From Mumia quercus (GTDB taxonomy: Bacteria > Actinomycetota > Actinomycetes > Propionibacteriales > Nocardioidaceae): a stretch of DNA of 64,000 nt. Of this stretch, positions 1-64,000 are shown in pieces (positions within the stretch are counted from its first letter, which is position 1; each line of letters opens with the position of its first letter). The translations under genes and the position numbers were made by a program. Location of the stretch: contig NZ_JANZYO010000004.1 of NCBI RefSeq assembly GCF_025506335.1, forward strand, positions 248,001 through 312,000, in the 5' to 3' direction. A model generated the notes under the pieces. That model saw nothing but the letters and a program-made list of their open reading frames with translations. It had not been told where the DNA came from and made no database searches.

Positions 1-213
1 CTCGACCTCGACACCAGCACGCTGGTCGGTGAACCCGCCCAGCAGTTCGCCGACGCGGTCCGGCGGGACTACGCCGACGGCATCGCGATGGGGGTGCACG
101 GCACGCCGACGCTCTTCGTCGACGGCGAGCCGTACCTGGACGGGGTCAGCGTCCCCGACCTGCGCAAGGCCCTCGGCCTGTCACGCCGGGGCACGCCACG
201 GACCTTCCGGTAG
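1..213 (+). CDS. DsbA-family thioredoxin-like protein, C-terminal end (partial)
   Basis: The last 70 codons of a gene that begins before the window, in frame 1 with a TAG stop at 211-213. The segment GVHGTPTLFVDG is the cis-proline loop and following strand of DsbA/thioredoxin folds, and a helix with LRKALG closes the domain. DsbA-like proteins catalyse thiol-disulfide exchange on exported proteins. The CxxC active site would lie upstream and cannot be seen. Its last 33 bp overlap the end of the convergent nhaA gene. NhaA and DsbA-like domains occur fused in some actinobacteria, so the adjacency may be functional. Confidence 0.75.
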   Translation, partial: LDLDTSTLVGEPAQQFADAVRRDYADGIAMGVHGTPTLFVDGEPYLDGVSVPDLRKALGLSRRGTPRTFR

Positions 214-1581
214 CGGCGGCGGGCCCTCCTCCTCGTCCGGCGAGCACAAGGACATCCGCTCGCCGAAGAACCGCAGGATCAGCGCACCCACGAGGGCGGA
301 CGTGAGCGAACCGACGAGGATCCCGATCTTGGCCTCGTTGCGCAGGGCCTCGTCGGCGAAGGCGAGCTCGCTGACGAAGAGCGCGATCGTGAAGCCGATG
401 CCGCACAGGAACGCCCCTCCGAGCAGGTGCCCGTACCTGACGCGGCCCGGCAGGGTGCCCAGCCCCGTCTGCAGGGCGAGCGCCGCGCCCGCGACCACGC
501 CCAGCGCCTTGCCCACGAGCAGGCCGAGCACCACACCGAGCGTCACCGGGCTCCCGAGGGCGTCGCCGAGCGCCTCACCGCTGAGCACGCCGCCGGCGTG
601 GGCGAGCCCTACCGCCGGGACGACGTGTTTGGAGCTGATCGGGTGCAGCGCGTCCTGGAGCCGGTCGGCGGTCGGCACCGCCGACCGGACGGCACTGACC
701 GCGAGCCGCGAACGCGTCGCGTCGCGGTCCTCGATGAGTGCGCGCCCGTAGAACAGCAGCCGCAGCCGCACCTCCTCGGTGCGTGACGTGTGGCGTACGG
801 GGACGCACAGGCCCACCGCGACCCCGGCCAGCGTCGGATGCAGTCCCGACTCGAGGACCGAGACCCACAGCGCGACGCCGACGAAGAGGTACGGAGCGAC
901 CTGCCAGATACCCACCCACCGCATCGCGACGAGCACGGCGATCAGCGCGCCACTGGTCGCTAACGCCGTGAACGACACGTCCTCGGAGTAGAAGAGGCCG
1001 AGCAGCGCGATGGCGCCGATGTCGTCGAAGATCGCGAGCGTCAGCAGGAAGACGCGCAGCTGGTCGGGGCACCGCGGCCCGACCAGCGCCAGCACGCCGA
1101 CGACGAACGCCGTGTCGGTCGACATCGGCACTCCCCAGCCGTCGAGGTCCGGACCGGACGGGTTGACGAGGAGGTACAGGCCGATCGGGACCGCAAGCCC
1201 GCCGATCGCGCCGAACAGCGGCACGGACGCCGCCCGGAAGCTGCGCAGCTCGCCGACGGTGAGCTCGCGGTTCACCTCGAGGCCGACGACGAGGAAGAAG
1301 ATCGCCATCGCGGCGTCGTTGATCCAGTGGTGGAGCGTGAGGTCGATGCTGCCGTCGCCGACCGCGATGCTGGCCGGGGTCGACCAGAACTCCTCGTACG
1401 AGTGGCCGGCGAGGTTCGCCCAGACGAGAGCCGTCGCAGACATCAGGAGCAGCAGCGTCGCGCCGCCAGACTCCGTCGAGAGGTAGCGCCGCAGACCGGC
1501 CGACAGACGGGGGTACGGGACGACGACGCGAGGCTTGGGTCCTGGCCTGGTGGGGACTCCGGTGGGGATCGGATCGGTCAC
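181..1581 (-). CDS. nhaA: Na+/H+ antiporter NhaA
   Basis: A 466-residue inner-membrane antiporter that exports Na+ in exchange for protons, for pH and salt homeostasis. Family signatures include WANLAGHSY near residue 55, LHHWINDAAMAIFFLVVGLE near residue 83-102, and MSTDTAFVVGVLALVG plus FLLTLAIFDDIGAI, which carry the paired transport aspartates. About 11-12 hydrophobic segments are present. The start is GTG; no clear Shine-Dalgarno sequence is visible. The charged C-terminal tail (EEEGPPPLPEGP) is not part of the core. It converges on the DsbA-like gene and the two coding ends overlap by 33 bp. Confidence 0.93.
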   Translation of the reverse strand: MTDPIPTGVPTRPGPKPRVVVPYPRLSAGLRRYLSTESGGATLLLLMSATALVWANLAGHSYEEFWSTPASIAVGDGSIDLTLHHWINDAAMAIFFLVVGLEVNRELTVGELRSFRAASVPLFGAIGGLAVPIGLYLLVNPSGPDLDGWGVPMSTDTAFVVGVLALVGPRCPDQLRVFLLTLAIFDDIGAIALLGLFYSEDVSFTALATSGALIAVLVAMRWVGIWQVAPYLFVGVALWVSVLESGLHPTLAGVAVGLCVPVRHTSRTEEVRLRLLFYGRALIEDRDATRSRLAVSAVRSAVPTADRLQDALHPISSKHVVPAVGLAHAGGVLSGEALGDALGSPVTLGVVLGLLVGKALGVVAGAALALQTGLGTLPGRVRYGHLLGGAFLCGIGFTIALFVSELAFADEALRNEAKIGILVGSLTSALVGALILRFFGERMSLCSPDEEEGPPPLPEGPWRAPA

Positions 1582-1675
1582 GTGACAAGCGTGGCAGAGC
1601 GGACGGGTCGACGGGTGGCGCGATCTCTGTCCGTGAGTGGCCGTTATCGCGTGGCGAAGTGTCAGATGCGCTCCG

Positions 1676-1687
1676 TAACGTCATCCC
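1676..1687 (+). promoter_or_regulatory. Leaderless promoter of the EamA gene
   Basis: The -10-like hexamer TAACGT (1676-1681) is followed by only 6 nt before the GTG start. Transcription would begin at or next to the start codon. No Shine-Dalgarno sequence is present. Confidence 0.45.
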
Positions 1688-2611
1688 GTGACCACCTCGA
1701 CCGACCAGACGTCGACCCAGACCCCCGTCGTCCGCGACCTCTCGCTCGCCGCACTCGGGGTGACGGTCCTGCTGTGGGCGTCCGCGTTCGTCGGGATCCG
1801 CGCGGTCGGCGAGACGTTCTCCCCAGGCGCGCTCTCGCTCGGACGTCTGCTGGTCGCGGCTCTCGCGCTGTCGCTCCTGTACGTCCCGCGCCAGCTCGGC
1901 GCGCGACGCGAGCCGCTGCCCCGCGGGAGGACGGCCGCGCTGATCCTCGCGTACGGCGTGCTGTGGTTCGGCGCCTACAACGTCGCGCTGAACGCCGGCG
2001 AGCTCCACGTCGACGCCGGCACCGCCGCGATGCTCGTGCAGCTCGGCCCGATCCTCATCGCGGTGATCGCCGGGCTGTTCCTCGGCGAGGGGTTCCCGGC
2101 GACGCTCGTCGCCGGCCTCGCCGTGGCCTTCACAGGCGTCACGCTCATCGCGCTCGGCGGGGACGGCTCCGACAACGACCTCAAGGGCGTGCTGCTGTGC
2201 GTCCTCGCCGCCGTCCTGTACGCCGCCGGGGTGCTGCTCCAGAAGCCCGTGATGGGGTCGGTCTCCCCGCTGCAAGTGACCTGGCTCGGCTGCGTGATCG
2301 GCGTGGTGGCCTGCCTGCCGTTCGCCGGCCAGCTCGTGAGCGAGGTCCGCGACGCCTCCGCCGGCGCGATCCTGGGCGTCGTCTACCTCGGTGTCTTCCC
2401 GACCGCGCTGGCGTTCACGACCTGGGCGTACGCGTTGCGCCGCGTCGGCGCCGGGCCTGCGAGCGCCACGACCTACCTGGTCCCCGCGATCGCGATCGTC
2501 CTCTCGTGGATCCTCCTCGCGGAGGTCCCGACCGCCCTCGGTCTCGTCGGAGGCGTGCTCTGCCTCGTCGGCGTCGCGCTCACGCGCATGCGGCGGCGGG
2601 CACCGCGCTGA
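1688..2611 (+). CDS. EamA-family (DMT superfamily) transporter
   Basis: A 307-residue protein with ten predicted transmembrane helices made of two EamA repeats (about residues 15-145 and 160-300). The first repeat opens with LLWASAFVGIRAVGETFSPG, typical of drug/metabolite exporters such as RhaT/EamA-type permeases. The second ends with the helix GLVGGVLCLVGVAL and a basic tail RMRRRAPR. The substrate cannot be read from sequence; amino acid or metabolite export is usual for the family. GTG start at 1688, apparently leaderless. It is convergent with the TetR gene, and a 14-bp tandem duplication spans the stop codon. Confidence 0.85.
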   Translation: MTTSTDQTSTQTPVVRDLSLAALGVTVLLWASAFVGIRAVGETFSPGALSLGRLLVAALALSLLYVPRQLGARREPLPRGRTAALILAYGVLWFGAYNVALNAGELHVDAGTAAMLVQLGPILIAVIAGLFLGEGFPATLVAGLAVAFTGVTLIALGGDGSDNDLKGVLLCVLAAVLYAAGVLLQKPVMGSVSPLQVTWLGCVIGVVACLPFAGQLVSEVRDASAGAILGVVYLGVFPTALAFTTWAYALRRVGAGPASATTYLVPAIAIVLSWILLAEVPTALGLVGGVLCLVGVALTRMRRRAPR

Positions 2612-2627
2612 CGGCACCGCGCTGACG
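2600..2627. repeat. 14-bp tandem duplication at the end of the EamA gene
   Basis: GCACCGCGCTGACG occurs twice in perfect tandem (2600-2613, 2614-2627), so the coding end and stop codon are duplicated. The second copy runs into a 6-bp hairpin, CTGACG-ggg-CGTCAG (2622-2636), between convergent genes. Confidence 0.8.
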
Positions 2628-2632
2628 GGGCG

Positions 2633-3235
2633 TCAGACCAGCAGCCCGCCGATCAGCCGGACGAGCACCTCGGAGGACTCGTCCCTGACGCGGGCGCGGT
2701 CCTGCGGCGAGGCGGCGGCGATCGCCATCCCGCAGCCCCCGAGCATCGAGAACGTGATGCTGGCGGTCGTCGCGATCGGGAGCGGAGGCAGCCGTCCGGC
2801 CGAGACCAGCGCGGTGATGATCTGCTCGATCAGGCCGGCCGCGAACTGCTCCTCGCACGCCTTCCAGTCCTCCCATCCGAGCGCGATGGGCCCCTGGCGT
2901 AGCACGATCTCCGCGTAGTGGGAGTCGACCACACGGTCGAGGTAGGCGTTCATGGCCGCGAGCGCGCCCGCGACCGGGTCCTCGTGCACGAGGTAGGCCT
3001 CCTGGATCGCCGCCATCGACTCGGTCTCGGTGCGCTCCAGGACGGCACGGAAAAGGTCCTGCTTGTCCTTGAAGTGGTGGTAGACCGCACCGCGCGTCAG
3101 CTGCGCGGCGGACGCCACCTCCGAGAGGGCCGTCTTGGCGTAACCACGCTCGGCGAACATCGCGGCAGCGGTTGTGAGCAAGGCCTCACGGGTCTCCTCG
3201 GAGTACTGCTCGCGTCTGCTGCGGGGGCGTGACAT
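2633..3235 (-). CDS. TetR/AcrR-family transcriptional regulator
   Basis: About 200 residues. The N-terminal TetR helix-turn-helix covers residues 10-55 (LTTAAAMFAERGYAKTALSEVASAAQLTRGAVYHHFKDKQDLF), followed by an all-helical ligand-binding and dimerisation domain. It is probably a repressor released by a small ligand. I chose the ATG at 3235 (MSRPRSRREQ). An in-frame ATG at 3253 would add six residues but lies inside a 17-bp palindrome that looks like the operator, and it has no Shine-Dalgarno sequence. The divergent neighbour is a small protein of unknown function, so the palindrome probably controls both genes. It is convergent with the EamA exporter, a common TetR target class. Confidence 0.9.
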   Translation of the reverse strand: MSRPRSRREQYSEETREALLTTAAAMFAERGYAKTALSEVASAAQLTRGAVYHHFKDKQDLFRAVLERTETESMAAIQEAYLVHEDPVAGALAAMNAYLDRVVDSHYAEIVLRQGPIALGWEDWKACEEQFAAGLIEQIITALVSAGRLPPLPIATTASITFSMLGGCGMAIAAASPQDRARVRDESSEVLVRLIGGLLV

Positions 3236-3249
3236 ACTTCCAGCATAAG

Positions 3250-3266
3250 ACATACACTGTGTATGT
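3250..3266. promoter_or_regulatory. Palindromic operator, probable TetR binding site
   Basis: ACATACAC-T-GTGTATGT is a perfect 8-1-8 inverted repeat in the gap between the divergent TetR gene and the small gene at 3334. Length, symmetry and position fit a TetR-family operator. Confidence 0.7.
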
Positions 3267-3333
3267 GACCGACATGGCGCACGTCACAAGCACTGCGTCG
3301 GTCGGACCCGAGCTTTCACGGGAGGAGACCCAG

Positions 3334-3816
3334 ATGACGAGCTCCACGACCACCCGCTCCGCCTGGGAGCGGACCACCCGGACCCAACGCGCGCTGCGCG
3401 ACCTGACCTCGGCCGTCGAGCAGGACCCGACCTCGCTGCACGAGGCCGTCCGCCGCGCCCGCACCGAGACCTTCGGCACGCTCGACATGCTCCTGCGCGA
3501 GGCGCACGCGCAGTGGGTGCGAACCTTCGACGCCCGCCTCGACGCCCTCATGGAGAACGGTGCGTACGGCGATCAGGAGGCCGTCGACGCCCTGTGGACG
3601 GAGACGTCGCAGGCGCTGCCGGGCACAGCACGCCTGCTCGACGCGTACGCCGACCACCCAGCGCTGGTGCTGGCTCACGCCCAGCACGCGCAGCGCACCC
3701 GCCACTCGATGGCGACCGAGCTCCCGTCGCGGTGGACGACCGTGTCCCTGCCGCGCCACCGCACGAACGAGCCGGGCCGGTGGCGCCGGCGCGCGCTGGC
3801 CCTGCTGCCCCACTGA
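3334..3816 (+). CDS. Hypothetical protein, mostly helical, divergent from tetR
   Basis: A 160-residue soluble protein that I do not recognise. It is rich in Arg, Ala, Thr and Glu with predicted helices throughout (for example RTQRALRDLTSAVEQDPTSLHEAVRRARTETFGTLDMLLREAHAQW). It has no signal peptide or transmembrane segment and ends in a basic tail RWRRRALALLPH. The ATG at 3334 is chosen because GGAGGAG (3321-3327) precedes it at good spacing; an in-frame upstream extension would run through the operator. It is probably regulated by the adjacent TetR protein. It is convergent with the sigma factor gene, with 8 bp between stop codons. Confidence 0.7.
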   Translation: MTSSTTTRSAWERTTRTQRALRDLTSAVEQDPTSLHEAVRRARTETFGTLDMLLREAHAQWVRTFDARLDALMENGAYGDQEAVDALWTETSQALPGTARLLDAYADHPALVLAHAQHAQRTRHSMATELPSRWTTVSLPRHRTNEPGRWRRRALALLPH

Positions 3817-3824
3817 CCCGAGGC

Positions 3825-4691
3825 TCAGGTGACGTCGCGCAGCTTGTCGGGGTTGCGGACGATGTCGACGGCCGCGATCCGGCCTGAGCCGTCGACGACG
3901 AACGACGTCACCGACCACGCGCCCAACGCGTCGCGCATCACGATGCCGTAGGACCCGTTGACGAGTGCGGGCCGCACCTCCAGGGGCGGCCTTCGCAGGA
4001 ACCCCAGCAGGATGCGCGCGACCTGCTCCGCGCCGACCTGGACGTCCCGCACCGCCGGGACCTTGCCTCCCCCGTCCGAACGCATCACCACCTCCGGGTC
4101 GAGCAGCGCGACCAGCGCTGCGAGGTCGCCGCCCGCGCACGCGGCCACGAACGCTTCGACCACCTCGCGCTGCTGCGCGAGAGACGGTGTCGAGCGCGGC
4201 GCGTGCGCGCGTACGTCCTTGCGGGCACGCGCGGCGAGCTGGCGTACGGCGACAGGTGTCCGCCCTACGACCTCGGCCACCTCCTCGAAGGGCATGCCGA
4301 ACACGTCGTGCAGCAGGTAGGCGACCCGCTGCGCCGGCGAGAGGCGTTCGAGGACGACGAGCAGCGCCATGCTCAGCGACTCGTCGAGCGTCACCCGGTC
4401 TGCCGGGTCCGTGCCGAGCGGCTGCACCACCGGCTCGGGCAGCCAGGTCCCCACGTACCGCTCGCGGCGTACGCGCGCGCTGCCGAGGTGGTCCAGAGCC
4501 AGGTGGGCCACGGCGGTCGTCGCCCACGCGCGGAGGTCGAGGACCGCGTCGGCGTCCGCGCGCTGGAGCCGCAGCCACGCCTCCTGCACGCAGTCCTCCG
4601 CCGCGGCCCACGAGCCGGTCACCGCGTACGCCACGTGCTGGAGGTGCGCGCGGTGCTCCTCGAACTCCTCGGCGAGCGCGTCGAGCCTCAC
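3825..4691 (-). CDS. ECF41-family sigma factor with SnoaL-like C-terminal domain (SigJ type)
   Basis: 288 residues. Sigma region 2 (residues 5-75, HVAYAVTGSWAAAEDCVQEAWLRL), region 4 (about 110-160, LSPAQRVAYLLHDVFGMPFEEVAEVVGRTPVAVRQLAARAR) and a fused SnoaL-like regulatory domain (about 175-288). It carries the three ECF41 signature motifs: WLPEP in the linker, DGGGKV in the SnoaL domain and NPDKL near the C-terminus. ECF41 factors have no classical anti-sigma factor; the C-terminal domain controls activity. It overlaps the upstream epimerase-like gene by 4 bp (ATGA), as expected for ECF41 loci, which usually carry a carboxymuconolactone decarboxylase, oxidoreductase or epimerase partner. 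Confidence 0.92.
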   Translation of the reverse strand: MRLDALAEEFEEHRAHLQHVAYAVTGSWAAAEDCVQEAWLRLQRADADAVLDLRAWATTAVAHLALDHLGSARVRRERYVGTWLPEPVVQPLGTDPADRVTLDESLSMALLVVLERLSPAQRVAYLLHDVFGMPFEEVAEVVGRTPVAVRQLAARARKDVRAHAPRSTPSLAQQREVVEAFVAACAGGDLAALVALLDPEVVMRSDGGGKVPAVRDVQVGAEQVARILLGFLRRPPLEVRPALVNGSYGIVMRDALGAWSVTSFVVDGSGRIAAVDIVRNPDKLRDVT

Positions 4692-5437
4692 GCGTAGGTC
4701 CGCTCGAGCCAGGAGCCGAAGTCCACCTTGCCCCGGGCGTACGGCGCCGCCGAGACCAGGGCCCCTTCACGCAGCGCCCGTCCCGTCGGGCCCCAGGTGG
4801 GGACTCGCAGCGGCACCCGCCCCCGACCCGTCGCGCGGTGCCACGCGCGCGCCAGGTCGCGGATCGGCACCGCGTCCGGCCCGGCGATGTCGAGGGTCCG
4901 CCCCTCGCCAGGGCCCTCCGTCACCTCGGCGAGGGCGTCGCAGACCTCGCGCACGTCGACCGGTGCCAACGCGACGCCGGACGAGAGACGGAGGCCGGCC
5001 TTGGCCACCGCACCGAACACCATGTCGACGAACCCGTGGAACTGCGTCGCCCGCACGACCGTCCACGGGACCTCCCCCGTACGGACGGTCCCTTCCTGCG
5101 CCACCTTGGCGCGGTAGTAGCTGAAGGACGGCACCTGGTCGCAGCCGACGATCGAGACCACGACGTGGTGGCGGATGCCTTCAGCGGCCTCCGCCTCCAC
5201 CAGCCGGCGCGAGCCGTCGACCAGCACGGTCTGCGCGGCCCGGCCTCGGCCGTTGCTCGCGTCCACGACCGCGTCGCACCCTGCGAGGGCGTCGCGGAGA
5301 CCCGCCCCCGTGCTCAGGTCGACCGGGAAGGTGGTGCTCGAGCGGCTGAGCGCCCGCACCTCGTGCCCCCGCGCCGCGAGCACCTCGCACAGCGGGACAC
5401 CCAGCATCCCGGTCCCTCCGATGACAGCGACTCTCAT
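4688..5437 (-). CDS. NAD(P)-binding epimerase/NmrA-like oxidoreductase, ECF41 partner
   Basis: A 249-residue Rossmann protein starting MRVAVIGGTGMLG with the GxxGxxG nucleotide-binding loop. The usual SDR YxxxK is present as SYYRAK near residue 105, and a later GRTLDIAGPDAVP resembles atypical NAD(P)H-binding (NmrA/TMR) SDRs. It is first in a two-gene operon with the ECF41 sigma factor (4-bp overlap). Members of this type are the E or O partners of ECF41 loci and the probable sigma target. Ribosome binding site GGAAGGA lies 6 nt before the ATG. The substrate is unknown. Confidence 0.85.
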   Translation of the reverse strand: MRVAVIGGTGMLGVPLCEVLAARGHEVRALSRSSTTFPVDLSTGAGLRDALAGCDAVVDASNGRGRAAQTVLVDGSRRLVEAEAAEGIRHHVVVSIVGCDQVPSFSYYRAKVAQEGTVRTGEVPWTVVRATQFHGFVDMVFGAVAKAGLRLSSGVALAPVDVREVCDALAEVTEGPGEGRTLDIAGPDAVPIRDLARAWHRATGRGRVPLRVPTWGPTGRALREGALVSAAPYARGKVDFGSWLERTYA

Positions 5438-5473
5438 GACAGGTCCTTCCGTGGTCTACGTCGTCTCCCCCCG

Positions 5474-5500
5474 GACGACGCAGGCCACGCAAACGTGACA
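5474..5500 (-). promoter_or_regulatory. ECF41-type autoregulated promoter
   Basis: On the minus strand, TGTCACG (5494-5500) is followed after 16 nt by CGTC (5474-5477). This matches the TGTCACA...CGTC promoter known for ECF41 sigma factors, with one mismatch. It lies about 37 nt upstream of the epimerase-like gene, so the sigma factor probably controls its own operon. A second CGTC at 13-nt spacing overlaps it. Confidence 0.6.
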
Positions 5501-5505
5501 TCGGC

Positions 5506-6477
5506 TCACTGCGGAGGTGCGTCAGGCAGTCCGAGCAGCGTGAAGAGCGCGGTGTCGAGGAAGACCGAGATGTTGGTGACCTGGTGGTTCTTGATGTCCA
5601 GCGCGAAGAGCGCCCACGGGACGAAGCCGCCCTCGGGGGTCGGCCGCCACTGAGCGAAGCCCGGCGACCCGTTGATCGTGAGGGGCACGAGCCGAGAACC
5701 CCGGCACTCCGAGCCGGGGCCGAGCATCCAGGACCGGATGTCGTCGCGTCCCTGGATCCACATCTCGTACGGGGGCATGCTCTGGGTCGCGTCCTCGCGC
5801 AGCAGCGTGACGAGCGTGTCGATGTCGTACGCCTCGAACGCCTCGACGTACTTGTCGAGGAGCTCTTGCTGGCCGGCGTCCAGCGGGTCGTACAGCTCGC
5901 CGGACTCGCCCTGCGTCTCAGAGAGGGTCGCACGGGCACGCTGCAGGGCGCTGTTGACCGAGGCGACGGTGGTGTCGAGGAGCTCGGCGACCTCAGCGGC
6001 GCGCCAGCGGAGCACCTCGCGGAGCACCAGCACGGCGCGCTGGCGCGGGGGCAGGTGCTGGAGCGCGGCGACGAAGGCGAGGCGGATCGACTCCCGTCCG
6101 GCGGCGATCTCGGCAGGGTCGGCGGTGTCGGGGAGGATGCGCTCGTCGGTCATCGGCTCCATCCACGCCTCGTTGGCGCGCTGCGCGGCGAGGGAGTCGA
6201 CGACCGGCTGCCACGCGGTCGCGGAGAGATCCATCGGGCGTGCCCGACGCTGCCCCGCGCCCAGCGCGTCCATGCAGACGTTCGTGGCGATCCGGTAGAG
6301 CCACGACCGCAAGGAGGAGCGCCCCTCGAACTTGTCGAGGCTGCGCCACGCGCGGACCATCGTCTCCTGCACCGCGTCCTCGGCGTCGAACGCGGATCCG
6401 AGCATCCGGTAGCAGTAGCCCGTGAGCTCGCGTCGGTGTCCTTCGAGATCGAGCTCGGTCGTCGCGACGGCCGTCAT
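5506..6477 (-). CDS. SigX5/SigG-type ECF sigma factor with SnoaL-like domain
   Basis: 323 residues. Sigma-70 region 2 (about 15-80: ELTGYCYRMLGSAFDAEDAVQETMVRAW) and the conserved FEGRSSLRSWLYRIATNVCMDAL. Region 4 (about 140-190) contains LPPRQRAVLVLREVLRWRAAEVAELLDTTVASVNSALQRARATL. A complete SnoaL-like domain (about 205-323, LLDKYVEAFEAYDIDTLVTLLREDA to VFLDTALFTLLGL) follows. This is the TIGR02960-type architecture related to mycobacterial SigG. It is the full-length counterpart of the shortened paralogue at 55695-56330. Upstream (6500-6516 in forward orientation) is GCAGCG-n5-CGCTGC, a possible operator. Confidence 0.88.
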   Translation of the reverse strand: MTAVATTELDLEGHRRELTGYCYRMLGSAFDAEDAVQETMVRAWRSLDKFEGRSSLRSWLYRIATNVCMDALGAGQRRARPMDLSATAWQPVVDSLAAQRANEAWMEPMTDERILPDTADPAEIAAGRESIRLAFVAALQHLPPRQRAVLVLREVLRWRAAEVAELLDTTVASVNSALQRARATLSETQGESGELYDPLDAGQQELLDKYVEAFEAYDIDTLVTLLREDATQSMPPYEMWIQGRDDIRSWMLGPGSECRGSRLVPLTINGSPGFAQWRPTPEGGFVPWALFALDIKNHQVTNISVFLDTALFTLLGLPDAPPQ

Positions 6478-6622
6478 GGCGCCCCCTCGGCACGTGGCAG
6501 CAGCGGATCTCGCTGCAGACCCTCAGGAAACCGTACGCATCCGACAGTTCTCTCGACAACGGACTTCACGTGCGCTCTCCCCTCCCGCGCGGCGTGACCG
6601 AAAGCGGTCACGGGCGTAGCGG

Positions 6623-6638
6623 TGTGATGCGCATCACT
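6623..6638. promoter_or_regulatory. CRP-like site upstream of the rhamnosidase gene
   Basis: TGTGA-TGCGCA-TCACT matches the CRP/cAMP receptor consensus TGTGA-N6-TCACA at 9 of 10 arm positions, and its core GTGATGCGCATCAC is a perfect 14-bp palindrome. It lies 10 bp upstream of the LacI-type operator. Confidence 0.6.
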
Positions 6639-6648
6639 CTACCGTCGG

Positions 6649-6666
6649 GTTTGAAACGTTCCAAAC
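6649..6666. promoter_or_regulatory. LacI-type operator of the rhamnosidase gene
   Basis: GTTTGAAAC-GTTCCAAAC is an 18-bp near-perfect palindrome with the central CG step typical of LacI-family operators. The same TTGAA(A/T)C-G(A/T)TTCAA-like core occurs twice between the rhamnose operon and the LacI-family gene at 23157. Confidence 0.7.
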
Positions 6667-6691
6667 GCCTGCCTGTGCCGAAGGAGCCGTC

Positions 6692-9600
6692 GTGCCCGTT
6701 CGCTCTCGCCCCCTCGTCCTCATCGCCGCCGCGGCGATGGTGGTCGGCCTCCAAGCCCCCGCCGCCGTCGCCGCGCCCGTCCCCGCCACCGTCTCCACCG
6801 CCGCCTCCGATCCGCCGACGGTCGCGAAGCTGCGGGTCAACAGCACCGAGAACCCGCTCGGCATCGACGGTGACGCTCCGCGCCTCGGCTGGCAGATCGC
6901 CGCCGACCGCCGGGGGGTCACCCAGTCCGCCTACCAGGTCCGCGTCGCGAGCAGCGAGTCGCGCCTCGACGACCCCGACGTCTGGGACAGCGGCAAGGTC
7001 ACCTCGCGCGACTCCGTGGAGGTCGCGTACGGCGGGCCGGCCCTGACCTCGCAGACTCGCTACGTGTGGTCGGTGCGCGTCTGGGACGACACCGGCGCCG
7101 CCTCGGGATGGAGCGAGCCAGCCACCTTCGAGACCGGCGTGCTCGACTCCGACGAGTGGGCGGCCGACTGGGTCGGCGCCCCGGTCGAGCGGCTCGGGGC
7201 GGAGTGGACCGACTACGCGATCGAGTTCACCGCGTCGCGGATCTCCGGCGCGCTCGGCGTGTACTTCCGCGGGCGCGACACCGAGCACGCCTACATGTGG
7301 CAGCTCAGCCAGGCAGAGCGGTCCCTGCGCCCCCACGTCAAGGACGGCGGGTACCGCGTCCTCCCGGCGAAGGCGTTCCCCGCCGGGTTCGACTTCGCCG
7401 CCGAGCACCGCTACCGGATCGAGGTCGACGGCACCACGATCCGCACCTCGGTCGACGGCACGCTGCTCGACGAGCGGACCGACGCGACGTTCGCCGGGCC
7501 CGGCCTGATGGGATTTCGCACCAGCGGCCCCGAGACCGGCCGCGTCCACGACGTCGTCGTGACCTCCAAGGGCGGCGAGACGCTGGTCGACACCACGTTC
7601 CCGACCGGCGACCGTACGTTCGCCGCGGGCACCGTCGCCGGAGGCGCACTCACCGTCGACGCCGCCGGACCCGAGGCGTGGCTGCGCCGCGACGACCCGG
7701 TCCCGCTCCTGCGCAAGGAGTTCGACCTCGCCGACAAGGAGGTGGAGCGCGCCCGCGTCTACTCCTCCGCGCGAGGCATCTACCGGCTCCACCTCAACGG
7801 CGAGCGCGTCGGCGACGACGAGCTCGCGCCCGGCTGGACCGCGTACGACAAGCGCATCGACGCGCAGACGTACGACGTCACCGACCTCGTTCGCAGCGGC
7901 GGCGCCAACGCCTTCGGTGCCGAGCTCGCCAACGGCTGGTACACCGGCAGCATCGCGATGTTCGGACCCGACACGTACGGCACCGAGACCTCCCTGATCG
8001 CCCAGCTGCGGGTCGACTACACCGACGGCACCTCCGAGGTGATCGGCACGGACGGCACGTGGCGCACCACCGACGGCCCCGTCCGCGAGGCCGACCTGCT
8101 GCACGGCGAGACGTACGACCAGCGCCGCGCGAACGCGGTCGGCGACTGGCAGAAGGCCTCGTACGAGGCCGACGGCTGGGACCCGGTGGTCGTGCGCAAC
8201 GAGCCGAAGACCACGCTCGAGCCGCAGACGACCGTCCCGGTCCGCGTCACCCAAGAGCTCACCGACGCGAAGCAGATCGACTCGCCGACCGAAGGTGTCT
8301 ACCTGTACGACCTCGGACAGAACATGGTCGGCCACGTCCGTGTGACGCTCGACGGGGACAAGGGCGACACGGTCAAGATCCGCCACGGCGAGGTCCTCAA
8401 CCCCGACGGCACGCTCTACACCGCGAACCTCCGCAGTGCGAAGGCCACCGACTACTACACCCTCGGCTCGGACGAGCCCGAGACGTACGAGCCGGCCTTC
8501 ACGTTCCACGGGTTCCGCTACGTCGAGATCAGCGGCGTCGAGGAGGCACCCGACGCCGAGGATCTCGTGGGAGTCGTCGTGGGCACCGACGGCGAGCTCA
8601 CCTCCGAGCTCGACACGTCGTCCGACCTCGTGGACCAGCTCCACAGCAACATCGTGTGGGGCATGCGGGGCAACTTCCTGTCGGTGCCGACGGACACCCC
8701 GGCCCGTGACGAGCGGCTCGGATGGACCGGCGACATCAACGTGTTCGCCCGCACCGCCGTCTACGACATGGACGCGCAGACGTTCCTCGACAAGTGGCTC
8801 CAGGACCTGCGCGACACGCAGCGTCCGAACGGCGCCCTGCCGGGGATCGCGCCGGTCGTGCCCGGCCGCTTCGACGGCGGGTACGAGTCCGCAGGCTGGA
8901 TGGACGCCGGCGTGCACGTGCCGTGGACCCTCTGGCAGGCGTACGGGGACACCGACGTCATCCGCGAGAACTGGACGATGATGCGCAAGTACGTCGACTT
9001 CCTCGCGGCGGACTCGACGAACCACATCCGCTCCGCCGGCGGCTACCTCGACTGGCTCAACCTCGACGACCCGACCCCGGCCGACGTGCTGGACACGGCG
9101 TTCGTCGCCAAGAGCACCCGCGAGCTGGCGCAGATGGCCGCGGCGATCGGCAAGGACGCCGACGCCGCGGAGCTGCAGGAGCGGTACGAGGCGATCCGCG
9201 CCGCGTACGAGGACGCGTTCATCGGCGCAGACGGCTCGGTGAAGGGAGACAGCCAGACCTCGTACATCCTCACGCTCACCAACGACCTCGCGCCCGCGGC
9301 GCTGCGCGACAAGGTCGTGGACCAGTTCGTGGAGACGCTCGAACGCCGTGACTACCACCTCTCCACCGGGTTCCTCGGTGTCGACGGGCTGCTGCCCGCG
9401 CTCACGAAGGCCGGCCGCTCCGACATCGCGTACCGCCTGCTCCAGAGCGAGGACTATCCGTCCTGGGGGTACGAGATCGGCTGGGGCGCCACCACCATCT
9501 GGGAGCGGTGGAACTCGATCAACCCCGACGGGTCCTTCAACGACGTCGGCATGAACTCGTTCAACCACTACGCGTACGGCGCGGTGGGCGAGTGGATGTA

Positions 9601-11350
9601 CCGCACGATGGCCGGCGTCTCCGCGCTCGAGCCGGGCTACCGCAAGGTGCTCGTCGCGCCGGAGCCTGGTGACGGGATCGACCACGTCACGTTCGGGGTG
9701 GAGACGCGCTACGGCAAGGTCCGCAGCGCGTGGAAGAAGGTCTCGGGCGGCCTCGACCTCGAGGTGTCCGTCCCGGCGAACGCCACCGCCGAGGTCCGCG
9801 TCCCGGCGCCCAGCCGGTGGGCGGTCACCGAGGGCGATGCTGCCGCCGAGGCGGCCGACGGCGTGCGGTTCGTGTCGTACAAGGACGGCGTCGCCGTGTA
9901 CGAGGTCGGGTCGGGCGACTACGCCTTCGGCATCGACCGTGCGCTCGGCGAGCTGGGCGAGGCCGCTGCGGACGTCGACGTCCTCGCCGGTCAGATCGAC
10001 GCGCTGGCCACGAAGGGCATCCTGACGACGCTGCTCAAGCGCCACCTGCAGAACGAGGTCGCCACGCTGGACCGTCAGGTGGAGCAGGCGCGGGCGGCGC
10101 GGGCCGCCGGTGACCGTGACGGCGCCGCCGCCCGTACGCACCAGGCGCTGGCGACGGTGTCCGCGCTCGAGCGGTGGGTGGACCTCCAGCGCGTGCTGCG
10201 ACTCGTCGACAAGCCGACGGCCGAGGCGCTGAAGGCGACGCTGGCGAAGATCGACCGTCACCTGTCGGTGGCGTCGGGCGTCATCGTCGGCGCCGTCGCG
10301 AAGGCCGAGCCGCAGGGCACCGTCCATCTCGCCGGCGAGTCCGTACGGGTCGCGGTGACGCTGGAGAACAGCGGCTCCAAGACCTTGCCGGACGTGCGCA
10401 GCACGCTCACGTCGGCGTCGGGCTGGTCGGTGAAGTCGGTCGGCGCACGGCCCGGCTCGGTCGGCGCGGGCAAGACGGTCACGCACCTGTACGACGTGAC
10501 GGTCCCGGACGGCACCCCGGTCGGGACCGAGACGCTCAGCGGCACGGTCTCGTACCGCCAGAGCTGGGGCACCGCGACGCTGCCGGTCGCGGCGGACGTG
10601 GTCGTCTCGCCGACGCTCACGCTCGACTCGGCCGCCGTGGCGCCGGGGTCGGCGACGGCGGGTGACGAGGTGACGGTCACGGCGGTGGTGCGCAACCACA
10701 GCACGCGGACGGCGTCGGGTGCGCTGACGGTCTCCGGCCCGGGGTTGCCGGCGTCCGCGCCGGTGGCGTACTCGGTGCCTGCCGGTGGCACCGCTGAAGT
10801 GCCGGTGAGCGTCGTCGTGCCGACCACCGTCGTCGCGGGGCCGTTCGCGCTCACGGCGTCGACGGGCGCGACTGAGGCGGAGAAGGCGTCGACGACGCTC
10901 GCCGTCACGCTCGCGACGCCGCCGCAGGGTGCCGTCGACCACGTCGACGTCGGGCTCGGCTCGTCGGAGCAGGCGCACCGGCTGACGGCGTCGCAGCACT
11001 CCGGCACGAACGTCGAGGCGGGGCTCACGCGGCGCTACACGCACTCGTCGTACCCGGGCGGCTGGTTCGAGATGGACATCGCCGTCCCGGCCGGGGAGGC
11101 GTTCGTGCTCCGGGCGATCGAGACGTACGACGGCGCGCGTCGCAAGACGTACGACATCGTCGTCGACGGCGAGGTCGTGCACTCCCACGACGCGCGGCGT
11201 ACGGAGGGCGGCGCGGGCACGCAGACGTACCAGGTGCTCGTCGACCGGCCCGACCTAACCGCCGACGGTGTCGTCCGCGTGCGGTTCCAGGACACCGGCG
11301 CCGACTACGACCCGTCGATCGCCGACGTCTGGTCGCTGCCCGTGTCCTGA
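6692..11350 (+). CDS. Secreted GH78 alpha-L-rhamnosidase, multidomain
   Basis: A 1552-residue enzyme releasing terminal L-rhamnose from plant glycosides or rhamnose-containing polysaccharides. Signal peptide at 1-27 ending AVAA. Fn3-like domain about 45-150, LamG/concanavalin-like segment about 155-330, Bac_rhamnosid_N about 345-520, and the GH78 (alpha/alpha)6 catalytic domain about 640-1000. The motif DERLGWTGD supplies the probable general acid Glu674, and IWERWNS the probable base Glu938. The C-terminus adds a helical FIVAR-like segment (about 1085-1190), one or two NEW3-like beta domains (about 1205-1410) and a YPGGWFEMDI-containing beta domain (DUF6805-like). GTG start with AAGGAG (6681-6686). 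It is likely induced by rhamnose through the LacI-type operator upstream. Confidence 0.93.
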   Translation: MPVRSRPLVLIAAAAMVVGLQAPAAVAAPVPATVSTAASDPPTVAKLRVNSTENPLGIDGDAPRLGWQIAADRRGVTQSAYQVRVASSESRLDDPDVWDSGKVTSRDSVEVAYGGPALTSQTRYVWSVRVWDDTGAASGWSEPATFETGVLDSDEWAADWVGAPVERLGAEWTDYAIEFTASRISGALGVYFRGRDTEHAYMWQLSQAERSLRPHVKDGGYRVLPAKAFPAGFDFAAEHRYRIEVDGTTIRTSVDGTLLDERTDATFAGPGLMGFRTSGPETGRVHDVVVTSKGGETLVDTTFPTGDRTFAAGTVAGGALTVDAAGPEAWLRRDDPVPLLRKEFDLADKEVERARVYSSARGIYRLHLNGERVGDDELAPGWTAYDKRIDAQTYDVTDLVRSGGANAFGAELANGWYTGSIAMFGPDTYGTETSLIAQLRVDYTDGTSEVIGTDGTWRTTDGPVREADLLHGETYDQRRANAVGDWQKASYEADGWDPVVVRNEPKTTLEPQTTVPVRVTQELTDAKQIDSPTEGVYLYDLGQNMVGHVRVTLDGDKGDTVKIRHGEVLNPDGTLYTANLRSAKATDYYTLGSDEPETYEPAFTFHGFRYVEISGVEEAPDAEDLVGVVVGTDGELTSELDTSSDLVDQLHSNIVWGMRGNFLSVPTDTPARDERLGWTGDINVFARTAVYDMDAQTFLDKWLQDLRDTQRPNGALPGIAPVVPGRFDGGYESAGWMDAGVHVPWTLWQAYGDTDVIRENWTMMRKYVDFLAADSTNHIRSAGGYLDWLNLDDPTPADVLDTAFVAKSTRELAQMAAAIGKDADAAELQERYEAIRAAYEDAFIGADGSVKGDSQTSYILTLTNDLAPAALRDKVVDQFVETLERRDYHLSTGFLGVDGLLPALTKAGRSDIAYRLLQSEDYPSWGYEIGWGATTIWERWNSINPDGSFNDVGMNSFNHYAYGAVGEWMYRTMAGVSALEPGYRKVLVAPEPGDGIDHVTFGVETRYGKVRSAWKKVSGGLDLEVSVPANATAEVRVPAPSRWAVTEGDAAAEAADGVRFVSYKDGVAVYEVGSGDYAFGIDRALGELGEAAADVDVLAGQIDALATKGILTTLLKRHLQNEVATLDRQVEQARAARAAGDRDGAAARTHQALATVSALERWVDLQRVLRLVDKPTAEALKATLAKIDRHLSVASGVIVGAVAKAEPQGTVHLAGESVRVAVTLENSGSKTLPDVRSTLTSASGWSVKSVGARPGSVGAGKTVTHLYDVTVPDGTPVGTETLSGTVSYRQSWGTATLPVAADVVVSPTLTLDSAAVAPGSATAGDEVTVTAVVRNHSTRTASGALTVSGPGLPASAPVAYSVPAGGTAEVPVSVVVPTTVVAGPFALTASTGATEAEKASTTLAVTLATPPQGAVDHVDVGLGSSEQAHRLTASQHSGTNVEAGLTRRYTHSSYPGGWFEMDIAVPAGEAFVLRAIETYDGARRKTYDIVVDGEVVHSHDARRTEGGAGTQTYQVLVDRPDLTADGVVRVRFQDTGADYDPSIADVWSLPVS

Positions 11351-11364
11351 CCGCCGGGCGGCTT

Positions 11365-11452
11365 GGGTTTGCCACGCCAGCGTGGGCGCCTCTGGTTGGC
11401 GCGGCGTACTTGCCGCGCCAACCAGGGTTTGCCGCGCCAGCGTGGCAAACCC
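11365..11452. repeat. Hairpin-forming repeat cluster, possible terminator
   Basis: Two copies of GGGTTTGCC(A/G)CGCCAGCGTGG lie 60 bp apart (11365-11385, 11425-11445). Between them is a perfect 14-bp stem, CTGGTTGGCGCGGC-gtactt-GCCGCGCCAACCAG (11392-11425). The second copy itself folds as GGGTTTGCC-n10-GGCAAACCC (11425-11452). A related GCGCCAACCGGGG occurs near 11500. The cluster follows the rhamnosidase stop and separates it from the convergent operon end, so it may terminate transcription. It could also be a dispersed palindromic repeat family. Confidence 0.75.
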
Positions 11453-11547
11453 TCGCGCGGTGGCCGGATGCGGACAGCCCCCTTCACCGTGTGAGCCGGC
11501 CGCGCCAACCGGGGTGTCTCGCGGGCGCGCGCGGGGTGACTCGCGGG

Positions 11548-11778
11548 CTAGATGAGGTCGCGGCGGACGGCCCAGACGACGGCCTCGATGGGCGTGGAGA
11601 CCTCGAGGGCGGAGCAGACGGTACGGAGCCGCCGCCGCACCGTCCGTTCCGAGAGGAGCATCCGCCGGCCGACCGCCTCCACGGTCAGACCTTGCGCGAC
11701 GAGCGCGAGGAGCGCGAGGTCGTCCTGCTCCAGCGGTCCTGACACGTCCGACCTTCGCCGTTGGATGCCGCGCGTCAT
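11548..11778 (-). CDS. Small LuxR-type HTH protein at the end of the rhamnose operon
   Basis: A 76-residue protein consisting almost only of a GerE/LuxR helix-turn-helix: LALVAQGLTVEAVGRRMLLSERTVRRRLRTVCSALEV, with the usual VxRRLRT-like recognition helix. There is no receiver or sensor domain. The ATG at 11778 is preferred because GGGGGGAA precedes it at good spacing; an ATG 21 bp upstream is also in frame. It lies 30 bp after the lactate dehydrogenase gene and is probably cotranscribed. Its role is unknown; it could be a DNA-binding modulator of the cluster or a decayed regulator. Confidence 0.65.
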   Translation of the reverse strand: MTRGIQRRRSDVSGPLEQDDLALLALVAQGLTVEAVGRRMLLSERTVRRRLRTVCSALEVSTPIEAVVWAVRRDLI

Positions 11779-11808
11779 CGTTCCCCCCATCCCCCTCATG
11801 TGTGCGTC

Positions 11809-13041
11809 CTACCTCCTGGGCACCAGCCGCTCGAGCTGGGTGACGTGCTCCGGGTGCAGCTCGTCGAGGGTGCTGACGCCCAGCAGCCGCATGGTGCGCT
11901 CGATCTCGGTCCGCAGGATGTCGATCGCCTTGTCGACGCCTTCGCGACCGCCGGCCATGAGGCCGTACAGGTACGCGCGGCCGATCAGCGTGAAGCGCGC
12001 GCCCTGCGCGACGGCGGCGACGATGTCGGCGCCAGACATGATGCCGGTGTCCAGGTGGACCTCGGTGGAGTCACCGACCTCGCGGACCACCTCGGGCAGC
12101 AGGTGGAACGGGATCGGCGCACGGTCGAGCTGGCGGCCGCCGTGGTTCGACAAGACGATGGCGTCGACGCCGAGCTCGGCGAGCCGCGAGGCGTCCTCGA
12201 CGCTCTGGACGCCCTTGACGACGAGCTTCCCCTTCCACTGGTCCTTGATCCAGGCGAGGTCGGCGTAGTCGACCGTCGGGTCGAACATCGTGTCGAGCAG
12301 CTCGGCAACGGTGCCGGACCAGCGGTCGAGCGAGGCGAAGGCCAGCGGCTCCGTCGTGAGGAAGTTGATCCACCACGCCGGGCGCGGGATCGCGTTGACG
12401 ACCGTGCGCGGCGTCAGGGTGGGCGGGATCGTCATGCCGTTGCGGGTGTCGCGCAGCCGCGCGCCCGCCACCGGCACGTCGACGGTCACGACGAGCGCCT
12501 CGTAGCCCGCGGCCGCCGCGCGGTCGACGAGCGCCATCGACCGGTCGCGGTCCTTCCACATGTACAGCTGGAACCAGTTGCGCCCGTTCGGGTTGACGTC
12601 GCGGACGTCCTCGATCGAGGCGGTGCCCATCGTCGAGAGGGTGTACGGGATGCCCGCCGCACCTGCCGCCGACGCCCCGGCGTACTCGCCCTCGGTCTGC
12701 ATCATGCGTGTGAACCCGGTCGGCGCGATGCCGAAGGGCAGCGCCGACGTCGCGCCCAGCACCGTACGAGAGGTGTCGACCGCGGAGACGTCACGCAGGA
12801 TGCGGGGGTGGAACGTCACGTCCCGGAACGCCTGCCGGGCGCGGGCGAGCGACAGCTCCTGCTCGGCGGCGCCGTCGGTGTAGTCGAAGGCGGCCTTCGG
12901 CGTACGACGCTTCGCGATCGCCCGCAGGTCCTCGATGGTCAGCGCCGCGGCGAGACGGCGCTCCTTCGGCGAGAGAGTCGGCTTCTTGAACTTCAGCAGC
13001 GGCCGAAGATCGCGAGGGCGAGGTGCGCGACGTTCCATCAT
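11809..13041 (-). CDS. lldD: FMN-dependent L-lactate dehydrogenase / alpha-hydroxy-acid dehydrogenase
   Basis: A 410-residue flavoprotein of the LldD/glycolate oxidase family that would oxidise L-lactate to pyruvate. Motifs: [10 protein letters not shown] at the N-terminal flavin region, [24 protein letters not shown], the active-site [11 protein letters not shown] with catalytic His and Arg, and [18 protein letters not shown] for FMN phosphate binding. It follows rhaB with a 4-bp ATGA overlap (start at 13041, AAAGGT upstream). In this operon it would take the L-lactate made from the L-lactaldehyde released by rhamnulose-1-phosphate cleavage. Other 2-hydroxy acids remain possible substrates. 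Confidence 0.88.
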
Positions 13042-14489
13042 GAGACCTTTCGCGGAGCGAGCGGAGCGGTGCTCCGGAGTGGGCGGGGGGTGTAGTGCTG
13101 CTGGTCGAGCGTCGCGCCGACGAGCGCCCGCAGCACCTCGAGGTCGCCTGTCACGGCCCCGAGCGTGCGTGCCTGGACGAGGGCGTTGCCGAGCGCCGTC
13201 GCCTCGACCGGGCCGGCCAGCACCTCGAGACCGGAGCGGTCTGCGGTGAGCTGGCACAGCAGCGTGTTGAGCGCGCCGCCTCCGACGATCTGGATGCGGC
13301 GGATGTGCCGGCCCGCGAGGTCGGCTGCGCGGTGGAGCGTCGTCGCGAACGCCTCGGCCAGGCTCTCGAGGATGGTGCGCGTGATCTGCGCGCGTCCCTC
13401 GGGCGCAGGCAGGCCGTGCTCGGCGGCGTACGCATGGATCCGTGCCGGGATGTCGCCGGGCGCAAGGAACCGCGGGTCGTCGACGTCGAAGAGCAGCGGC
13501 GCCTCGGCGTCGGCGGCGGCCGCCAGCAGCGTCGTGAGGTCGAGGGCGTGACCGTCCTCGCGCTCCCACGTGCGGATCGACTCGCTCAGCAGCCACAGAC
13601 CCATGACGTTGTGCAGGAACCGGATGCGCCCGTCGACGCCGCCCTCGTTGGTGAAGCCGGCCAGGCGCGCGTCCTCGGTGAGGACGGGCGTCTCGAGCTC
13701 GAGGCCGGCCAGACCCCACGTCCCGCAGGAGACGTACGCGTCGTCCGGGCCGAGGACCGTGCCGGCGACGGCCGACGCGGTGTCGTGCGACCCGACCGTC
13801 GTCACCGTGAGGTCGTGACCGCCGAGCTCCTCGCGCACGTGCGGGAGGAGACCGCCGAGCACGGTGCCGGGTGGCGTGAGCGTCGGCAGGATCCCCGCCG
13901 GGATGCCGAGGGTGGACGCGAGCTCGGCGTCCCACACGCCGGTGGACACGTCGAGCAGGCCGGTCGTCGACGCGTTGGTGACCTCGGCGCCGACCGCGCC
14001 GTTCAGCCAGTGGCTGATCAGATCGGGGACGAGCAGCAGCGAGTCGGCGTGCTCGAGGTGCGCCCCGTCGGCGGCCAGCTGGAAGACCGTGTTGAACGGC
14101 AGGTGCTGCAGGCCGTTGCGGGCGTAGAGCGCGGCCGGGTCGACGGCCGCGTGGACCTGCTCCACCGCCGCCACGTTGCGGGCGTCGCGGTAGTGGAACG
14201 GCGTCGAGACCATCCGGCCGTCGCGCATCAACGCGTAGTCGACCGCCCAGCTGTCGACGGCGAGCCCCGCCAGCGCGGGCGTCGCACGGACGGCCGTACG
14301 CAGTCCGGTGACGATCTCTCGGAACAGACCGACCACGTCCCAGTGGAGCCCGTCGGGCAACCGCACCGGGGTGTTGGCGAACCGGTGCACGACGTCGAGC
14401 CGCACGCCGGCGGGGCCGACCTCGGCCACCACCACGCGTCCGCTGGTGGCACCGAGGTCGACCGCTGCGACGTGCACGGGTTCAGCCAT
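13038..14489 (-). CDS. rhaB: Rhamnulokinase
   Basis: A 483-residue FGGY-family sugar kinase that phosphorylates L-rhamnulose to L-rhamnulose 1-phosphate. The N-terminal phosphate loop is [15 protein letters not shown] (residues 10-24), followed by [12 protein letters not shown] and [10 protein letters not shown] typical of RhaB. The C-terminal lobe holds [14 protein letters not shown] and the adenosine-binding [22 protein letters not shown]. Length is normal for the family. It lies 9 bp after the aldolase/dehydrogenase gene and overlaps lldD by 4 bp, so it is translationally coupled within the rhamnose operon. Confidence 0.93.
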
Positions 14490-14498
14490 GCCCCGCCC

Positions 14499-16568
14499 TC
14501 AGCGCAGGAACGCGGCGGCGACGCCCGCGTCGACGGGGATGTGGAGCCCGGTCGTGTGGCTGAGCTCGTCGCTGCACAGGACGAAGACCGCGTTGGCGAT
14601 GTGCGACGGCAGCACCTCGCGCTTGAGGATCGTGCGCTGCGCGTAGAACTTGCCGAGGTCCTTCTCCTCCACGCCGTAGACCGCGGCACGGTTGGCGCCC
14701 CAGCCGCTGGCGAAGATGCCCGAGCCCTGGACGACACCGTCGGGGTTCACGCCGTTGACCTTGATGCCGTGCTCGCCGAGCTCGGCGGCCAGCAGCCGCA
14801 CCTGGTGGGCCTGGTCGGCCTTCGCCGCGCCGTACGCGACGTTGTTCGGGCCGGCGAAGATCGAGTTCTTCGAGGAGATGTAGACGATGTCGCCGCCCAT
14901 CCCCTGCTCGATCATCACCTTCGCCGTCGCCTGCGAGACGAGGAACGAGCCCTTGGCCATGACGTCGTGCTGGAGGTCCCAGTCCTTCTCGGTGGTCTCC
15001 AGCAGCGAGCGCGACAGCGAGAGCCCGGCGTTGTTGACGACGAGGTCCACGCCACCGAAGGCGAGCACCGCCGCGTCGACGGCCGCCTGGACGGCCTCGG
15101 CGCTGGAGACGTCGACCTGGACGCCGACGGCGACGTCGGTGCTGCCGATCTCGGCCGCGGCCTCCTGGGCCTTCTCCAGCGAGAGGTCGGCGATGACGAC
15201 GCAGGCGCCCTCGGCCGCGAGCTTCTGCGCGGTCGCCTTGCCGATGCCGGAGGCGGCACCGGTCACGAGCGCGACGCGGGTGGCCAGCGGCTTGGGCTTG
15301 GGCATCCGCTGGAGCTTGGCCTCCTCCAGCGCCCAGTACTCGATCCGGAACTTCTCCGACTCGTCGATCGGGGCGTACGTGGACAGGCCCTCGGCGCCGC
15401 GCATGACGTTGATCGCGTTGACGTAGAACTCGCCGGCGACACGGGCGGTCTGCTTGTCCTTGCCGAAGCTGAACATGCCGACGCCGGGCACGAGCACGAT
15501 CAGCGGGTCGGCACCACGGATGGCGGGGCTGTCCGCGGTCGCGTGCCGGTCGTAGTAGGCCTGGTAGTCCTCGCGGTAGGACACCGCGAGCTCCTTGAGC
15601 CGGGCGATCGAGTCCTCGACCGACGCGTCCGCGGGGAGGTCGAGCACCAGCGGCTTGACCTTCGTACGGAGGAAGTGGTCAGGGCAGGACGTGCCGAGCT
15701 CGGCGAGCCGCGGGTGCTCGGCGTGCGCGAGGAAGTCCAGCACGACGTCGGAGTCCGTGAAGTGGCCGACCATCGGCCGGTCCTGCGAGGCGATGCCACG
15801 GATCGTCGGGGCCAGCGCGGCCGCCTTGGCGCGACGCTCGGCCTCCGGCAGCGCGGCGTAACCGTCGAGCGCCGGCCCGAACGGCTCGGCCTTGCTGTGC
15901 TCCTCGATGTACGCCGCGGCCGTGCGAATGATCCACAGCGAGTTCAGCTCGGCCTCTTCGGACGTGTCACCCCACGCGGTGATGCCATGACCACCGAGGA
16001 TGCAGCCGACCGCCTGCGGGTTCTTCGCCTTGATGTCGGCGATGTCGAGGCCGAGCTGGAAGCCGGGACGACGCCACGGGACCCACACGACCTTGTCGCC
16101 GAAGATCGTCTCGGTCAGCTTCTCGCCGTCGGCGGCGGTCGCGATCGCGATGCCGGAGTCGGGGTGGAGGTGGTCGACGTGGGCGGCGTCCACGAGACCG
16201 TGCATCGCCGTGTCGATCGACGGCGCCGCACCGCCCTTGCCGTGGAGGCAGTAGTCGAACGCGGCGACCATCTCGTCCTCACGCTCGACGCCCGGGTAGA
16301 CGTCGACGAGCGCGCGCATGCGGTCCAGTCGCAGGACGGCCAGACCCGACTCCTTGAGCGTGCCGAGGTCTCCGCCGGAGCCCTTGACCCACAGGAGCTC
16401 GACGTCCTCGCCGGTCACCGGGTCGGTCTCGGTGCCCTTCGCGGAGGTGTTGCCGCCGGCGTAGTTGGTGTTGCGCGGATCGGCACCCAGGCGGTTCGAG
16501 CGCTCGATCAGCGCCTTGGCCGTGGGGTTCGTGCCGTTCGCGGAAGTGGTGTCGGACATCGTGGTCAT
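14499..16568 (-). CDS. rhaEW: Bifunctional rhamnulose-1-phosphate aldolase / short-chain dehydrogenase
   Basis: About 689 residues in two fused enzymes. The N-terminal class II aldolase domain (about 10-400) has NYAGGNTSAKG, VKGSGGDLG and the zinc-binding HVDHLHPDSGIAI. It would split L-rhamnulose 1-phosphate into DHAP and L-lactaldehyde. The C-terminal SDR domain (about 425-689) has VTGAASGIGKATAQ and the catalytic VAYGAAKADQ (YxxxK), preceded by VYISSKNSIF. It is the counterpart of RhaEW/YuxG-type proteins, in which the SDR domain oxidises lactaldehyde to L-lactate; the lldD in the same operon supports oxidation. The ATG at 16568 overlaps the rhaI stop (TGATG). An ATG at 16577 is an alternative. 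Confidence 0.9.
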   Translation of the reverse strand: MTTMSDTTSANGTNPTAKALIERSNRLGADPRNTNYAGGNTSAKGTETDPVTGEDVELLWVKGSGGDLGTLKESGLAVLRLDRMRALVDVYPGVEREDEMVAAFDYCLHGKGGAAPSIDTAMHGLVDAAHVDHLHPDSGIAIATAADGEKLTETIFGDKVVWVPWRRPGFQLGLDIADIKAKNPQAVGCILGGHGITAWGDTSEEAELNSLWIIRTAAAYIEEHSKAEPFGPALDGYAALPEAERRAKAAALAPTIRGIASQDRPMVGHFTDSDVVLDFLAHAEHPRLAELGTSCPDHFLRTKVKPLVLDLPADASVEDSIARLKELAVSYREDYQAYYDRHATADSPAIRGADPLIVLVPGVGMFSFGKDKQTARVAGEFYVNAINVMRGAEGLSTYAPIDESEKFRIEYWALEEAKLQRMPKPKPLATRVALVTGAASGIGKATAQKLAAEGACVVIADLSLEKAQEAAAEIGSTDVAVGVQVDVSSAEAVQAAVDAAVLAFGGVDLVVNNAGLSLSRSLLETTEKDWDLQHDVMAKGSFLVSQATAKVMIEQGMGGDIVYISSKNSIFAGPNNVAYGAAKADQAHQVRLLAAELGEHGIKVNGVNPDGVVQGSGIFASGWGANRAAVYGVEEKDLGKFYAQRTILKREVLPSHIANAVFVLCSDELSHTTGLHIPVDAGVAAAFLR

Positions 16569-17731
16569 CAGCTCCATCCAGCCTGGGTCCCGCCGACCCG
16601 CTCGGCCTCGATCTGTTCCTGGTAGCCGCTGGCGAGGTAGGCCTCCATCGGGTTCGCCGGGAGGCCCTGCGTCTCACGCCACGCGGCGAGGTCCGCGCGC
16701 ACGTCGGTGTAGAAGGCGTCCATGAAGATCTCGTTCGCCCGCAGGACGTCGCCGTCCTCCTGTGCCGCCGTCAGGGCGTCGGTGTCCACGAGCAGCGCGC
16801 GCGCCGTCATCTCCTGGACGTTGAGCACCGAGCGGATCTGGCCCGGGATCTTCTTCTCGATGTTGTGGCACTGGTCGAGCATGAACGCGGTGTCGCCGTC
16901 CTTGCCGTACCCGCCACCGCGGACGACCTCGTAGAGGATCCGGAACAGCTGGTACGGGTCGGCCGCACCCACGATCAGGTCGTCGTCGGCGTAGAAGCGC
17001 GAGTTGAAGTCGAACGAGCCGAGCTTCCCGAGCCGCAGCAGCTGCGCGACGATGAACTCGATGTTGGTGCCGGGCGCGTGGTGGCCGGTGTCGAGGCAGA
17101 CGACGGCGTTGTCACCGAGCGCGGCGACGTGCGTGTACGCCGTACCCCAGTCGGGGACGTCGGTGTGGTAGAAGGACGGCTCGAAGAACTTGTACTCGAG
17201 CACGAGACGCTGGTCAGCCGACAGCCGCTCGTAGATCGTGGCCAGCGACTCGGCGAGCCGGTCCTGGCGGCCGTGCATGTCGTTCTGGCCGGGGTAGTTG
17301 CTTCCCTCGGCGAGCCAGATCTTGAGGTCGCGCGACCCGGTCGCGTTCATCACGTCGATGCACGCGAAGTGGTGGTCGATCGCCTTCTGGCGGATCTTGG
17401 GGTCGGTGTGCGTCAGGGCGCCGAGCTTGTAGTCGTCGTCCTGGAACGTGTTGCTGTTGATCGTCCCGAGGCCGATGCCCTGGTCCTCGGCGAAGCGGCG
17501 CAGCGCCGCGTAGTCGTCGACCTCGTCCCACGGGATGTGCAGCGCGACGCGCGGCGCGAGCCCGGTGAAGCGGTGCACGGCAGCGGCGTCGGCGATCTTC
17601 TCCTCGACCGTCCGAGGCGTGCCGGGCGAGCCGAAGACCTTGAACCGCGTACCGGAGTTGCCGTAGGCCCACGAGGGGACCTCGATCTCCTGCTCCGCGA
17701 GTCGCGACGCGATGTCAGCGAAAGTCGTCAT
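16568..17731 (-). CDS. rhaI: L-rhamnose isomerase (RhaI type)
   Basis: A 387-residue TIM-barrel isomerase converting L-rhamnose to L-rhamnulose. It is of the RhaI group of Gram-positives and rhizobia rather than the E. coli RhaA type. Features: VALHIPWDEVDDY near residue 65, NSNTFQDDDYKLGALTHTDP, KIWLAEGSNYPGQNDMHGRQDRL and the metal ligands in LEYKFFEPSFYHTDVPDWG, CLDTGHHAPGTN and DFNSRFYADDDL. ATG at 17731, one base after the mutarotase stop; GGAGAG lies 10 nt upstream. In-frame upstream ATGs fall within the mutarotase gene and are less likely. It is central to the rhamnose operon. Confidence 0.93.
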   Translation of the reverse strand: MTTFADIASRLAEQEIEVPSWAYGNSGTRFKVFGSPGTPRTVEEKIADAAAVHRFTGLAPRVALHIPWDEVDDYAALRRFAEDQGIGLGTINSNTFQDDDYKLGALTHTDPKIRQKAIDHHFACIDVMNATGSRDLKIWLAEGSNYPGQNDMHGRQDRLAESLATIYERLSADQRLVLEYKFFEPSFYHTDVPDWGTAYTHVAALGDNAVVCLDTGHHAPGTNIEFIVAQLLRLGKLGSFDFNSRFYADDDLIVGAADPYQLFRILYEVVRGGGYGKDGDTAFMLDQCHNIEKKIPGQIRSVLNVQEMTARALLVDTDALTAAQEDGDVLRANEIFMDAFYTDVRADLAAWRETQGLPANPMEAYLASGYQEQIEAERVGGTQAGWS

Positions 17732-17732
17732 G

Positions 17733-18104
17733 TCAGTTGCTCTCTCCATGCGCACGGGTCTCGTACGCGCTCGTCTGTGCCAGCTGGTCTTCGAGGTGGA
17801 AGATCTCCTCGAGCTCGAGGAAGCCTTCGTCCGGTGCTCCGTCGAGGTCCTCGAAGAGCTCGGCCATCTCGGACTGCCAGCGACGGTTCACGTCGGTGGC
17901 AGCCATCTGTCGTCGGGCTTCCTCGAGCGACTCGGTCTCGAGGTAGCCGATCAGGAGCCCGTCGGGCCGGAGGAACAGCGAGTAGTTGTGCCAGCCGGCG
18001 GCGTGCAGGGCCTCGAGCATCTCGGGCCAGACCGCGGCGTGGCGACGCTTGTACTCGTCGATCCGGTCGGGCCGGACCTGCAGCTGGAAGCAGACGCGAC
18101 GCAT
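17733..18104 (-). CDS. rhaM: L-rhamnose mutarotase
   Basis: A 123-residue ferredoxin-like-fold protein that interconverts alpha and beta anomers of L-rhamnose, supplying the form used by the isomerase. Diagnostic features: the N-terminal RVCFQLQVRPDRIDEYKRRHAAVWPEML, GWHNYSLFLRPDGLLIGYLE and DVNRRWQSEMAELFED. It is about 20 residues longer than the E. coli protein, with an acidic C-terminal tail. It lies between the importer genes and rhaI, separated from the binding-protein gene by a strong hairpin. Confidence 0.9.
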   Translation of the reverse strand: MRRVCFQLQVRPDRIDEYKRRHAAVWPEMLEALHAAGWHNYSLFLRPDGLLIGYLETESLEEARRQMAATDVNRRWQSEMAELFEDLDGAPDEGFLELEEIFHLEDQLAQTSAYETRAHGESN

Positions 18105-18136
18105 CGTTCCTCCGAGATTCGATGGTGGGTGGTGGG

Positions 18137-18170
18137 TCCCGGCCTCCCCAGGCCGCCGGGGAGGCCGGGA
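18137..18170 (-). terminator. Strong hairpin between the importer and catabolic halves of the operon
   Basis: TCCCGGCCTCCCC-aggccgcc-GGGGAGGCCGGGA forms a perfect 13-bp GC-rich stem with an 8-nt loop in the 123-bp gap between rhaS and rhaM. No T-run follows, so it may act as a partial terminator or as an mRNA 3' end stabiliser that raises binding-protein expression. Confidence 0.6.
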
Positions 18171-18227
18171 ACCACGTCTCAGGTGCCAGGCGCGAACGAC
18201 CTGGCGGACTTCACTTCGACCGTGAGA

Positions 18228-19277
18228 TCAGAAGTTGAAGTCGTCGATGTTGTCCTTGTTGAACTCCAGCGGCTCGCCGAGGACCACGACGCCGTTCTCG
18301 CCGACGGTGTACTCACCGAGCTTGCCGGCCTCGAACTTGTCGCCTTCCTTGCCCTCGATCTCGCCCTCGATGAGCGCCTTCGCGGCGAAGGCGGTCAGGT
18401 AGCCGAGGTCCTCGGGGCTCCACAGCGCGAACGAGCCGACGGTGCCGTTCTTGACGTACTCACGCATCTGGTCCGGGGTGCCCAGACCGGTCAGCGCGAC
18501 CTTGCCCTTGTACTGCGAGTCCGACAGGTAGCGGGCCGCCGCGGCGATGCCGACGGTGGTCGGAGAGACGATGCCCTTGAGGTCGGAGTGCTTCTGCAGG
18601 AGCGCGGCGGTCTTGTCGAACGACGTCTGGTCGTCGTCGTCGCCGTAGACCGTCTCGACGAGCTCGATGTTCGGGTGGTTCGCCTTGAGCTCCTCCTCCA
18701 TGAGCTTGATCCACTCGTTCTGGTTCGTCGCGTTCGCCGACGCCGAGAGGATGGCGATCTTGCCCTGGTCGCCGATGGCCTTGGCGATGAGCTCGACCTG
18801 CTTGGAGGCGATGCCCTTGGCGTCGGCCTGGCTCACGAAGAGGTCGCGGTACTCCGGATCGGTGTCGGAGTCGAAGGTCACGACCTTGGTGCCGGCGTCA
18901 CGCGCCTCCTGGAGGGCGTCGCCGATGGCCTTCGGGTCGTTCGCCGAGATGGCGATCGCGCCGGTGCCCTGCTGGGTCAGCGTGTTGATGTAGCTGACCT
19001 GCGAGTCGGGCGTCGCCTCGGACGGGCCGACCTCCTTGAAGGTGCCACCGAACTCCTCGACGGCCGCCTTGCCGCCGGTCGAGGAGGCGTCGAAGTACGG
19101 GTTGCCGAGGTTCTTCGGGAGGAACGTCACCGACAGGTCGCCGCTGCCGCCGTCGCCGGAACCGCCCTCGTCATCGCTTCCGCCGCAGGCGGTGAGCACC
19201 AGGCTCAGGCCGAGCGCAGCGGCGACGGCCGGGACGAACCGGCCAAGGCCGCGACGCCTCGTCGTTGCTGTGGTCAT
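18228..19277 (-). CDS. rhaS: Rhamnose ABC transporter substrate-binding lipoprotein
   Basis: A 349-residue periplasmic-binding-protein-like lipoprotein. The signal peptide ends in the lipobox LTAC (about residues 29-32), followed by a Gly/Ser/Asp-rich linker. The mature part is a peripls_BP_4-type sugar-binding domain (FLPKNLGNPYFDASSTGGKAAVEEF, AISANDPKAIGDAL, VVTFDSDTDPEYRDLFV), close to RhaS of rhizobia. It should capture L-rhamnose outside the membrane. The ATG at 19277 overlaps the permease stop (ATGA). Importer, mutarotase and isomerase in one operon support rhamnose as ligand. Confidence 0.9.
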   Translation of the reverse strand: MTTATTRRRGLGRFVPAVAAALGLSLVLTACGGSDDEGGSGDGGSGDLSVTFLPKNLGNPYFDASSTGGKAAVEEFGGTFKEVGPSEATPDSQVSYINTLTQQGTGAIAISANDPKAIGDALQEARDAGTKVVTFDSDTDPEYRDLFVSQADAKGIASKQVELIAKAIGDQGKIAILSASANATNQNEWIKLMEEELKANHPNIELVETVYGDDDDQTSFDKTAALLQKHSDLKGIVSPTTVGIAAAARYLSDSQYKGKVALTGLGTPDQMREYVKNGTVGSFALWSPEDLGYLTAFAAKALIEGEIEGKEGDKFEAGKLGEYTVGENGVVVLGEPLEFNKDNIDDFNF

Positions 19278-20416
19278 CGGTCTTCTCTCTCTCGCTCGCC
19301 GACCGGGGTGTCCGTGTCGGACTGGGGTACGCCGGGCGCGGAGGTGCCTGGCGATGTAGCGCTTGACTGCGCTCCGGGGCCGCCTCGCCGTCGTCGCTTG
19401 CTGCTGACCCAGCCGAGGACGCTCGAGCCCACGACGGAGACGACCAGCAGAAGGCCGGTGACGATGTTGATGACGTCGGCGGTCTGGTCGGCAAGGCGCA
19501 ACGCGCTGCCGATCGCCCCGATGAGGAGCACACCGGCGATCACGCCGGGAAGTGCCCCTCGTCCGCCGAAGATCGAGACGCCGCCGAGGAGGACTGCGGC
19601 GATGACCTGCAGCTCCATCCCGTTGGCGTTGTCGCCGCGGGCACTTCCGTACCGCAGCGTGTAGTAGATGCCTGCGAGCGCGGAGACCACGCCCGTGAGC
19701 ACGAACAGGAGCAGCTTGGTCCGCTCCACGCGGATGCCGGAGAAGCGCGCGGCGCCCTCGTTGAGGCCGATCGCGTACACGCCTCGACCGAACGCGGTGA
19801 AGTGGAGCAGGACGATGAAGAGGATCGCGAGCACCGCGAACGGGATCATGATCGACGGAATGTCCGACTCGCCGATGCGCCCGCGCGCCCAGTCGGTCCA
19901 CGTGTCCGGGAAGTCCGTGACGGCCGTGGTCCCGAGCAGACCCACGGCGATGCCGCGGTAGAGGGCGAGCGTGCCGATCGTGACGGCGAGCGACGGGAGG
20001 CCGACCGTCGTCACGAGGAACCCGTTGAACGCGCCGCACACGACGCCGACCAGCAGCGCGGCCAGGGCCGCGACGAGGATCGGGGTGCCCTTGTCGTACA
20101 GGACACCGAACGAGACGCTCGCGAGCGCGACCGTGCTCGCGACCGACAGGTCGATCTCACCGGTGATGATCACCAGCGTCATCGGCAGCGCGATCAGGAG
20201 GATCGGCGCGACGTCGAGGAGCAGGTACGTGATCGTGATCGGCCGGTCGAAGAACGGCACCGTCGCCGACGCGTACAGGTAGACGACGACCAGCGCTGCC
20301 CAGACCGCGACGTCACGGCTGAAGAGGATCCGCTGCCACAGCGGCCGCTGGTGGTCGCGGTAGGTGCGAGCGACCTGCTTCGTCTCGCTGTCGGAGGGGT
20401 GGATGAGGCTGGTCAT
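19274..20416 (-). CDS. rhaQ: Rhamnose ABC transporter permease (second)
   Basis: A 380-residue RbsC/BPD_transp_2-family inner-membrane permease. Hydrophobic helices run from about residue 35 to 340. The family motif ITGEIDLSVASTVALASV and the coupling-region sequence GLNEGAARFSGIRVERTKLL are both present. The last 40 residues form a hydrophilic tail rich in Arg, Ser, Thr and Pro. The ATG at 20416 overlaps the stop of the other permease (ATGA). The two permeases presumably form a heterodimer. Which of P and Q is which is by convention only. Confidence 0.88.
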   Translation of the reverse strand: MTSLIHPSDSETKQVARTYRDHQRPLWQRILFSRDVAVWAALVVVYLYASATVPFFDRPITITYLLLDVAPILLIALPMTLVIITGEIDLSVASTVALASVSFGVLYDKGTPILVAALAALLVGVVCGAFNGFLVTTVGLPSLAVTIGTLALYRGIAVGLLGTTAVTDFPDTWTDWARGRIGESDIPSIMIPFAVLAILFIVLLHFTAFGRGVYAIGLNEGAARFSGIRVERTKLLLFVLTGVVSALAGIYYTLRYGSARGDNANGMELQVIAAVLLGGVSIFGGRGALPGVIAGVLLIGAIGSALRLADQTADVINIVTGLLLVVSVVGSSVLGWVSSKRRRRGGPGAQSSATSPGTSAPGVPQSDTDTPVGEREREDR

Positions 20417-21447
20417 GCGGCGTCCCTCTCTGCCAGCAGCTTCTTGTGCTGACGCTCGCGCAGCACCTTGTCGAGGACGATCGCGGCGATGATGAGGATG
20501 CCGACCACGGCGCGCTGCCAGAAGTCCTGGATGCCGAGGATCGGGAGGCCGCGGTTGATCGTCATGAGGAGGTAGGCGCCGACTGCGGCACCGAAGAGGG
20601 TGCCGCTGCCGCCGAAGATCGCGACGCCGCCGATGACCGCCGCACCGACCGCCTCGAACTCGATGCCGAGCCCGGCGCCGGAGCTGATGGTGCCGTAGCG
20701 CGCGACGTACAGGACGCCTGCGAGACCGGCGAGGCCACCGGAGGCGGCGAACGCCAGCAGGGTGCGCTTGGTCTTCTTCAGGCCGTAGAGGGTCGCCGCG
20801 TCTGGGTCGGACCCGATCGCGTACATCTCGCGGCCCCCGCGCGTGCGTCCCATGACGTACGCGCCGATGCCGAGGACGAGGAAGGAGATCCAGGCCAGCG
20901 ACGGGATCCCGAGGATCGACGACGTGCCGAAGGAGAGCAGGTCGCGCGGGATGTCGGAAGCGTTGATCCGGTCCGAGCCGGCCCACGACATCATGATGCC
21001 GCGGTAGATGTAGAGCGTGCCGAGCGTGATGACGAGCGCCGGGACCTTCGCGAACGCGACGAGCACGCCGTTGACCAGGCCCAGGACGACGCCGAGCAGG
21101 ACCGCCAGCAGGAGCACGACCGGGACCGGGAGGCCGGTGTCGACGAAGAGACGCCCGGTCGCGTACGCCACGAGCCCGAGGATCGAGCCTACGGAGAGAT
21201 CGACGTTGCGGGTGATGATGACGATCGCCTGGCCGACCGCGAGGACCACCAGGATCGACGGCGTCAGGAAGAGGTCGCGCCACCCGTCCTTGCTGAAGAG
21301 GAACGACGGGTTGATGGCGGTCGTGACCGCGAGGACCACCAGGAACGCGAGGATGATGCCGGTCTCGCGGGCCTGCACGATCTTGCGGAGCCGGTCGCCG
21401 GTCGACGGCTTCGGCGCCGCGTGGGCGGCGGGGGCTGCGGTGCTCAT
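20413..21447 (-). CDS. rhaP: Rhamnose ABC transporter permease (first)
   Basis: A 344-residue BPD_transp_2-family permease with about eight to ten hydrophobic segments. Motifs: IVIITRNVDLSVGSILGLVAYATG, VNGVLVAFAKVPALVITLGTLYIYRG and the cytoplasmic coupling loop AIGSDPDAATLYGLKKTKRTLL. A GGSGTLFGAAVGAYLL repeat near the end is typical of ribose/rhamnose permeases. The ends overlap the ATPase gene upstream and the second permease downstream by 4 bp each, so translation is coupled. Confidence 0.88.
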   Translation of the reverse strand: MSTAAPAAHAAPKPSTGDRLRKIVQARETGIILAFLVVLAVTTAINPSFLFSKDGWRDLFLTPSILVVLAVGQAIVIITRNVDLSVGSILGLVAYATGRLFVDTGLPVPVVLLLAVLLGVVLGLVNGVLVAFAKVPALVITLGTLYIYRGIMMSWAGSDRINASDIPRDLLSFGTSSILGIPSLAWISFLVLGIGAYVMGRTRGGREMYAIGSDPDAATLYGLKKTKRTLLAFAASGGLAGLAGVLYVARYGTISSGAGLGIEFEAVGAAVIGGVAIFGGSGTLFGAAVGAYLLMTINRGLPILGIQDFWQRAVVGILIIAAIVLDKVLRERQHKKLLAERDAA

Positions 21448-22961
21448 GCGGACGCTCCCTGGGTGTTCGTGGCCGCAAACATGACCGCCTCGGGGGTGGC
21501 CTCGTCGCGGCTGAGCTCGGCGGTGATGCGACCCTCGTGGACGACGACGACCCGGTCGGCCATCCCGAGGACCTCGGGGAGCTCCGACGAGATCATGACG
21601 ACGGCCATGCCTTCGCCGGCGAGGGCGGACAGCAGGCGGTGGACCTCGGCCTTCGTGCCGACGTCGATGCCGCGGGTGGGCTCGTCGACGATCAGGACGT
21701 CAGGCTTGGTGCTGAGCCACTTGGCGAGGACGACCTTCTGCTGGTTGCCGCCGCTCAGGGTGCCCGCGAGCGTGTCGAGCGTGCTCGTCTTGACCTCCAG
21801 GCGCGAGGCCCAGTCACGGGCGGTGGCGTTCTCGGCGCGCGCCGAGAGCAGGCCCGCGCGGCTCAGGCGGCCACGGATCGCCATGGTGATGTTGCGCGTG
21901 ATGGTCGACTCGAGGACGAGCCCGTGCTTGCGGCGGTCCTCGGGGACGAGGGCCATGCCGAGCCGGATCGCAGCGGCCGGGTCGTTCGGCGGCACGACCT
22001 TGCCCGAGACCTTGACGGTGCCGGAGTCGTACGGGTCGACGCCGAAGGCGGCCTGCATGATCTCGCTGCGCCCGGCGCCGACGAGACCGGCGAGGCCGAC
22101 GATCTCCCCGCGACGGACCTGGAGGTCGACGTCGTGGAACACGCCGGCGCGGTTCAGCCCCTCGATCTCGAGGACGACCTCGCCGATCGCGGCAGGCTGC
22201 TTCGGGTAGAGCTCACCGACCTCGCGGCCGACGAGCCGTCGCACGACGTCGTCGACCGTGACGTCCGCGATGCGGTCGGTCGAGATGTACGCGCCGTCGC
22301 GCATCACCGTGATGGTGTCGCAGAGGGCGAAGACCTCGTCGAAGCGGTGGGAGATGAAGACGAGGGCGCGACCTTCGTCGCGCAGCGCACGGGCGATCGT
22401 CATCAGGCGCTCGACCTCGACGCCGGACAGCGCGGCCGTCGGCTCGTCCATGATGAGGACGCGGGCGTCGAGGGAGATGGCCTTGGCGATCTCGATGATC
22501 TGCTGGTCGGCGATCGAGAGGCCGTCAGCGGGGCGCTCGGGGTCGATGGCGACGCCGAGCCGGTCGAAGAGGGCGCGGGCCTCGGTGTCCATGGCCTTGC
22601 GGTCGATCCGGCCGAAACGGTTGCGCGGCTGGCGGCCCATGAAGAGGTTCTCGGTGACGCTGAGATCCGGGAAGAGCGTCGGCTCCTGGTAGATGACGGC
22701 GATGCCGGCGTCCTTCGCCTCGGCCGTGCTGCGGAAGTCGACCGGCTCCCCGAAGAGCTCGTACGAGCCCGAGTCCGCGCGGTACAGCCCCGCGATGATC
22801 TTGACCATCGTCGACTTGCCGGCGCCGTTCTCACCGACGAGCGCGTGGATCGACCCGGTGGTGACGGTCAGGCTGCCCGAGCGCAGGGCGACCACCTGCC
22901 CGAAGGTCTTCGAGACGTCGCGCAGTTCGAGCGCAACCGTCCCGGGGGCGGCTGTGGCCAT
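21444..22961 (-). CDS. rhaT: Rhamnose ABC transporter ATPase (double ABC domain)
   Basis: A 505-residue sugar-type ATPase with two ABC domains in tandem, like RbsA. The first has Walker A GENGAGKST (about residues 41-49), signature LSIADQQ and Walker B RVLIMDEPTAAL. The second has LSGGNQQKVVLAKWL and DVLIVDEPTRGIDVG, with a degenerate Walker A (GLVGAGRSE) as usual for this family. First gene of the rhamnose operon. The ATG at 22961 is preferred because GAGGAAG lies directly upstream; a GTG four codons earlier is in frame. The name rhaT here follows the rhizobial ABC system, not the E. coli symporter. Confidence 0.9.
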   Translation of the reverse strand: MATAAPGTVALELRDVSKTFGQVVALRSGSLTVTTGSIHALVGENGAGKSTMVKIIAGLYRADSGSYELFGEPVDFRSTAEAKDAGIAVIYQEPTLFPDLSVTENLFMGRQPRNRFGRIDRKAMDTEARALFDRLGVAIDPERPADGLSIADQQIIEIAKAISLDARVLIMDEPTAALSGVEVERLMTIARALRDEGRALVFISHRFDEVFALCDTITVMRDGAYISTDRIADVTVDDVVRRLVGREVGELYPKQPAAIGEVVLEIEGLNRAGVFHDVDLQVRRGEIVGLAGLVGAGRSEIMQAAFGVDPYDSGTVKVSGKVVPPNDPAAAIRLGMALVPEDRRKHGLVLESTITRNITMAIRGRLSRAGLLSARAENATARDWASRLEVKTSTLDTLAGTLSGGNQQKVVLAKWLSTKPDVLIVDEPTRGIDVGTKAEVHRLLSALAGEGMAVVMISSELPEVLGMADRVVVVHEGRITAELSRDEATPEAVMFAATNTQGASA

Positions 22962-23009
22962 CGACTTCCTCACCGACTTCCGTACACGCCGTTAACCAGG
23001 TGTGCATGT

Positions 23010-23023
23010 TTGAATCGTTTCAA
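23010..23023. promoter_or_regulatory. LacI-type operator in the rhamnose operon leader
   Basis: TTGAATC-GTTTCAA is a 14-bp palindrome with one mismatched pair around a central CG. It lies just downstream of the predicted minus-strand promoter, where a bound repressor would block transcription. Confidence 0.65.
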
Positions 23024-23041
23024 TTAACGTGGCGTTCACAA

Positions 23042-23068
23042 GGTATAGGAGGCCCTTGACCCGGTCAA
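23042..23068 (-). promoter_or_regulatory. Promoter of the rhamnose operon
   Basis: On the minus strand, TTGACC (23063-23068) and TATACC (23042-23047) are 15 nt apart and resemble -35 and -10 elements. The -35 element lies within a CCCTTGACC-C-GGTCAAGGG palindrome (23053-23071). The two LacI-type operators flank the promoter. Confidence 0.5.
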
Positions 23069-23076
23069 GGGGTAGT

Positions 23077-23090
23077 TTGAAACGATTCAG
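23077..23090. promoter_or_regulatory. Second LacI-type operator between rhaT and the regulator gene
   Basis: TTGAAAC-GATTCAG shares the core of the sites at 6649 and 23010, with two mismatched pairs. It lies between the operon promoter and the LacI-family gene and may mediate autoregulation or looping. Confidence 0.5.
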
Positions 23091-23156
23091 TGGCAGACTG
23101 CACACCCTGTGCGTCAGACTGCCTCGCACACATCCCAGCGAGACCGAGGAGCCGCC

Positions 23157-24191
23157 GTGGTCGAGACCCCGTCCGCGCCCACGCCCGCGTCCAGCCTTCG
23201 TGACGTGGCGGCGCTCGCTGGGGTCTCTGTCGGAACTGTCTCAAACGTCCTCAATCATCCCACCAAGGTGTCGGCGCAGACCGCCGAGCGTGTCTTCGCC
23301 GCCATCCAGCAGCTCGGATTCGTCCGAAACGAGGCGGCCCGCCAGCTCCGCCAGGGCCACAGCCGCTCGGTCGGCCTGATCGTCCTCGACATCCGCAACC
23401 CGTTCTTCACCGACGTCGCCCAAGGCGTCGAGGACGAGGTCACCGCGCGGTCGCGCAGCGTGCTCCTCGCCAACTGCGCCGAGGACGCCGCCCGTGAGAG
23501 CGCGTACCTCGACCTCTTCGAGGAGCAGCGGGTCGACGGCCTGCTGATCTCGCCCGTCGGCGACGTGCTCGAGCGCCTCGACCGGCTGCGCGCACGTGGC
23601 ATGGCCGTGATCCTCGTCGACCGGCTCGCGTCGACGGAGTCGTACAGCTCGGTGTCCGTCGACGACGTGCGCGGTGGGCGGATCGCCACGGAGCACCTGC
23701 TCTCCCTCGGGCGCCGTCGGATCACCTTCGTCGGGGCATCGACCGACATCGAGCAGGTGCGTGACCGGCTGGCCGGCGCGAAGGCAGCGGTGGCCGAGGT
23801 TCCCGACGCCACCCTCGAGCACCGCGAGATCGCCGGGATGAACGTCGCCCCCGCACTCGCTGAGGGCGAGCGCATCGTCGCGCTGCCGCCTGGGGAGCGC
23901 CCGGACGCCGTGTTCGCCGCCAACGACCTGATCGCCATGGGCATGCTCCAGGCGTTCACGCTGGGCGGGCTGCGCGTCCCCGACGACGTCGCTCTGATCG
24001 GCTACGACGACATCGACTACGCGGCGTCGGCGGCCATCCCGCTGTCGTCGATCCGTCAGCCTTCGCGCGAGATGGGCCGTCGCGCCGCCGAGCTGCTGCT
24101 GACCGAGATCGAGGCCGGCAGCAGGAACGCCGAGCACCAGCACATCGTGTTCGAGCCCGAGCTGGTCGCCCGCGCCTCGACGCTGGGCTGA
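23157..24191 (+). CDS. LacI-family regulator of rhamnose utilisation
   Basis: About 344 residues. N-terminal LacI helix-turn-helix and hinge (SLRDVAALAGVSVGTVSNVLNHPTKVSAQTAERVFAAIQQLGF), then a periplasmic-binding-protein-like effector domain (SVGLIVLDIRNPFFTDVAQGVEDE through VALIGYDDIDYAASAAIPLSSIRQP). The GTG at 23157 is chosen because GAGGAG (23146-23151) precedes it; an in-frame GTG at 23109 has no such site. Divergent from the rhamnose operon, and the shared region has two LacI-type operators matching the one before the rhamnosidase gene. It is probably a repressor relieved by rhamnose or a pathway intermediate. It is not an AraC-type RhaR/RhaS. Confidence 0.88.
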   Translation: MVETPSAPTPASSLRDVAALAGVSVGTVSNVLNHPTKVSAQTAERVFAAIQQLGFVRNEAARQLRQGHSRSVGLIVLDIRNPFFTDVAQGVEDEVTARSRSVLLANCAEDAARESAYLDLFEEQRVDGLLISPVGDVLERLDRLRARGMAVILVDRLASTESYSSVSVDDVRGGRIATEHLLSLGRRRITFVGASTDIEQVRDRLAGAKAAVAEVPDATLEHREIAGMNVAPALAEGERIVALPPGERPDAVFAANDLIAMGMLQAFTLGGLRVPDDVALIGYDDIDYAASAAIPLSSIRQPSREMGRRAAELLLTEIEAGSRNAEHQHIVFEPELVARASTLG

Positions 24192-24206
24192 CGCTCCGGC
24201 CGAGCA

Positions 24207-25646
24207 TCACGCCGGCGCCGGCACCTCGTACGGGATGCGGACGGTGAACCGGGTGTCACCGGGCTCGGACTCCACACGCAGGTCGCCGTGGTGCTTCTTC
24301 ACGACGATGCGCCAGGAGATGTCGAGGCCCAGGCCGGTCCCCTCGCCGACCGGCTTCGTGGTGAAGAACGGCTCGAAGATGCGCCCCCGTACGTCGGCGG
24401 GGATGCCGGGTCCGGTGTCGGCGACCTCGACCTCGCACCAGTCCTCGACCCGGCGCGTGCTGATCGTGAGCGTGCCCGAGCCTTTCATCGCCTGGACCGC
24501 GTTGACGATCAGGTTGGTCCAGACCTGGTTCATCTCCGCGGCGTACATCGGCACCGGGGCGATCGTCCGGTCGTAGCGCTTGACGACCTCGATCCCACCC
24601 AGCTTCTTCTGGAGCATCACCAAGGTCGCGTCGATCAGCTCGTGCACGTCGGTGCGCACGAACGGCGCCCGGTCGAGCTGCGAGTACTGCTTGGCAGCGT
24701 CGACCAGGGTCGACACCCGGGTCGTCGCGTCCTCGATCTCGGCCATCAGCTCCTCGGTCTCGAGCGCGTACGCGAGCCAGCGCACCGCGCCGGGAAGCAC
24801 CTCAGCATCGACCTGGGACGCGGCGTGGTCCAGCCAGGTCTCGTCGATCCCGGCGGAGACGAGGACCGCCGCGACCTCCCACCCCCGCTCGACGTCGTGG
24901 TCGTCGAGCCAGTCGGTGATCCGGTCCTCGAGGTCGGACGACTCGAGCGCGCCCAGCGCGTCGGCAGCGACCGCCTGCCCCCGCCGGGTCAGTGCGTCTT
25001 CCTGGAGCTGCATCAAGGTCGCGATCGTCGCGCGGTCGTACGGCCCCTCGGCGATCAGGGCGAGCTTGTGGCGCATGGCCGCGACCCGCTCGCGCAGGGT
25101 CGCCGTCGCACGCACCGCGGCCGACGCGGGGTTGTTGAGCTCGTGGGTGAGGCCGGCCGAGAGCTGGCCGAGGGCCTGGAGCCGCTCCCGCTGGCCGATC
25201 GCGGCCTGGGTGTTGCGCTGCCCGAAGAAGAGGCCCTCGAGAAGGTGGACCGCCATCGGGAACCACTCGTTCATGAGCTTGGCGAAGTCTGCCGCATCGA
25301 GCACGAAGAACCGCGACGGCTGCAGGACCCGCGTCGAGCCGCCGTACCCCTCGGGGGCACGGTCGCCGAGGTACGCCGACCACGCGCCGGTGTAGACGCC
25401 GGGCTGCGAGGTCCGCGAGATCTCGACGTCGTCGCCACCGACGGTCCGGAAGAGGGCGATCTCACCCTCCAGCATCACGTAGAAGCACGTAGCCGGGTCG
25501 CCCTCGCGGGTCAGCCAGCCGGGCTCGGCGTGCTCGACGTACCCGTGCTCGCACAGCCAGGCGAGCTGCCAGTCCTCGAGGTGCTCGAAGAGAAACATCG
25601 TGCGCAGCTCGGCCACCTCGCACGGGAGGCGTTCGGGGGCGCTCAC
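24207..25646 (-). CDS. Sensor histidine kinase with cyclic-nucleotide-binding-like domain
   Basis: A 479-residue soluble kinase. The N-terminal cNMP/CRP-like beta-barrel (about 18-130, LTREGDPATCFYVMLEGEIALFR) replaces a transmembrane sensor. The dimerisation helix carries the H-box QLSAGLTHELNNP with His168. A long helical insert spans about 185-330. The HATPase_c domain has N-box MNQVWTNLIVNAVQAM, G1 VADTGPGIP, F-box FEPFFTTK and G2 GEGTGLGLDIS. Its start overlaps the stop of the upstream response-regulator/reductase fusion by 4 bp, so the two should be made together and act as partners. The signal is unknown; a cyclic nucleotide or redox cue is possible. Confidence 0.88.
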   Translation of the reverse strand: MSAPERLPCEVAELRTMFLFEHLEDWQLAWLCEHGYVEHAEPGWLTREGDPATCFYVMLEGEIALFRTVGGDDVEISRTSQPGVYTGAWSAYLGDRAPEGYGGSTRVLQPSRFFVLDAADFAKLMNEWFPMAVHLLEGLFFGQRNTQAAIGQRERLQALGQLSAGLTHELNNPASAAVRATATLRERVAAMRHKLALIAEGPYDRATIATLMQLQEDALTRRGQAVAADALGALESSDLEDRITDWLDDHDVERGWEVAAVLVSAGIDETWLDHAASQVDAEVLPGAVRWLAYALETEELMAEIEDATTRVSTLVDAAKQYSQLDRAPFVRTDVHELIDATLVMLQKKLGGIEVVKRYDRTIAPVPMYAAEMNQVWTNLIVNAVQAMKGSGTLTISTRRVEDWCEVEVADTGPGIPADVRGRIFEPFFTTKPVGEGTGLGLDISWRIVVKKHHGDLRVESEPGDTRFTVRIPYEVPAPA

Positions 25647-27331
25647 AGCTGCTCCAGGTAGCGGTGCACGAGCATCACGGCCATCGCGCCCTCGCCGACC
25701 GCGGACGCCACCCGCTTGGCCGACTCGGCACGGACGTCGCCGGCGGCGAAGATCCCGGGGACGCTGCTCTCCAGGTGGTACGGCGGGCGGTCGAGCGGCC
25801 AGCCCGGCGGCGGCGCACCGTCGCGCAGCAGGTCGGGACCGGTGGTCACGAACCCGTACGGGTCACGGACGACGACGCCGTCGAGCCACTCGGTGCGCGG
25901 TACCGCGCCGATGAAGACGAACAGCCAGCCGCAGGGGACGGTGGTGGTCTCGTCGGTCGCGACGTCGCGCAGCACGATGCCCTCGAGGTGACCCTCCCCG
26001 CAGGCCTCGGCGACGACGGTCGACGTCCTCACGCTGATCCGCGGGTGCGCCTCGACCTGCTCGACGAGGTACGCCGACATCGACTGCGTCAGCGACGTCC
26101 CCCGGACGAGGATCGTCACGCTGCGCGCCTCGCGCGCGAGCGCGAGCGCGGCCTGACCTGCAGAGTTGGCGCCTCCCACGACGTACACGTCCTGGTCCGC
26201 GCACGCTGCGGCGTTCGTGAGCGCCGACCCGTAGTAGAGGCCACGTCCCGACATCGCGTCGAGCCGCGGCCCTTCGAGGCGCCGGTACGACACCCCGCCG
26301 GCGAGGATCACCGTCTGCGCGTCGATGCTGCTGCCGTCGGCGAAGCGTACGGAGCGGGCCGCGCCGTTGACCTCCAGTCCGACCGCGTCACGCGTGGTGA
26401 CGAGCTCGGCGCCGAACTTCAGCGCCTGGCGCCGCGCACGCTCGGTCAGCTGCGCGCCCGAGACGCCGTCGGGGAACCCGAGGTAGTTCTCGATGCGTGA
26501 GCTCTGGCCCGCCTGGCCGCCTGTCGCCGTCCGCTCGACGAGCACCGTCCGCAGGCCCTCGGACGCCCCGTACAGAGCGGCGCTGAGACCCGCCGGTCCC
26601 CCGCCCACGACGACGACGTCGTAGAAGTCCTCGCTGGGCCGGGTCACGAGTCCCACCCGCTCGCCGAGGACCGCGTCGGTCGGCGCGACGAGGACGTCTC
26701 CGGCCGGGGTGACGACGACGGGCAGCTCCGGCTCGTCGAGCTCGGCAGCCTTGAGCAGCGCCCGGGCCTCCGACGAGTCGGTGGAGAACCACCGGTACGC
26801 CACCTGGTTGCGCGCCAGGAACTCCCGCACCGCCGACGAGCGCGCGGACCAGCGGTGGCCGATCAGCTTGGTCTCGGCGACCGGGTGGCGCTCGACCCTC
26901 GACCAGGCGTCGAGCTGGTCGTCGATCACCGGGTAGAGCTTCTCCTCGGGCGGGTCCCACGGCTTGAGGAGGTAGTGGTCGAGGTCGACGAGGTTGATCG
27001 CGTCGATGGCCGCGTCGGTGTCGGCGTACGCGGTGACGAGCACGCGCCGCGCGACCGGGAACAGGTCTATCGCCTGCTCCAGGAACTCGATGCCGGTCAT
27101 CAGGGGCATGCGGTGGTCGGCGAGGATCACGGCGACCTCCTCACCGCGCAGCCGGAGCTCTTTGAGCGCGTCGAGCGCGGCCGGACCCGACTCCGCACGC
27201 ACGATGCGGTAGTCGTCGCCGTACCTTCGCCGCAGGTCGCGGGCGAGCGCACGGGAGACGGCAGGGTCGTCGTCGACGGTCAGGAGTGCGGCGCGGGCGG
27301 ACTGGTCTCGCGCGGCCGGAGACTGCACCAT
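25643..27331 (-). CDS. Fused response regulator / thioredoxin-reductase-like flavoprotein
   Basis: 562 residues. N-terminal receiver domain (about 14-135) with acidic VDDD (20-22), phosphoacceptor Asp72 in LADHRMP and Lys123 in LLKPWD. A small domain follows (about 150-225). The C-terminal half (about 235-562) is a thioredoxin-reductase-type FAD/NAD(P)H oxidoreductase: VVVVGGGPAGLSAALYGASEG, GGQAGQSSRIENYLGFPDGVSG, second Rossmann motif VYVVGGANSAGQAALALA and PGIFAAGDVRAESAKRVASAVGEGA. The redox CxxC of true thioredoxin reductases is missing: the segment reads YYGSALTNAAAC. The output may therefore be a flavin-based activity other than thioredoxin reduction. It overlaps its kinase gene by 4 bp. 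Confidence 0.88.
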   Translation of the reverse strand: MVQSPAARDQSARAALLTVDDDPAVSRALARDLRRRYGDDYRIVRAESGPAALDALKELRLRGEEVAVILADHRMPLMTGIEFLEQAIDLFPVARRVLVTAYADTDAAIDAINLVDLDHYLLKPWDPPEEKLYPVIDDQLDAWSRVERHPVAETKLIGHRWSARSSAVREFLARNQVAYRWFSTDSSEARALLKAAELDEPELPVVVTPAGDVLVAPTDAVLGERVGLVTRPSEDFYDVVVVGGGPAGLSAALYGASEGLRTVLVERTATGGQAGQSSRIENYLGFPDGVSGAQLTERARRQALKFGAELVTTRDAVGLEVNGAARSVRFADGSSIDAQTVILAGGVSYRRLEGPRLDAMSGRGLYYGSALTNAAACADQDVYVVGGANSAGQAALALAREARSVTILVRGTSLTQSMSAYLVEQVEAHPRISVRTSTVVAEACGEGHLEGIVLRDVATDETTTVPCGWLFVFIGAVPRTEWLDGVVVRDPYGFVTTGPDLLRDGAPPPGWPLDRPPYHLESSVPGIFAAGDVRAESAKRVASAVGEGAMAVMLVHRYLEQL

Positions 27332-27500
27332 GCGACGACAGTACGCCGCCGCTGGTCACGCGCGCGCGGGTTCAGGCGTTGGTGCATGGGTGGTCACGGC
27401 GAGCCGCTCGGTGACCACCCACGTACCGATGCGTCGGGCCCGGGTCGCGCGCGGCCCCCTTCCGGCGCGCCGACGGTGGTCCCCGGTGAGGCCATCGAGC

Positions 27501-27522
27501 GTTCACCGCGTGTTCGTGTCAC
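27501..27522 (+). promoter_or_regulatory. Possible PHO box upstream of phoX
   Basis: Two adjacent 11-nt units, GTTCACCGCGT and GTTCGTGTCAC, resemble the direct-repeat PhoP box of actinobacteria (GTTCACC-like units). They lie 28 bp upstream of a TAGCGT -10-like element (27551-27556). The second unit matches weakly. Confidence 0.35.
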
Positions 27523-27590
27523 CGTCGGGGCGCTGTCGCTCCGGATTCCTAGCGTGCCACCGTCCGACATCGACGACGCCAGGAGCACAC

Positions 27591-29660
27591 GTGCCTTCAC
27601 TGCTTCCGTTCCTCAGCCCCGGCCGCTCCGGATCGCCGTGCGCGTCCGGGCGCGCGGCCCTGACCTGCCGCATGCGCTGCGGCGACGCCTGCGCCCACGA
27701 CGCGCCCAACACCTCCGACAACGCGTACTTCGGTGACGTCGCCACCGCGATGTCGCGCCGCGGCCTGCTGCGCACCGGAGCGGTGGTCGGTGCCGGCGCC
27801 GCGGCTGCCGGCCTCGCGCTCGCGACGGCCGCCCCTGCTGCGGCTGCCCCTGCCGTACCCGCGAAGGGCCGGCCGGGCGGCCCGGGCGCCGGGACCGGCA
27901 AGGGTCTCGACTTCGTCCCCGTCGCGCCGAACACCCGGGACCAGGTCACCGTCCCGCCGGGGTACGCCCAGGCCGTCGTGATGGCGTGGGGAGACCCGCT
28001 CTTCCGCGGCACGCCGGCGTTCGACGTGGACCGCCAGAGCGCGGCCGCGCAGAAGAAGCAGTTCGGCTACAACAACGACTTCCTCGGCCTGCTGCCGCTG
28101 GGGCGCGGGCAGTACCTCATGGTCGTCAACCACGAGTACACCAGCGAGCAGCTGATGCACCGCGGGTACGACGCCGCGCACCCGACGCGCGAACAGGTCG
28201 AGATCGGCTGGGCCGCGCACGGTCTGAGCGTGGTCGTCGTGGAGGAGGAGCGCGGAACCGGCGCGCTCAAGCCCGTCGTCGGCCACCGGCTGAACCGACG
28301 CCTGCACACCCAGAGCACCTTCGAGCTGACGGGCCCGGTCGCCGGGCACGCGCTCGTGCGCACGAAGGCCGACCCGCGGGGCCGCACCGTGCTCGGCACG
28401 CTCAACAACTGCGGCGGCGGGCTCACCCCGTGGGGCACGTGGCTGACGGCGGAGGAGAACTTCAACCAGTACTTCGCCAACGGCTCGTCGGTCACCGACG
28501 CCACCGTGCTCGCCCGGCTCAAGCGGTACGGCGCGGCCGGCTCCGCGACCGAGCGCAAGTGGGAACGCTTCGACGACCGCTTCGACCTCACCAAGGAGCC
28601 GAACGAGATCAACCGCTTCGGATGGATCGTCGAGGTCGACCCGTACGACCCGACGTCGACGCCGAAGAAGCGCACCGCGCTCGGTCGCTTCAAGCACGAG
28701 GCCGCGGAGCCACAGCTCACCAAGGACGGCCGCGTCGCGATGTACATGGGCGACGACGAGCGCTTCGACTACCTCTACAAGTTCGTCTCCGACGGCAAGG
28801 TGGCACGCGGGGCGGACGACGCCGCGCGACGCCGCAACCGCGACGTGCTCGACAGCGGCACGCTGTACGTCGCCCGCTTCCTCGGCAACTCCTCGGTGGC
28901 CGAGATCGACGGTACGGGCGCGTTGCCGAGCGACGGTGCGTTCGACGGCGCCGGCGTGTGGGTGCCCCTCGTCAGCGGCACCACCTCGTACGTGAAGGGC
29001 ATGACCGCCGAGGAGGTGCTGCTGTTCACCCGCCAGGCGGCCGACATCGTGGGCGCGACCAAGATGGACCGTCCCGAGGACGTCGAGCCGAGCCCCCAGA
29101 CGGGCAAGGTCTACGTCGCGCTGACGAACAACTCCAACCGCGGGGCGGCCGGGCAGACCCCCGCCGACGAGACGAACCCGCGCAACGCCAACAAGCACGG
29201 GCACGTCCTGGAGCTGACCGAGCTCGACGACGACGGGGCGTCGACGGCGTTCACGTGGAACCTGCTCCTCGTCTGCGGGGACCCGAAGGACCCGAACACC
29301 TACTGGGGCGGCTTCGACCCGCGGCGCGTCTCGCCGATCTCGTGCCCCGACAACGTCGCGTTCGACCCGCACGGCAACCTGTGGATCTCGACCGACGGCA
29401 ACGCGCTGGGCTCGCACGACGGCCTGTTCGCAGTGCCGCTGGAGGGCAGGAACCGCGGCCAGGTCAAGCAGTTCCTCACCGTCCCGACGGGCGCCGAGAC
29501 GTGCGGGCCGTGGATCGACTCCGACCGCGTGATGGTGTGCGTCCAGCACCCGGGTGAGAAGGACGGCGCGAGCGTCGACGCGCCGGCCTCGCAGTGGCCC
29601 GACGGCCCCGGCTCGGTGCCGCGCCCCGGCGTCGTGGCCGTCTGGCCGAGGCGGCGCTGA
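27591..29660 (+). CDS. phoX: PhoX-family alkaline phosphatase, Tat-exported
   Basis: A 689-residue DUF839/PhoX protein that would hydrolyse phosphate monoesters outside the cell; the family uses calcium and iron. A twin-arginine signal, SRRGLLRTGAVVGAGAAAAGLALA, starts near residue 53 after an N-terminal extension typical of streptomycete-like PhoX (ALTCRMRCGDACAHDAPNTSDNAYFGDV). The catalytic part contains NNDFLGLLPL, VNHEYTSEQLM, GTWLTAEENFNQYF, GWIVEVDPYDPTSTPKKRTALGRFKHEAA, KMDRPEDVEPSP and SCPDNVAFDPHGNLWISTDGN. GTG at 27591 with AGGAG (27581-27585). A longer in-frame extension upstream lacks a start signal. A PHO-box-like sequence upstream suggests phosphate control. Confidence 0.9.
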   Translation: MPSLLPFLSPGRSGSPCASGRAALTCRMRCGDACAHDAPNTSDNAYFGDVATAMSRRGLLRTGAVVGAGAAAAGLALATAAPAAAAPAVPAKGRPGGPGAGTGKGLDFVPVAPNTRDQVTVPPGYAQAVVMAWGDPLFRGTPAFDVDRQSAAAQKKQFGYNNDFLGLLPLGRGQYLMVVNHEYTSEQLMHRGYDAAHPTREQVEIGWAAHGLSVVVVEEERGTGALKPVVGHRLNRRLHTQSTFELTGPVAGHALVRTKADPRGRTVLGTLNNCGGGLTPWGTWLTAEENFNQYFANGSSVTDATVLARLKRYGAAGSATERKWERFDDRFDLTKEPNEINRFGWIVEVDPYDPTSTPKKRTALGRFKHEAAEPQLTKDGRVAMYMGDDERFDYLYKFVSDGKVARGADDAARRRNRDVLDSGTLYVARFLGNSSVAEIDGTGALPSDGAFDGAGVWVPLVSGTTSYVKGMTAEEVLLFTRQAADIVGATKMDRPEDVEPSPQTGKVYVALTNNSNRGAAGQTPADETNPRNANKHGHVLELTELDDDGASTAFTWNLLLVCGDPKDPNTYWGGFDPRRVSPISCPDNVAFDPHGNLWISTDGNALGSHDGLFAVPLEGRNRGQVKQFLTVPTGAETCGPWIDSDRVMVCVQHPGEKDGASVDAPASQWPDGPGSVPRPGVVAVWPRRR

Positions 29661-29682
29661 GCACCCTCCCGTTTGCGGAGGC

Positions 29683-29718
29683 GGGGTCGGTTGACCGGCG
29701 GTTCGGTCAGCCGACCCC
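29683..29718. terminator. Bidirectional terminator-like hairpin between phoX and the ZIP-like gene
   Basis: GGGGTCGGTTGACC-ggcggttc-GGTCAGCCGACCCC forms a 14-bp stem with one G-T pair and an 8-nt loop. It sits between two convergent genes and includes the last codons and stop of the minus-strand gene. Confidence 0.7.
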
Positions 29719-30426
29719 GACGAGCGCGACGCTCCACGCGAACCCGGCGACCACCGGCAGCGCGCACAGCACGCCCAGCCGCGCGTAGGAGGTCGGGACG
29801 AGGTGCGCGACGATGTCGGAGAGGACGACACCGGCGGCCAGCGACAGGAAGACCGCGACGAGGTTGCCGGCCGTCGACGACACGATCAGGTGAGCCACCA
29901 CGGCCACCAGCGCGCCGTACCCGATGAGCGCGGTCCAGGTCTGCATCACCCGCCGCCGGCGTACGCCCTCCTCGCGCAGCACCGCGGTGGCGACGGCACC
30001 CTCGGGGATGCCGCAGAGGAACACGGCGACGATCACCGCGAGGCTCACGCCGTGCCCGTGCAGCGCGCCGACGATGACCACGACCTCCGAGGCCACCGCG
30101 AGCAGCAGCGTCGCGAACCGGTGCTGCACCGGAGGAGGGCCGGTGGCGGAGTCAGCCATCGCCTGGCGGAGGCCGCCACGCCCGGCGAGCACGCTGCCCG
30201 CGAGCACCGCCCCCGCGAACAGGCCTCCGGCGACGAAGAACGGGCGGCCGGCGTGCGCCCCGGCCTCGTCCACCAGCTCGTACGCGACCGCGCCGATCAG
30301 CGCTCCAGCACCGAAACCAGCGCCCAGGGCCACCCACGCGGGACGCGGGTGACGGACGACCGCCAGCAGGCCACCGATCAGGAAGGACGACGAGGCGACC
30401 GCACCCCAGAGCACCGCTACGAGCAT
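29707..30426 (-). CDS. ZIP-like membrane protein, possible metal transporter
   Basis: A 239-residue integral membrane protein with about eight hydrophobic helices. Layout and the segment FLCGIPEGAVATAVLREEGVRRRRV recall transmembrane helix 4 of ZIP metal transporters, but the usual HN(F/I)PEG histidine is a cysteine or glycine here. Only LHGHG and VAHLIV offer histidines. Metal transport is therefore tentative. A start at 30444 (MWDCRTM) is also possible. It is divergent from the GAP-like gene and convergent with phoX, with a terminator hairpin between. Confidence 0.55.
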   Translation of the reverse strand: MLVAVLWGAVASSSFLIGGLLAVVRHPRPAWVALGAGFGAGALIGAVAYELVDEAGAHAGRPFFVAGGLFAGAVLAGSVLAGRGGLRQAMADSATGPPPVQHRFATLLLAVASEVVVIVGALHGHGVSLAVIVAVFLCGIPEGAVATAVLREEGVRRRRVMQTWTALIGYGALVAVVAHLIVSSTAGNLVAVFLSLAAGVVLSDIVAHLVPTSYARLGVLCALPVVAGFAWSVALVGVG

Positions 30427-30552
30427 GGTGCGACAGTCCCACATCCGGGGGCCCTCCGCCGCCGGTCGGCCACCTTCCCCCTACCAAAGGCGGAGGCGGC
30501 CCTGGACGTCGGACGGATGCGGCGCCGGCAGCCGCGCGGCGACGCTGGAGCG

Positions 30553-31257
30553 GTGACACTCACGCTCGCCGGTCTCCTGCTCGTGCTGGCGCTGGTCGAC
30601 AGCACCAGCATCGGCACGCTGATCGTTCCCATGTGGCTCCTCCTCGCGACCGGCCGTAGGGGCGTGGGGAAGGTCGTGCTCTACCTGGTGACGATCGGTG
30701 CCTTCTACCTCGCGCTCGGGCTCGTCCTCGCTGCCGGGGCCCGGGCCGCGTTCGTCGCGCTCGGGGACGCCCTCGACTCGCCTGCCGTGTCCGTCGCCGC
30801 GGTGGTCGTCGGCGTCGCCCTCGTGTGGTGGAGCTACCGGATCGACCCCAAGACCAAGGCGAAGCGGGGCGAGGATCCGCACGCCGCAGCCAGGCGGTGG
30901 CACGCCCGGATCTCGACGGCCCTCGGCTCGACCCGCGGCGTCGTGGTGCTCGCCCTGGTGGCGGGCCTGCTCGAGGCAGCCAGCATGGTGCCGTACCTCG
31001 CCGCGATCGGTGCGCTGTCGGCCGCCGACCTCGGCGTGGCGAGCACCGTGACGGCCCTGACGGCCTACTGCCTGGTGATGATCGCACCCGCGCTGGTGCT
31101 GGTGGTGCTGCGCGTCCTCGCTGCGCGGTGGGTGGACCGGCCGCTGGAGCGGCTCGCCGCCTGGGCCGAGCGCAGCGCGGCCTCCGCGACGGCCTGGACG
31201 GTCGGGATCGTCGGCGTGCTGATCGGTCTCCAAGGGCTGGGCGGGCTGGCCGGATGA
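30553..31257 (+). CDS. GAP/Sap-family membrane protein
   Basis: About 234 residues with six hydrophobic segments. The start LLLVLALVDSTSIGTLIVPMWLLLATG and the central KTKAKRGEDPHAAARRWHARI cytoplasmic loop fit the GAP (Sap, sulfolipid-addressing-like) family, which relates to LysE-type exporters and is linked to peptidoglycolipid export in mycobacteria. GTG at 30553 is chosen so the first helix lies at the N-terminus; an ATG at 30517 is in frame. The long open frame further upstream is the shadow of the ZIP-like gene. Function is unproven. Confidence 0.65.
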   Translation: MTLTLAGLLLVLALVDSTSIGTLIVPMWLLLATGRRGVGKVVLYLVTIGAFYLALGLVLAAGARAAFVALGDALDSPAVSVAAVVVGVALVWWSYRIDPKTKAKRGEDPHAAARRWHARISTALGSTRGVVVLALVAGLLEAASMVPYLAAIGALSAADLGVASTVTALTAYCLVMIAPALVLVVLRVLAARWVDRPLERLAAWAERSAASATAWTVGIVGVLIGLQGLGGLAG

Positions 31258-31280
31258 GCGCCCGCGATCTGCGGGCGGAC

Positions 31281-31292
31281 TAGCCTGTGCCC
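31281..31292 (+). promoter_or_regulatory. Leaderless promoter of the first DUF1707 gene
   Basis: TAGCCT (31281-31286) lies 6 nt upstream of the ATG at 31293. No Shine-Dalgarno sequence is present, so initiation is probably leaderless. Confidence 0.5.
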
Positions 31293-31916
31293 ATGGAGCA
31301 GCCCCACGACCCTGCCTCGCGGATGCGGGTCTCCGACGCCGACCGCGAGCAGGTGGCCGAGATGCTGCGGACCGCCGCCGGTGAGGGACGCATCGACACC
31401 GACGAGCTCGACGAACGCCTCGGCGCCGCGTACTCCGCGAAGACCTTCGCCGACCTCGCGCCGCTGGTCGAGGACCTGCCGGGGACCCCTCCGTACGCGC
31501 CACCGTTGCCCGTGTCTCCCGCGCCCACCACGCAGCCTGCCCAGCGGACCAACGCCATCGACCCGAGGGGCGGGCGGCAGAGCGAGACCGGCGTCGCGAT
31601 CATGAGCGGCTACGAGCGGCGCGGCGACTGGCTCGTCCCGCAGCACCTCACCGTGACCGCGGTGATGGGAGGTGCCCACCTCGACACCCGCCGCGCGCGC
31701 TTCAGCGGACCCGAGGTGACGATCACGGTCAACGCGGTGATGGGCGGCGCGGAGATCGTCGTCGCCCCTACTACCCGCGTGGTGATGGAGGGCATCGGCA
31801 TCATGGGCGGCTTCTCCGGCCCGAGGGACGACAGCGAGGTCCGTCCCGACGCGCCGACCCTGCGGGTCAAGGGGGTGGCGTTCTGGGGCGGCGTCACCGT
31901 CTCTCGCAAGGAGTAG
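31293..31916 (+). CDS. DUF1707 domain protein with LiaF-like C-terminal region
   Basis: A 207-residue soluble protein. The N-terminal DUF1707 domain (about 8-60) has the hallmark MRVSDADREQVAEMLRTAAGEGRIDTDELDERLGAAYSAKTFADLAPLVEDLP. A Pro-rich linker (about 65-100) follows, then a beta-helix-like region with repeated glycines (VTAVMGGAHLDTR, VNAVMGGAEIVV, GIGIMGGFSGP, GVAFWGGVTVSR) resembling the LiaF C-terminal domain used in envelope-stress signalling. The first methionine gives a leaderless start; GTG at 31287 is in frame. A paralogue with the same N-terminal domain is at 45348. The biochemical role is unknown. Confidence 0.85.
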   Translation: MEQPHDPASRMRVSDADREQVAEMLRTAAGEGRIDTDELDERLGAAYSAKTFADLAPLVEDLPGTPPYAPPLPVSPAPTTQPAQRTNAIDPRGGRQSETGVAIMSGYERRGDWLVPQHLTVTAVMGGAHLDTRRARFSGPEVTITVNAVMGGAEIVVAPTTRVVMEGIGIMGGFSGPRDDSEVRPDAPTLRVKGVAFWGGVTVSRKE

Positions 31917-32046
31917 CGTCCTTCGGTCCCGAAAACCGGTTGACCCGTGTGACATCCTGGACGGGCGATGAAGAACTGACACCGACCCTGCTCGCGTCCG
32001 AGGCCATCCGCCCGGCGAGCCCCTCCGGACCCCACGAGGTCTTTCG

Positions 32047-33714
32047 GTGTCTTCTTCCCACGCAGCTTCCACCTCCGCCCCGACCACGCGCTCGCTGGTC
32101 GCCCGCGGCATCACCGTCGCGTACGGGTTGCGCACGGTGCTCGACGCCGTCGACCTCACCGCCTCGCCCGGCGAGCGCCTCGGGCTCGTCGGCGAGAACG
32201 GCGCCGGCAAGTCGACGCTCCTGCGCGTCCTCGCCGGGACCCAGGCGCCCGACGACGGAACGGTGACGCGGCCAGCCCACGTGACGTACCTCGGCCAGGT
32301 CCCCGACCTTCCGGACGACGGGACGCTCCGTGACGCGGTCGACGCGGCGCTCGCCGACTTCCGCGTGCTCGAGGCGCGGATGCGTGAGCTCGAGCAGGCG
32401 ATGACCGATGGCGACGAGGGGGCGCTCGCGCCGTACGGGGAGGTCCTCGACGCGTACGAACGACGCGACGGCTGGTCCGCCGACGCCCGCGCCGCGCGCG
32501 CGATCGCCGGGCTGGGCCTGGGCGACGTCGCCGAGGACCGCCGCCTCGCGACGCTGTCGGGTGGGCAGCGCTCGCGCCTGGCTCTCGCGCTCGCGCTCGT
32601 CGTGTCGGCAGACCTCATGCTGCTCGACGAGCCGACGAACCACCTCGACGACTCCGCGGTGTCCTACCTGGAGCGGGCGCTCGCCGAGCAGCACGGCGCC
32701 GTGGTGGTGGTCTCGCACGACCGCGCCTTCCTCGACGCGACCTGCACCGGCATCCTCGACCTGGACCCGTCGCTGCACGTGCACCCCGACGGGCTCACCT
32801 CCACCGGTCCGGCGCGCTACACCGGCGACTACACCGCGTACCTCGCGGCGAAGGCGTCGGCGCGTGTGCGCTGGGCCCAGGCGCGGACCGCGTGGGAGGA
32901 CGCGCACGCCGAGGCGAAGGCGGTGCTCCAGAACGGCAGCCGGCAGGTCGGTCACCAGGGCTACCGCCCTCCGCGCGACAACGACAAGTTCATCGGGCAC
33001 TTCCTCGGCGAGCGCAAGGACGCGGCCGTGTCGCGCCGCGTGCGTGACGCGGAGAACCGCCTCGCGAAGCTCGAGGAGCACCCCGTGCCTCCGCCGCCGG
33101 AGAAGCGGGCCTTCGCCGGACTCGCCGAGGTCTCGCCTGCCGACGGCGTCCTGGTCGCCGTACGCGGGGTGGAGGTGGCCGACCGGCTTCGCCTCGACGC
33201 GCTCGACGTCTCCGCCGACAGCCGGCTGCTGGTCGTCGGCCCGAACGGCGCCGGCAAGTCGACGCTGCTCGCGGTCCTGGCCGGAGCCCTCGAGCCCGAC
33301 GCCGGCACCGTACGACGGCAGCGCCGGCTGCGGATCGGCTACCTCCCGCAGGAGGACTCGTACGCCGACCCCGGCGCGAGCGCGCTGGCCGTGTTCGCCG
33401 ACGGCCGCGAGGGTCCTGCCGAGGAGTGGCGCGGCGCGCTGCGCAAGACCGGTCTGCTGCACCCGCGCGACCTCGACAAGCCGGTGGGCGAGCTGTCGAT
33501 CGGCCAGCAGCGACGGCTCTCGCTGGCTCGTGTCGTGAGCGAGCGTCCGCAGCTGCTGCTCCTCGACGAGCCCACCAACCACCTGTCGGTTGCGCTGGTC
33601 GAGGAGCTCCAGGAGGCGCTCACGTCCAGCTCCGTCCCGGTCGTGCTCGTCACGCACGACCGGTGGTGGCGTCGCCAGTGGGACGGGCAGACGCTCGCGC
33701 TCCAGCCCGCGTGA
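32047..33714 (+). CDS. ABC-F ATPase, OleB/TlrC-like ribosome-protection type
   Basis: A 555-residue cytoplasmic protein with two ABC domains and no membrane part. First domain: Walker A GENGAGKST (about 57), signature LSGGQRS, Walker B LMLLDEPTNHLDD. Second: GPNGAGKST (about 400), LSIGQQR, LLLLDEPTNHLS. The interdomain linker (about 260-350) carries GDYTAYLAAKASARVRW and PPRDNDKFIGHFLGERKDAAVSRRVRDAENRL, as in actinobacterial antibiotic-resistance ABC-F proteins. These displace macrolides, lincosamides or related drugs from the ribosome; a housekeeping role is the alternative. GTG at 32047. The 130-bp leader holds a four-codon frame ATG-AAG-AAC-TGA (31968-31979), a possible attenuation element. 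Confidence 0.88.
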   Translation: MSSSHAASTSAPTTRSLVARGITVAYGLRTVLDAVDLTASPGERLGLVGENGAGKSTLLRVLAGTQAPDDGTVTRPAHVTYLGQVPDLPDDGTLRDAVDAALADFRVLEARMRELEQAMTDGDEGALAPYGEVLDAYERRDGWSADARAARAIAGLGLGDVAEDRRLATLSGGQRSRLALALALVVSADLMLLDEPTNHLDDSAVSYLERALAEQHGAVVVVSHDRAFLDATCTGILDLDPSLHVHPDGLTSTGPARYTGDYTAYLAAKASARVRWAQARTAWEDAHAEAKAVLQNGSRQVGHQGYRPPRDNDKFIGHFLGERKDAAVSRRVRDAENRLAKLEEHPVPPPPEKRAFAGLAEVSPADGVLVAVRGVEVADRLRLDALDVSADSRLLVVGPNGAGKSTLLAVLAGALEPDAGTVRRQRRLRIGYLPQEDSYADPGASALAVFADGREGPAEEWRGALRKTGLLHPRDLDKPVGELSIGQQRRLSLARVVSERPQLLLLDEPTNHLSVALVEELQEALTSSSVPVVLVTHDRWWRRQWDGQTLALQPA

Positions 33715-33727
33715 GCCTCCGGTCCGT

Positions 33728-34393
33728 TCAGGGCAGCTCGACGACCAGCTCGACAACCTCGAAACGGCCGTCCGGATGGCGGCGCACGTCGAGCCATCCA
33801 TCAGGGACGCAGCGGCGCCTGCGCGTGTCCAGCCTGCGCAGCGCTACGTCGGTCCCGGCGGGAACCACCGTCGTCCCGGCCCGACGCGCACCGAGCATGA
33901 CGGCGGCCGTCTCCGTCCCGGCGGTGACGTCGAGCCACACCGGCACCTCGTCGTCGTCGTCGAGGTCGGCGGGGTCGTGGGCGAGGGTCCACGCCCACGC
34001 CAGCACGGCCTGGGTGCCCGCCTCGTCGTGGAATTGGAGGGCGACCTCGTGGTCCGTGTCGTCGTCGTGGCTCTCACCCACCTTGCGCAGTCCTGACGGG
34101 AGACGGAGCTTCTTCGGCGTCCGGAGCATCCGAGCGAGCATCCGCCACATTGCGAACACCCCGACGACCTGCACCCGCATCAGTGGTCGCCACAGGCGCT
34201 CGGGCGGGATACCGCGGTCCCATGCCCGGACCAGCAGTCGCACCATCTTCTGCGTGGCCTCGTCGAGCGGCCGGTCCTCCGTCAGCACCCGGTCGATCTC
34301 GCGCCGGAGCACCCACGACGAGGCGTCTCCGGTCGTCTGCCGATGCTGCCAGGCAGCCGTGTACGCCCGGACAAGTGCCTCACCGTCCGTCAC
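33728..34393 (-). CDS. Hypothetical protein with acidic central region
   Basis: A 221-residue protein that I do not recognise. The first 110 residues are helical (VRAYTAAWQHRQTTGDASSWVLRREIDRVL, KMVRLLVRAWDRGIPPERLWRPLMRVQVVGVFAMWRMLARML). A more beta-rich part with a DLDDDDEVPVW acidic stretch (about 150) follows and ends in DGWLDVRRHPDGRFEVVELVVELP. It has no signal peptide. The GTG at 34393 is chosen because AGGAGG lies a few bases upstream; a further in-frame ATG at 34444 lacks a site. It is convergent with the ABC-F gene (13 bp between stops) and divergent from the ABC transporter. Confidence 0.65.
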   Translation of the reverse strand: MTDGEALVRAYTAAWQHRQTTGDASSWVLRREIDRVLTEDRPLDEATQKMVRLLVRAWDRGIPPERLWRPLMRVQVVGVFAMWRMLARMLRTPKKLRLPSGLRKVGESHDDDTDHEVALQFHDEAGTQAVLAWAWTLAHDPADLDDDDEVPVWLDVTAGTETAAVMLGARRAGTTVVPAGTDVALRRLDTRRRRCVPDGWLDVRRHPDGRFEVVELVVELP

Positions 34394-34484
34394 ACGTCCT
34401 CCTCGGTCCGCGCCTCCGACCGGAGTATGACGTGCGCTCGGCACGTCCGTCCCTCAGACCGACGAAAAAGCACTTCCCGATTCC

Positions 34485-34497
34485 TAGTGTGGCGGGC
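34485..34497 (+). promoter_or_regulatory. Leaderless promoter of the ABC/FtsX operon
   Basis: TAGTGT (34485-34490) lies 7 nt before the ATG at 34498. No Shine-Dalgarno sequence is present. Confidence 0.45.
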
Positions 34498-35196
34498 ATG
34501 AACGCTCCGCTCGTCGCCACCGACCTCGTCCAGACCTATGGCGAAGGTCCCACCGCCACGCACGCGCTCGCGGGCGTCTCCCTCACCGTCGCGCCCGGGG
34601 AGTCTCTCGCGATCATGGGCCCCAGCGGCTCCGGCAAGACCACGCTGCTGCACTGCCTCGCAGGCGTGATCCGCCCGACATCAGGGTCGGTGACCTGGCA
34701 GGGCTCCGACCTCGCGGCACTGTCGGACCGCCGTCGTACGGCGTTGCGGCGCAGCGACTTCGGTTTCGTCTTCCAGTCCGGCCAGCTCCTCCCCGAGCTG
34801 CCGGCCGTCGAGAACGCGGCCCTCCCCCTGATGCTCGCCGGGACGTCGCGGGCAGAGGCGACCCGCGCGGCTGCCGCGTGGCTCGGCCACCTCGGGCTGG
34901 CCGGGATGGAGAACCGGCGCCCGGGCGAGCTGTCCGGTGGTCAGGCGCAGCGGGTCGCGATCGCTCGCGCGCTCGCCGGAGCGCCGGGCGTGGTGTTCGC
35001 CGACGAGCCGACGGGCGCCCTCGACCAGGCGACGGGGGCGGAGGTTCTGTCGGTCCTCACGTCGGCGACGCGCAGCACAGGGGCCGCGCTGGTCGTCGTC
35101 ACCCACGACGCCGGGGTGGCGCGGCACTGCTCGCGCACCGTCACGATGCGCGACGGTCGCGTCACCGGCGAGTACGTCGCGGAGGCCGCGCGATGA
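34498..35196 (+). CDS. ABC transporter ATP-binding protein (LolD/MacB type)
   Basis: A 232-residue ATPase of the MacB/LolD/FtsE class: Walker A GPSGSGKTT (about 40-48), Q-loop FVFQSGQLLPELPAVENAALPLMLAG, signature LSGGQAQR, Walker B GVVFADEPTGALD and H-loop VVVTHD. It energises the FtsX-like permease encoded next; the stop and start overlap (ATGA). Such pairs export lipoproteins or peptides or sense cell-envelope antimicrobials. No ligand can be assigned. Confidence 0.92.
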   Translation: MNAPLVATDLVQTYGEGPTATHALAGVSLTVAPGESLAIMGPSGSGKTTLLHCLAGVIRPTSGSVTWQGSDLAALSDRRRTALRRSDFGFVFQSGQLLPELPAVENAALPLMLAGTSRAEATRAAAAWLGHLGLAGMENRRPGELSGGQAQRVAIARALAGAPGVVFADEPTGALDQATGAEVLSVLTSATRSTGAALVVVTHDAGVARHCSRTVTMRDGRVTGEYVAEAAR

Positions 35197-36548
35197 CGAC
35201 GCTGCGCCTGTGGTCGCTGCTACGTGCACGCAGCGCCGGTGACACCGACCCCCGACGGCTCACCGCCGTCCTCGCCGTCACCGCGTTCGCCGCGACGACC
35301 GCCGTGCTCCTCGTGGTCGTCGGCGGCGTCGGCGCCTTCTGGGACCGGGCCGGCGGGGCCGACGGCATCCGGGCCGGGATGGACGCCCCTCAGACCCCGT
35401 ACGCCATCCAGTACCCCTTCCTCGCCGGCATCGCCGCCCTCCTCCTCCTGGTGCCGCTGGTCACCTTGGGCGCCGCGGCTGCGCGGATGGCGGCGGCACG
35501 GCGCGACGCCCGTCTCGCGACACTGCGCCTGTGCGGTGCCACCCGGAGCCAGGTCGCCGGCCTCACCGTCCTCGACGCCGCGTCGCAGGCCGCGCTGGGC
35601 GCAGCGCTGGGACTCGTGGGGTACGCGGCCCTCGTGCCTGCGGTCGCTCGGCTGCGCTTCCAGGGGCGGTCCTTCGACATGTCCGAGCTCTGGGTCGGCG
35701 TGCCCGTCCTGCTCAGCGTGGTCGTCGCCGTCCTTGTCGTCGCCGTGCTGTCGGCGGTCGCCAGCCTTCGCCGCGTCGCCATCACCCCGCTCGGGGTCGC
35801 CAACCGCGTCACGCCGCCGGGCATGCGGGCGGTCCGGATCCTCTCGACGCTCGGCGGTGCCGGCGCTCTCCTGGTCGCACCTCAGCTCGTCGGGGGCTCG
35901 GCCGGCGTGGCCTTCACCGTCCTCGTCGTGCTGCTCCTCCTCACCTTCGCGACCCTCAACGTCGTCGGACCGTTCGTCCTCTGGATCGTCGGACGCATGA
36001 CTGCGGCTGCAGCGCGTTCCGTACCGACCCTTCTCGCGGGACGCAGGATCGCAGACTCCCCCAAGTCGGCGTGGCGCTCGGTCGGCGGCATCGGGCTCGC
36101 GGCGTTCATCGCCGGGCTGACGAGCACCTTCTCGCTCCTCGACCCCGGCGAGAGCGGACGGGTGGACGAGGCGCTGTTCATCGCCGACCTCAAGACGGGC
36201 GGGTTCCTCACGCTGGCGATCTCCGGGGTGCTCGCCGCGGTGTCCACCGGGGTCATGCAGGCGGGCAGGGTGATCGAGCAGCACGCCGAGTACCGAGCAC
36301 TCACCCTGGCCGGTACCGACTCCCGCACCCTCGACCGTGCGCGGATGCGCGAGACCGTCGTCCCCCTCGCCGTGAGCGTCGGCGTCGCCACGGTCACGGC
36401 ACTCATGGTGATGATCCCGGTCGTCGGGCTGCAACCGGTGGCTCAACCGTCCGTCGTCGTCCAGTACCTGCTGTGCGTGGTGGTCGCGACGGCCCTTGTC
36501 CTCGCCGGAGCCGGCGCGTCACGTCGGGTCGCCCGCGCGGTGGCGTGA
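35193..36548 (+). CDS. FtsX-like ABC transporter permease
   Basis: A 451-residue membrane protein with about ten helices and two FtsX-like halves. The first has LLLVPLVTLGAAAARMAAARRDARLATLRLCGATRSQVAGL, the typical cytoplasmic coupling segment. The second has the analogous QHAEYRALTLAGTDSRTLDRARMRETVVPLAVSVGV. There is no large extracellular BceB-type domain. Start ATG overlaps the ATPase stop by 4 bp. The next genes encode a membrane protein and a two-component system in the same direction after 103 bp, so a regulatory link is possible. Confidence 0.87.
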   Translation: MTTLRLWSLLRARSAGDTDPRRLTAVLAVTAFAATTAVLLVVVGGVGAFWDRAGGADGIRAGMDAPQTPYAIQYPFLAGIAALLLLVPLVTLGAAAARMAAARRDARLATLRLCGATRSQVAGLTVLDAASQAALGAALGLVGYAALVPAVARLRFQGRSFDMSELWVGVPVLLSVVVAVLVVAVLSAVASLRRVAITPLGVANRVTPPGMRAVRILSTLGGAGALLVAPQLVGGSAGVAFTVLVVLLLLTFATLNVVGPFVLWIVGRMTAAAARSVPTLLAGRRIADSPKSAWRSVGGIGLAAFIAGLTSTFSLLDPGESGRVDEALFIADLKTGGFLTLAISGVLAAVSTGVMQAGRVIEQHAEYRALTLAGTDSRTLDRARMRETVVPLAVSVGVATVTALMVMIPVVGLQPVAQPSVVVQYLLCVVVATALVLAGAGASRRVARAVA

Positions 36549-36651
36549 CGGACTTCCCCCGCCGACGCCGTGATCTCCCCCGTACGGAGGAGACCTGCGG
36601 CGGACGCCGTGACGAGGCTGAAGGAGTCAGCACCCGCTCCAGGAGGTCCTC

Positions 36652-37812
36652 ATGCTCCGTGCCCTCGGCGCTCGCGCGCGTACACCGTTCGTCCTCGCCC
36701 TCACCTCGACCCTCGTGGCCGCACTGGCCACCTGGTGGCTCGTCGAGCCCAGCACGGACCCTTTCGGTGACACCGCCGGAAGCGTCTCCGTCCTGGCTCT
36801 GCTCCCCGACCCGCTTCCGGCGACGCTGTTGCTGCTCGCCGGACTGCTCGGACTCACGGTCGCCCTGTCCCTGCACGTCGTCGTGCGCACACCGGCCCAC
36901 CGGCGGCGGCTCCTCGTCCCCGCCGCGACGGTCACGGTCGTGCTGGCGCTCGCGTGCATGGACACCCAGCTGATCTCCTTCACCGGCTACCTGGTCGCGA
37001 TGACGATCCCCTTCGTGGCGATCGCACTCCTCGTCGCGGCCCTGCGCCGCTTGACGGCCGCGCGTGCGACGGCTGTCGTGGTGGCGGGCCTGGTCGCGTG
37101 GTGGGGAGCCACCTCGGGATCGCTCACGCCCGCAGCGGTCACGGAGATGGTCCGCGAGCTCGGCGGCGGCTTCGCCCGTGTGGGCGCACGTCCGTGGATC
37201 CTCGCGGGCCTCGCGCTCGCGACCGTCCAGTGGTGGACGGCAGTGCTCTCCTCGGCCACGCCGCTCACCGCTCGGATGCGGCTCCCGTCCGCGCGACTCG
37301 ACCGGCTCACGACCGCCGCCACCGTGGTCGCCGTCCTCGGCCCGCTGCCGTACGTCGCCGTCCGCGCCACCTGGCTCCTCCCGGACGCCGTGTTCGTCGG
37401 CCCGATCAGGCCGGAGGACCTCGACCCGTCGATGCGGCTGTGGGGGCTGATGCTCGGCGCGGCCGCGCTCGGCGGTGCGGTCCTGACCCTGGGGCTGATC
37501 CGCCCGTGGGGCCGGGTGTTCCCCGCCTGGATGCCGTACATGAGTGGTCGGGCCGTCCCCGTCGCGGCAGCCGCGGTGCCCGGGTACGCGGTCGCCTTCG
37601 TCCTCACCGCATCCGCACCGTCGATCGCGCTGCTGTCGGTCGAGCAGGCCGCCGACGGTGACACCGGCGCCCTGTGGATGCTGCTGCTCCTCCCGTTCTG
37701 GCTGTGGGGTCCGGCGCTGGCCGCCGCGGTCTGGGGGTACGTCCGGCGGCGGCGCCTGGAGGACTCGCCCGCCCCGCGTACGGCCTTCACACCCGGCAGG
37801 ATGGCGGCATGA
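36652..37812 (+). CDS. Polytopic membrane protein of unknown function, two-component operon
   Basis: A 386-residue protein with about nine or ten hydrophobic helices (for example FVLALTSTLVAALATWWLV, LLLLAGLLGLTVALSLHVVV, LGAAALGGAVLTLGLI, WMLLLLPFWLWGPALAAAVWGYV). It has short polar loops and a basic C-terminus. I do not recognise the family. AGGAGG lies about 6 nt before the ATG. The stop overlaps the start of the histidine kinase gene (ATGA), so it is translationally coupled and may be a signal sensor or accessory for the kinase. Confidence 0.7.
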   Translation: MLRALGARARTPFVLALTSTLVAALATWWLVEPSTDPFGDTAGSVSVLALLPDPLPATLLLLAGLLGLTVALSLHVVVRTPAHRRRLLVPAATVTVVLALACMDTQLISFTGYLVAMTIPFVAIALLVAALRRLTAARATAVVVAGLVAWWGATSGSLTPAAVTEMVRELGGGFARVGARPWILAGLALATVQWWTAVLSSATPLTARMRLPSARLDRLTTAATVVAVLGPLPYVAVRATWLLPDAVFVGPIRPEDLDPSMRLWGLMLGAAALGGAVLTLGLIRPWGRVFPAWMPYMSGRAVPVAAAAVPGYAVAFVLTASAPSIALLSVEQAADGDTGALWMLLLLPFWLWGPALAAAVWGYVRRRRLEDSPAPRTAFTPGRMAA

Positions 37813-38951
37813 GCACAGCCGGTGCGATCAGGACGGCGCTGCTCCGTACGGTCTTCCTCCTCATCGGTGCGGCGCTGTTCCTGGCGTTCGGCATGCTCGG
37901 CCTCAGCCTCACCGCGGTCGGGCGCACGACCGCCAACCCGGTGGTGGGTGTCGCCGGAGCGCTCCTGGTGGTCGCGCTGCTCGTCGCCACCTCGCTCTTC
38001 CCCGGCGTGCGCGACGTCGAGGTCGCGGCGGCCCGCATCCTCCTCGTCCCCGACGGGGAGCTGGTCGACGCCCCTGCCGAGCCACGCCGACACCGCTGGC
38101 GGACGACGTGGTTCGTGCTCGCGCACGTCGTGCTCGGCGGACTCGTCGGGACGGCCCTCGTCGTGGGTGTCCCCCTCGCGGCCAGCGAGCTGCCCTGGTA
38201 CGCAGCGCCGGTCGCGGTCGTCGGCATCCTCGCCGTGGTCGTCCTCCTCGGCCCTCTCGTCGCGCGGCTCGCGGTGGTCTGCCTCGGGCCGACCGACACC
38301 GACCGGCTCGCGGTCGCCGAGCAGCGGATCGCGCGCGAGCATGGTCAACGCCTCCTCGCCCGAGACCTGCACGACGGGATCGGGCACGCGCTGAGCGTGA
38401 TCTCGCTGCAGGCGGTCGCCGGCCGACGCGTCGTGGACCGCGACCCCGACCACGCGGCGGAGTCGCTGGAGATCATCGCCGCGACCGCGCGGGAGGCGCT
38501 CGAGGAACTCGACCACGCCCTCGGCATGCTGCGCGACGAGCCCACCGCGCGTACGCCCGACCAGCGGCTCACCGACGTGCCGGCGCTCGTGGCGTCGTAC
38601 CGGTCCGCGGGTGCGGACGTCCGTGCCGACCTCGACGAGCCCGCCGGCGTGGCGCCCCTCGTGTCGCGCGAGGCGTACCGGATCGTCCAGGAGGCGCTCA
38701 CCAACGCGTACCGCCACGGTGACGGCTCGCCGATCTCGCTCGCGACCCGCGTCGGTCACGAGCTCGTCGTCGAGGTCCGCAACGGGATCGCCCCACGCCG
38801 TGGCACGGACCGGCACGCGCGTACGGGCCACGGTCTCGCCGGTCTGCGCGAGCGGGTCGCACTGCTCGGCGGCGACCTCGAGGTCGGGGCGCCCGACACC
38901 GTGACCTGGGTGCTCGTCGCCCGCATCCCCCTCGCCCGGGAGGGGCTATGA
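37809..38951 (+). CDS. NarL-type sensor histidine kinase (HisKA_3)
   Basis: 380 residues. Four hydrophobic helices in the first 160 residues form the membrane sensor, followed by a HisKA_3 dimerisation region with the phosphorylated His in [19 protein letters not shown]. The HATPase domain has [19 protein letters not shown] and [21 protein letters not shown]. It is the LiaS/DesK-like class common in actinobacteria. It overlaps both the upstream membrane-protein gene and the downstream response regulator gene by 4 bp. Confidence 0.92.
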
Positions 38952-39604
38952 GTCCGATCCGCGTCTTGCTGGTCGACGACGAACCCCTCGTACGACGGGG
39001 TCTGCGGGCGATCCTGGAGAGCGATCCCGACCTCGTGGTGGTCGGCGAGGCGGGTGACGGTGCGGCCGCTCTCACCGCCGCCCGCGCGCTCGCCCCCGAC
39101 GTGGTCTGCATGGACGTGCGGATGCCGGACGTCGACGGGATCCGCGCGACCGAGCTCCTGCTCGCACTCGAGCGGGCACCGCGGGTGCTGGTCGTGACGA
39201 CGTTCGAGAGCGACGACCACGTCTTCGACGCGCTGCGTGCCGGCGCCTCCGGCTTCCTCCTGAAGCGTGCCGACGCCGACGAGGTCGTGGCCGCGGTCCG
39301 TGCCGTCGCCGCCGGAGAGAGCCTCCTCTTCCCCGAGTCCGTGCGCCGGATGGCGCTGCAGCGCCGCAGCTCCCGGGCGTCGTACGACGGACCCGCGTTG
39401 ACACCGCGCGAGACCGAGGTGCTGGCCCTGGTGGCGCGGGGAATGTCCAATCCTGAGATCGCCGAGACGCTCGTGGTCGGCGTCGAGACGGTCCGCACGC
39501 ACGTGGCCAACGTCTTGGGCAAGCTCGGCGCTCGCGACCGTACGCAGGCGGTCGTCATCGCGTACGAGACGGGCTTGGTCACTGCCGGTGGCACGGGAAG
39601 GTGA
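38948..39604 (+). CDS. NarL/LuxR-family response regulator
   Basis: 218 residues. Receiver domain (about 3-120) with VDDEP, phosphoacceptor Asp in [10 protein letters not shown] (about residue 54) and FLLKRAD. The C-terminal LuxR helix-turn-helix is [44 protein letters not shown]. It is the partner of the kinase encoded just upstream (4-bp overlap). Likely targets are its own operon or the neighbouring ABC/FtsX genes. The next gene, a secreted carboxypeptidase, appears to have its own promoter. Confidence 0.93.
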
Positions 39605-39617
39605 TCTGACAGAACCG

Positions 39618-39646
39618 TTGACACCGTGCCCCCGCACTGCAACATT
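39618..39646 (+). promoter_or_regulatory. Possible promoter of the M14 carboxypeptidase gene
   Basis: A consensus -35 TTGACA (39618-39623) is followed at 17 nt by AACATT (39641-39646), a weak -10. Just downstream is CGTGTC-n6-GACACG (39657-39674), a perfect inverted repeat that could bind a regulator. Confidence 0.35.
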
Positions 39647-39697
39647 TTCGGCAATACGTGTCGGTCAAGACACGCACTGGCCCCGTGGAGGCACAGC

Positions 39698-42600
39698 ATG
39701 AGACGTCCTGCAGCGATCGTGTTCACCGCCGCACTTGTCGGAGGGCTCCTGGGAGCGGTCCCTGCGACCGCCTCACCTCCCAAGGCGCCGACGGACGGGG
39801 CACCGCCAGGCAGTCTCGAGGTCTACACCGCGACGGTCGACGCGCAGGAGCTCGAGCTCCTTGGTGAGGCGGGCGTCGACCGGGGTCACGACGTGCTCGG
39901 CCCGGCCAAGGACGGCAAGGCGAAGGTCGAGGTCGTCCTGCCGACCAAGGAGGCCGCCAAGCTCCGCGAGAAGGGCGTGCCGCTCCAGCTCAAGGAGGTC
40001 GACGGCGTCAAGTCCAGCACGCTGATGGCGCGTCAGGCCGCCGCCGGGTACGAGGTGTTCCAGACCTACAGCGAGGCAGGCGGCATCCGCGACGACATGG
40101 TCGCGACCACCCGCGCGTACCCGAAGCTCACCAAGCTCGTGAAGGCCGGCAAGTCCGGCCAGGGTCAGGACATCCTCGCCGTCAAGGTCGGCAAGAACGC
40201 CTCGAAGAGCAAGGACGGCAGCAAGCCCGCCGTCCTCTACGGCGGCACCCAGCACGCGCGCGAGTGGATCACCCCGGAGATGGTCCAGCGCCTCATGCAC
40301 TACGTCCTCGAGCAGTACGGGAAGGACCGGCGGATCACCAAGATCCTCGACACCACCGAGCTGTGGTTCCTTCCGGTGCAGAACCCGGACGGGTACGACT
40401 TCACCTTCACCGAGGGCAACCGGATGTGGCGCAAGACGCTGCGCGACAACAACGGTGACGGTCAGATCACCACGGGCGACGGCGTCGACATGAACCGCAA
40501 CTTCCCCTTCAAGTGGGGCTACGACAACGAGGGCAGCTCGCCGCAGACGTTCAGCGAGACGTACCGCGGCCCGTCGCCCGCCTCCGAGCCGGAGACCCGC
40601 GCCACGATCGACCTCGTCGACAAGGTCGGCTTCCAGTTCTTCATCAACTACCACTCGGCCGCCGAGCTGCTGCTCTACGGCACGGGCTGGCAGGTGGACA
40701 CGCCGACGCCGGACGACGAGGTCTACGTCGCCCTCGCCGGCAACGACGCCAAGCCGGCGGTCCCGGGCTACGACCCCGACCTCTCCGCCGAGCTCTACAC
40801 CACCAACGGTGACACCGACGGCCACACCCACGAGGTCCAGGACACGCTGGCCTTCACGCCGGAGATGGCCACCTGTGCCACCGCCAGCGCGGCCGACCCC
40901 GACGACGAGTGGGAGCCCTCGGCGTGCACCAGCGTCTTCGCGTTCCCCGACGACGAGGAGCTCGTCCAGGCCGAGTTCGAGAAGAACATCCCGTTCGCGC
41001 TCTCCGTCGCCGAGTCGGCTCAAGACCCCGACGACCCGAAGTCGTCCGTCGGGTTCAAGGCGAAGGACATCCGCGCCGACGCGTTCACGACCTCGTACGG
41101 CAAGAAGCAGACCGTCGCGGTCACGGCCAAGCGCAAGCTCAAGGGCCTGCTGATGACGTACAAGATCAACGGGCGCATCCGCGGCATCACGCCGATGAAG
41201 GTGTGGAAGGGCGGCGACCGCTACGGCGGTGAGAACGACCTGCACTACGCCGAGTACCGCGCCGACGTGAAGGGGCAGAAGCCGGGCGACAAGGTCGAGG
41301 TGATCTTCACCGGTCTCAACACGAAGCCTCTGCGTACCGCGAAGGAGTCGTTCTCCTACACGGTGGCCGACGACATCGGCGGTGACGTGCTGATCCTGGC
41401 CGCCGAGGACTACACCGGGCTCTCGCCGGCACAGGGCGTCACCGCGCCGAAGTACGTCGAGGCGTACGCCGAGGCCCTGGCCGACGCGGGCTACTCGACC
41501 GACGTCTACGACATCGACGCGAACGGCCGCAAGGCGCCGCACGACCTCGGGGTGCTCTCGCACTACGACGCGGTGGTCTGGGAGACCGGCGACGACATCA
41601 TCCCGCGCAACCCCGGGCAGGTCGCCGGGACGGCCGCGAAGTGGGGCTACGACACCGAGCTCCGCGTCCGCGACTACCTCAACGAGGGTGGCCGGGTGCT
41701 GATCGCGGGCAAGTACGGGCTGTACGCGCAGGCCGCGGACGGCAGCTACTACTACCAGCCGGAGGAGGAGACCGCCGGCTCGTGCACGACGGCCGGCGCG
41801 TACCCGTGCTTGCCGATGGGCAACGACTTCCTGCAGTACTGGCTGGGCTCCTACCAGTACGTGGACGACGGCGGCACGCGCGAGGACGGGACGACGTTCC
41901 CGCTCTCCGGTGACGAGGACGGTCCGTTCGACGGCTTCGCCGCGCAGCTCGACGAGAGCCAGGACCACACCGGCGCGTACGTCTCGACGTCGTCGTTCCT
42001 GCCGCCCGAGGAGTTCCCGCAGTTCGCCTCGAGCGCACCGATCAGCTGGGCCCGCGGGTTCGGCGACCCGTACTCGCCGTTCACCGGTGACTGGTTCATG
42101 AGCGCAGGCTCGGCCGACCAGTCGTACAAGCGGCTCGCGACCACCGTCGACCTGACCGGCGCGACGTCGGGCTCGCTGGACTTCAAGTTCAGCGCCGACG
42201 TCGAGGAGCACTGGGACGCGCTGTTCGTCGAGGTGCGGCCGGTCGGGACGGACGACTGGACGACGCTGCCGGACGTGGGAGGCACGCCGAACACCACCCA
42301 GGACACCGGTGACAGCTGTGTCTCTGGCTGGGCGACGGAGATCCACCCGCAGCTGCAGCACTACGTGAACGCAGCCTGCGAGCCGACGGGCTCGACGGGC
42401 GAGTGGAACGCGTTCAGCGGCAACTCCGCCGGCTGGCAGGACTGGTCGGCCGACCTCTCGGCGTACGCCGGCCAGGAGGTCGAGGTGGCGATCGTCTACG
42501 CGACCGACTGGGCCACGACCAACCTGGGCGTCTGGATCGACGACGCGAAGGTGACGGTCGACGGGGCCACGGCGAGCGAGACGTCGTTCGAGTCCGACCT

Positions 42601-42799
42601 GGGTGACTGGTCGGTGCCGGGTGCACCGGAGACGTCGCCGGGCAACCCGAACGACTGGGAGCGCGCGCAGCAGACGGTCGACGAAGGTGCTGCCGTCATG
42701 ACCGACCGGTCGGTGCTGTTCGGCTTCGGGCTCGAGGGCCTCGACGCCGACGCGCGGAGCGACCTCATCGGGAGGTCCCTGGACGCGCTGCTGGAGTAG
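39698..42799 (+). CDS. Secreted zinc carboxypeptidase, M14 family
   Basis: A 1033-residue exported peptidase that would remove C-terminal residues from extracellular peptides. The signal peptide (about 1-26) ends TASP, and a prodomain-like region follows to about residue 120. The M14 catalytic domain (about 125-430) has zinc ligands His186 and Glu189 in GTQHAREW, PVQNPDGYDFTF, DMNRNFPFKWG, a third zinc ligand in NYHSAAELLLY and catalytic Glu in AFTPEMATC. The C-terminal half contains a ThuA/DUF-like part and two jelly-roll or MAM-like segments (YKRLATTVDLTGATSGSLDFKFSADVEEHWDALFVEVRP). GGAG lies 7 nt before the ATG. Length is typical of actinobacterial M14 proteins with C-terminal extensions. 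Confidence 0.9.
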   Translation: MRRPAAIVFTAALVGGLLGAVPATASPPKAPTDGAPPGSLEVYTATVDAQELELLGEAGVDRGHDVLGPAKDGKAKVEVVLPTKEAAKLREKGVPLQLKEVDGVKSSTLMARQAAAGYEVFQTYSEAGGIRDDMVATTRAYPKLTKLVKAGKSGQGQDILAVKVGKNASKSKDGSKPAVLYGGTQHAREWITPEMVQRLMHYVLEQYGKDRRITKILDTTELWFLPVQNPDGYDFTFTEGNRMWRKTLRDNNGDGQITTGDGVDMNRNFPFKWGYDNEGSSPQTFSETYRGPSPASEPETRATIDLVDKVGFQFFINYHSAAELLLYGTGWQVDTPTPDDEVYVALAGNDAKPAVPGYDPDLSAELYTTNGDTDGHTHEVQDTLAFTPEMATCATASAADPDDEWEPSACTSVFAFPDDEELVQAEFEKNIPFALSVAESAQDPDDPKSSVGFKAKDIRADAFTTSYGKKQTVAVTAKRKLKGLLMTYKINGRIRGITPMKVWKGGDRYGGENDLHYAEYRADVKGQKPGDKVEVIFTGLNTKPLRTAKESFSYTVADDIGGDVLILAAEDYTGLSPAQGVTAPKYVEAYAEALADAGYSTDVYDIDANGRKAPHDLGVLSHYDAVVWETGDDIIPRNPGQVAGTAAKWGYDTELRVRDYLNEGGRVLIAGKYGLYAQAADGSYYYQPEEETAGSCTTAGAYPCLPMGNDFLQYWLGSYQYVDDGGTREDGTTFPLSGDEDGPFDGFAAQLDESQDHTGAYVSTSSFLPPEEFPQFASSAPISWARGFGDPYSPFTGDWFMSAGSADQSYKRLATTVDLTGATSGSLDFKFSADVEEHWDALFVEVRPVGTDDWTTLPDVGGTPNTTQDTGDSCVSGWATEIHPQLQHYVNAACEPTGSTGEWNAFSGNSAGWQDWSADLSAYAGQEVEVAIVYATDWATTNLGVWIDDAKVTVDGATASETSFESDLGDWSVPGAPETSPGNPNDWERAQQTVDEGAAVMTDRSVLFGFGLEGLDADARSDLIGRSLDALLE

Positions 42800-42870
42800 G
42801 CGGCTCCGCAGCGCGAACGGGCGGTGGGTCGGCTGTACCGATTATTCGGTGGCCGGCTCACCGCCCGTCT

Positions 42871-42883
42871 CGTCTTTCAGACG
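42871..42883. terminator. Small hairpin between convergent genes
   Basis: CGTCT-ttc-AGACG lies between the carboxypeptidase and the NmrA-like gene. A larger pair, GGGCGGTG and CACCGCCC, frames the preceding 40 bp (about 42819-42866). It is a plausible bidirectional terminator. Confidence 0.4.
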
Positions 42884-42889
42884 ACGCCC

Positions 42890-43720
42890 TCAGTGGGCAA
42901 GCAGTGCACCGTCGCGGCGGGCGGCGGCTGCGAGCGTGGTCGCGGGTCGACCGAGCACGCGCGCGACCGTGTCGGTGGTGGCGACGTTGCGGCCGTCGAG
43001 GACCTCGCCGAACAGCTCCACCAGCCCGTACGCGAGCTCGGCGGGCTCACCTGCAGCCACGACGTCACCGATGAACTGCTCGGCGGTGATCGCGCGGAAC
43101 GTCACCGGGCGGCCGAGCGAGGCGCCCAAGGTCTTGCACGCCTCGGCGAACGTCAGCGCCTCCGGTCCGGTGAGCTCGAGCACCTGCCCGGCGTACGCGT
43201 CGTCGCGCAGCGCGGCGACGGCGATGTCGGCGACGTCCTCGAGGTCGACGAACGGCTCGGGCACGTCGGTCGGGACCGGCAACGCGAGCTCGCCGGCGCC
43301 CACACCCTCGGCGAAGACGCCCTCTGTGAAGTTCTGGGTGAAGAAGGAGCACCGGACGACCCGTGCGGTGGGGACGGCGTCCAGCAGCGCGACCTCGGCC
43401 GCGCGGGCACCGGCCTCACCCCGGCCGGAGAGGAGCACGACGCGCTCGATCCCCCGATCGGCGAGCCGGCCTGCGAGCTCGGCCACCTGCTCGGCCGCCC
43501 CGGGGAAGGCGAGGTCGGGGGCGTACGACAGGTAGGCGGCCGCGATGCCGTCGAGCGCGCCGTCCCACGTCGACGTGTCACCCCAGTCGAACGGGACCGG
43601 GGTCGTACGGGAGACGGGGCGGACCGAGACGCCGAGGGCATCGAGGCGGGCCGTGACGCGGCGGCCGGACTTGCCGGCTCCGCCGACGACGAGGACGGGT
43701 CCTTCGAGTGTGCGGGACAT
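42890..43720 (-). CDS. NmrA-like NAD(P)-binding protein
   Basis: A 276-residue Rossmann protein with VLVVGGAGKSGRRVTARL at the N-terminus (GxxGxxG) and no SDR catalytic YxxxK. Further motifs, AAYLSYAPDLAFPGAAEQV, RVVRCSFFTQNFTEG and DLEDVADIAVAALRDD, are typical of NmrA/ergot-type SDR homologues in actinobacteria, which bind NAD(P) and act as reductases or redox sensors. ATG at 43720 with AGGAGGA upstream. It is divergent from an AraC-family regulator, which is its likely controller. Confidence 0.82.
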   Translation of the reverse strand: MSRTLEGPVLVVGGAGKSGRRVTARLDALGVSVRPVSRTTPVPFDWGDTSTWDGALDGIAAAYLSYAPDLAFPGAAEQVAELAGRLADRGIERVVLLSGRGEAGARAAEVALLDAVPTARVVRCSFFTQNFTEGVFAEGVGAGELALPVPTDVPEPFVDLEDVADIAVAALRDDAYAGQVLELTGPEALTFAEACKTLGASLGRPVTFRAITAEQFIGDVVAAGEPAELAYGLVELFGEVLDGRNVATTDTVARVLGRPATTLAAAARRDGALLAH

Positions 43721-43829
43721 GGGTTCCTCCTGAGGTCTTCTGGCTGATGAGGACTCCATCTCACCGCGAGAATGCGAGACGATCCATGGTCCAAGCGACG
43801 CGTTCCATACGTGAGCGTCTCTATTCACG

Positions 43830-43841
43830 TAGTCTTGCGGG
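43830..43841 (+). promoter_or_regulatory. Leaderless promoter of the AraC-family gene
   Basis: TAGTCT (43830-43835) lies 6 nt before the ATG at 43842. No Shine-Dalgarno sequence is present. Confidence 0.5.
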
Positions 43842-44783
43842 ATGGACATCCTCAGCGGTCTCCTCGACGGACCACGGGCCGACGGCGCGTTCCTGCTCCG
43901 CTCGGTCTTCGCTCCGCCCTGGTCGCTGCGCATCCGCGACCGCGCGCCGCTGTCGGTCGTCGTGGTCGCCGAGGGCTCGGCGTGGGTGGTGCCGGACGGA
44001 GGCCCCTCGACGCTTCTCGAGCCGGGCGACCTCGCTCTGCTGCGCGGCCCCGACCCGTACACGGTGGCCGACCTCCCCGACACGCCTCACCAGGTCTTCG
44101 TCGAGCCGGGCCAGCACTGCGTCGACGCCTCCGGACGGTCCCTGTCGGAGGAGATGCTGCTCGGCCTGCGGACCTGGGGCAACGCCGCGGACGGCGCGAC
44201 GATGCTCGTCACCGGGACGTACGAGCGCGCGTCGGCGGTGAGCGAGCGACTGCTGCGCGCCCTCCCGCCCGTGGTGGTGCTGCGTCGCGACGACTGGAGC
44301 TCCGACCTCGTGACGCTGCTCTGCACGGAGATGCAGCGCGACGCCGCGGGTCAGGAGGTGTTCCTCGACCGGCTCCTGGACCTGGTCGTGCTCGCGGCCG
44401 TCCGCTCGTGGCTCGCCGATCAGGAGGAGTCCGCGCCGGGGTGGTATCGCGCCGCCGCCGACCCCGTCGTCGGCCCCGCGTTGTCCGCGCTCCACAGCCT
44501 GGTCGCCGAGCCATGGACCGTCGGGTCTCTCGCCACCCGCGCGGGGGTCTCTCGCGCCGTGCTCGCGCGACGGTTCGCCGCGGTCGTCGGGGAGCCGCCG
44601 ATGGCCTACCTGACGAGCCTGCGACTCGCGCTCGCCGCCGATCTCCTCGAGCGGACCGACCGCACGCTCTCCTCGATCGCCCGCGAGGTCGGCTACGCGA
44701 GTCCGTTCGCGCTCAGCGCGGCCTTCTCACGCGAGCGCGGCGTCAGCCCGACCGAGCACCGGGCGCGCACGCGGGCCGCGTGA
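43842..44783 (+). CDS. AraC-family regulator with cupin_6 domain
   Basis: 313 residues. The N-terminal cupin_6-type ligand domain (about 1-180) includes SLRIRDRAPLSVVVVAEGSAWVVPDGG and LEPGDLALLRGPDPYTVAD. The C-terminal double helix-turn-helix (about 215-310) has WTVGSLATRAGVSRAVLARRFAAVVGEPPMAYLTSLRLALAADLLERTDRTLSSIAREVGYASPFALSAAFSRERGVSPTEHR. It probably activates or represses the divergent NmrA-like gene; the pair is a common actinobacterial arrangement. Leaderless start. Confidence 0.92.
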   Translation: MDILSGLLDGPRADGAFLLRSVFAPPWSLRIRDRAPLSVVVVAEGSAWVVPDGGPSTLLEPGDLALLRGPDPYTVADLPDTPHQVFVEPGQHCVDASGRSLSEEMLLGLRTWGNAADGATMLVTGTYERASAVSERLLRALPPVVVLRRDDWSSDLVTLLCTEMQRDAAGQEVFLDRLLDLVVLAAVRSWLADQEESAPGWYRAAADPVVGPALSALHSLVAEPWTVGSLATRAGVSRAVLARRFAAVVGEPPMAYLTSLRLALAADLLERTDRTLSSIAREVGYASPFALSAAFSRERGVSPTEHRARTRAA

Positions 44784-44798
44784 GCGGAGGGACCAGGC

Positions 44799-45308
44799 TC
44801 ACCCGTCCCCGCGGCCGAACCACGGGCCTCGCGCGGGCGCGAGCATGAAGTCGAGCGTGCGGTCCAGGCGTACGGCCGAGGTCGCGGCGAACGCGTCGGG
44901 GACCTCGTCGACGTCGAACCACGCGACCTCGAGCGACTCGTCGTCGGCGGCGTACGCACGCTGCGCCGCCTCGGCGTCGGCTGGCCGGCAGACGAAGCAC
45001 AGGTCGAGGTACTGCGAGAGGTCGCCGTTGGGGTAGCGCACCTGCTCCGTGACAGTCACCGCCGCGAGAGCCTCGACGACGACGTCGACACCGGTCTCCT
45101 CACGGACCTCACGGACGATCCCTGCAGCCGGCTCCTCGCCGGGGTCGAGGATGCCGCTCAGCAGCGCCCACTCTCCGGTGTCCGCACGGCGCCCCAGCAG
45201 GATCCGTTCGCCGTCGGCGTCGAGCACCACCGCCGTCACGCCGGGGAGCCAGAGCAGATCGGTCCCGATGCGGGTACGGAGCGCGGAGACGTACGGAGGG
45301 ATCGCCAC
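44799..45308 (-). CDS. NUDIX hydrolase
   Basis: A 169-residue NUDIX protein. The Nudix box is GILDPGEEPAAGIVREVREETGVDV, matching GX5EX7REUXEEXGU with its metal-binding glutamates. It begins IPPYVSALRTRIGTDLLWLPGVTAVVLD, typical of an actinobacterial group of nucleotide-diphosphate hydrolases. The substrate is unassigned. GTG at 45308 with a TACCCT -10 element 6 nt away, so leaderless; longer in-frame extensions upstream overlap the divergent gene. It is convergent with the AraC gene. Confidence 0.88.
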   Translation of the reverse strand: MAIPPYVSALRTRIGTDLLWLPGVTAVVLDADGERILLGRRADTGEWALLSGILDPGEEPAAGIVREVREETGVDVVVEALAAVTVTEQVRYPNGDLSQYLDLCFVCRPADAEAAQRAYAADDESLEVAWFDVDEVPDAFAATSAVRLDRTLDFMLAPARGPWFGRGDG

Positions 45309-45320
45309 CTTCCGAGGGTA
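45309..45320 (-). promoter_or_regulatory. Leaderless promoter of the NUDIX gene
   Basis: On the minus strand TACCCT (45315-45320) lies 6 nt before the GTG at 45308. Confidence 0.45.
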
Positions 45321-45334
45321 CGAGGTCGCGCCGG

Positions 45335-45347
45335 TACGGTGGCGGGC
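45335..45347 (+). promoter_or_regulatory. Leaderless promoter of the second DUF1707 gene
   Basis: TACGGT (45335-45340) lies 7 nt before the ATG at 45348. The promoter faces that of the NUDIX gene within 40 bp. Confidence 0.5.
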
Positions 45348-45944
45348 ATGGACCGCATCGACCCCCGCGACATGCGTGCCGGTGACCCCGACCGTGAGCA
45401 GGTCGCCGAGATCTTGCGTGACGCCGCCGGAGAAGGGCGGATCGACATGGAGGAGCTCGAGGACCGACTCGAGCGCGCGTACGGTGCGAAGACCTTCCGC
45501 GAGCTGGACGTCCTGGTCGCCGACCTGCCGACCGACCGGCCTCTCCCGGTGTCGCCGGCGGCTGGTCCCTCCGTGCCTGCGCAGGTCGCCGACGAGCTCG
45601 TCCTGACGGCGGGGATGAGCGACGTCCGGCGCGGAGGCGCCTGGCAGGTCCCTGCGCGGATCGTGGCCGCGCCGGCGATGGGCAACGTGAAGCTCGACTT
45701 CCGCGAGGCGAAGAGCCCGCACCGCGTGGTCGAGATCGAGGTCAGGGGCGGGGCCGGCAACCTCGTCCTGATCGTGCCGCCGGGGTGGGCGGTCGACACC
45801 GACGACCTCCGCTCGGGCTGGGGTGCGGTGAAGAACAGACGCGGCGGCGACCCGGCACCCGACGGCGTGCTGATCCGCGTCACCGGTGGCATCGGCATGG
45901 GGACGCTGATCGCCCGCGACGCCCGCTTCTACGACAAAGGCTGA
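45348..45944 (+). CDS. DUF1707 domain protein (second copy)
   Basis: 198 residues. The N-terminal DUF1707 domain, MRAGDPDREQVAEILRDAAGEGRIDMEELEDRLERAYGAKTFRELDVLVADLP (about 8-62), is closely similar to that of the gene at 31293. The C-terminal part differs: it is mainly beta (GNVKLDFREAKSPHRVVEIEVRGGAGNLVLIVPPGWAVDTDDLRSGWGAV). Function is unknown; such proteins may be membrane-associated regulators. The leaderless ATG is preferred over an in-frame GTG at 45339. Its 3' end overlaps the convergent methyltransferase gene by 16 bp. Confidence 0.83.
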   Translation: MDRIDPRDMRAGDPDREQVAEILRDAAGEGRIDMEELEDRLERAYGAKTFRELDVLVADLPTDRPLPVSPAAGPSVPAQVADELVLTAGMSDVRRGGAWQVPARIVAAPAMGNVKLDFREAKSPHRVVEIEVRGGAGNLVLIVPPGWAVDTDDLRSGWGAVKNRRGGDPAPDGVLIRVTGGIGMGTLIARDARFYDKG

Positions 45945-47167
45945 CCTTCGGGCAGCACCCGGAGCCGCTCCATCACGACGAGCGTGTCGTCGTCGACGCG
46001 GAAGCCGTCGTCGCCCAGGTACGCCCGCATGTCGGCGCTGTTCCAGAAGCCCTCGTGACTCGCCCGCCACTGCGCGAGCGTCTCGTCGCCCTCACCCTCG
46101 TCGAGCGCGTGGCGCAGGTCCACCTCGCTCAGCGGCGCGATGCGGAGGTCCACCGTCTCGACCACGCAGCGAGTCGCGCCCGCGGAGTCGACGACACGCC
46201 ACCGCTCGCCCACCGCGGGCATGCCCTCGGGCTCCTCGCTGGGCTCCGGGCCATGACCTTGGCCCACGAACAGCTCTGCCACCAGCGACGTCGTCGTGGT
46301 CTTCTTCCCTGCGACGACGAGGTCGGCGAGCCGGTCGCGCAGCGGCCCGGAAAACGCGAACTCCAGCGGCGGCAGCTCCGCCACCGCGAGGTCGTGTCGT
46401 ACGGGCACACCGGCGACGACCGCCGTCCCGATCTCCTCGTCGTGGTCGGCCACGTACGGGTGCAGTCCGTGTCGTGCGAGCGCGAGCGCCGTCCACGGGA
46501 CCTGGGACGTGCTCGCCTCGAGGAGCAGCCGACCGCTCGGCGCGAGCCAGTCGCGCGCCTGCGCCGCGACTCGTCGGTGCACGTCGACGCCGTCGGCTCC
46601 CCCGTCGAGCGCGAGCCGCGGCTCGTGGTCGCGAGCCTCAGGGGGCATCGAGGCGATCGCGTCGGTCGGGACGTACGGGGCGTTCACCGCGACCACGTCG
46701 AGGCGTCCCCGCAGGTCGTCGGGAAGCGCACCGAACAGGGCACCCTCGAACACGTCACCGGGAGGCATGTTGCGTCGCGCGCACGCCACCGCGGCGGGGT
46801 CGAGGTCGGCGGCCACCACGCGTACGTCGGAACGCAGCTCGGCGACCAGCGCACCCACTGCCCCGGAGCCGCAGCAGAGGTCGAGCACCGTCCCGCCCTC
46901 CGGCGCCAGCGCGGCCGCGCGTCGCGCGAGCGCCTCCGTCCGCGCGCGGGGCACGAAGACCCCCGGTCCGACCGCGACCTTCAGCCCGCCGAACTCCGCC
47001 CACCCGACGACGTGCTCGAGCGGCTCACCGGCGAGGCGGCGCTGGGTCCACCCCTCGAGCTGCGCCGGTGTGGAGGCGGACGCGGCCAGGACGCGGGCCT
47101 CCTCCTCGGCGAAGACCGAGCCCGCAGCGCGCAGCCGGGCGACCAGGGTGGGATCGGGGGCGTCCAT
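45929..47167 (-). CDS. PrmC-like methyltransferase fused to an ASCH domain
   Basis: 412 residues. The N-terminal part (about 1-255) is a HemK/PrmC-related class I methyltransferase: an N-terminal helical region, RLAGEPLEHVVGWAEFGGLKVAVGPGVFVPRARTEAL, AdoMet motif LDLCCGSGAVGALVA, and NAPYVPT in place of the NPPY motif. That substitution matches the TIGR03704 putative N5-glutamine methyltransferases rather than true PrmC. The C-terminal part (about 260-412) is an ASCH domain (FSGPLRDRLADLVVAGKKTTTTSLVAEL, PAVGERWRVVDSAG, DLRHALDEGEGDETLAQWRASHEGFW), a fold linked to RNA binding. The fusion is in one uninterrupted frame. Targets are unknown. Confidence 0.85.
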   Translation of the reverse strand: MDAPDPTLVARLRAAGSVFAEEEARVLAASASTPAQLEGWTQRRLAGEPLEHVVGWAEFGGLKVAVGPGVFVPRARTEALARRAAALAPEGGTVLDLCCGSGAVGALVAELRSDVRVVAADLDPAAVACARRNMPPGDVFEGALFGALPDDLRGRLDVVAVNAPYVPTDAIASMPPEARDHEPRLALDGGADGVDVHRRVAAQARDWLAPSGRLLLEASTSQVPWTALALARHGLHPYVADHDEEIGTAVVAGVPVRHDLAVAELPPLEFAFSGPLRDRLADLVVAGKKTTTTSLVAELFVGQGHGPEPSEEPEGMPAVGERWRVVDSAGATRCVVETVDLRIAPLSEVDLRHALDEGEGDETLAQWRASHEGFWNSADMRAYLGDDGFRVDDDTLVVMERLRVLPEGQPLS

Positions 47168-47184
47168 CTCCCGATCCTCTCAGC

Positions 47185-47874
47185 TCAGACCGCGACGCGA
47201 GACGCACCGCGGAGGACGTCGCGCACGGCTGCCTCTCTGGCGGGTCGGTCGAGCATCGTGGCGGCGACGAAGTCGGCAGTGAGTCCTTCGAACTCACCGC
47301 GCCGGCGGAGCATCCCGTGGGTGCCGTCCGCCACCAGCACCAGGCCGGTTCGGGCCGACTGACGGAGGGTGTCGACGACGCGCTCGGTGCGGGCGAGGCT
47401 GGAGACGCGGTCCGCCGTGCCGTGGACGACGAGGATGCGACGACCGGTGGGATCCACCCGTGCGCCGTCGTTCGCGTACACCCACGGGGCCAGCGCGACG
47501 ACCGACTCGACCCCTGGCTCGCCGGCGGCGAGGAGCGCCGCGCGGCCACCCAAAGAGTGCCCGACGAGCCCGACCGGGTGGTCGCCGTGGCGCTCGCGCA
47601 GCTGGTCGAGCGCCCACCTCACGTCGTCGAGCGGGCTCAGGCCGTCGTCCCAACCGCGCTGGGAGTTGAGGAGGCGGTAGACCGCGAGCCTGCGGCGTCC
47701 GACCCTCGCCAGCCGCCACGCGACCGGGACCATCCGCAGCACGGACGGCTGGAGGCGGCTGACGGCCGCGCCGTCGTCGCGCCCGCCCCCGCCGTGGAGC
47801 ACGAGCACGGAGCCGACCGGGGCGCGCGGGACCTGGACCGAGAGGAGGCGCGCGTGCACGCCGTCGGCGACCAT
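47185..47874 (-). CDS. Alpha/beta hydrolase
   Basis: 229 residues. Oxyanion region VLVLHGGGGRDDG, nucleophile elbow GLVGHSLGGRAA (Ser about residue 104), acid VVHGTADRVSSLA and catalytic His in VADGTHGML give a complete triad. The family contains esterases and dienelactone-hydrolase-like enzymes; no substrate can be assigned. The ATG at 47874 follows a TACCGT -10 element by 7 nt, so it is leaderless; a GTG 27 bp upstream is in frame. It is divergent from the acetyltransferase and precedes the methyltransferase-ASCH gene by 17 bp. Confidence 0.87.
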   Translation of the reverse strand: MVADGVHARLLSVQVPRAPVGSVLVLHGGGGRDDGAAVSRLQPSVLRMVPVAWRLARVGRRRLAVYRLLNSQRGWDDGLSPLDDVRWALDQLRERHGDHPVGLVGHSLGGRAALLAAGEPGVESVVALAPWVYANDGARVDPTGRRILVVHGTADRVSSLARTERVVDTLRQSARTGLVLVADGTHGMLRRRGEFEGLTADFVAATMLDRPAREAAVRDVLRGASRVAV

Positions 47875-47887
47875 GGGACCGACGGTA
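47875..47887 (-). promoter_or_regulatory. Leaderless promoter of the alpha/beta hydrolase
   Basis: On the minus strand TACCGT (47882-47887) lies 7 nt before the ATG at 47874. Confidence 0.5.
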
Positions 47888-47920
47888 ATCTGCCCACGCA
47901 AATCGCGCGGACCCGCAAGG

Positions 47921-47933
47921 TACGGTCGCGTGC
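47921..47933 (+). promoter_or_regulatory. Leaderless promoter of the acetyltransferase
   Basis: TACGGT (47921-47926) lies 7 nt before the ATG at 47934. Confidence 0.5.
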
Positions 47934-48467
47934 ATGACCTTCGTGATCCGGGACGCGTCCAGCGAGGACGGCGCCGCGTGCGCGGCGATCTACGCCCCGT
48001 ACGTCCGCGACACGTCGATCACCTTCGAGACGGAGCCACCGAGCGCGACAGCCATGGCCTCGCGGATCGCCGCCGCTCAGGAGCGCCACGCCTGGCTCGT
48101 GCTGTGCGAGGACGGCGAGGTGACCGGCTACGCGTACGGGACCGAGTTCAAGACGCGCGCCGCGTACGCGTGGTCGTGCGAGGTCAGCGTCTACCTCACC
48201 CGTGAGCACGCGCCGCGTTCGGGAGCCGGCCGCGCCCTGTACGAGGCGCTGCTGCCGAGGCTTGCCGACCGCGGGTTCCGGACGCTCCTGGCCGGGATCA
48301 CGCTGCCGAACGCGGCCAGCCTCGGGCTGCACTCCGCGCTCGGCTTCCAGCCGGTCGGCACGCTGCGCCGGATCGGCTGGAAGCACGGCACGTGGCACGA
48401 CGTCGCGTGGATGCAGCGATGGGTGGGCGACGACTCTGCTCCCCTGCCGGAGCCGTCGTCGACCTGA
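47934..48467 (+). CDS. GNAT N-acetyltransferase, phosphinothricin acetyltransferase (Pat/Bar-like)
   Basis: A 177-residue GNAT enzyme. It begins FVIRDASSEDGAACAAIYAPYVRDTSITFETEPPS and has WSCEVSVYLTREHAPRSGAGRALYEALLPRLADRGFRTLLAGITLPNAASLGLHSALGFQPVGTLRRIGWKHGTWHDVAWMQR, a close match to the Pat/MnaT group. The RxxGxG acetyl-CoA loop is SGAGRAL. Members acetylate phosphinothricin, methionine sulfone or related amines; the physiological substrate here is unknown. It is leaderless and divergent from the hydrolase. Confidence 0.88.
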   Translation: MTFVIRDASSEDGAACAAIYAPYVRDTSITFETEPPSATAMASRIAAAQERHAWLVLCEDGEVTGYAYGTEFKTRAAYAWSCEVSVYLTREHAPRSGAGRALYEALLPRLADRGFRTLLAGITLPNAASLGLHSALGFQPVGTLRRIGWKHGTWHDVAWMQRWVGDDSAPLPEPSST

Positions 48468-48706
48468 GTCTGGCCTCCGGCCGACCACGAGCGCGCAGAT
48501 GACGCCGGCACCTGCGACGATGGGCCCTGAGCATGTCGGCATGCTCGCTCGCGCTGATGCGGGCGGTCAGCCAGACATCTGCCCCGATGGTGGTGCTAGG
48601 ACCACCGTGGTTCGGGCCCCAGCACCCTCGTCGTGCCGCTTCTCCGTTTCTAACGTCGAAGAACGGGCACAAGTGGTGCTCATCGATCTCACGGAACGAG
48701 TCCTCC

Positions 48707-49813
48707 ATGAGCAGCGTCCAGATCGCCCCCCTTCCCTCGACCCCCCACTCCAACTCCTACACCGGCCGATTCTCCAAGCTCCTCGAGGAGGTCCGCGCGC
48801 GCGGGCTGCTGCGCCGCCGACGCGGCTGGTACCTCACGCAGATCGCCCTCGCGGTCGGCGCGTTCGTCGGTCTGTGGATCGCGTTCTTCGCCCTCGGTGC
48901 CTCGTGGTGGCAGCTGGCCGTGGCGGCGGCGATGGGCGCCGTGCTCACGCAGTTCGGGTTCCTCGGGCACGACGCCGCGCACCGTCAGATCTTCACCTCG
49001 GGATCGGCGAACGCGTGGGCGGCTCGCCTGCTGTCCGGCCCGTTCGCCGGGCTGAGCTACGGCTGGTGGCGAGCCAAGCACAACAAGCACCACCAGGGCC
49101 CGAATCAGGAGGAGGTCGACCCCGACATCGCGCCGGGCGCGCTTGCGTTCACTCCGGCGATCGTGCAGCAGCGGCGTACGGCGTTCGGGCGGTGGTTCGC
49201 CGACCACCAGGGCTGGTTCTTCTTCCCGCTGCTCACGCTCGAGGGACTCAACCTCCACTACGCGAGCGTCCGATCCACCATGGACAAGACCTCGCGTCAG
49301 CCGTGGCGTCGCCTCGAGCTGGCGATGATCCTCACGCGGCTCGTCGGGTACGTCGTGGTGCTGCTCGTCGCCCTCCCGCTCGGCATGGCGCTCGCCTTCT
49401 TCGCCGTGCAGATGGCGGTCTTCGGCGTCCTGCTCGGGATGTCCTTCGCGCCGAACCACAAGGGCATGCCGATCGTGCCGTCCGACATGCGCCTCGACTT
49501 CCTGCGCCGCCAGGTGCTCGTCTCGCGCAACGTGCGCGGTGGTCCGCTGACGGACGTGATGATGGGTGGGCTGAACTACCAGATCGAGCACCACCTGTTC
49601 CCGAGCATGGCGCGCCCGCACCTGAAGAAGGCGCAGCCGCTCGTTCGCGCCTACTGCGAGCGGGCCGGGATCCCGTACACCGAGGTCGGCCTGCGGGAGT
49701 CGTACGGGATCGTCGTCGACTACCTCAACCACGTGGGGCTGCGCGCCCGGGACCCGTTCGACTGCCCGCTCGCGGCGCAGCTGCGGGCACCGGGAGGCGC
49801 CGAGCTCAGGTGA
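48707..49813 (+). CDS. Membrane fatty acid (acyl-CoA/lipid) desaturase
   Basis: A 368-residue integral membrane di-iron desaturase that introduces a double bond into acyl chains. The three histidine boxes are HDAAH (about residue 88), HNKHH (about 125) and QIEHH (about 295), the last in the front-end/delta-6-like form QIEHHLFPSMARPHL. Hydrophobic pairs span about 45-90 and 195-250. The ATG at 48707 is the start of the conserved N-terminal region. The 239-bp gap upstream contains a TAACGT -10-like element near 48647 and a GAGCATG-n4-CATGCTC hairpin (48529-48546). Confidence 0.9.
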   Translation: MSSVQIAPLPSTPHSNSYTGRFSKLLEEVRARGLLRRRRGWYLTQIALAVGAFVGLWIAFFALGASWWQLAVAAAMGAVLTQFGFLGHDAAHRQIFTSGSANAWAARLLSGPFAGLSYGWWRAKHNKHHQGPNQEEVDPDIAPGALAFTPAIVQQRRTAFGRWFADHQGWFFFPLLTLEGLNLHYASVRSTMDKTSRQPWRRLELAMILTRLVGYVVVLLVALPLGMALAFFAVQMAVFGVLLGMSFAPNHKGMPIVPSDMRLDFLRRQVLVSRNVRGGPLTDVMMGGLNYQIEHHLFPSMARPHLKKAQPLVRAYCERAGIPYTEVGLRESYGIVVDYLNHVGLRARDPFDCPLAAQLRAPGGAELR

Positions 49814-49868
49814 GCCGTTGCTCCAGGTGGACGGTGACCAGCTCGCCGGCCTGGTCCTTGCTGATGCC
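49806..49868 (-). pseudogene. Possible remnant of a minus-strand gene
   Basis: On the minus strand the 20 codons GISKDQAGELVTVHLEQRLT run to a TGA at 49806-49808. They look protein-like but are preceded immediately by an in-frame TAA and lack a start. This may be the decayed C-terminal end of a lost gene between two convergent genes, or chance. Confidence 0.2.
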
Positions 49869-49894
49869 TTATAGGGAGGTCGACCTGAGGACCG

Positions 49895-50668
49895 TCAGGA
49901 ACTCATCGGCTTGCCGGGGCTGCGGCGGGTGATGCAGTACGTCCGGCCGTACGGGTCGCGCAGCGTGACCCACCACGTGGAGTGCCACCGCTCCTCTGCG
50001 CCGAGCGCGAGATGACGCGCAACCTCGGCGTCGGCACCGTCCCAGCCGGCGGCGAAGTCGAGGTGAGCGGAGACGGCGCCCTCGACCGGCGCGTCGTCGA
50101 GGCGCTGCAGCAGGAGGCCCAGCGGCAGCTCGGCGGGGCGCAGCAGTCGCATGAACTCGGGGCTGTCCTCGTCGCGCAGCGTCCATCCGGTGAGCCCCTC
50201 CCAGAACGCGCACTCCCGCACGTACGCGGCCGGCGGGATGTCGAGCGAGACCTGGTCGACGGCGCTGGCGCGCCCGCCGGCCCCGCGCATCGGCAGTGCA
50301 ACCTCACGCTCGCCCTCGTACGGGACGAGGCAGAACGGCATCCCGCCCGGGGAGGCGAGCACGACGTACGACTCGGGCTCCGCGACGACCTGCGCACCTA
50401 GCCTCTGCGCCTCGAGCGCAGCCGCCTTCACGTCGTCCACGTGGAGGTCGAGGTGCAGCCGCGGGTCTCCGTCCCCGACGACCTGGAACCTGAGCGCGGC
50501 GTCGCCGTGCGGCGGGACGAGCGTGCGGAACTCGTCGTGCTCGCCGCGGGGCGTGGAGGCGCGAGTGCCGGTGAGCGCCTCCCAGTACGCCAAGGCGTCG
50601 GCAGCGCTCGCCGCTGGCTGGTCGAGGTAGGCCGTGATCCAACGCAACGAGACGGGCATGCGCGCCAT
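49895..50668 (-). CDS. VOC-family protein, two glyoxalase-like domains
   Basis: 257 residues with two vicinal-oxygen-chelate modules (about 8-118 and 135-250). The first has LRWITAYLDQPAASAADALAYWEALTG, LHLDLHVDD and PGGMPFCLVPYEGE. The second has VSLDIPPAAYVRECAFWEGLTGW, AHLDFAAG and DPYGRTYCITRRSP. Such proteins bind metals for dioxygenase or isomerase reactions, or act as binding proteins for small molecules; the function is unassigned. It starts directly at the stop of the HxlR-family gene (TGAATG), so the two are cotranscribed. Confidence 0.85.
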   Translation of the reverse strand: MARMPVSLRWITAYLDQPAASAADALAYWEALTGTRASTPRGEHDEFRTLVPPHGDAALRFQVVGDGDPRLHLDLHVDDVKAAALEAQRLGAQVVAEPESYVVLASPGGMPFCLVPYEGEREVALPMRGAGGRASAVDQVSLDIPPAAYVRECAFWEGLTGWTLRDEDSPEFMRLLRPAELPLGLLLQRLDDAPVEGAVSAHLDFAAGWDGADAEVARHLALGAEERWHSTWWVTLRDPYGRTYCITRRSPGKPMSS

Positions 50669-51142
50669 TCAACCCTGCCGGCGGGGCAGGCGGAGCTCGA
50701 CGTCGTCGAGCCCGACCTCGTGCCCCTCGGCGCAGCGCACCTCGACGTCGACAGGGGCTCCGCAGCCGTGGTGCGCCAGCTCCAGGACGGTGTCCGACGG
50801 CAGGTGCTTGCGCCCCCACTGGAACAGCGCCCACACCACCGGCATCAGGTCCGTGCCCGCCTCGGTCAGGACGTACTCCTTGCGGGTGCGCTGCCCCTCC
50901 TCGCGGTAGTCGCGCTGCTCGAGCAGGCCCGCGTCGACGAGCGCCGACAGGCGCGCCGCGGTCGCCGCCTTCGTCATGCCGACGCGTTCAGCGAAGTCGT
51001 CGAAGCGCGTCGTCCCGTAGTAGGCCTCACGCATCACCAGCATCGCCGTGCGCGTGCCGACGACAGCGACGGCCTTCTCGATGGAGCAACGCCCGACGGC
51101 GCTCCACGCGTCACGGTCGCTCAGCACGCCTTGGAGGATCAC
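50669..51142 (-). CDS. HxlR-family transcriptional regulator
   Basis: 157 residues. Winged helix-turn-helix of the HxlR type: CSIEKAVAVVGTRTAMLVMREAYYGTTRFDDFAERVGMTKAATAARLSALVDAGLLEQRDYREEGQRTRKEYVLTEAGTDLMPVVWAL. A cysteine-containing C-terminal region (HHGCGAPVDVEVRCAEGHEV) may sense redox or metal. It is divergent from the thiolase gene, and the 98-bp gap holds a 12-bp direct repeat that is a candidate operator. It is followed directly by the VOC-protein gene. Confidence 0.9.
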   Translation of the reverse strand: MILQGVLSDRDAWSAVGRCSIEKAVAVVGTRTAMLVMREAYYGTTRFDDFAERVGMTKAATAARLSALVDAGLLEQRDYREEGQRTRKEYVLTEAGTDLMPVVWALFQWGRKHLPSDTVLELAHHGCGAPVDVEVRCAEGHEVGLDDVELRLPRRQG

Positions 51143-51178
51143 CCGCTCATCCTCGCACCGCCTCTGGGTCTGTTCAAG

Positions 51179-51228
51179 TGAACTCAGGCCTGCTAGCGTC
51201 CCTGGGTACAGATCACTGAACTCAGGCC
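51179..51228. promoter_or_regulatory. Direct-repeat operator between hxlR-type gene and thiolase
   Basis: TGAACTCAGGCC occurs at 51179-51190 and 51217-51228, flanking a TAGCGT -10-like element (51194-51199). The first copy also completes an inverted pair GTTCA-ag-TGAAC (51172-51183). It is a likely HxlR-family binding region. Confidence 0.55.
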
Positions 51229-51240
51229 AGGAGGGCCCGC

Positions 51241-52446
51241 ATGTCCACGTCGCTCCGTACCGCCGTCATCGTCGACGCCGTCCGCACACCGGTGGCCAAG
51301 GGCAAGCCGACCGGCGCGTACGCGTCGGTCCACCCCGTCGACCTTCATGCCCACGTCCTGCGCACCCTCGTCGAACGCACCGGGATCGACCCGGCCGTCG
51401 TCGACGACGTCATCGGCGGCACGGTGGGGCAGGTCGGCGAGCAGAGCGGCAACAACGCCCGCTGGGCTCTGCTGGCCGCCGGCTTCCCGGAGACCGTCCC
51501 GGGCGTGACCATCGACCGGCAGTGCGGCAGCAGCCAGCAGGCGCTGCATTTCGCCGCCCAGGGCGTGATGAGCGGCGCGTACGACGTCGTCATCGCCTCC
51601 GGGGTCGAGTCGATGAGCCGCGTGCCGATCGGGAGCCAGACCCTGGGTCGCGACTTCGCCGGCCCGCAGGTCGCCGAGCGGTACCCCGCCGGGCTCGTGC
51701 CGCAGGGCATCAGCGCCGAGCTGATCGCGCAGAGGTGGGGACTGAGTCGCGCACAGCTCGACGAGTTCTCGGCGCAGAGCCACCAGCGCGCAGCGCAGGC
51801 GCACGACCATGGCCTGTTCACGCGCGAGCTCGCGCCGGTGAAGGTCACCCGCGACGACGGCTCGGTGCACGAGATCTACGACGACGAGACGGTACGGCCG
51901 GGCACCACGGTCGACACCCTGGCCGGCCTGCGGCTCGCGTTCAAGGACGACTACTGGGTCGAGCGCTTCCCGGACCTCGACTTCAAGGTCACCGCCGGCA
52001 ACTCCTCCCCCGTGAACGACGGCGCTGCGGCGCTGCTCGTCACCAGCGAGGAGGCCGCCGCCCGGCTCGGCCTCACCCCGCGCGCCCGCCTGCACGCGTT
52101 CGCAGTGACGGGCGACGACCCGATGATGATGCTCACGGGGATCATCCCCGCCACCGCGAAGGTGCTGGAGAAGGCCGGGCTGACGATCGACGACATCGGG
52201 GCGTTCGAGGTCAACGAGGCGTTCTCGAGCGTGGTGCTCGCGTGGCTGGCCGAGACCGGGGCCGACCCGGCGAAGGTCAACGTCAACGGTGGCGCGCTGG
52301 CGATCGGCCATCCGCTCGGAGCCAGCGGCGCCCGCCTGATGACGACGCTGCTGTCCGTCCTCGACCAGCGCGGTGGACGTTACGGCCTCCAGGTGATGTG
52401 CGAGGGCGGCGGGATGGCCAACGCCACGATCATCGAGCGGCTGTGA
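51241..52446 (+). CDS. Acetyl-CoA acetyltransferase (thiolase)
   Basis: A 401-residue thiolase catalysing thiolytic cleavage of 3-ketoacyl-CoA or the reverse condensation. Nucleophilic Cys in VTIDRQCGSSQQALHFAAQGV (about residue 93), FEVNEAFSSV, NVNGGALAIGHPLGASGAR with the catalytic His, and the second catalytic Cys in VMCEGGGMANATII. Sequence style resembles steroid or fatty-acid thiolases of actinobacteria. AGGAGG lies upstream of the ATG. It is probably controlled by the divergent HxlR-family regulator through the direct repeats. Confidence 0.92.
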   Translation: MSTSLRTAVIVDAVRTPVAKGKPTGAYASVHPVDLHAHVLRTLVERTGIDPAVVDDVIGGTVGQVGEQSGNNARWALLAAGFPETVPGVTIDRQCGSSQQALHFAAQGVMSGAYDVVIASGVESMSRVPIGSQTLGRDFAGPQVAERYPAGLVPQGISAELIAQRWGLSRAQLDEFSAQSHQRAAQAHDHGLFTRELAPVKVTRDDGSVHEIYDDETVRPGTTVDTLAGLRLAFKDDYWVERFPDLDFKVTAGNSSPVNDGAAALLVTSEEAAARLGLTPRARLHAFAVTGDDPMMMLTGIIPATAKVLEKAGLTIDDIGAFEVNEAFSSVVLAWLAETGADPAKVNVNGGALAIGHPLGASGARLMTTLLSVLDQRGGRYGLQVMCEGGGMANATIIERL

Positions 52447-52450
52447 GCGC

Positions 52451-55168
52451 CTAGCCTGCTGAGCGCAGCATCGCCGTCACGTCCCGCTCGTACGCGGCGC
52501 CGAGGGTGTCCCACGCCCGGACGGCCTCTTCCCGCGTGGCTGCGTCGCCGTCGCGTCGCGCGCGGGCGCGCAGGACCGCCGCCGCGACCCAGGAATGGTG
52601 CGTCGTGAAGCTCCCGGCACGAGCGAGGAGCTCGTCGGCCTCTGCCGAGCCCAGGACGACCGCGAGCTCGGCCGCCATCGCGGCCGCGTAACCGTCGAAC
52701 CTGCCCGGGACGAACGGAGCGGACACCGCGACGAAGGCCGCCTCCAGGTCACCGCCGGTCGCGAGAGCGACACGGGCGCGGACGAACGCCGCCCACGGCG
52801 CGAGGTTCGGGGAGCGGTCCAGCAGCGTCGGCGCGGCGACCTGTCGAGCACGCTCCCACCAGAGGTCGTGCGCGGCGGCGTCCTGCCTCAGGCCGGCCGC
52901 GAGCGCCGCACCGAGCAGCGGGCCGGCGAGCGAGACGTTCGCGAACCGCCGCGTGGCGACGACGTTCTCCCAGACGTCGACCGCACACTCCTCGGCGGCG
53001 TCGAAGTCGCCGGCGAGCGCGAGCGGCGCGATCGCACTTCCCTTGGCCCAGCACGGGTGCGGCTCGAGCGCGGGGTTCTCGGTGCCCCGACGCGTGGCCT
53101 CGAGGGCATCGGAGAGTCGCCCGGTCGCGACCGCGTACGAGGCGACCGCCCGCAGCGCGTCGACCACCTCGATCGTCCCGCGCGGGTGTCGCTCGGCAGC
53201 GGCGTCGCTCAGCAGGGTGAGGCGCTCGGTGGAGAGGCGCAACGAATGGTCCGGTCGACCCGACAGCGCCGCTGCGGTGGAGGACGCATCGAGCGCGGCG
53301 CTGAGAAGAAGCGGGTCGCGCACCTGCCTCGCGCTCGCGACCGCCTCGTCGGCCGCCGCCGGCTCCACGACCTGATGGTCGTCACCAGACGACCAGGCCC
53401 GTGCCGTGGCGAGGTGCGCAGCGACGGTGTCTGTGCCGTCCGTCAGCGCCTCCGCCTCGGCGAGCATCGCGCGCAGCGTGGCCGCGTCCGGGTCGTCGAG
53501 GAAGCCGGCCCCTCGGAACCGCTCGGCCACCGTGACGGCCGATGCCAGCGCGACCGCGGCCTTCGTGGGCGCGTCCGTACGAGCGAGATCGGCCGCTTCA
53601 CGCAGGAGCGCGTAGGCCTCCCGGGCGTCGGAGACCAGGTGCACGCAGGCGGCGGCGTCGGTGAGGTCGGCGGCCGCGTCCCCTCCGGTGGTCGCCAGCG
53701 CAGCAGCGGTACGGAGATGCCGGCCCGCCTCGGCGACGAACCCGCGCGCGTACGCGAGGGTCGCGACGTCGCGGGCGAACCGGTGCGACTCCGCGTCGGG
53801 CGTCACTGTGCAGCCAGGCCCCGGGAGCAGCGTCCGCAGGTCGTCCATGACCGCGTCGACCTCGGCCGTCCAGCCGTCCACCGCGACGTACGGGCGGCGC
53901 TCGACGAGGTCCCGCGCCCGCGCTCGCGCCCACGCTCCGTACCGCTGGCGGGTTGCCCCTGCGTCGTCTGAGGCGTCGAGGTGCTCGCGGGCAAGCTCGC
54001 GGACGCCGACGAGGAGCGACCAGCGGTCGGCGCCGTCGGAGCCCACCACCCGGCGGACAAGGCTCTTGTCCGCGAGCCGGCCGAGCAGGTCTGCGGCACC
54101 CGCGCCACCCTGCCCGGGCAGCACGGCGGCCGCCGCGTCGAGATCGAAGGCCCCGGCGAACACGGCCACGGTGTGCAGCGCCGCGCGCTCGGCGTCGGTG
54201 AGACCGGCGTGGCTCCACTCCACCACTGCGCGCAGCGACCGGTGACGGCGGTCCGCCGACCGACTCGTCGTCAGGAGCCGGAGGACGTCGTCGAGTCCGG
54301 CCTCGACCCCACCGAGCCCCATCGAGGCCACCCGGGCCGCGGCGAGCTCGATCGCCAGGGGCGAGCCGTCGAGCCGCCGGCCCAGCCTCGCCGCGACGTC
54401 CGGGCTGATCGCCACGGTCGGGTCCGCAGCGGCCGAACGCTCACGGAAGAGCGCCGCCGCCTCGTCCTCGACCAGCGGTCCGAGGTGGAAGACGACCTCA
54501 CCGGGGACACCGAGCCGCTCGCGGCTGGTGACGAGCACGCGCAGGTCCGGCAGTGCGTCGACCAGGTGGACGACGAGATCGGCGACGTCGTCCGTCACGT
54601 GCTCGGCGTTGTCGAGGACCAGCAGCGTCCGTCCCCGCAGGGCGGCGGCGAGTGCATCGGCAAGGCTCACCTGCGGCCGCTGGGCGACACCGACGACGGC
54701 GGCCACCGCGACGTCCACGCCGCCGGGCGCCACGGGCACGAGGTCCACGTAGGCGCCGCCCGAGGCGAACCACGGCCATGCGCGCTCGGCCGCCCCGACA
54801 ACCACCCGGGTCTTGCCCGCACCGCCCGGGCCGAGGACGGTTGTGAGACGACTCTCGGCGACCAGCCGGGCGACCGCCTCGACCTCGGACGTACGACCGA
54901 CGAGGGAGGTGCGTGGCCGCGGGAGTCCGACGAGGCCGGAGGGGTCGCCGAGCGCGTCGGAGCGCGCCGCCGTCCCGGCCGCCAGCACCGCGAGCTCACG
55001 ACGGTCGCGAGCCCCCAGCTTGCGCAGGAGCGACGAGACGTGGCTCTCGACCGTCCGGACCGACAGGTGCAGGCGGCGCGCGATCTCCGCGTTGGTCAGG
55101 TGCTCGGCGACGGCGCTCAAGACGTCGCGCTCGCGGGGCGACACGGCGTCGAGAGGGAGGTCGGGCAC
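52451..55168 (-). CDS. LuxR/STAND-type regulator with N-terminal HTH
   Basis: 905 residues. The N-terminal LuxR helix-turn-helix (about 5-65, VSPRERDVLSAVAEHLTNAEIARRLHLSVRTVESHVSSLLRKLG) is followed by an NB-ARC-like ATPase (about 85-330) with Walker A VLGPGGAGKTRVV and Walker B RTLLVLDNAEHV, VLVTSRERLGVPGE and LDGSPLAIELAAAR. The last 500 residues are helical and TPR-like, probably sensing a signal or partner. LuxR domains are more often C-terminal in LAL-type regulators, so the order is notable. It is divergent from the cupin-sigma operon across a gap with a 21-bp palindrome, which it may bind. Confidence 0.9.
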   Translation of the reverse strand: MPDLPLDAVSPRERDVLSAVAEHLTNAEIARRLHLSVRTVESHVSSLLRKLGARDRRELAVLAAGTAARSDALGDPSGLVGLPRPRTSLVGRTSEVEAVARLVAESRLTTVLGPGGAGKTRVVVGAAERAWPWFASGGAYVDLVPVAPGGVDVAVAAVVGVAQRPQVSLADALAAALRGRTLLVLDNAEHVTDDVADLVVHLVDALPDLRVLVTSRERLGVPGEVVFHLGPLVEDEAAALFRERSAAADPTVAISPDVAARLGRRLDGSPLAIELAAARVASMGLGGVEAGLDDVLRLLTTSRSADRRHRSLRAVVEWSHAGLTDAERAALHTVAVFAGAFDLDAAAAVLPGQGGAGAADLLGRLADKSLVRRVVGSDGADRWSLLVGVRELAREHLDASDDAGATRQRYGAWARARARDLVERRPYVAVDGWTAEVDAVMDDLRTLLPGPGCTVTPDAESHRFARDVATLAYARGFVAEAGRHLRTAAALATTGGDAAADLTDAAACVHLVSDAREAYALLREAADLARTDAPTKAAVALASAVTVAERFRGAGFLDDPDAATLRAMLAEAEALTDGTDTVAAHLATARAWSSGDDHQVVEPAAADEAVASARQVRDPLLLSAALDASSTAAALSGRPDHSLRLSTERLTLLSDAAAERHPRGTIEVVDALRAVASYAVATGRLSDALEATRRGTENPALEPHPCWAKGSAIAPLALAGDFDAAEECAVDVWENVVATRRFANVSLAGPLLGAALAAGLRQDAAAHDLWWERARQVAAPTLLDRSPNLAPWAAFVRARVALATGGDLEAAFVAVSAPFVPGRFDGYAAAMAAELAVVLGSAEADELLARAGSFTTHHSWVAAAVLRARARRDGDAATREEAVRAWDTLGAAYERDVTAMLRSAG

Positions 55169-55219
55169 GCGCTCAGTATGCCGCCATGTCGGGGTACGAC
55201 CCGTGCCGATTCCGTGGCA

Positions 55220-55240
55220 GATCCGTGCTCAGCACGGATC
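55220..55240. promoter_or_regulatory. 21-bp palindrome, candidate operator
   Basis: GATCCGTGCT-C-AGCACGGATC is a perfect 10-1-10 inverted repeat in the 140-bp gap between the LuxR/STAND regulator gene and the cupin-sigma operon. It is a candidate site for that regulator or another dimeric one. Confidence 0.6.
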
Positions 55241-55308
55241 CGCGTCACCGCCCTCCCCGCCGACGATCGAGTCATCGACCACGCCGAAGACCTCCGAAGG
55301 AGCACTCC

Positions 55309-55698
55309 ATGCTGATCGTCGCGAAGGAAGCCGACCTGCGAATCCCGGGCAGCCGCACCGCACGCTTCGAAGGAGCGGCGTACGGGTCCGGCGTCTCGTT
55401 CTTCCACGTCGAGAACGCGCCAGGGAAGGGCCCTGACGCGCACGTCCACCCGTACTCCGAGACGTGGGTCGTTCTCGCCGGCACCGCGCACATCCGCACC
55501 GCCGACGGCGAGACGTACGGCGAGCCGGGCGACGTGGTCGTCGTGGGTCCGGGGACCCCGCACGCGTTCCGCGCCGTCGGTCCGCAGACCCTGCGCATGC
55601 TGTGCATCCACGCGTCCCCGCGGATCGAGCAGGAGTTCCTCGAGGACGCGCGTGCCGCCGAGCTGGCCGTCGCGTTCGAGCCGGAGAGCGTCGGATGA
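55309..55698 (+). CDS. Cupin-domain protein
   Basis: A 129-residue single cupin barrel. The metal-binding motifs are DAHVHPYSETWVVLAGTAHI and PGTPHAFRAV, giving His/Glu/His ligands. It has no signal peptide. Such proteins may be small dioxygenases, isomerases or ligand sensors. ATG at 55309 with GAAGGAG (55296-55302) upstream. The stop overlaps the start of the sigma factor gene (ATGA), so the cupin may feed a signal to the sigma factor or be its target. Confidence 0.87.
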   Translation: MLIVAKEADLRIPGSRTARFEGAAYGSGVSFFHVENAPGKGPDAHVHPYSETWVVLAGTAHIRTADGETYGEPGDVVVVGPGTPHAFRAVGPQTLRMLCIHASPRIEQEFLEDARAAELAVAFEPESVG

Positions 55699-56330
55699 GC
55701 ACGGCGACCGTGGCGCACGAGATGGAACGCTACCGCGGCGAGCTCAAGGGCTACTGCGCCCGTCGACTCGGCTCGGAGTCGGAGGCGGACGACGCGGTGC
55801 AGGAGACGCTCATCCGCGCGTGGCGCAGCGGTGACACGTTCGAGGGACGCGCCTCCGTACGGTCGTGGCTCTACCGGATCGCGACGAACGTCTGCCACGA
55901 CGCGTCCGGGTCCCGGCGCCGCCGGCCCGAGCCACGCGACCCCCACGCGGCCGAGCACGCGGCGCACCCGACCGTCGCGCTCGTCGCGCCCGACCCGGCG
56001 GAGGTGTCGGAGCAGCGCGAGGCGGTACGCGACGCCTTCGCCACCGCCGTACGGGTCCTCCCGCCCCGTCAGCGCGCGGTGCTGGTGCTGCGTGACGTGC
56101 TGCGGTGGCGCGCCGCCGAGGTCGCTGCTCTCCTCGGCACCTCGACGGTGTCGGTCAACAGCGCGCTGCAGCGGGCGCGGGCGACGCTGCGGGAGGCAGA
56201 GACCGGCGCCAAGGTCGCCCTCGCAGCCGCGCCGCAGGTGGAGCGGTACGTCGCCGCCTTCGTGGCGTACGACGTCGACGCGCTGGTCGCCCTGCTGCGC
56301 ACCGACGCACTCAGCGCCGTGCGTAGGTGA
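55695..56330 (+). CDS. SigX5-type ECF sigma factor, truncated C-terminal domain
   Basis: 211 residues. Region 2 (RGELKGYCARRLGSESEADDAVQETLIRAWRSGDTFEGRASVRSWLYRIATNVC) and region 4 (LPPRQRAVLVLRDVLRWRAAEVAALLGTSTVSVNSALQRARATL) are intact and closely match the sigma factor at 5506-6477. The SnoaL-like domain begins (VERYVAAFVAYDVDALVALLRTDA) but stops after about 25 residues, whereas the paralogue continues for about 95 more. The gene then ends overlapping the convergent DHFR-like gene by 20 bp. A deletion or rearrangement near 56305 is likely. DNA-binding regions remain, so it may still work, perhaps with altered control. Confidence 0.88.
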   Translation: MSTATVAHEMERYRGELKGYCARRLGSESEADDAVQETLIRAWRSGDTFEGRASVRSWLYRIATNVCHDASGSRRRRPEPRDPHAAEHAAHPTVALVAPDPAEVSEQREAVRDAFATAVRVLPPRQRAVLVLRDVLRWRAAEVAALLGTSTVSVNSALQRARATLREAETGAKVALAAAPQVERYVAAFVAYDVDALVALLRTDALSAVRR

Positions 56331-56886
56331 GGACGGCGCAGCCGCTGTCGAACGTGCTCACCTCCTCGAGCGCCAGCTGGGTCGGCCGGAAGTCGGCCGT
56401 GAACGCCGGGATGCCGGCTCCGGCGACGACGGGGTACTTCTTGACGACCATCCGGTCGATCTCGTCGAGCAGGGCGCCCGCGAGCACGCCACCCCCGGCG
56501 AGGTAGATCCCGTAGGGCGACTCCTCGGCCTTGAGCGCGCGGACCCGCGTCACGGGATCGGCAGCAGTGACCTCGACCTTGGGGTCCGCAGACTCGCCCA
56601 GCGACCGGCTGAACACGACCGTCCGCAGGTGCGCGTACGGATTGGTGATGCCCACCTCGAGGGCAGGGTCGTACGTGCGGCGCCCCATGACCACGGTGTC
56701 GAAGTGGCGGTGGGGCGCGTCGGCGACACCCATCGCCTGCCGCGCGTGGGTCGGGAGCACCTCCGGGTAGCGGTCCTTCATGTGCTGCGTGTGGTCGTCG
56801 GAGACCGGGAGGAAGTCGACCTCGTCGCCGGGTCCGGCGATGAAGCCGTCGAGGGTCATGCCGATGTAGTAGGTCATCTCTCGCAT
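56311..56886 (-). CDS. Dihydrofolate-reductase-family protein (RibD C-terminal-like)
   Basis: 191 residues of the RibD C-terminal/DHFR-like group: YYIGMTLDGFIAGPGDEVDF at the start, VMGRRTYDPALEVG, GIYLAGGGVLAGALLDEIDRMVVKKYPVVAGAGIPAF as NADPH-binding and core strands. The family contains reductases of unknown substrate, often regulated by a TetR-type neighbour as here (divergent gene at 56965). A start at 56877 is also in frame. It overlaps the end of the sigma gene by 20 bp, which may be the join left by a deletion. Confidence 0.87.
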   Translation of the reverse strand: MREMTYYIGMTLDGFIAGPGDEVDFLPVSDDHTQHMKDRYPEVLPTHARQAMGVADAPHRHFDTVVMGRRTYDPALEVGITNPYAHLRTVVFSRSLGESADPKVEVTAADPVTRVRALKAEESPYGIYLAGGGVLAGALLDEIDRMVVKKYPVVAGAGIPAFTADFRPTQLALEEVSTFDSGCAVLTYARR

Positions 56887-56919
56887 GGCCAGGACTCAAC
56901 CACGACAGATGAAGTACGT

Positions 56920-56931
56920 CAACCGTAGTTG
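56920..56931. promoter_or_regulatory. Possible TetR operator between DHFR-like and tetR genes
   Basis: CAAC-CGTA-GTTG is a short perfect inverted repeat in the 78-bp divergent gap, flanked by further partial symmetry. It is a candidate site for the adjacent TetR-family regulator. Confidence 0.4.
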
Positions 56932-56964
56932 TTAATCGCGGTCGTCCACGGCAGGATGCTCTCC

Positions 56965-57546
56965 ATGGTCAGCAACCCCGGACGCCGTACGGCCCTGCTC
57001 GACGCCGGTATCGAGGTGATCGCGCACCTGGGGGCCCGCGGGCTCACCTTCCGGGCCGTCGACAAGGAGGCCGGCGTCCCGACGGGCACCACGTCCAACT
57101 ACTTCGCCAACCGCGACGCGCTGCTGCGCGCGCTCAGCGACCATGTCTTCGTACGCCTGGCGCCCGACCCGGAGGTGGTGGCAGAGCGGCTGTCCGGGGA
57201 GCCGTCACGCGAGCTCGAGGTCGTCCTGATGCAGGACATCGTCGACCGGGCGCGCGCCGACCGCGCCGGCTACCTGGCGATGTTCGAGCTCCGCATCGAG
57301 GCCGCCCGGGACCCGGAGCTGCAGGAGGCGTTCACCGCGCGCTACCGCGCCAACCTGCAGGAGATCACCTCTGCGCACGTCGAGGGCGGCTTCCCTGGTG
57401 ACGCCACGAACGCGCTCCTGCTCTACCTCGCGATGAGCGGGCTGCTTCTCGAGCACCTCACCCTGCCAGGGGTCGTCGACCGCGACGAGGACGGGCTCCG
57501 GCAGCTGGTCCGCGACCTGGTCGTCGCCCTCGTCCCGCCTCGCTGA
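56965..57546 (+). CDS. TetR-family transcriptional regulator
   Basis: 193 residues. TetR helix-turn-helix at about 5-52 (RRTALLDAGIEVIAHLGARGLTFRAVDKEAGVPTGTTSNYFANRDALLRAL), then a helical effector domain (DIVDRARADRAGYLAMFELRIEAARDPELQEAF). The ATG at 56965 is preferred because AGGA lies about 8 nt upstream; an ATG at 56956 is in frame. It is divergent from the DHFR-like reductase, its probable target, and convergent with the CAP-domain gene. Confidence 0.88.
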   Translation: MVSNPGRRTALLDAGIEVIAHLGARGLTFRAVDKEAGVPTGTTSNYFANRDALLRALSDHVFVRLAPDPEVVAERLSGEPSRELEVVLMQDIVDRARADRAGYLAMFELRIEAARDPELQEAFTARYRANLQEITSAHVEGGFPGDATNALLLYLAMSGLLLEHLTLPGVVDRDEDGLRQLVRDLVVALVPPR

Positions 57547-57563
57547 CGCCGCAGTCCGTCTCG

Positions 57564-58469
57564 TCAGCCGCGGTGGCGGGCGGTGCGCGAGAGCGCGCGC
57601 CGGCGGAGACCGGCGAACGCCACGGCGGCAGCCAGCAGCGCAGCGACACCCACGGCCGCGACGACAAGCGGATCGACCGCGCGGCCCGGTGCCGTGTCTG
57701 CCGCGACCTCGGTCACCGCGTCGTCGCCGGGCCCGTCACCGGTCACGCCTGCGACTGCGTCGTCGGTCTGACTGGCGGTCGCGGTCGGCGTCGGAGTCGG
57801 CGTGGTCGTACGCGTCGGGGTCGGGGTCGCCGTCGTCGGCGAGGGCTTCGGAGTACGGCTCGCGGCGGGCGTACGCGGGGTGCTCGCCGGCTTCCGTACG
57901 GTCGCAGTCGCCGACGGCTTCGACCGGGACGGCTCGGTGGTCCTCGTCGCCGTCGGCGCAGGAGCGGGACGCGCACCGGAGCCGTTCGGATAGCTCGCGA
58001 ACACCTGGACGCCCCACGTTGTCCCGCCCGACTCGAGGAACGCCACCCCGATGTCGGTGAAGTCCCCCAGGATGTTGGCGCGATGACCCGACGAGCCCAT
58101 CCAGCCCGAGTGCATCTGCGCACCCGTCCGATAGCCCTGCGCGACGTTCTCGCCGACCCGCCGCCAGCCGGACGGGATCTGGTTGGCGAGGTCAGGGTTG
58201 TGCCAGAGCCGGCCGTCGGCGGCCATCCGGCGCGCCCATGCACGGGCGACGGCGTCGAGGTTCGCGTTCCGCGCGAGCGGCGCCTTGCCCGCCGCGGAGC
58301 GCGCCTCGTTGGCGAGGTCGGTGATCGTGTCCGCGGGGGATGCTGAGGCGGCCGGGGCCGACACGAGCATCGCCGCGGAGACGGCGACGAGCGCCGAGGC
58401 GAGTGCCAGCACGAGGGCCTTCGGGCTCGCGGTCAGACGGGTGCGGGGTCGTCCGTTCGCTGCGATCAC
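57564..58469 (-). CDS. Secreted CAP-domain (SCP/PR1-like) protein with C-terminal anchor
   Basis: 301 residues. The N-terminal signal peptide (about 1-44) ends ASASPA. The CAP domain (about 46-165) has LWHNPDL, RRVGENVAQGY, MHSGWMGSSGHRANIL and TTWGVQVF. A long Pro/Thr/Ser-rich spacer (about 170-235) and an acidic stretch follow. A transmembrane helix (VVAAVGVAALLAAAVAFAGL, about 267-286) with a basic tail RRRALSRTARHR would anchor it to the membrane. There is no LPxTG. The role of bacterial CAP proteins is not settled. The GTG start is leaderless (TAGTCT 6 nt upstream). Confidence 0.88.
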   Translation of the reverse strand: MIAANGRPRTRLTASPKALVLALASALVAVSAAMLVSAPAASASPADTITDLANEARSAAGKAPLARNANLDAVARAWARRMAADGRLWHNPDLANQIPSGWRRVGENVAQGYRTGAQMHSGWMGSSGHRANILGDFTDIGVAFLESGGTTWGVQVFASYPNGSGARPAPAPTATRTTEPSRSKPSATATVRKPASTPRTPAASRTPKPSPTTATPTPTRTTTPTPTPTATASQTDDAVAGVTGDGPGDDAVTEVAADTAPGRAVDPLVVAAVGVAALLAAAVAFAGLRRRALSRTARHRG

Positions 58470-58481
58470 CCGGCGAGACTA
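58470..58481 (-). promoter_or_regulatory. Leaderless promoter of the CAP-domain gene
   Basis: On the minus strand TAGTCT (58476-58481) lies 6 nt before the GTG at 58469. It is back to back with the promoter at 58486-58491. Confidence 0.5.
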
Positions 58482-58485
58482 GCGG

Positions 58486-58497
58486 TACGGTCACGAG
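58486..58497 (+). promoter_or_regulatory. Leaderless promoter of the phosphoesterase gene
   Basis: TACGGT (58486-58491) lies 6 nt before the ATG at 58498. The divergent start codons are separated by only 28 bp. Confidence 0.5.
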
Positions 58498-59244
58498 ATG
58501 GTCACGTCCGTCGCGGTCCTGTCCGACATCCACGGAGTCCTCCCCGTCCTCGACGCGGTCCTCGACGAGCCTGACGTCGCGACGGCAGACCTGGTCGTCA
58601 TCACCGGCGACCACGCCGCGGGGCCGATGCCGGTCGAGGTGCTGGACCGGCTCACGTCGCTCGGTGAACGATGCGTGCTCGTCCGTGGCAACGCCGACCG
58701 GGAGCTCGTCGACGTCGCACGCGGCGGCGACTCGCCTCACGCCGAAACACGCTGGGCAGGCGCGCAGCTGCGCCACGACCAGGTCGCGCTGCTCGCGTCG
58801 CTGCCCCACCCGGTCACCCTCGACGTGGAGGGATTCGGGCCGGTCGTCTTCTGCCACGGCACCCCGCGCGACGACGACGAGGTCGTGCTCGTCGACACGC
58901 GGATGGCACGGTGGGCGGAGGTGTTCGCCGACCTTCCCGACGTCGTACGGACGGTGGTGTGCGGGCACACCCACATGCCCTTCGTACGCCTCGTCGACCG
59001 CCGGCTCGTCGTCAACCCCGGCAGCATCGGGATGCCGTACGGCCGGTCCGGCGGCGCGTGGGTGCTGCTGCGCGACGGGCAGGTCTCACTCCGCCACACG
59101 GCGGTCGACGTCGACGCCGTGGTCGCGGAGATCGTCGCGCGCTCGACGTACCCCGACCGCGCGGCGTGGGCCGACGAGTACGTCAGGTCCCGCAACGGCG
59201 ACGTCGACGCGCTCGTCGCCTTCGGCCCTCGCGACGGTCGCTGA
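58498..59244 (+). CDS. Metallophosphoesterase (YfcE/MPP-like)
   Basis: A 248-residue calcineurin-like phosphoesterase with the full metal-binding set: LSDIHGVLPVLDAVL, VITGDHAAG, VRGNADRE, FCHGTPRDDDE and VVCGHTHMPF, then VVNPGSIGMPYG. Members hydrolyse phosphomonoesters or phosphodiesters in the cytoplasm; the substrate is unassigned. It is leaderless, divergent from the CAP gene and convergent with the SRPBCC gene. Confidence 0.9.
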   Translation: MVTSVAVLSDIHGVLPVLDAVLDEPDVATADLVVITGDHAAGPMPVEVLDRLTSLGERCVLVRGNADRELVDVARGGDSPHAETRWAGAQLRHDQVALLASLPHPVTLDVEGFGPVVFCHGTPRDDDEVVLVDTRMARWAEVFADLPDVVRTVVCGHTHMPFVRLVDRRLVVNPGSIGMPYGRSGGAWVLLRDGQVSLRHTAVDVDAVVAEIVARSTYPDRAAWADEYVRSRNGDVDALVAFGPRDGR

Positions 59245-59253
59245 CGCGACCGT

Positions 59254-59763
59254 TCAGGCGAAGAGGCGGCGGTAGTGGTCCTGCTGGTCGGCCAGGTACG
59301 CCTCGAAGTCCACGGCTGCCACGTCGGCTCCGGTCTCGGCAGCGACGAGCCTGTCGAGGTAGTACTCCCAGCCCGGGCCGAGGCTCGCCGCGGTCTCCGC
59401 GTCCGCCATCGCCTGCGCGAACGTCAGACGCGTCCCCTCCTCGTGGTCGGCGAGGTCGAGGGTGAGGACCCAGTCCTCCCCTGTGGCGTCGGGTGAATCA
59501 GCGCGGGTCACGAGACGTCGGGGCGGCTCGCACACCTCGATCCCGTACTTCTCCACCGGCACGTCCTCCCCCTCGGCGGTCATCCGGAACTCGACGGCGC
59601 CGCTCGCGGGGTCGCCCGTCCAGGTCCCGATCCAGCGGGAGAGCCGCTCGGGCTCTGTCACCGCCGCCCACACCTCCTCGACCGGAGCCGCGAAGTCGCG
59701 CTCGATCACGAGGTGGTCGACGCCGTCTCGCGTCTCACGTCTGCCTGTCGCCACGATGCTCAT
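59254..59763 (-). CDS. SRPBCC/AHSA1-family protein
   Basis: About 169 residues with the AHSA1 pattern: DHLVIERDFAAPVEEVWAAVTEPERLSRWIGTWTGD, EFRMTAEGEDVPVEKYGIEVCEPPRRLV, LTLDLADHEEGTRLTFAQAM, and the family's GPGWEYYLDRLVAA. The hydrophobic-cavity START-like fold binds small ligands; the role is unknown. The ATG at 59763 is used, although a GTG nine bases downstream has better spacing from GGAG. Confidence 0.85.
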   Translation of the reverse strand: MSIVATGRRETRDGVDHLVIERDFAAPVEEVWAAVTEPERLSRWIGTWTGDPASGAVEFRMTAEGEDVPVEKYGIEVCEPPRRLVTRADSPDATGEDWVLTLDLADHEEGTRLTFAQAMADAETAASLGPGWEYYLDRLVAAETGADVAAVDFEAYLADQQDHYRRLFA

Positions 59764-59808
59764 GCTCCAGCCTGGCACATCTCCCGGGCAGGGAGGGCCG
59801 CTCACCAC

Positions 59809-59821
59809 TACGGTCAGGCGC
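59809..59821 (+). promoter_or_regulatory. Leaderless promoter of the HerA-like gene
   Basis: TACGGT (59809-59814) lies 7 nt before the ATG at 59822. Confidence 0.5.
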
Positions 59822-60913
59822 ATGGACAACGAGCTGTCGATCGGTCACCTCGTCGACTCGGTGGACGGGCCCCCCGCCACCCTCGACCCGACCCGGTTCA
59901 ACCGCCACACGTTCTGGTGCGGCCAGAGCGGCTCGGGCAAGACGTACGCGCTCGGGGTCGTCCTCGAGCAGATCCTCCTGCAGACCCAGCTGCCGCTGCT
60001 CGTCATGGACCCGAACGCCGACTTCGTCCGGCTCGGGGACGTGCGTGAGGAGACCGCGCCCGACGTCGCAGAGCGCCTCGCGGCGGTGCGCCCTCGCGTC
60101 TTCCGTCCCCGCAAGAACGGCGCCGAGCAGCTCACGGTGAAGTTCGTCGACCTGAGCCTGCGCTCGCGCGCCGCGATCTTGCGCCTCGACCCGCTCCGGG
60201 ACGCCGAGGAGTACAACCTCCTCCTCCACCTCGAGGCCGAGTCCGGACCGGAGACGTTCGACCGGTCCACGTTCGTGCACCGCTTGAGGGAGTCCGACGA
60301 CCCCGGCATGCGCAGGCTCCTCCTGCGGCTGGAGAACCTCGGGGTGCTCGAGTGGGACGTCTGGGCGTGGGGCGGCGACTCGACCCAGACCGTCATCGAC
60401 GAACGCCCCCGGGCGACCGTGCTCGACCTCGGCGGCTTCAAGACGCCCGACGAGTCGAAGGTCGCCGCGCTCGCCATCCTCGACCATCTCTGGGCGAACC
60501 GCGAGAGCCGCAAACCTGTGCTGATCGTCATCGACGAGGCGCACAACCTCTGTTCTGCCGAGCCCGTCCTCCCGGTCGAGGTGGCCCTCACCGAGCGCAT
60601 CGTGCAGATCGCGGCCGAGGGACGCAAGTACGGACTCTGGTTGCTCCTCTCCACGCAGCGCCCCTCGAAGATCCATCCCAACGCGCTCTCGCAGTGCGAC
60701 AACCTCGCGCTGATGAAGATGTCGTCGCCGCGCGACCTCGACGAGCTCGGTCAGTCCTTCGGGTACGCCCCGCACGAGCTCCTGTCGAGGACGGGCTCGT
60801 TCGTCCAGGGACAGGCGTTGTTCGCCGGTGGGTTCATCACGGCGCCGGCCGTCGTCCAGATGGCCAGCCGGCTCACCTACGAGGGCGGGTCGGACGTACG
60901 CGTGCCGCTCTGA
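59822..60913 (+). CDS. HerA/DUF87-type ATPase
   Basis: A 363-residue AAA-type P-loop ATPase of the HerA/VirB4-like group. Walker A GQSGSGKTYALGV (about 34-46), LLVMDPNADFVRL, Walker B LIVIDEAHNLC (about 236-246), an arginine-finger-like STQRPSKIH and LALMKMSSPRDLDELGQSFG. There is no N-terminal HAS barrel of full-length HerA and no nurA, sir2 or nuclease gene beside it. It may be a DNA-translocating or remodelling ATPase; the function is unknown. Leaderless start. Confidence 0.82.
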   Translation: MDNELSIGHLVDSVDGPPATLDPTRFNRHTFWCGQSGSGKTYALGVVLEQILLQTQLPLLVMDPNADFVRLGDVREETAPDVAERLAAVRPRVFRPRKNGAEQLTVKFVDLSLRSRAAILRLDPLRDAEEYNLLLHLEAESGPETFDRSTFVHRLRESDDPGMRRLLLRLENLGVLEWDVWAWGGDSTQTVIDERPRATVLDLGGFKTPDESKVAALAILDHLWANRESRKPVLIVIDEAHNLCSAEPVLPVEVALTERIVQIAAEGRKYGLWLLLSTQRPSKIHPNALSQCDNLALMKMSSPRDLDELGQSFGYAPHELLSRTGSFVQGQALFAGGFITAPAVVQMASRLTYEGGSDVRVPL

Positions 60914-60995
60914 CGAGCAAGTCCTCCGAGGAGACTTCCAATTCCCCGTCCGGTGACCCTCGCGGCCTTGATGCTGGACCGCGAAGGGAGAGTGA

Positions 60996-62258
60996 ATGAA
61001 CCTCAGCATCCGCGTGACCGGCACTCTGGCCGGCACCGCACTCGTCGCAGGCACACTGGCTGCGAGCGGACCGAGCGCCGCGGCCGACGACGTCAACGTC
61101 GCCCCCGTCCGCACGATCCAGGGCCCGACCCACACCCAGCTCCGACAGCCGTTAGGCATGTACGTCCGCGGTGGTCAGATCCACGTCAGCAACTTCGGGG
61201 CCTCGTCGATCCTCGTCTTCGACCTCAACGCCGACGGTGACGTGCCACCGAAGCGGCGGATCGCCGGCGCCACCTCGCTGGTCTCGTCGCCACGGACCGT
61301 CGCGGCGGACAGTGCCGGCTTCACGTGGGTCACGAGCGCCTCCTCGGCGCCCGCCGGCAACCGCGTCCTCTCGTTCCGAGCGACCGCCACCGGCAACGTC
61401 GCTCCCGCCTCGAGGTTCGATCCCGGCTTCGTCCCGTTCGGCGTCGCGATCGACAAGAACGACAAGGTGAACGTCTCGAACGAGGCCGACACGATCAAGG
61501 TGTTCTCGCGATCGGCAACCGGCACGCCTGCGGCCGAGCGCACGATCAAGAGCACACACCTCAGCAACGCCCGTGGCCTCGCAGTCGACGCGGCGAACCG
61601 TCTCTGGGTCGCCAACGGCGACGGTGACTCCGTGGTCGCGTTCGCTCCCGGCGCCACCGGCAACGCGGCACCTGCGCGCGTGATCAAGGGGTCGCAGACG
61701 CAGATCCAGTTCGCGACCGACGTCGCGCTCGACGCGTCCGGACGTGTGTACGTCGCCGACCACCGGGCCCGCGACGTGAAGGTCTTCGCCGCACACGCGA
61801 ACGGCAACGTCGCGCCGATCAAGGTCCTCGGTGGAGCGGCCGCAGCCCTGACGTCGCCCGCGGGTGTGGCGGTCGCGCCCGACGGGACGGTCGTCGTGGC
61901 TGACTACGACGGGCACGACGTCTCGTCGTTCGCACCGCTCTTCGCCCCGCCGAAGCCCGCCGTGAAGGTCCCGAGCAAGCCGCGCGCGCTGAAGGTCTCG
62001 GGCACGGCACGTGCGAAGACGCGCAAGGTCTCGTGGCGGCCGCCATCGAACAAGGGAGGCGCGAAGATCACCGGCTACCGGCTGGTGGTCAAGAAGGGCA
62101 ACAAGGTCCTCCTGAGGAAGAACGTCGGCGCGAGCAAGCGGTCGTACAAGATCAAGCGGGCCAAGCTGCGCAAGGGCAAGCTCACGGTGTACGTCAAGGC
62201 GAAGAACAGCAAGGGCTACGGCAAGAACGCCAAGGCGACGTTCCGAGTCCGGAAGTAG
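60996..62258 (+). CDS. Secreted NHL-like beta-propeller protein with FN3 domain
   Basis: 420 residues. Signal peptide about 1-30 (AAASGPSAAA region). Beta-propeller repeats about 45-310, each with the pattern GxAVDAANRLWVANGDGDSVVAF or DVALDASGRVYVADHRARDVKVFA, plus recurring GN(V/A)APxR(V/T)I segments. A basic linker leads to one fibronectin type III domain (about 325-420, KPRALKVSGTARAKTRKVSWRPPSNKGGAKITGYRLVVK). The C-terminal third is very Lys-rich. It is probably an extracellular binding or matrix protein. The ligand is unknown. GAAGGGAGAG precedes the ATG. Confidence 0.82.
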   Translation: MNLSIRVTGTLAGTALVAGTLAASGPSAAADDVNVAPVRTIQGPTHTQLRQPLGMYVRGGQIHVSNFGASSILVFDLNADGDVPPKRRIAGATSLVSSPRTVAADSAGFTWVTSASSAPAGNRVLSFRATATGNVAPASRFDPGFVPFGVAIDKNDKVNVSNEADTIKVFSRSATGTPAAERTIKSTHLSNARGLAVDAANRLWVANGDGDSVVAFAPGATGNAAPARVIKGSQTQIQFATDVALDASGRVYVADHRARDVKVFAAHANGNVAPIKVLGGAAAALTSPAGVAVAPDGTVVVADYDGHDVSSFAPLFAPPKPAVKVPSKPRALKVSGTARAKTRKVSWRPPSNKGGAKITGYRLVVKKGNKVLLRKNVGASKRSYKIKRAKLRKGKLTVYVKAKNSKGYGKNAKATFRVRK

Positions 62259-62272
62259 ACCGACCCCCACTG

Positions 62273-62308
62273 GCGAGAGCGGGCGCGGTGGTCAGCGCCC
62301 GCTCTCGC
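62273..62308. terminator. Bidirectional terminator hairpin
   Basis: GCGAGAGCGGGCGC-ggtggtca-GCGCCCGCTCTCGC is a perfect 14-bp stem with an 8-nt loop between two convergent genes. It includes the last codons and the stop of the minus-strand gene. Confidence 0.75.
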
Positions 62309-63170
62309 TGAAGTGCTGGTAGTCCTTCAGGTTCTTCCAGGCTCCGCCCCAGCCCCACCCGATCGCCGTGAACGCCCGGACCACGGGACCGTCGGCGGTG
62401 ATCATCCCCGGCCGGACGTTGCCGCGGTCGACGTACGCCGAGGCGAGCTCGGGGAGGACGACGTCGCCCTTCACGTACGGGTTCTGGAACGGGTTGATGT
62501 CGACGGCGAGACCGTACGCGTGCTCGGAGTACGTCGTCGCGCCGCGGGTCGGACGGCACGCGAACGCCACGGTGTTGTTTCCGTCCCCGGTGGGGGCGGC
62601 CTTCGCCTCGCCAGCCTTCGGGATCCGCATCTCCTCGAGGGGGAAGCGGGCCTCGTACAGACGCCGGAACGCCTCGACCAGGTCCTTGACCGCGCGTCCG
62701 TTCACCAACAGCTCGCCCGTGTGCCGGGCGCCGTCGAAGCCCCAGAACGTCAGCCGCACCCACGCGAGGTCGCGCCGCCCCACGGGACATCCCCGCTTCC
62801 ACGTCGAGCGGGCGATCACGCGGGCCGGCGCAGGATCGGCGACGCGGCTGGCGAACCCGTCCCCCGGCAGCGCAGGCAACGAGTCCGGGAGTGTGAAGCG
62901 GCGGTTGCGCAGCTCGGGAGGTGTCGGCTGGGCCTCCGCGTAGCCGGCGTCCGTACGTGGCAGCTCCCGGGTGCCGAGCCAGTTCGGCGGGACGGTGCCT
63001 GGCTCCGGGACCACCGTCGGGCTCGCAGGTGCCGGAGAGGGCGGGTCGGTCGTCTCGGTCGTCTCGGGCGCCGACGTCGCGTCGTCCGGGCGGTCGTCTC
63101 CTCCGCCCCCGCAGCCGCTCACCACGACCGCGGCGAGGACCGCCGCGACGATGCCAGTACGAGACCCCAT
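62292..63170 (-). CDS. M15-type D-Ala-D-Ala carboxypeptidase-like lipoprotein
   Basis: 292 residues. A lipoprotein signal (AAVLAAVVVSGC) is followed by a Gly/Asp/Thr/Pro-rich linker to about residue 60. The C-terminal domain (about 120-292) is peptidase_M15_4: zinc-binding YSEHAYGLAVDINPFQNPY (SxHxxGxAxD) and the third ligand in WKNLKDYQHF, with VAFACRPTRG and MIPKAG-like segments as in VanY-type enzymes. It would trim peptidoglycan stem peptides on the outer face of the membrane. The ATG at 63170 is chosen; longer in-frame extensions upstream run into the next gene's promoter. Confidence 0.85.
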   Translation of the reverse strand: MGSRTGIVAAVLAAVVVSGCGGGGDDRPDDATSAPETTETTDPPSPAPASPTVVPEPGTVPPNWLGTRELPRTDAGYAEAQPTPPELRNRRFTLPDSLPALPGDGFASRVADPAPARVIARSTWKRGCPVGRRDLAWVRLTFWGFDGARHTGELLVNGRAVKDLVEAFRRLYEARFPLEEMRIPKAGEAKAAPTGDGNNTVAFACRPTRGATTYSEHAYGLAVDINPFQNPYVKGDVVLPELASAYVDRGNVRPGMITADGPVVRAFTAIGWGWGGAWKNLKDYQHFSESGR

Positions 63171-63250
63171 CTCCTCGAGTCTAGGTCGACCTCCGCCTTC
63201 GGTCGCGTCGTGCGAGACCAAAGGCGGATGCCTCCCTCGTCCTGCCGCCC

Positions 63251-63262
63251 TAGAGTCGGCCC
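63251..63262 (+). promoter_or_regulatory. Leaderless promoter of the YqeB-like gene
   Basis: TAGAGT (63251-63256) lies 6 nt before the GTG at 63263. Confidence 0.5.
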
Positions 63263-63745
63263 GTGAGCGTCGAAACCCCCACCACGGTGCTGGGCTACAC
63301 ACGAGGCGACAAGATCGCGACCGCGGTCCTCTTCGGCGCAGGTGGCCTGGTGCTCTTCCTCCTCGCACCGCTGCTGGCGGCCTGGCTCGCCGACGTGCCG
63401 GTGGTCCCCTTCAAGGGTCCGCTGGAGTGGATCGGCTCGTTCGACCAGCCGTGGGCGTGGGTGGCGCGGCCGGCCATCGGGCTGGTGGTGGGCGTGGTCG
63501 CCGCCGTCCTCATCCTTGCCGACGAGTACCGCCTCGAGGTCGGCGACGATGCGGTCGTCGTCCACCACGGTGAGGACCGCCGCCGGATCGCGCGCGACCA
63601 CGTCGTCGCCGTCTACCGGGACGGCAAGAAGGTGGTCATCGACGGGACCGACGGACGACGCCTCTTCGAGCACGAGGTCGAGGCAGGACGCGACCAGGTC
63701 GCCGAGGCGTTCACGCGGCACGGCTACCCGTGGGAAGGCCTCTGA
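63263..63745 (+). CDS. YqeB-like membrane protein
   Basis: 160 residues. Two transmembrane segments (about 21-43 VLFGAGGLVLFLLAPLLAAWLAD and about 68-88 VARPAIGLVVGVVAAVLILAD) precede a cytoplasmic beta domain (YRLEVGDDAVVVHHGEDRRRIARDHVVAVYRDGKKVVIDGTDGRRLFEHEVEA) like the Bacillus YqeB family. The function is unknown. It is leaderless and overlaps the convergent peptidase end by 22 bp. Confidence 0.8.
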   Translation: MSVETPTTVLGYTRGDKIATAVLFGAGGLVLFLLAPLLAAWLADVPVVPFKGPLEWIGSFDQPWAWVARPAIGLVVGVVAAVLILADEYRLEVGDDAVVVHHGEDRRRIARDHVVAVYRDGKKVVIDGTDGRRLFEHEVEAGRDQVAEAFTRHGYPWEGL

Positions 63746-64000
63746 CCTCGCGCCCCGACCAGCGGCGGGAGGTCCGCCGCCGGGGCGCGGCGCGCCAGTG
63801 CGCCGGGGACGACGGGCCGTTCGGCGGTGAAGAGCCAGGTGTCGAACAGCGCGTCGAGCTGCTGGCCCGACACCCGCTCGGCGTAGGCGATGAACTGTGG
63901 TGTCGTCACGTTGCGACCCTCGTATCGTGCCGCCCACCCGCGCAGGATCGCGAAGAAGTCGTCGTCACCCACCGCGAGCCGCAGCTGGTGCAGCGTCATC
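63724..64000 (-). CDS. M1-family metallopeptidase, C-terminal end (partial)
   Basis: The final 92 codons of a gene that continues past the window edge; the stop is TAG at 63724-63726. TLHQLRLAVGDDDFFAILRGWAARYEGRNVTTPQFIAYAERVSGQQLDALFDTWLF is the characteristic helical C-terminal part of M1 aminopeptidases, followed by a Pro/Ala-rich tail. The catalytic HExxH lies outside the window. It overlaps the convergent YqeB-like gene by 22 bp. Confidence 0.8.
   Translation of the reverse strand, partial: MTLHQLRLAVGDDDFFAILRGWAARYEGRNVTTPQFIAYAERVSGQQLDALFDTWLFTAERPVVPGALARRAPAADLPPLVGARGQRPSHG

Follow-up and report, generated by a model that had tools for sequence, protein, structure and literature searches.

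In the window (the whole 64-kb stretch of Mumia quercus DNA that we analyzed), we identified a two-component pair whose response regulator ends in a flavoprotein that, judged from alignments, has lost both of its possible thiol relays: the CxxC of its thioredoxin-reductase-fold half is replaced by SALT and that of a glutaredoxin-fold domain by SARS. The union of a receiver with a thioredoxin reductase (TrxR) domain is itself already known, having been recorded as a line in a census (PMC5847659) whose accessible parts make no mention of the glutaredoxin-fold domain, the CxxC loss, the kinase, or the zinc finger described below. We found no report of the double cysteine loss or of the zinc-finger link in open-access text, and the accessible parts of two further papers (PMC8945050 and PMC6599016) contain nothing on the receiver–TrxR fusion family.

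A conserved kinase–fusion pair

The two overlapping open reading frames of the first-pass annotation were recovered, and they share 4 bp, GTGA at bases 25643-25646, where the fusion ends and the kinase starts. The features of the kinase and of the receiver portion of the fusion are:

25643..27331, minus strand: receiver/glutaredoxin-fold/thioredoxin-reductase-fold fusion (ATG start, 562 aa)
26951..27286, minus strand: receiver domain, residues 16-127 (Pfam Response_reg, E 3.8e-13)
27116..27118, minus strand: codon of Asp72, predicted phospho-acceptor (alignment)
24207..25646, minus strand: soluble histidine kinase gene (GTG start, 479 aa)
25269..25514, minus strand: core of the Crp/cNMP-fold domain, kinase residues 45-126 (Pfam cNMP_binding)
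25143..25145, minus strand: codon of His168, predicted phospho-donor (conserved in 84/84)
24759..25088, minus strand: putative insertion of about 110 residues, kinase residues 187-296, between two predicted dimerization helices
24225..24533, minus strand: HATPase_c domain, kinase residues 372-474 (Pfam, E 1.6e-24)

A homology search matched at least 589 stretches and at least 579 relatives, from which the best 80, mostly Streptomyces, Rhodococcus, and Cellulomonas-type records, were taken as comparison loci; the main alignment (n = 81) comprises the window fusion and these 80 relatives. Both genes are present in the same order in 80/80 comparison loci (the best 80 of at least 579 relatives), with a largest projected gap of 286 nt, and an in-frame start codon would permit the same 4-nt overlap in 64 of the 80. 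We conclude that the pair is more than chance and not a local oddity. When open reading frames of at least 90 aa were clustered in 29 of the 80 loci, no further gene was common to at least 5 of the 19 genus labels, and the other clusters of wide distribution overlap the two genes of the pair, in most cases antisense to them; a conserved operon beyond the pair was rejected on the basis of this clustering. A small zinc-finger gene escaped the clustering and was detected by motif.

Response_reg and Pyr_redox_2 matches (the latter at residues 236-547, E 1.3e-30) within the single 562-aa frame bear out the proposed fusion of a receiver to a thioredoxin-reductase-like enzyme. Receiver residues Asp20, Asp21, Asp72, Thr100, and Lys123 each occupy their columns in 81/81 sequences, in agreement with the earlier placement of the phosphorylation site at Asp72. 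With a histidine and an ATPase domain in the kinase, the Asp/Asp/Thr/Lys set in the receiver, and adjacent genes, the pair belongs among two-component systems, here with a flavin-oxidoreductase-fold output. The HisKA match in the kinase is weak (15.8 bits, below the cut-off of 26.9); it ends at residue 186 and kinase homology resumes near 297, from which we infer the insertion listed above.

The kinase had also been described as a cNMP sensor, and the part of this claim that stands is the fold: PF00027 matches residues 45-126 above its cut-off (31.1 bits versus 27.5, E 2.3e-7; a sequence profile only). The binding signature does not, as the kinase (YTGAWSAYL...YGGSTRV, in an alignment read by eye) has no Glu or Arg at the positions of what we take to be the phosphate-binding signature of cNMP binders, G-E ... 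P-R-x-[AS]. Cys9 and Cys32, just before the Crp-fold core, are conserved in 81 of 84 sequences, including all 81 close ones. Because the signature is absent and these cysteines are conserved, "cNMP sensor" is a fold assignment only. The database name "cyclic-nucleotide domain" is probably misleading for the fusion-pair group.

Two cysteine pairs replaced in the fusion

Two domains follow the receiver:

26648..26878, minus strand: glutaredoxin-fold domain, approximately residues 150-228 (coordinates for 152-228; model and profile match)
26837..26848, minus strand: SARS (162-165) at the glutaredoxin CxxC position (alignment to 2lqo WCGYC)
25655..26626, minus strand: thioredoxin-reductase-fold FAD/NAD(P)H domain, residues 236-559 (Pfam, sequence and structure comparison)
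26216..26227, minus strand: SALT (369-372) at the CxxC position (alignment)
26201..26203, minus strand: codon of Cys377, the only conserved cysteine (81/81), outside the redox-pair positions

As had been proposed, the CxxC of the window fusion is replaced (YYGSALTNA, residues 366-374), and the CATC of thioredoxin reductases has become S-x-x-T in nearly all relatives (S369 and T372, 80/81 each). No CxxC lies elsewhere in the window fusion, since its only cysteines are at 377, 444, and 467; among relatives, CxxC elsewhere is confined to isolated cases at unrelated places (L016, L046, and L053). Classic thioredoxin reduction at the usual site is impossible, in line with the first-pass annotation, and a canonical CATC/HRRDELR thioredoxin reductase is encoded elsewhere in the same genome. 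Residue 373, directly after SALT, is Asn in the window fusion and its genus and Glu in 76/81 sequences; this position is presumably that of the catalytic Asp139 of Escherichia coli thioredoxin reductase.

The FAD motifs remain, both the GxGxxG (G243, G245, and G248, invariant in 45 sequences) and the C-terminal GD (G531 and D532, each in 81/81); the FAD-motif residue E266 is likewise found in 81/81. The pyridine-nucleotide motifs, also said to remain, survive only in part: the GGG motif is GGA in 81/81, and at the HRRxxxR site (VRGTSLT in the window fusion, aligned to HRRDEFR) the first arginine, R410, is kept in 81/81, the second is lost in 81/81, and the third is present in 4/81 but not in the window. 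The low-Mr thioredoxin reductases 5uth and 2a87 have the FAD/NAD(P)H fold in common with the fusion (31-33% identity over the domain by Foldseek), whereas the fusion lacks CxxC, has mostly lost HRRxxxR, and carries extra N-terminal domains. Membership in the low-Mr family was rejected because CxxC is absent; HRRxxxR is incomplete as well, and the TIGR01292 score of 204 bits falls short of the cut-off, 343. The database name "thioredoxin-disulfide reductase" is probably misleading for the fusion-pair group. The AlphaFold model has pLDDT below 50 at residues 1-10, 269-291 (the FAD loop), and 534-542, and its TMt against the listed thioredoxin reductases ranges from 0.49 to 0.86, a spread that probably reflects differing domain orientation.

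The segment at approximately 150-228 is, by profile and predicted model, a thioredoxin-type fold related in sequence to glutaredoxins. Its nearest match is the mycobacterial putative glutaredoxin Rv3198.1 (profile E 2.2e-5), and the model predicts a beta-alpha-beta-alpha-beta-beta-alpha order over residues 152-228; Pfam Glutaredoxin is found in 3 of 13 fusion members and not in the window member. Here WCxxC has become WSARS, with Ser162 in 79/81 and Ser165 in 78/81 (Cys in the other 3), and membership among glutaredoxins or mycoredoxins was rejected because SARS is neither CxxC nor CxxS. This domain, with its own lost CxxC, was absent from the earlier description of the fusion.

AhpF (4o5q and 1hyu) likewise places thioredoxin-fold domain(s) before a TrxR-fold domain and, as we understand it, uses a CxxC in both parts; the fusion differs in lacking both and in adding a receiver. 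The combination of a kept FAD site and absent thiol relays extends over Actinomycetota, Deinococcota, Betaproteobacteria, and Cyanobacteria. In Rhodococcus and Rhizobium the same thiol-less TrxR half and glutaredoxin-like segment stand behind a cNMP domain in place of the receiver, so that different sensor modules are joined to an unchanged output. Proteins labeled cNMP-binding-domain "thioredoxin-disulfide reductase" in databases (L103; L104 is placed here by Pfam) share these two parts and also have a UBP zinc-finger neighbor, but an N-terminal Crp fold replaces the receiver of the fusion, so that input would be direct rather than through phosphorylation.

An often neighboring UBP-type zinc-finger gene

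In 70/80 loci the kinase is immediately followed by a third gene, encoding a UBP-type zinc finger of about 112 residues, which starts at or near the kinase stop and overlaps it by 4 nt in 61 of those 70. In the genomes of M. quercus and three other members of its genus, 26-30 kb separate it from the fusion, with both genes on one strand; it was missed earlier because in M. quercus this position is outside the window. In G046 and G207, both from other actinobacteria, it comes immediately before the fusion; it precedes the cNMP-type enzyme in Rhodococcus and Rhizobium and is divergent from a family member in Burkholderia (49% over 153-559). No zinc-finger gene was found in 9/80 actinobacterial loci, two of which extend downstream by just 262 and 1,177 nt, or in the stretches fetched around the Deinococcus, Caballeronia, and Nostoc pairs. 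Class-wide, 30 of 111 TrxR-like places (receiver-type and cNMP-type proteins mixed) have a zinc finger within 5 kb among the matches listed, stand-alone and antiporter-fused copies counted together. In a 12-genome sample the two are adjacent only in G207, and G204 encodes the fusion but lacks a zinc finger; conversely, a 10-kb stretch of an Arthrobacter plasmid contains the zinc finger but no kinase–fusion pair. The co-occurrence statistics are Fisher tests that ignore phylogeny. Given this mixed presence, the zinc-finger protein may act as a partner only in certain lineages.

Its assignment rests on zf-UBP Pfam scores (52.0 bits for L010 and 47.1 for the M. quercus copy, cut-off 22.7) and on fold matches to 2ida (RPA1320; Z 12.3, VIA) and HDAC6-ubiquitin (3phd, Z 8.6). 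We take the pocket of USP5 for the ubiquitin C-terminus to be W209, R221, Y259, and Y261; an alignment read by eye predicts that the W and Y261 are kept, Y259 is W, and R221 is His. The third gene shares the fold of the UBP-type zinc fingers of RPA1320, HDAC6, and USP5 but is bacterial and stand-alone, with His aligned to Arg221 of USP5. Elsewhere the domain is fused to a cation/proton antiporter, and PHROGs gave no match for it. The zf-UBP domain figures in a list of bacterial and archaeal mini-proteins that are conserved but hypothetical (in the accessible part of PMC2602986), and we found no assigned role for prokaryotic UBP-type zinc fingers in our searches of open-access text.

Possible outputs of the pair

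We tentatively favor a phosphorylation-controlled FAD/NAD(P)H flavoprotein that uses non-thiol redox chemistry, or a redox read-out, and acts with the zinc-finger protein. The soluble kinase, through its Crp-fold sensor, would phosphorylate Asp72 of a fusion predicted from its motifs to bind FAD and a pyridine nucleotide. Because both possible relays are lost, electrons would not pass through cysteine pairs, and the receiver state would most likely set the domain arrangement, with the glutaredoxin-fold domain as a hinge or docking module. That arrangement would in turn govern NAD(P)H oxidation, by direct flavin transfer to a small acceptor or partner, or a read-out of the NAD(P)H/flavin redox state. 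The output might be used with the often neighboring zinc-finger protein in a redox or stress response; a stress context (dnaK-grpE-J-cbpM-clpB-trxA) appears in one record only. Because the NAD(P)H site is altered (GGA, and only one of the three HRRxxxR arginines kept in the window fusion), the enzyme may turn over slowly or not at all. More specific, and very unlikely as it stands, is the idea that the flavoprotein controls the zinc finger, which would bind a small ubiquitin-like or sulfur-carrier protein by its free C-terminal glycines (or some other free C-terminus) and would then act on stress targets.

Possible, though we consider it unlikely, is a pseudoenzyme, in which a TrxR fold without physiological turnover would be a scaffold that senses NAD(P)H or the flavin redox state. 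Phosphorylation and cofactor state would together set its conformation, and this would control whether a partner, for instance the zinc-finger protein, binds. The loss of both redox pairs, the weakened NAD(P)H motif, the strong conservation of many non-catalytic residues, and the association with a small binding-type domain are all consistent with it, but the FAD and pyridine-nucleotide cores are strongly conserved and an acidic Glu occupies the presumed Asp139 position in 76/81 (the window fusion and its genus have Asn there). Doubtful is a ferredoxin/flavodoxin-NAD(P)+ reductase under two-component control, of the TrxR-like FNR kind, in which the TrxR fold also lacks CxxC (in the accessible part of PMC10294844). 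A (2Fe-2S)-binding protein gene, beside a molybdopterin-binding one, is indeed annotated within a few kb of the member in Burkholderia; the fusion nevertheless resembles thioredoxin reductases (5uth, E 6.6e-42) much more strongly in sequence than it does FNRs (3lzw, E 1e-15), ends in VHRYLEQL with no C-terminal stacking extension, and has no ferredoxin or flavodoxin listed around the Deinococcus, Caballeronia, Nostoc, Rhodococcus, and Rhizobium loci (incomplete gene tables).

We give little credence to a monothiol mechanism: Cys377 is invariant in the alignment and is also Cys in L101-L104, but its place in the alignment, 5 residues beyond the second CxxC position, is probably distant from the flavin; the Deinococcus copy has Val there, the M. 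quercus paralogue has Met, and no resolving cysteine is present. Least probable of all is that the enzyme domain is irrelevant, the fusion serving the kinase as a phosphate sink or an adaptor; no demonstrated output was found for any family member, but the flavoprotein half is the very part common to the receiver-less cNMP-type proteins.

Most response regulators control transcription. The output of this fusion is a flavoprotein stripped of both thiol relays yet with its FAD site kept across four bacterial groups, which suggests that phosphorylation-controlled redox output of a distinct type is widespread. Prokaryotic UBP-type zinc fingers gain in it a concrete candidate partner.

The fusion and its kinase partner

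The first-pass annotation described a kinase gene overlapping, by 4 bp, that of a receiver–oxidoreductase fusion in which the CxxC is replaced. The overlap is borne out by the sequence GTGA, which comprises the final four bases of the fusion and the kinase start, and the 562-residue fusion contains no CxxC at any position; its three cysteines are residues 377, 444, and 467.

Features of the gene pair (window coordinates)
25643-27331, minus strand: fusion, open reading frame of 562 residues
Fusion residues 16-127: receiver (Pfam)
Fusion residues 236-547: pyridine nucleotide-disulphide oxidoreductase domain (Pfam)
24207-25646, minus strand: kinase, open reading frame of 479 residues
24759-25088, minus strand: insertion of about 110 residues (kinase residues 187-296) between two predicted dimerisation helices

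The stretch 18228-24191, judged by eye, holds minus-strand genes of a sugar ABC transporter (a substrate-binding protein, two permeases, and an ATPase) and a LacI-type regulator (23109-24191, plus strand) that is convergent with the kinase and was not seen as part of the pair.

A homology scan with one genome per species matched at least 589 stretches, at least 579 of them relatives, and we compared the best 80 of these, whose record titles place them all in Actinomycetota (chiefly Streptomyces, Rhodococcus, and Cellulomonas-type records). The kinase is encoded behind the fusion in all of these best 80 loci, with an in-frame start codon at the identical 4-nt overlap in 64. Across 81 aligned sequences (window plus 80 relatives), receiver residues D20, D21, D72, T100, and K123 are each found in 81/81, and the CxxC positions of the thioredoxin-reductase-fold (TrxR) half are S369 and T372 (80/81 each). 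The residue after T372 is Glu in 76/81 and Asn in the window, as in all four same-genus sequences inspected (L112-L115), and Cys377 is present in 81/81. Distant, plasmid-borne fusion copies in Deinococcus (55% identity), Caballeronia (55%), and Nostoc (49%) are likewise paired with a kinase. The missing CxxC and the kinase pairing are family-wide traits, not peculiar to the window. An extra kinase of like type lies upstream of the pair in Deinococcus (L100:948-2429, 38% identical to that of the window) and on the Caballeronia plasmid (L101:3445-4896, 33%). Downstream of the pair, Deinococcus (L100) and Nostoc (L102) both have a 'low temperature requirement protein A' gene.

Searching the window's own genome (4.1 Mb, 13 contigs) returned as second-best fusion match a 42% paralogue on a different contig:

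L091:8023-9747 (contig C9, about 468 kb), plus strand: paralogue of the fusion, degenerate receiver with DRD for DDD and Thr lost

In its receiver the conserved Thr and one of the acidic residues are missing, its CxxC site reads GASVS, and none of the eight places matching the kinase is on its contig. Similar copies (41-44%) are present in all five congeners searched. By eye, the downstream open reading frame resembles an adenylate/guanylate cyclase-type protein. The third-best match, which carries CATC and HRRDELR, is a canonical thioredoxin reductase.

Thiol, nucleotide, and sensor sites

Between receiver and oxidoreductase, the structure model has the strand and helix order of a glutaredoxin. 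A 13-sequence profile of this segment matched, within a PDB set, the mycobacterial putative glutaredoxin Rv3198.1, a mycoredoxin (E 2.2e-5), its WCGYC aligning to WSARS of the fusion; Pfam Glutaredoxin matches 3 of the 13 members, the window's not among them. Ser occupies the two glutaredoxin CxxC positions in 79/81 and 78/81 sequences, with one Cys in three sequences. L103 and L104, relatives with an N-terminal Crp-fold domain in place of the receiver (cNMP type), share the thiol-less TrxR half and carry an equivalent of this segment, again lacking CxxC. The layout resembles that of AhpF (also among the Foldseek matches) with both relays removed. The sequence rules out thiol–disulfide exchange at both usual sites, in agreement with the original claim that the reaction cannot be classic thioredoxin reduction, and leaves other chemistry possible.

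The further claim that FAD and pyridine-nucleotide motifs remain holds for the FAD site, but the nucleotide site is altered: its loop is GGANSA in 81/81, and at the HRRxxxR position (meaning of the motif taken from PMC8564101) the first Arg (R410) is kept in 81/81, the second in 0/81, and the third in 4/81.

In the kinase, Pfam recognises a domain of cNMP type, an HATPase, and, weakly, a HisKA; the insertion, which lies between the His helix and the second helix, has no Pfam match. The first annotation of a cNMP sensor holds as a fold assignment, but the Crp-fold domain, with the alignment read by eye, lacks the cNMP phosphate-binding signature. Cys9 and Cys32 of the kinase are present in 81/81 close sequences and absent from three distant ones, and Cys54 is present in 72/84. 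For the sensor domain, a nucleotide and a redox, metal, or other ligand are equally probable.

A recurrent zinc-finger neighbour

By motif scan, 71/80 loci encode a UBP-type zinc finger. In 70 it is directly behind the kinase on the same strand, with a start codon overlapping the kinase stop by 4 nt in 61 of the 70; that of L045 is a different protein on the opposite strand. The scan found none in 9/80 loci; among these nine, the L046 and L015 sequences extend just 262 and 1,177 nt past the kinase. Pfam zf-UBP scores, 52.0 bits for L010 and 47.1 bits for the copy in the window's genome, exceed the cut-off of 22.7, and the best structural matches of the model are 2ida, a Rhodopseudomonas protein (Z 12.3, 93 residues, 2.4 A), and ubiquitin-bound HDAC6 (Z 8.6).

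C8:247154-247507, same strand as the pair: sole zf-UBP match of the window's genome, 24.7 kb from the kinase, just outside the window
L106:2201-4234, plus strand: cation/proton antiporter with TrkA_N and C-terminal UBP zinc finger, Deinococcus plasmid

An NhaA antiporter gene adjoins the former (L090:7154-9581, minus strand, before and at the window start). Among congeners, G197, G198, and G201 likewise carry the zinc finger downstream of the fusion, at 26-30 kb, and in G200 it is unlinked; in G199 the fusion is represented by the paralogue only. Gene order also varies: zinc finger, fusion, kinase in G046 (motif-based), and a zinc finger overlapping the fusion start in G207, the only one of a set of 12 genomes searched with the two adjacent. 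The zinc finger precedes the cNMP-type enzyme in Rhizobium and in Rhodococcus (neighbours dnaK, grpE, J protein, cbpM, clpB, and trxA); the Burkholderia zinc-finger gene is oriented divergently from a family member (49% over 153-559).

Other results count against the link. The Deinococcus, Caballeronia, and Nostoc pairs have no zinc finger in the 11.6 kb surrounding each, and an Arthrobacter plasmid has a zinc finger and no pair within the 10 kb fetched. Among the set of 12 genomes, fusion and zinc finger are both present and unlinked in G203, G211, G212, and G215, and G204 has the fusion and no zinc finger. In a class-wide sample of 197 genomes, a TrxR-like protein (E <= 1e-120, receiver or cNMP type) occurs in 80 and a zinc finger (E <= 1e-8) in 118. 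With phylogeny ignored, the zinc finger is present in 76/80 genomes with the TrxR-like protein versus 42/117 without (Fisher p 1e-18), by genus in 34/35 versus 27/56 (p 5e-7), and within 5 kb of at least 30 of 111 TrxR-like places. This set includes zinc fingers in long open frames, which are probably antiporter fusions; L106 was confirmed as one (Na_H_Exchanger, TrkA_N, and zf-UBP). Because many class-wide zf-UBP matches sit in open frames of 620-720 codons, we suggest that such fusions are common.

Novelty and proposed mechanism

Receiver–TrxR fusions are mentioned in a census (PMC5847659) and database labels exist for both halves. TrxR-like proteins that lack the CxxC are already described, in the form of FNRs (PMC10294844); by sequence the fusion family is less similar to these than to thioredoxin reductases. 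A full-text search covering mostly open-access papers returned nothing on the double thiol loss or the zinc-finger link, which is weak evidence that both are new to the literature.

The sequences show intact two-component residues and an intact FAD site; the pyridine-nucleotide site is altered, both thiol pairs are lost, and a zinc-finger gene recurs as neighbour. A close rival to the mechanism proposed here is that the fusion is a pseudoenzyme sensor. In the mechanism we propose, phosphorylation would reposition the receiver, glutaredoxin-fold, and flavin domains relative to one another and so alter NAD(P)H oxidation or redox read-out by the flavin, and stress defence would draw on this output together with the zinc-finger protein.
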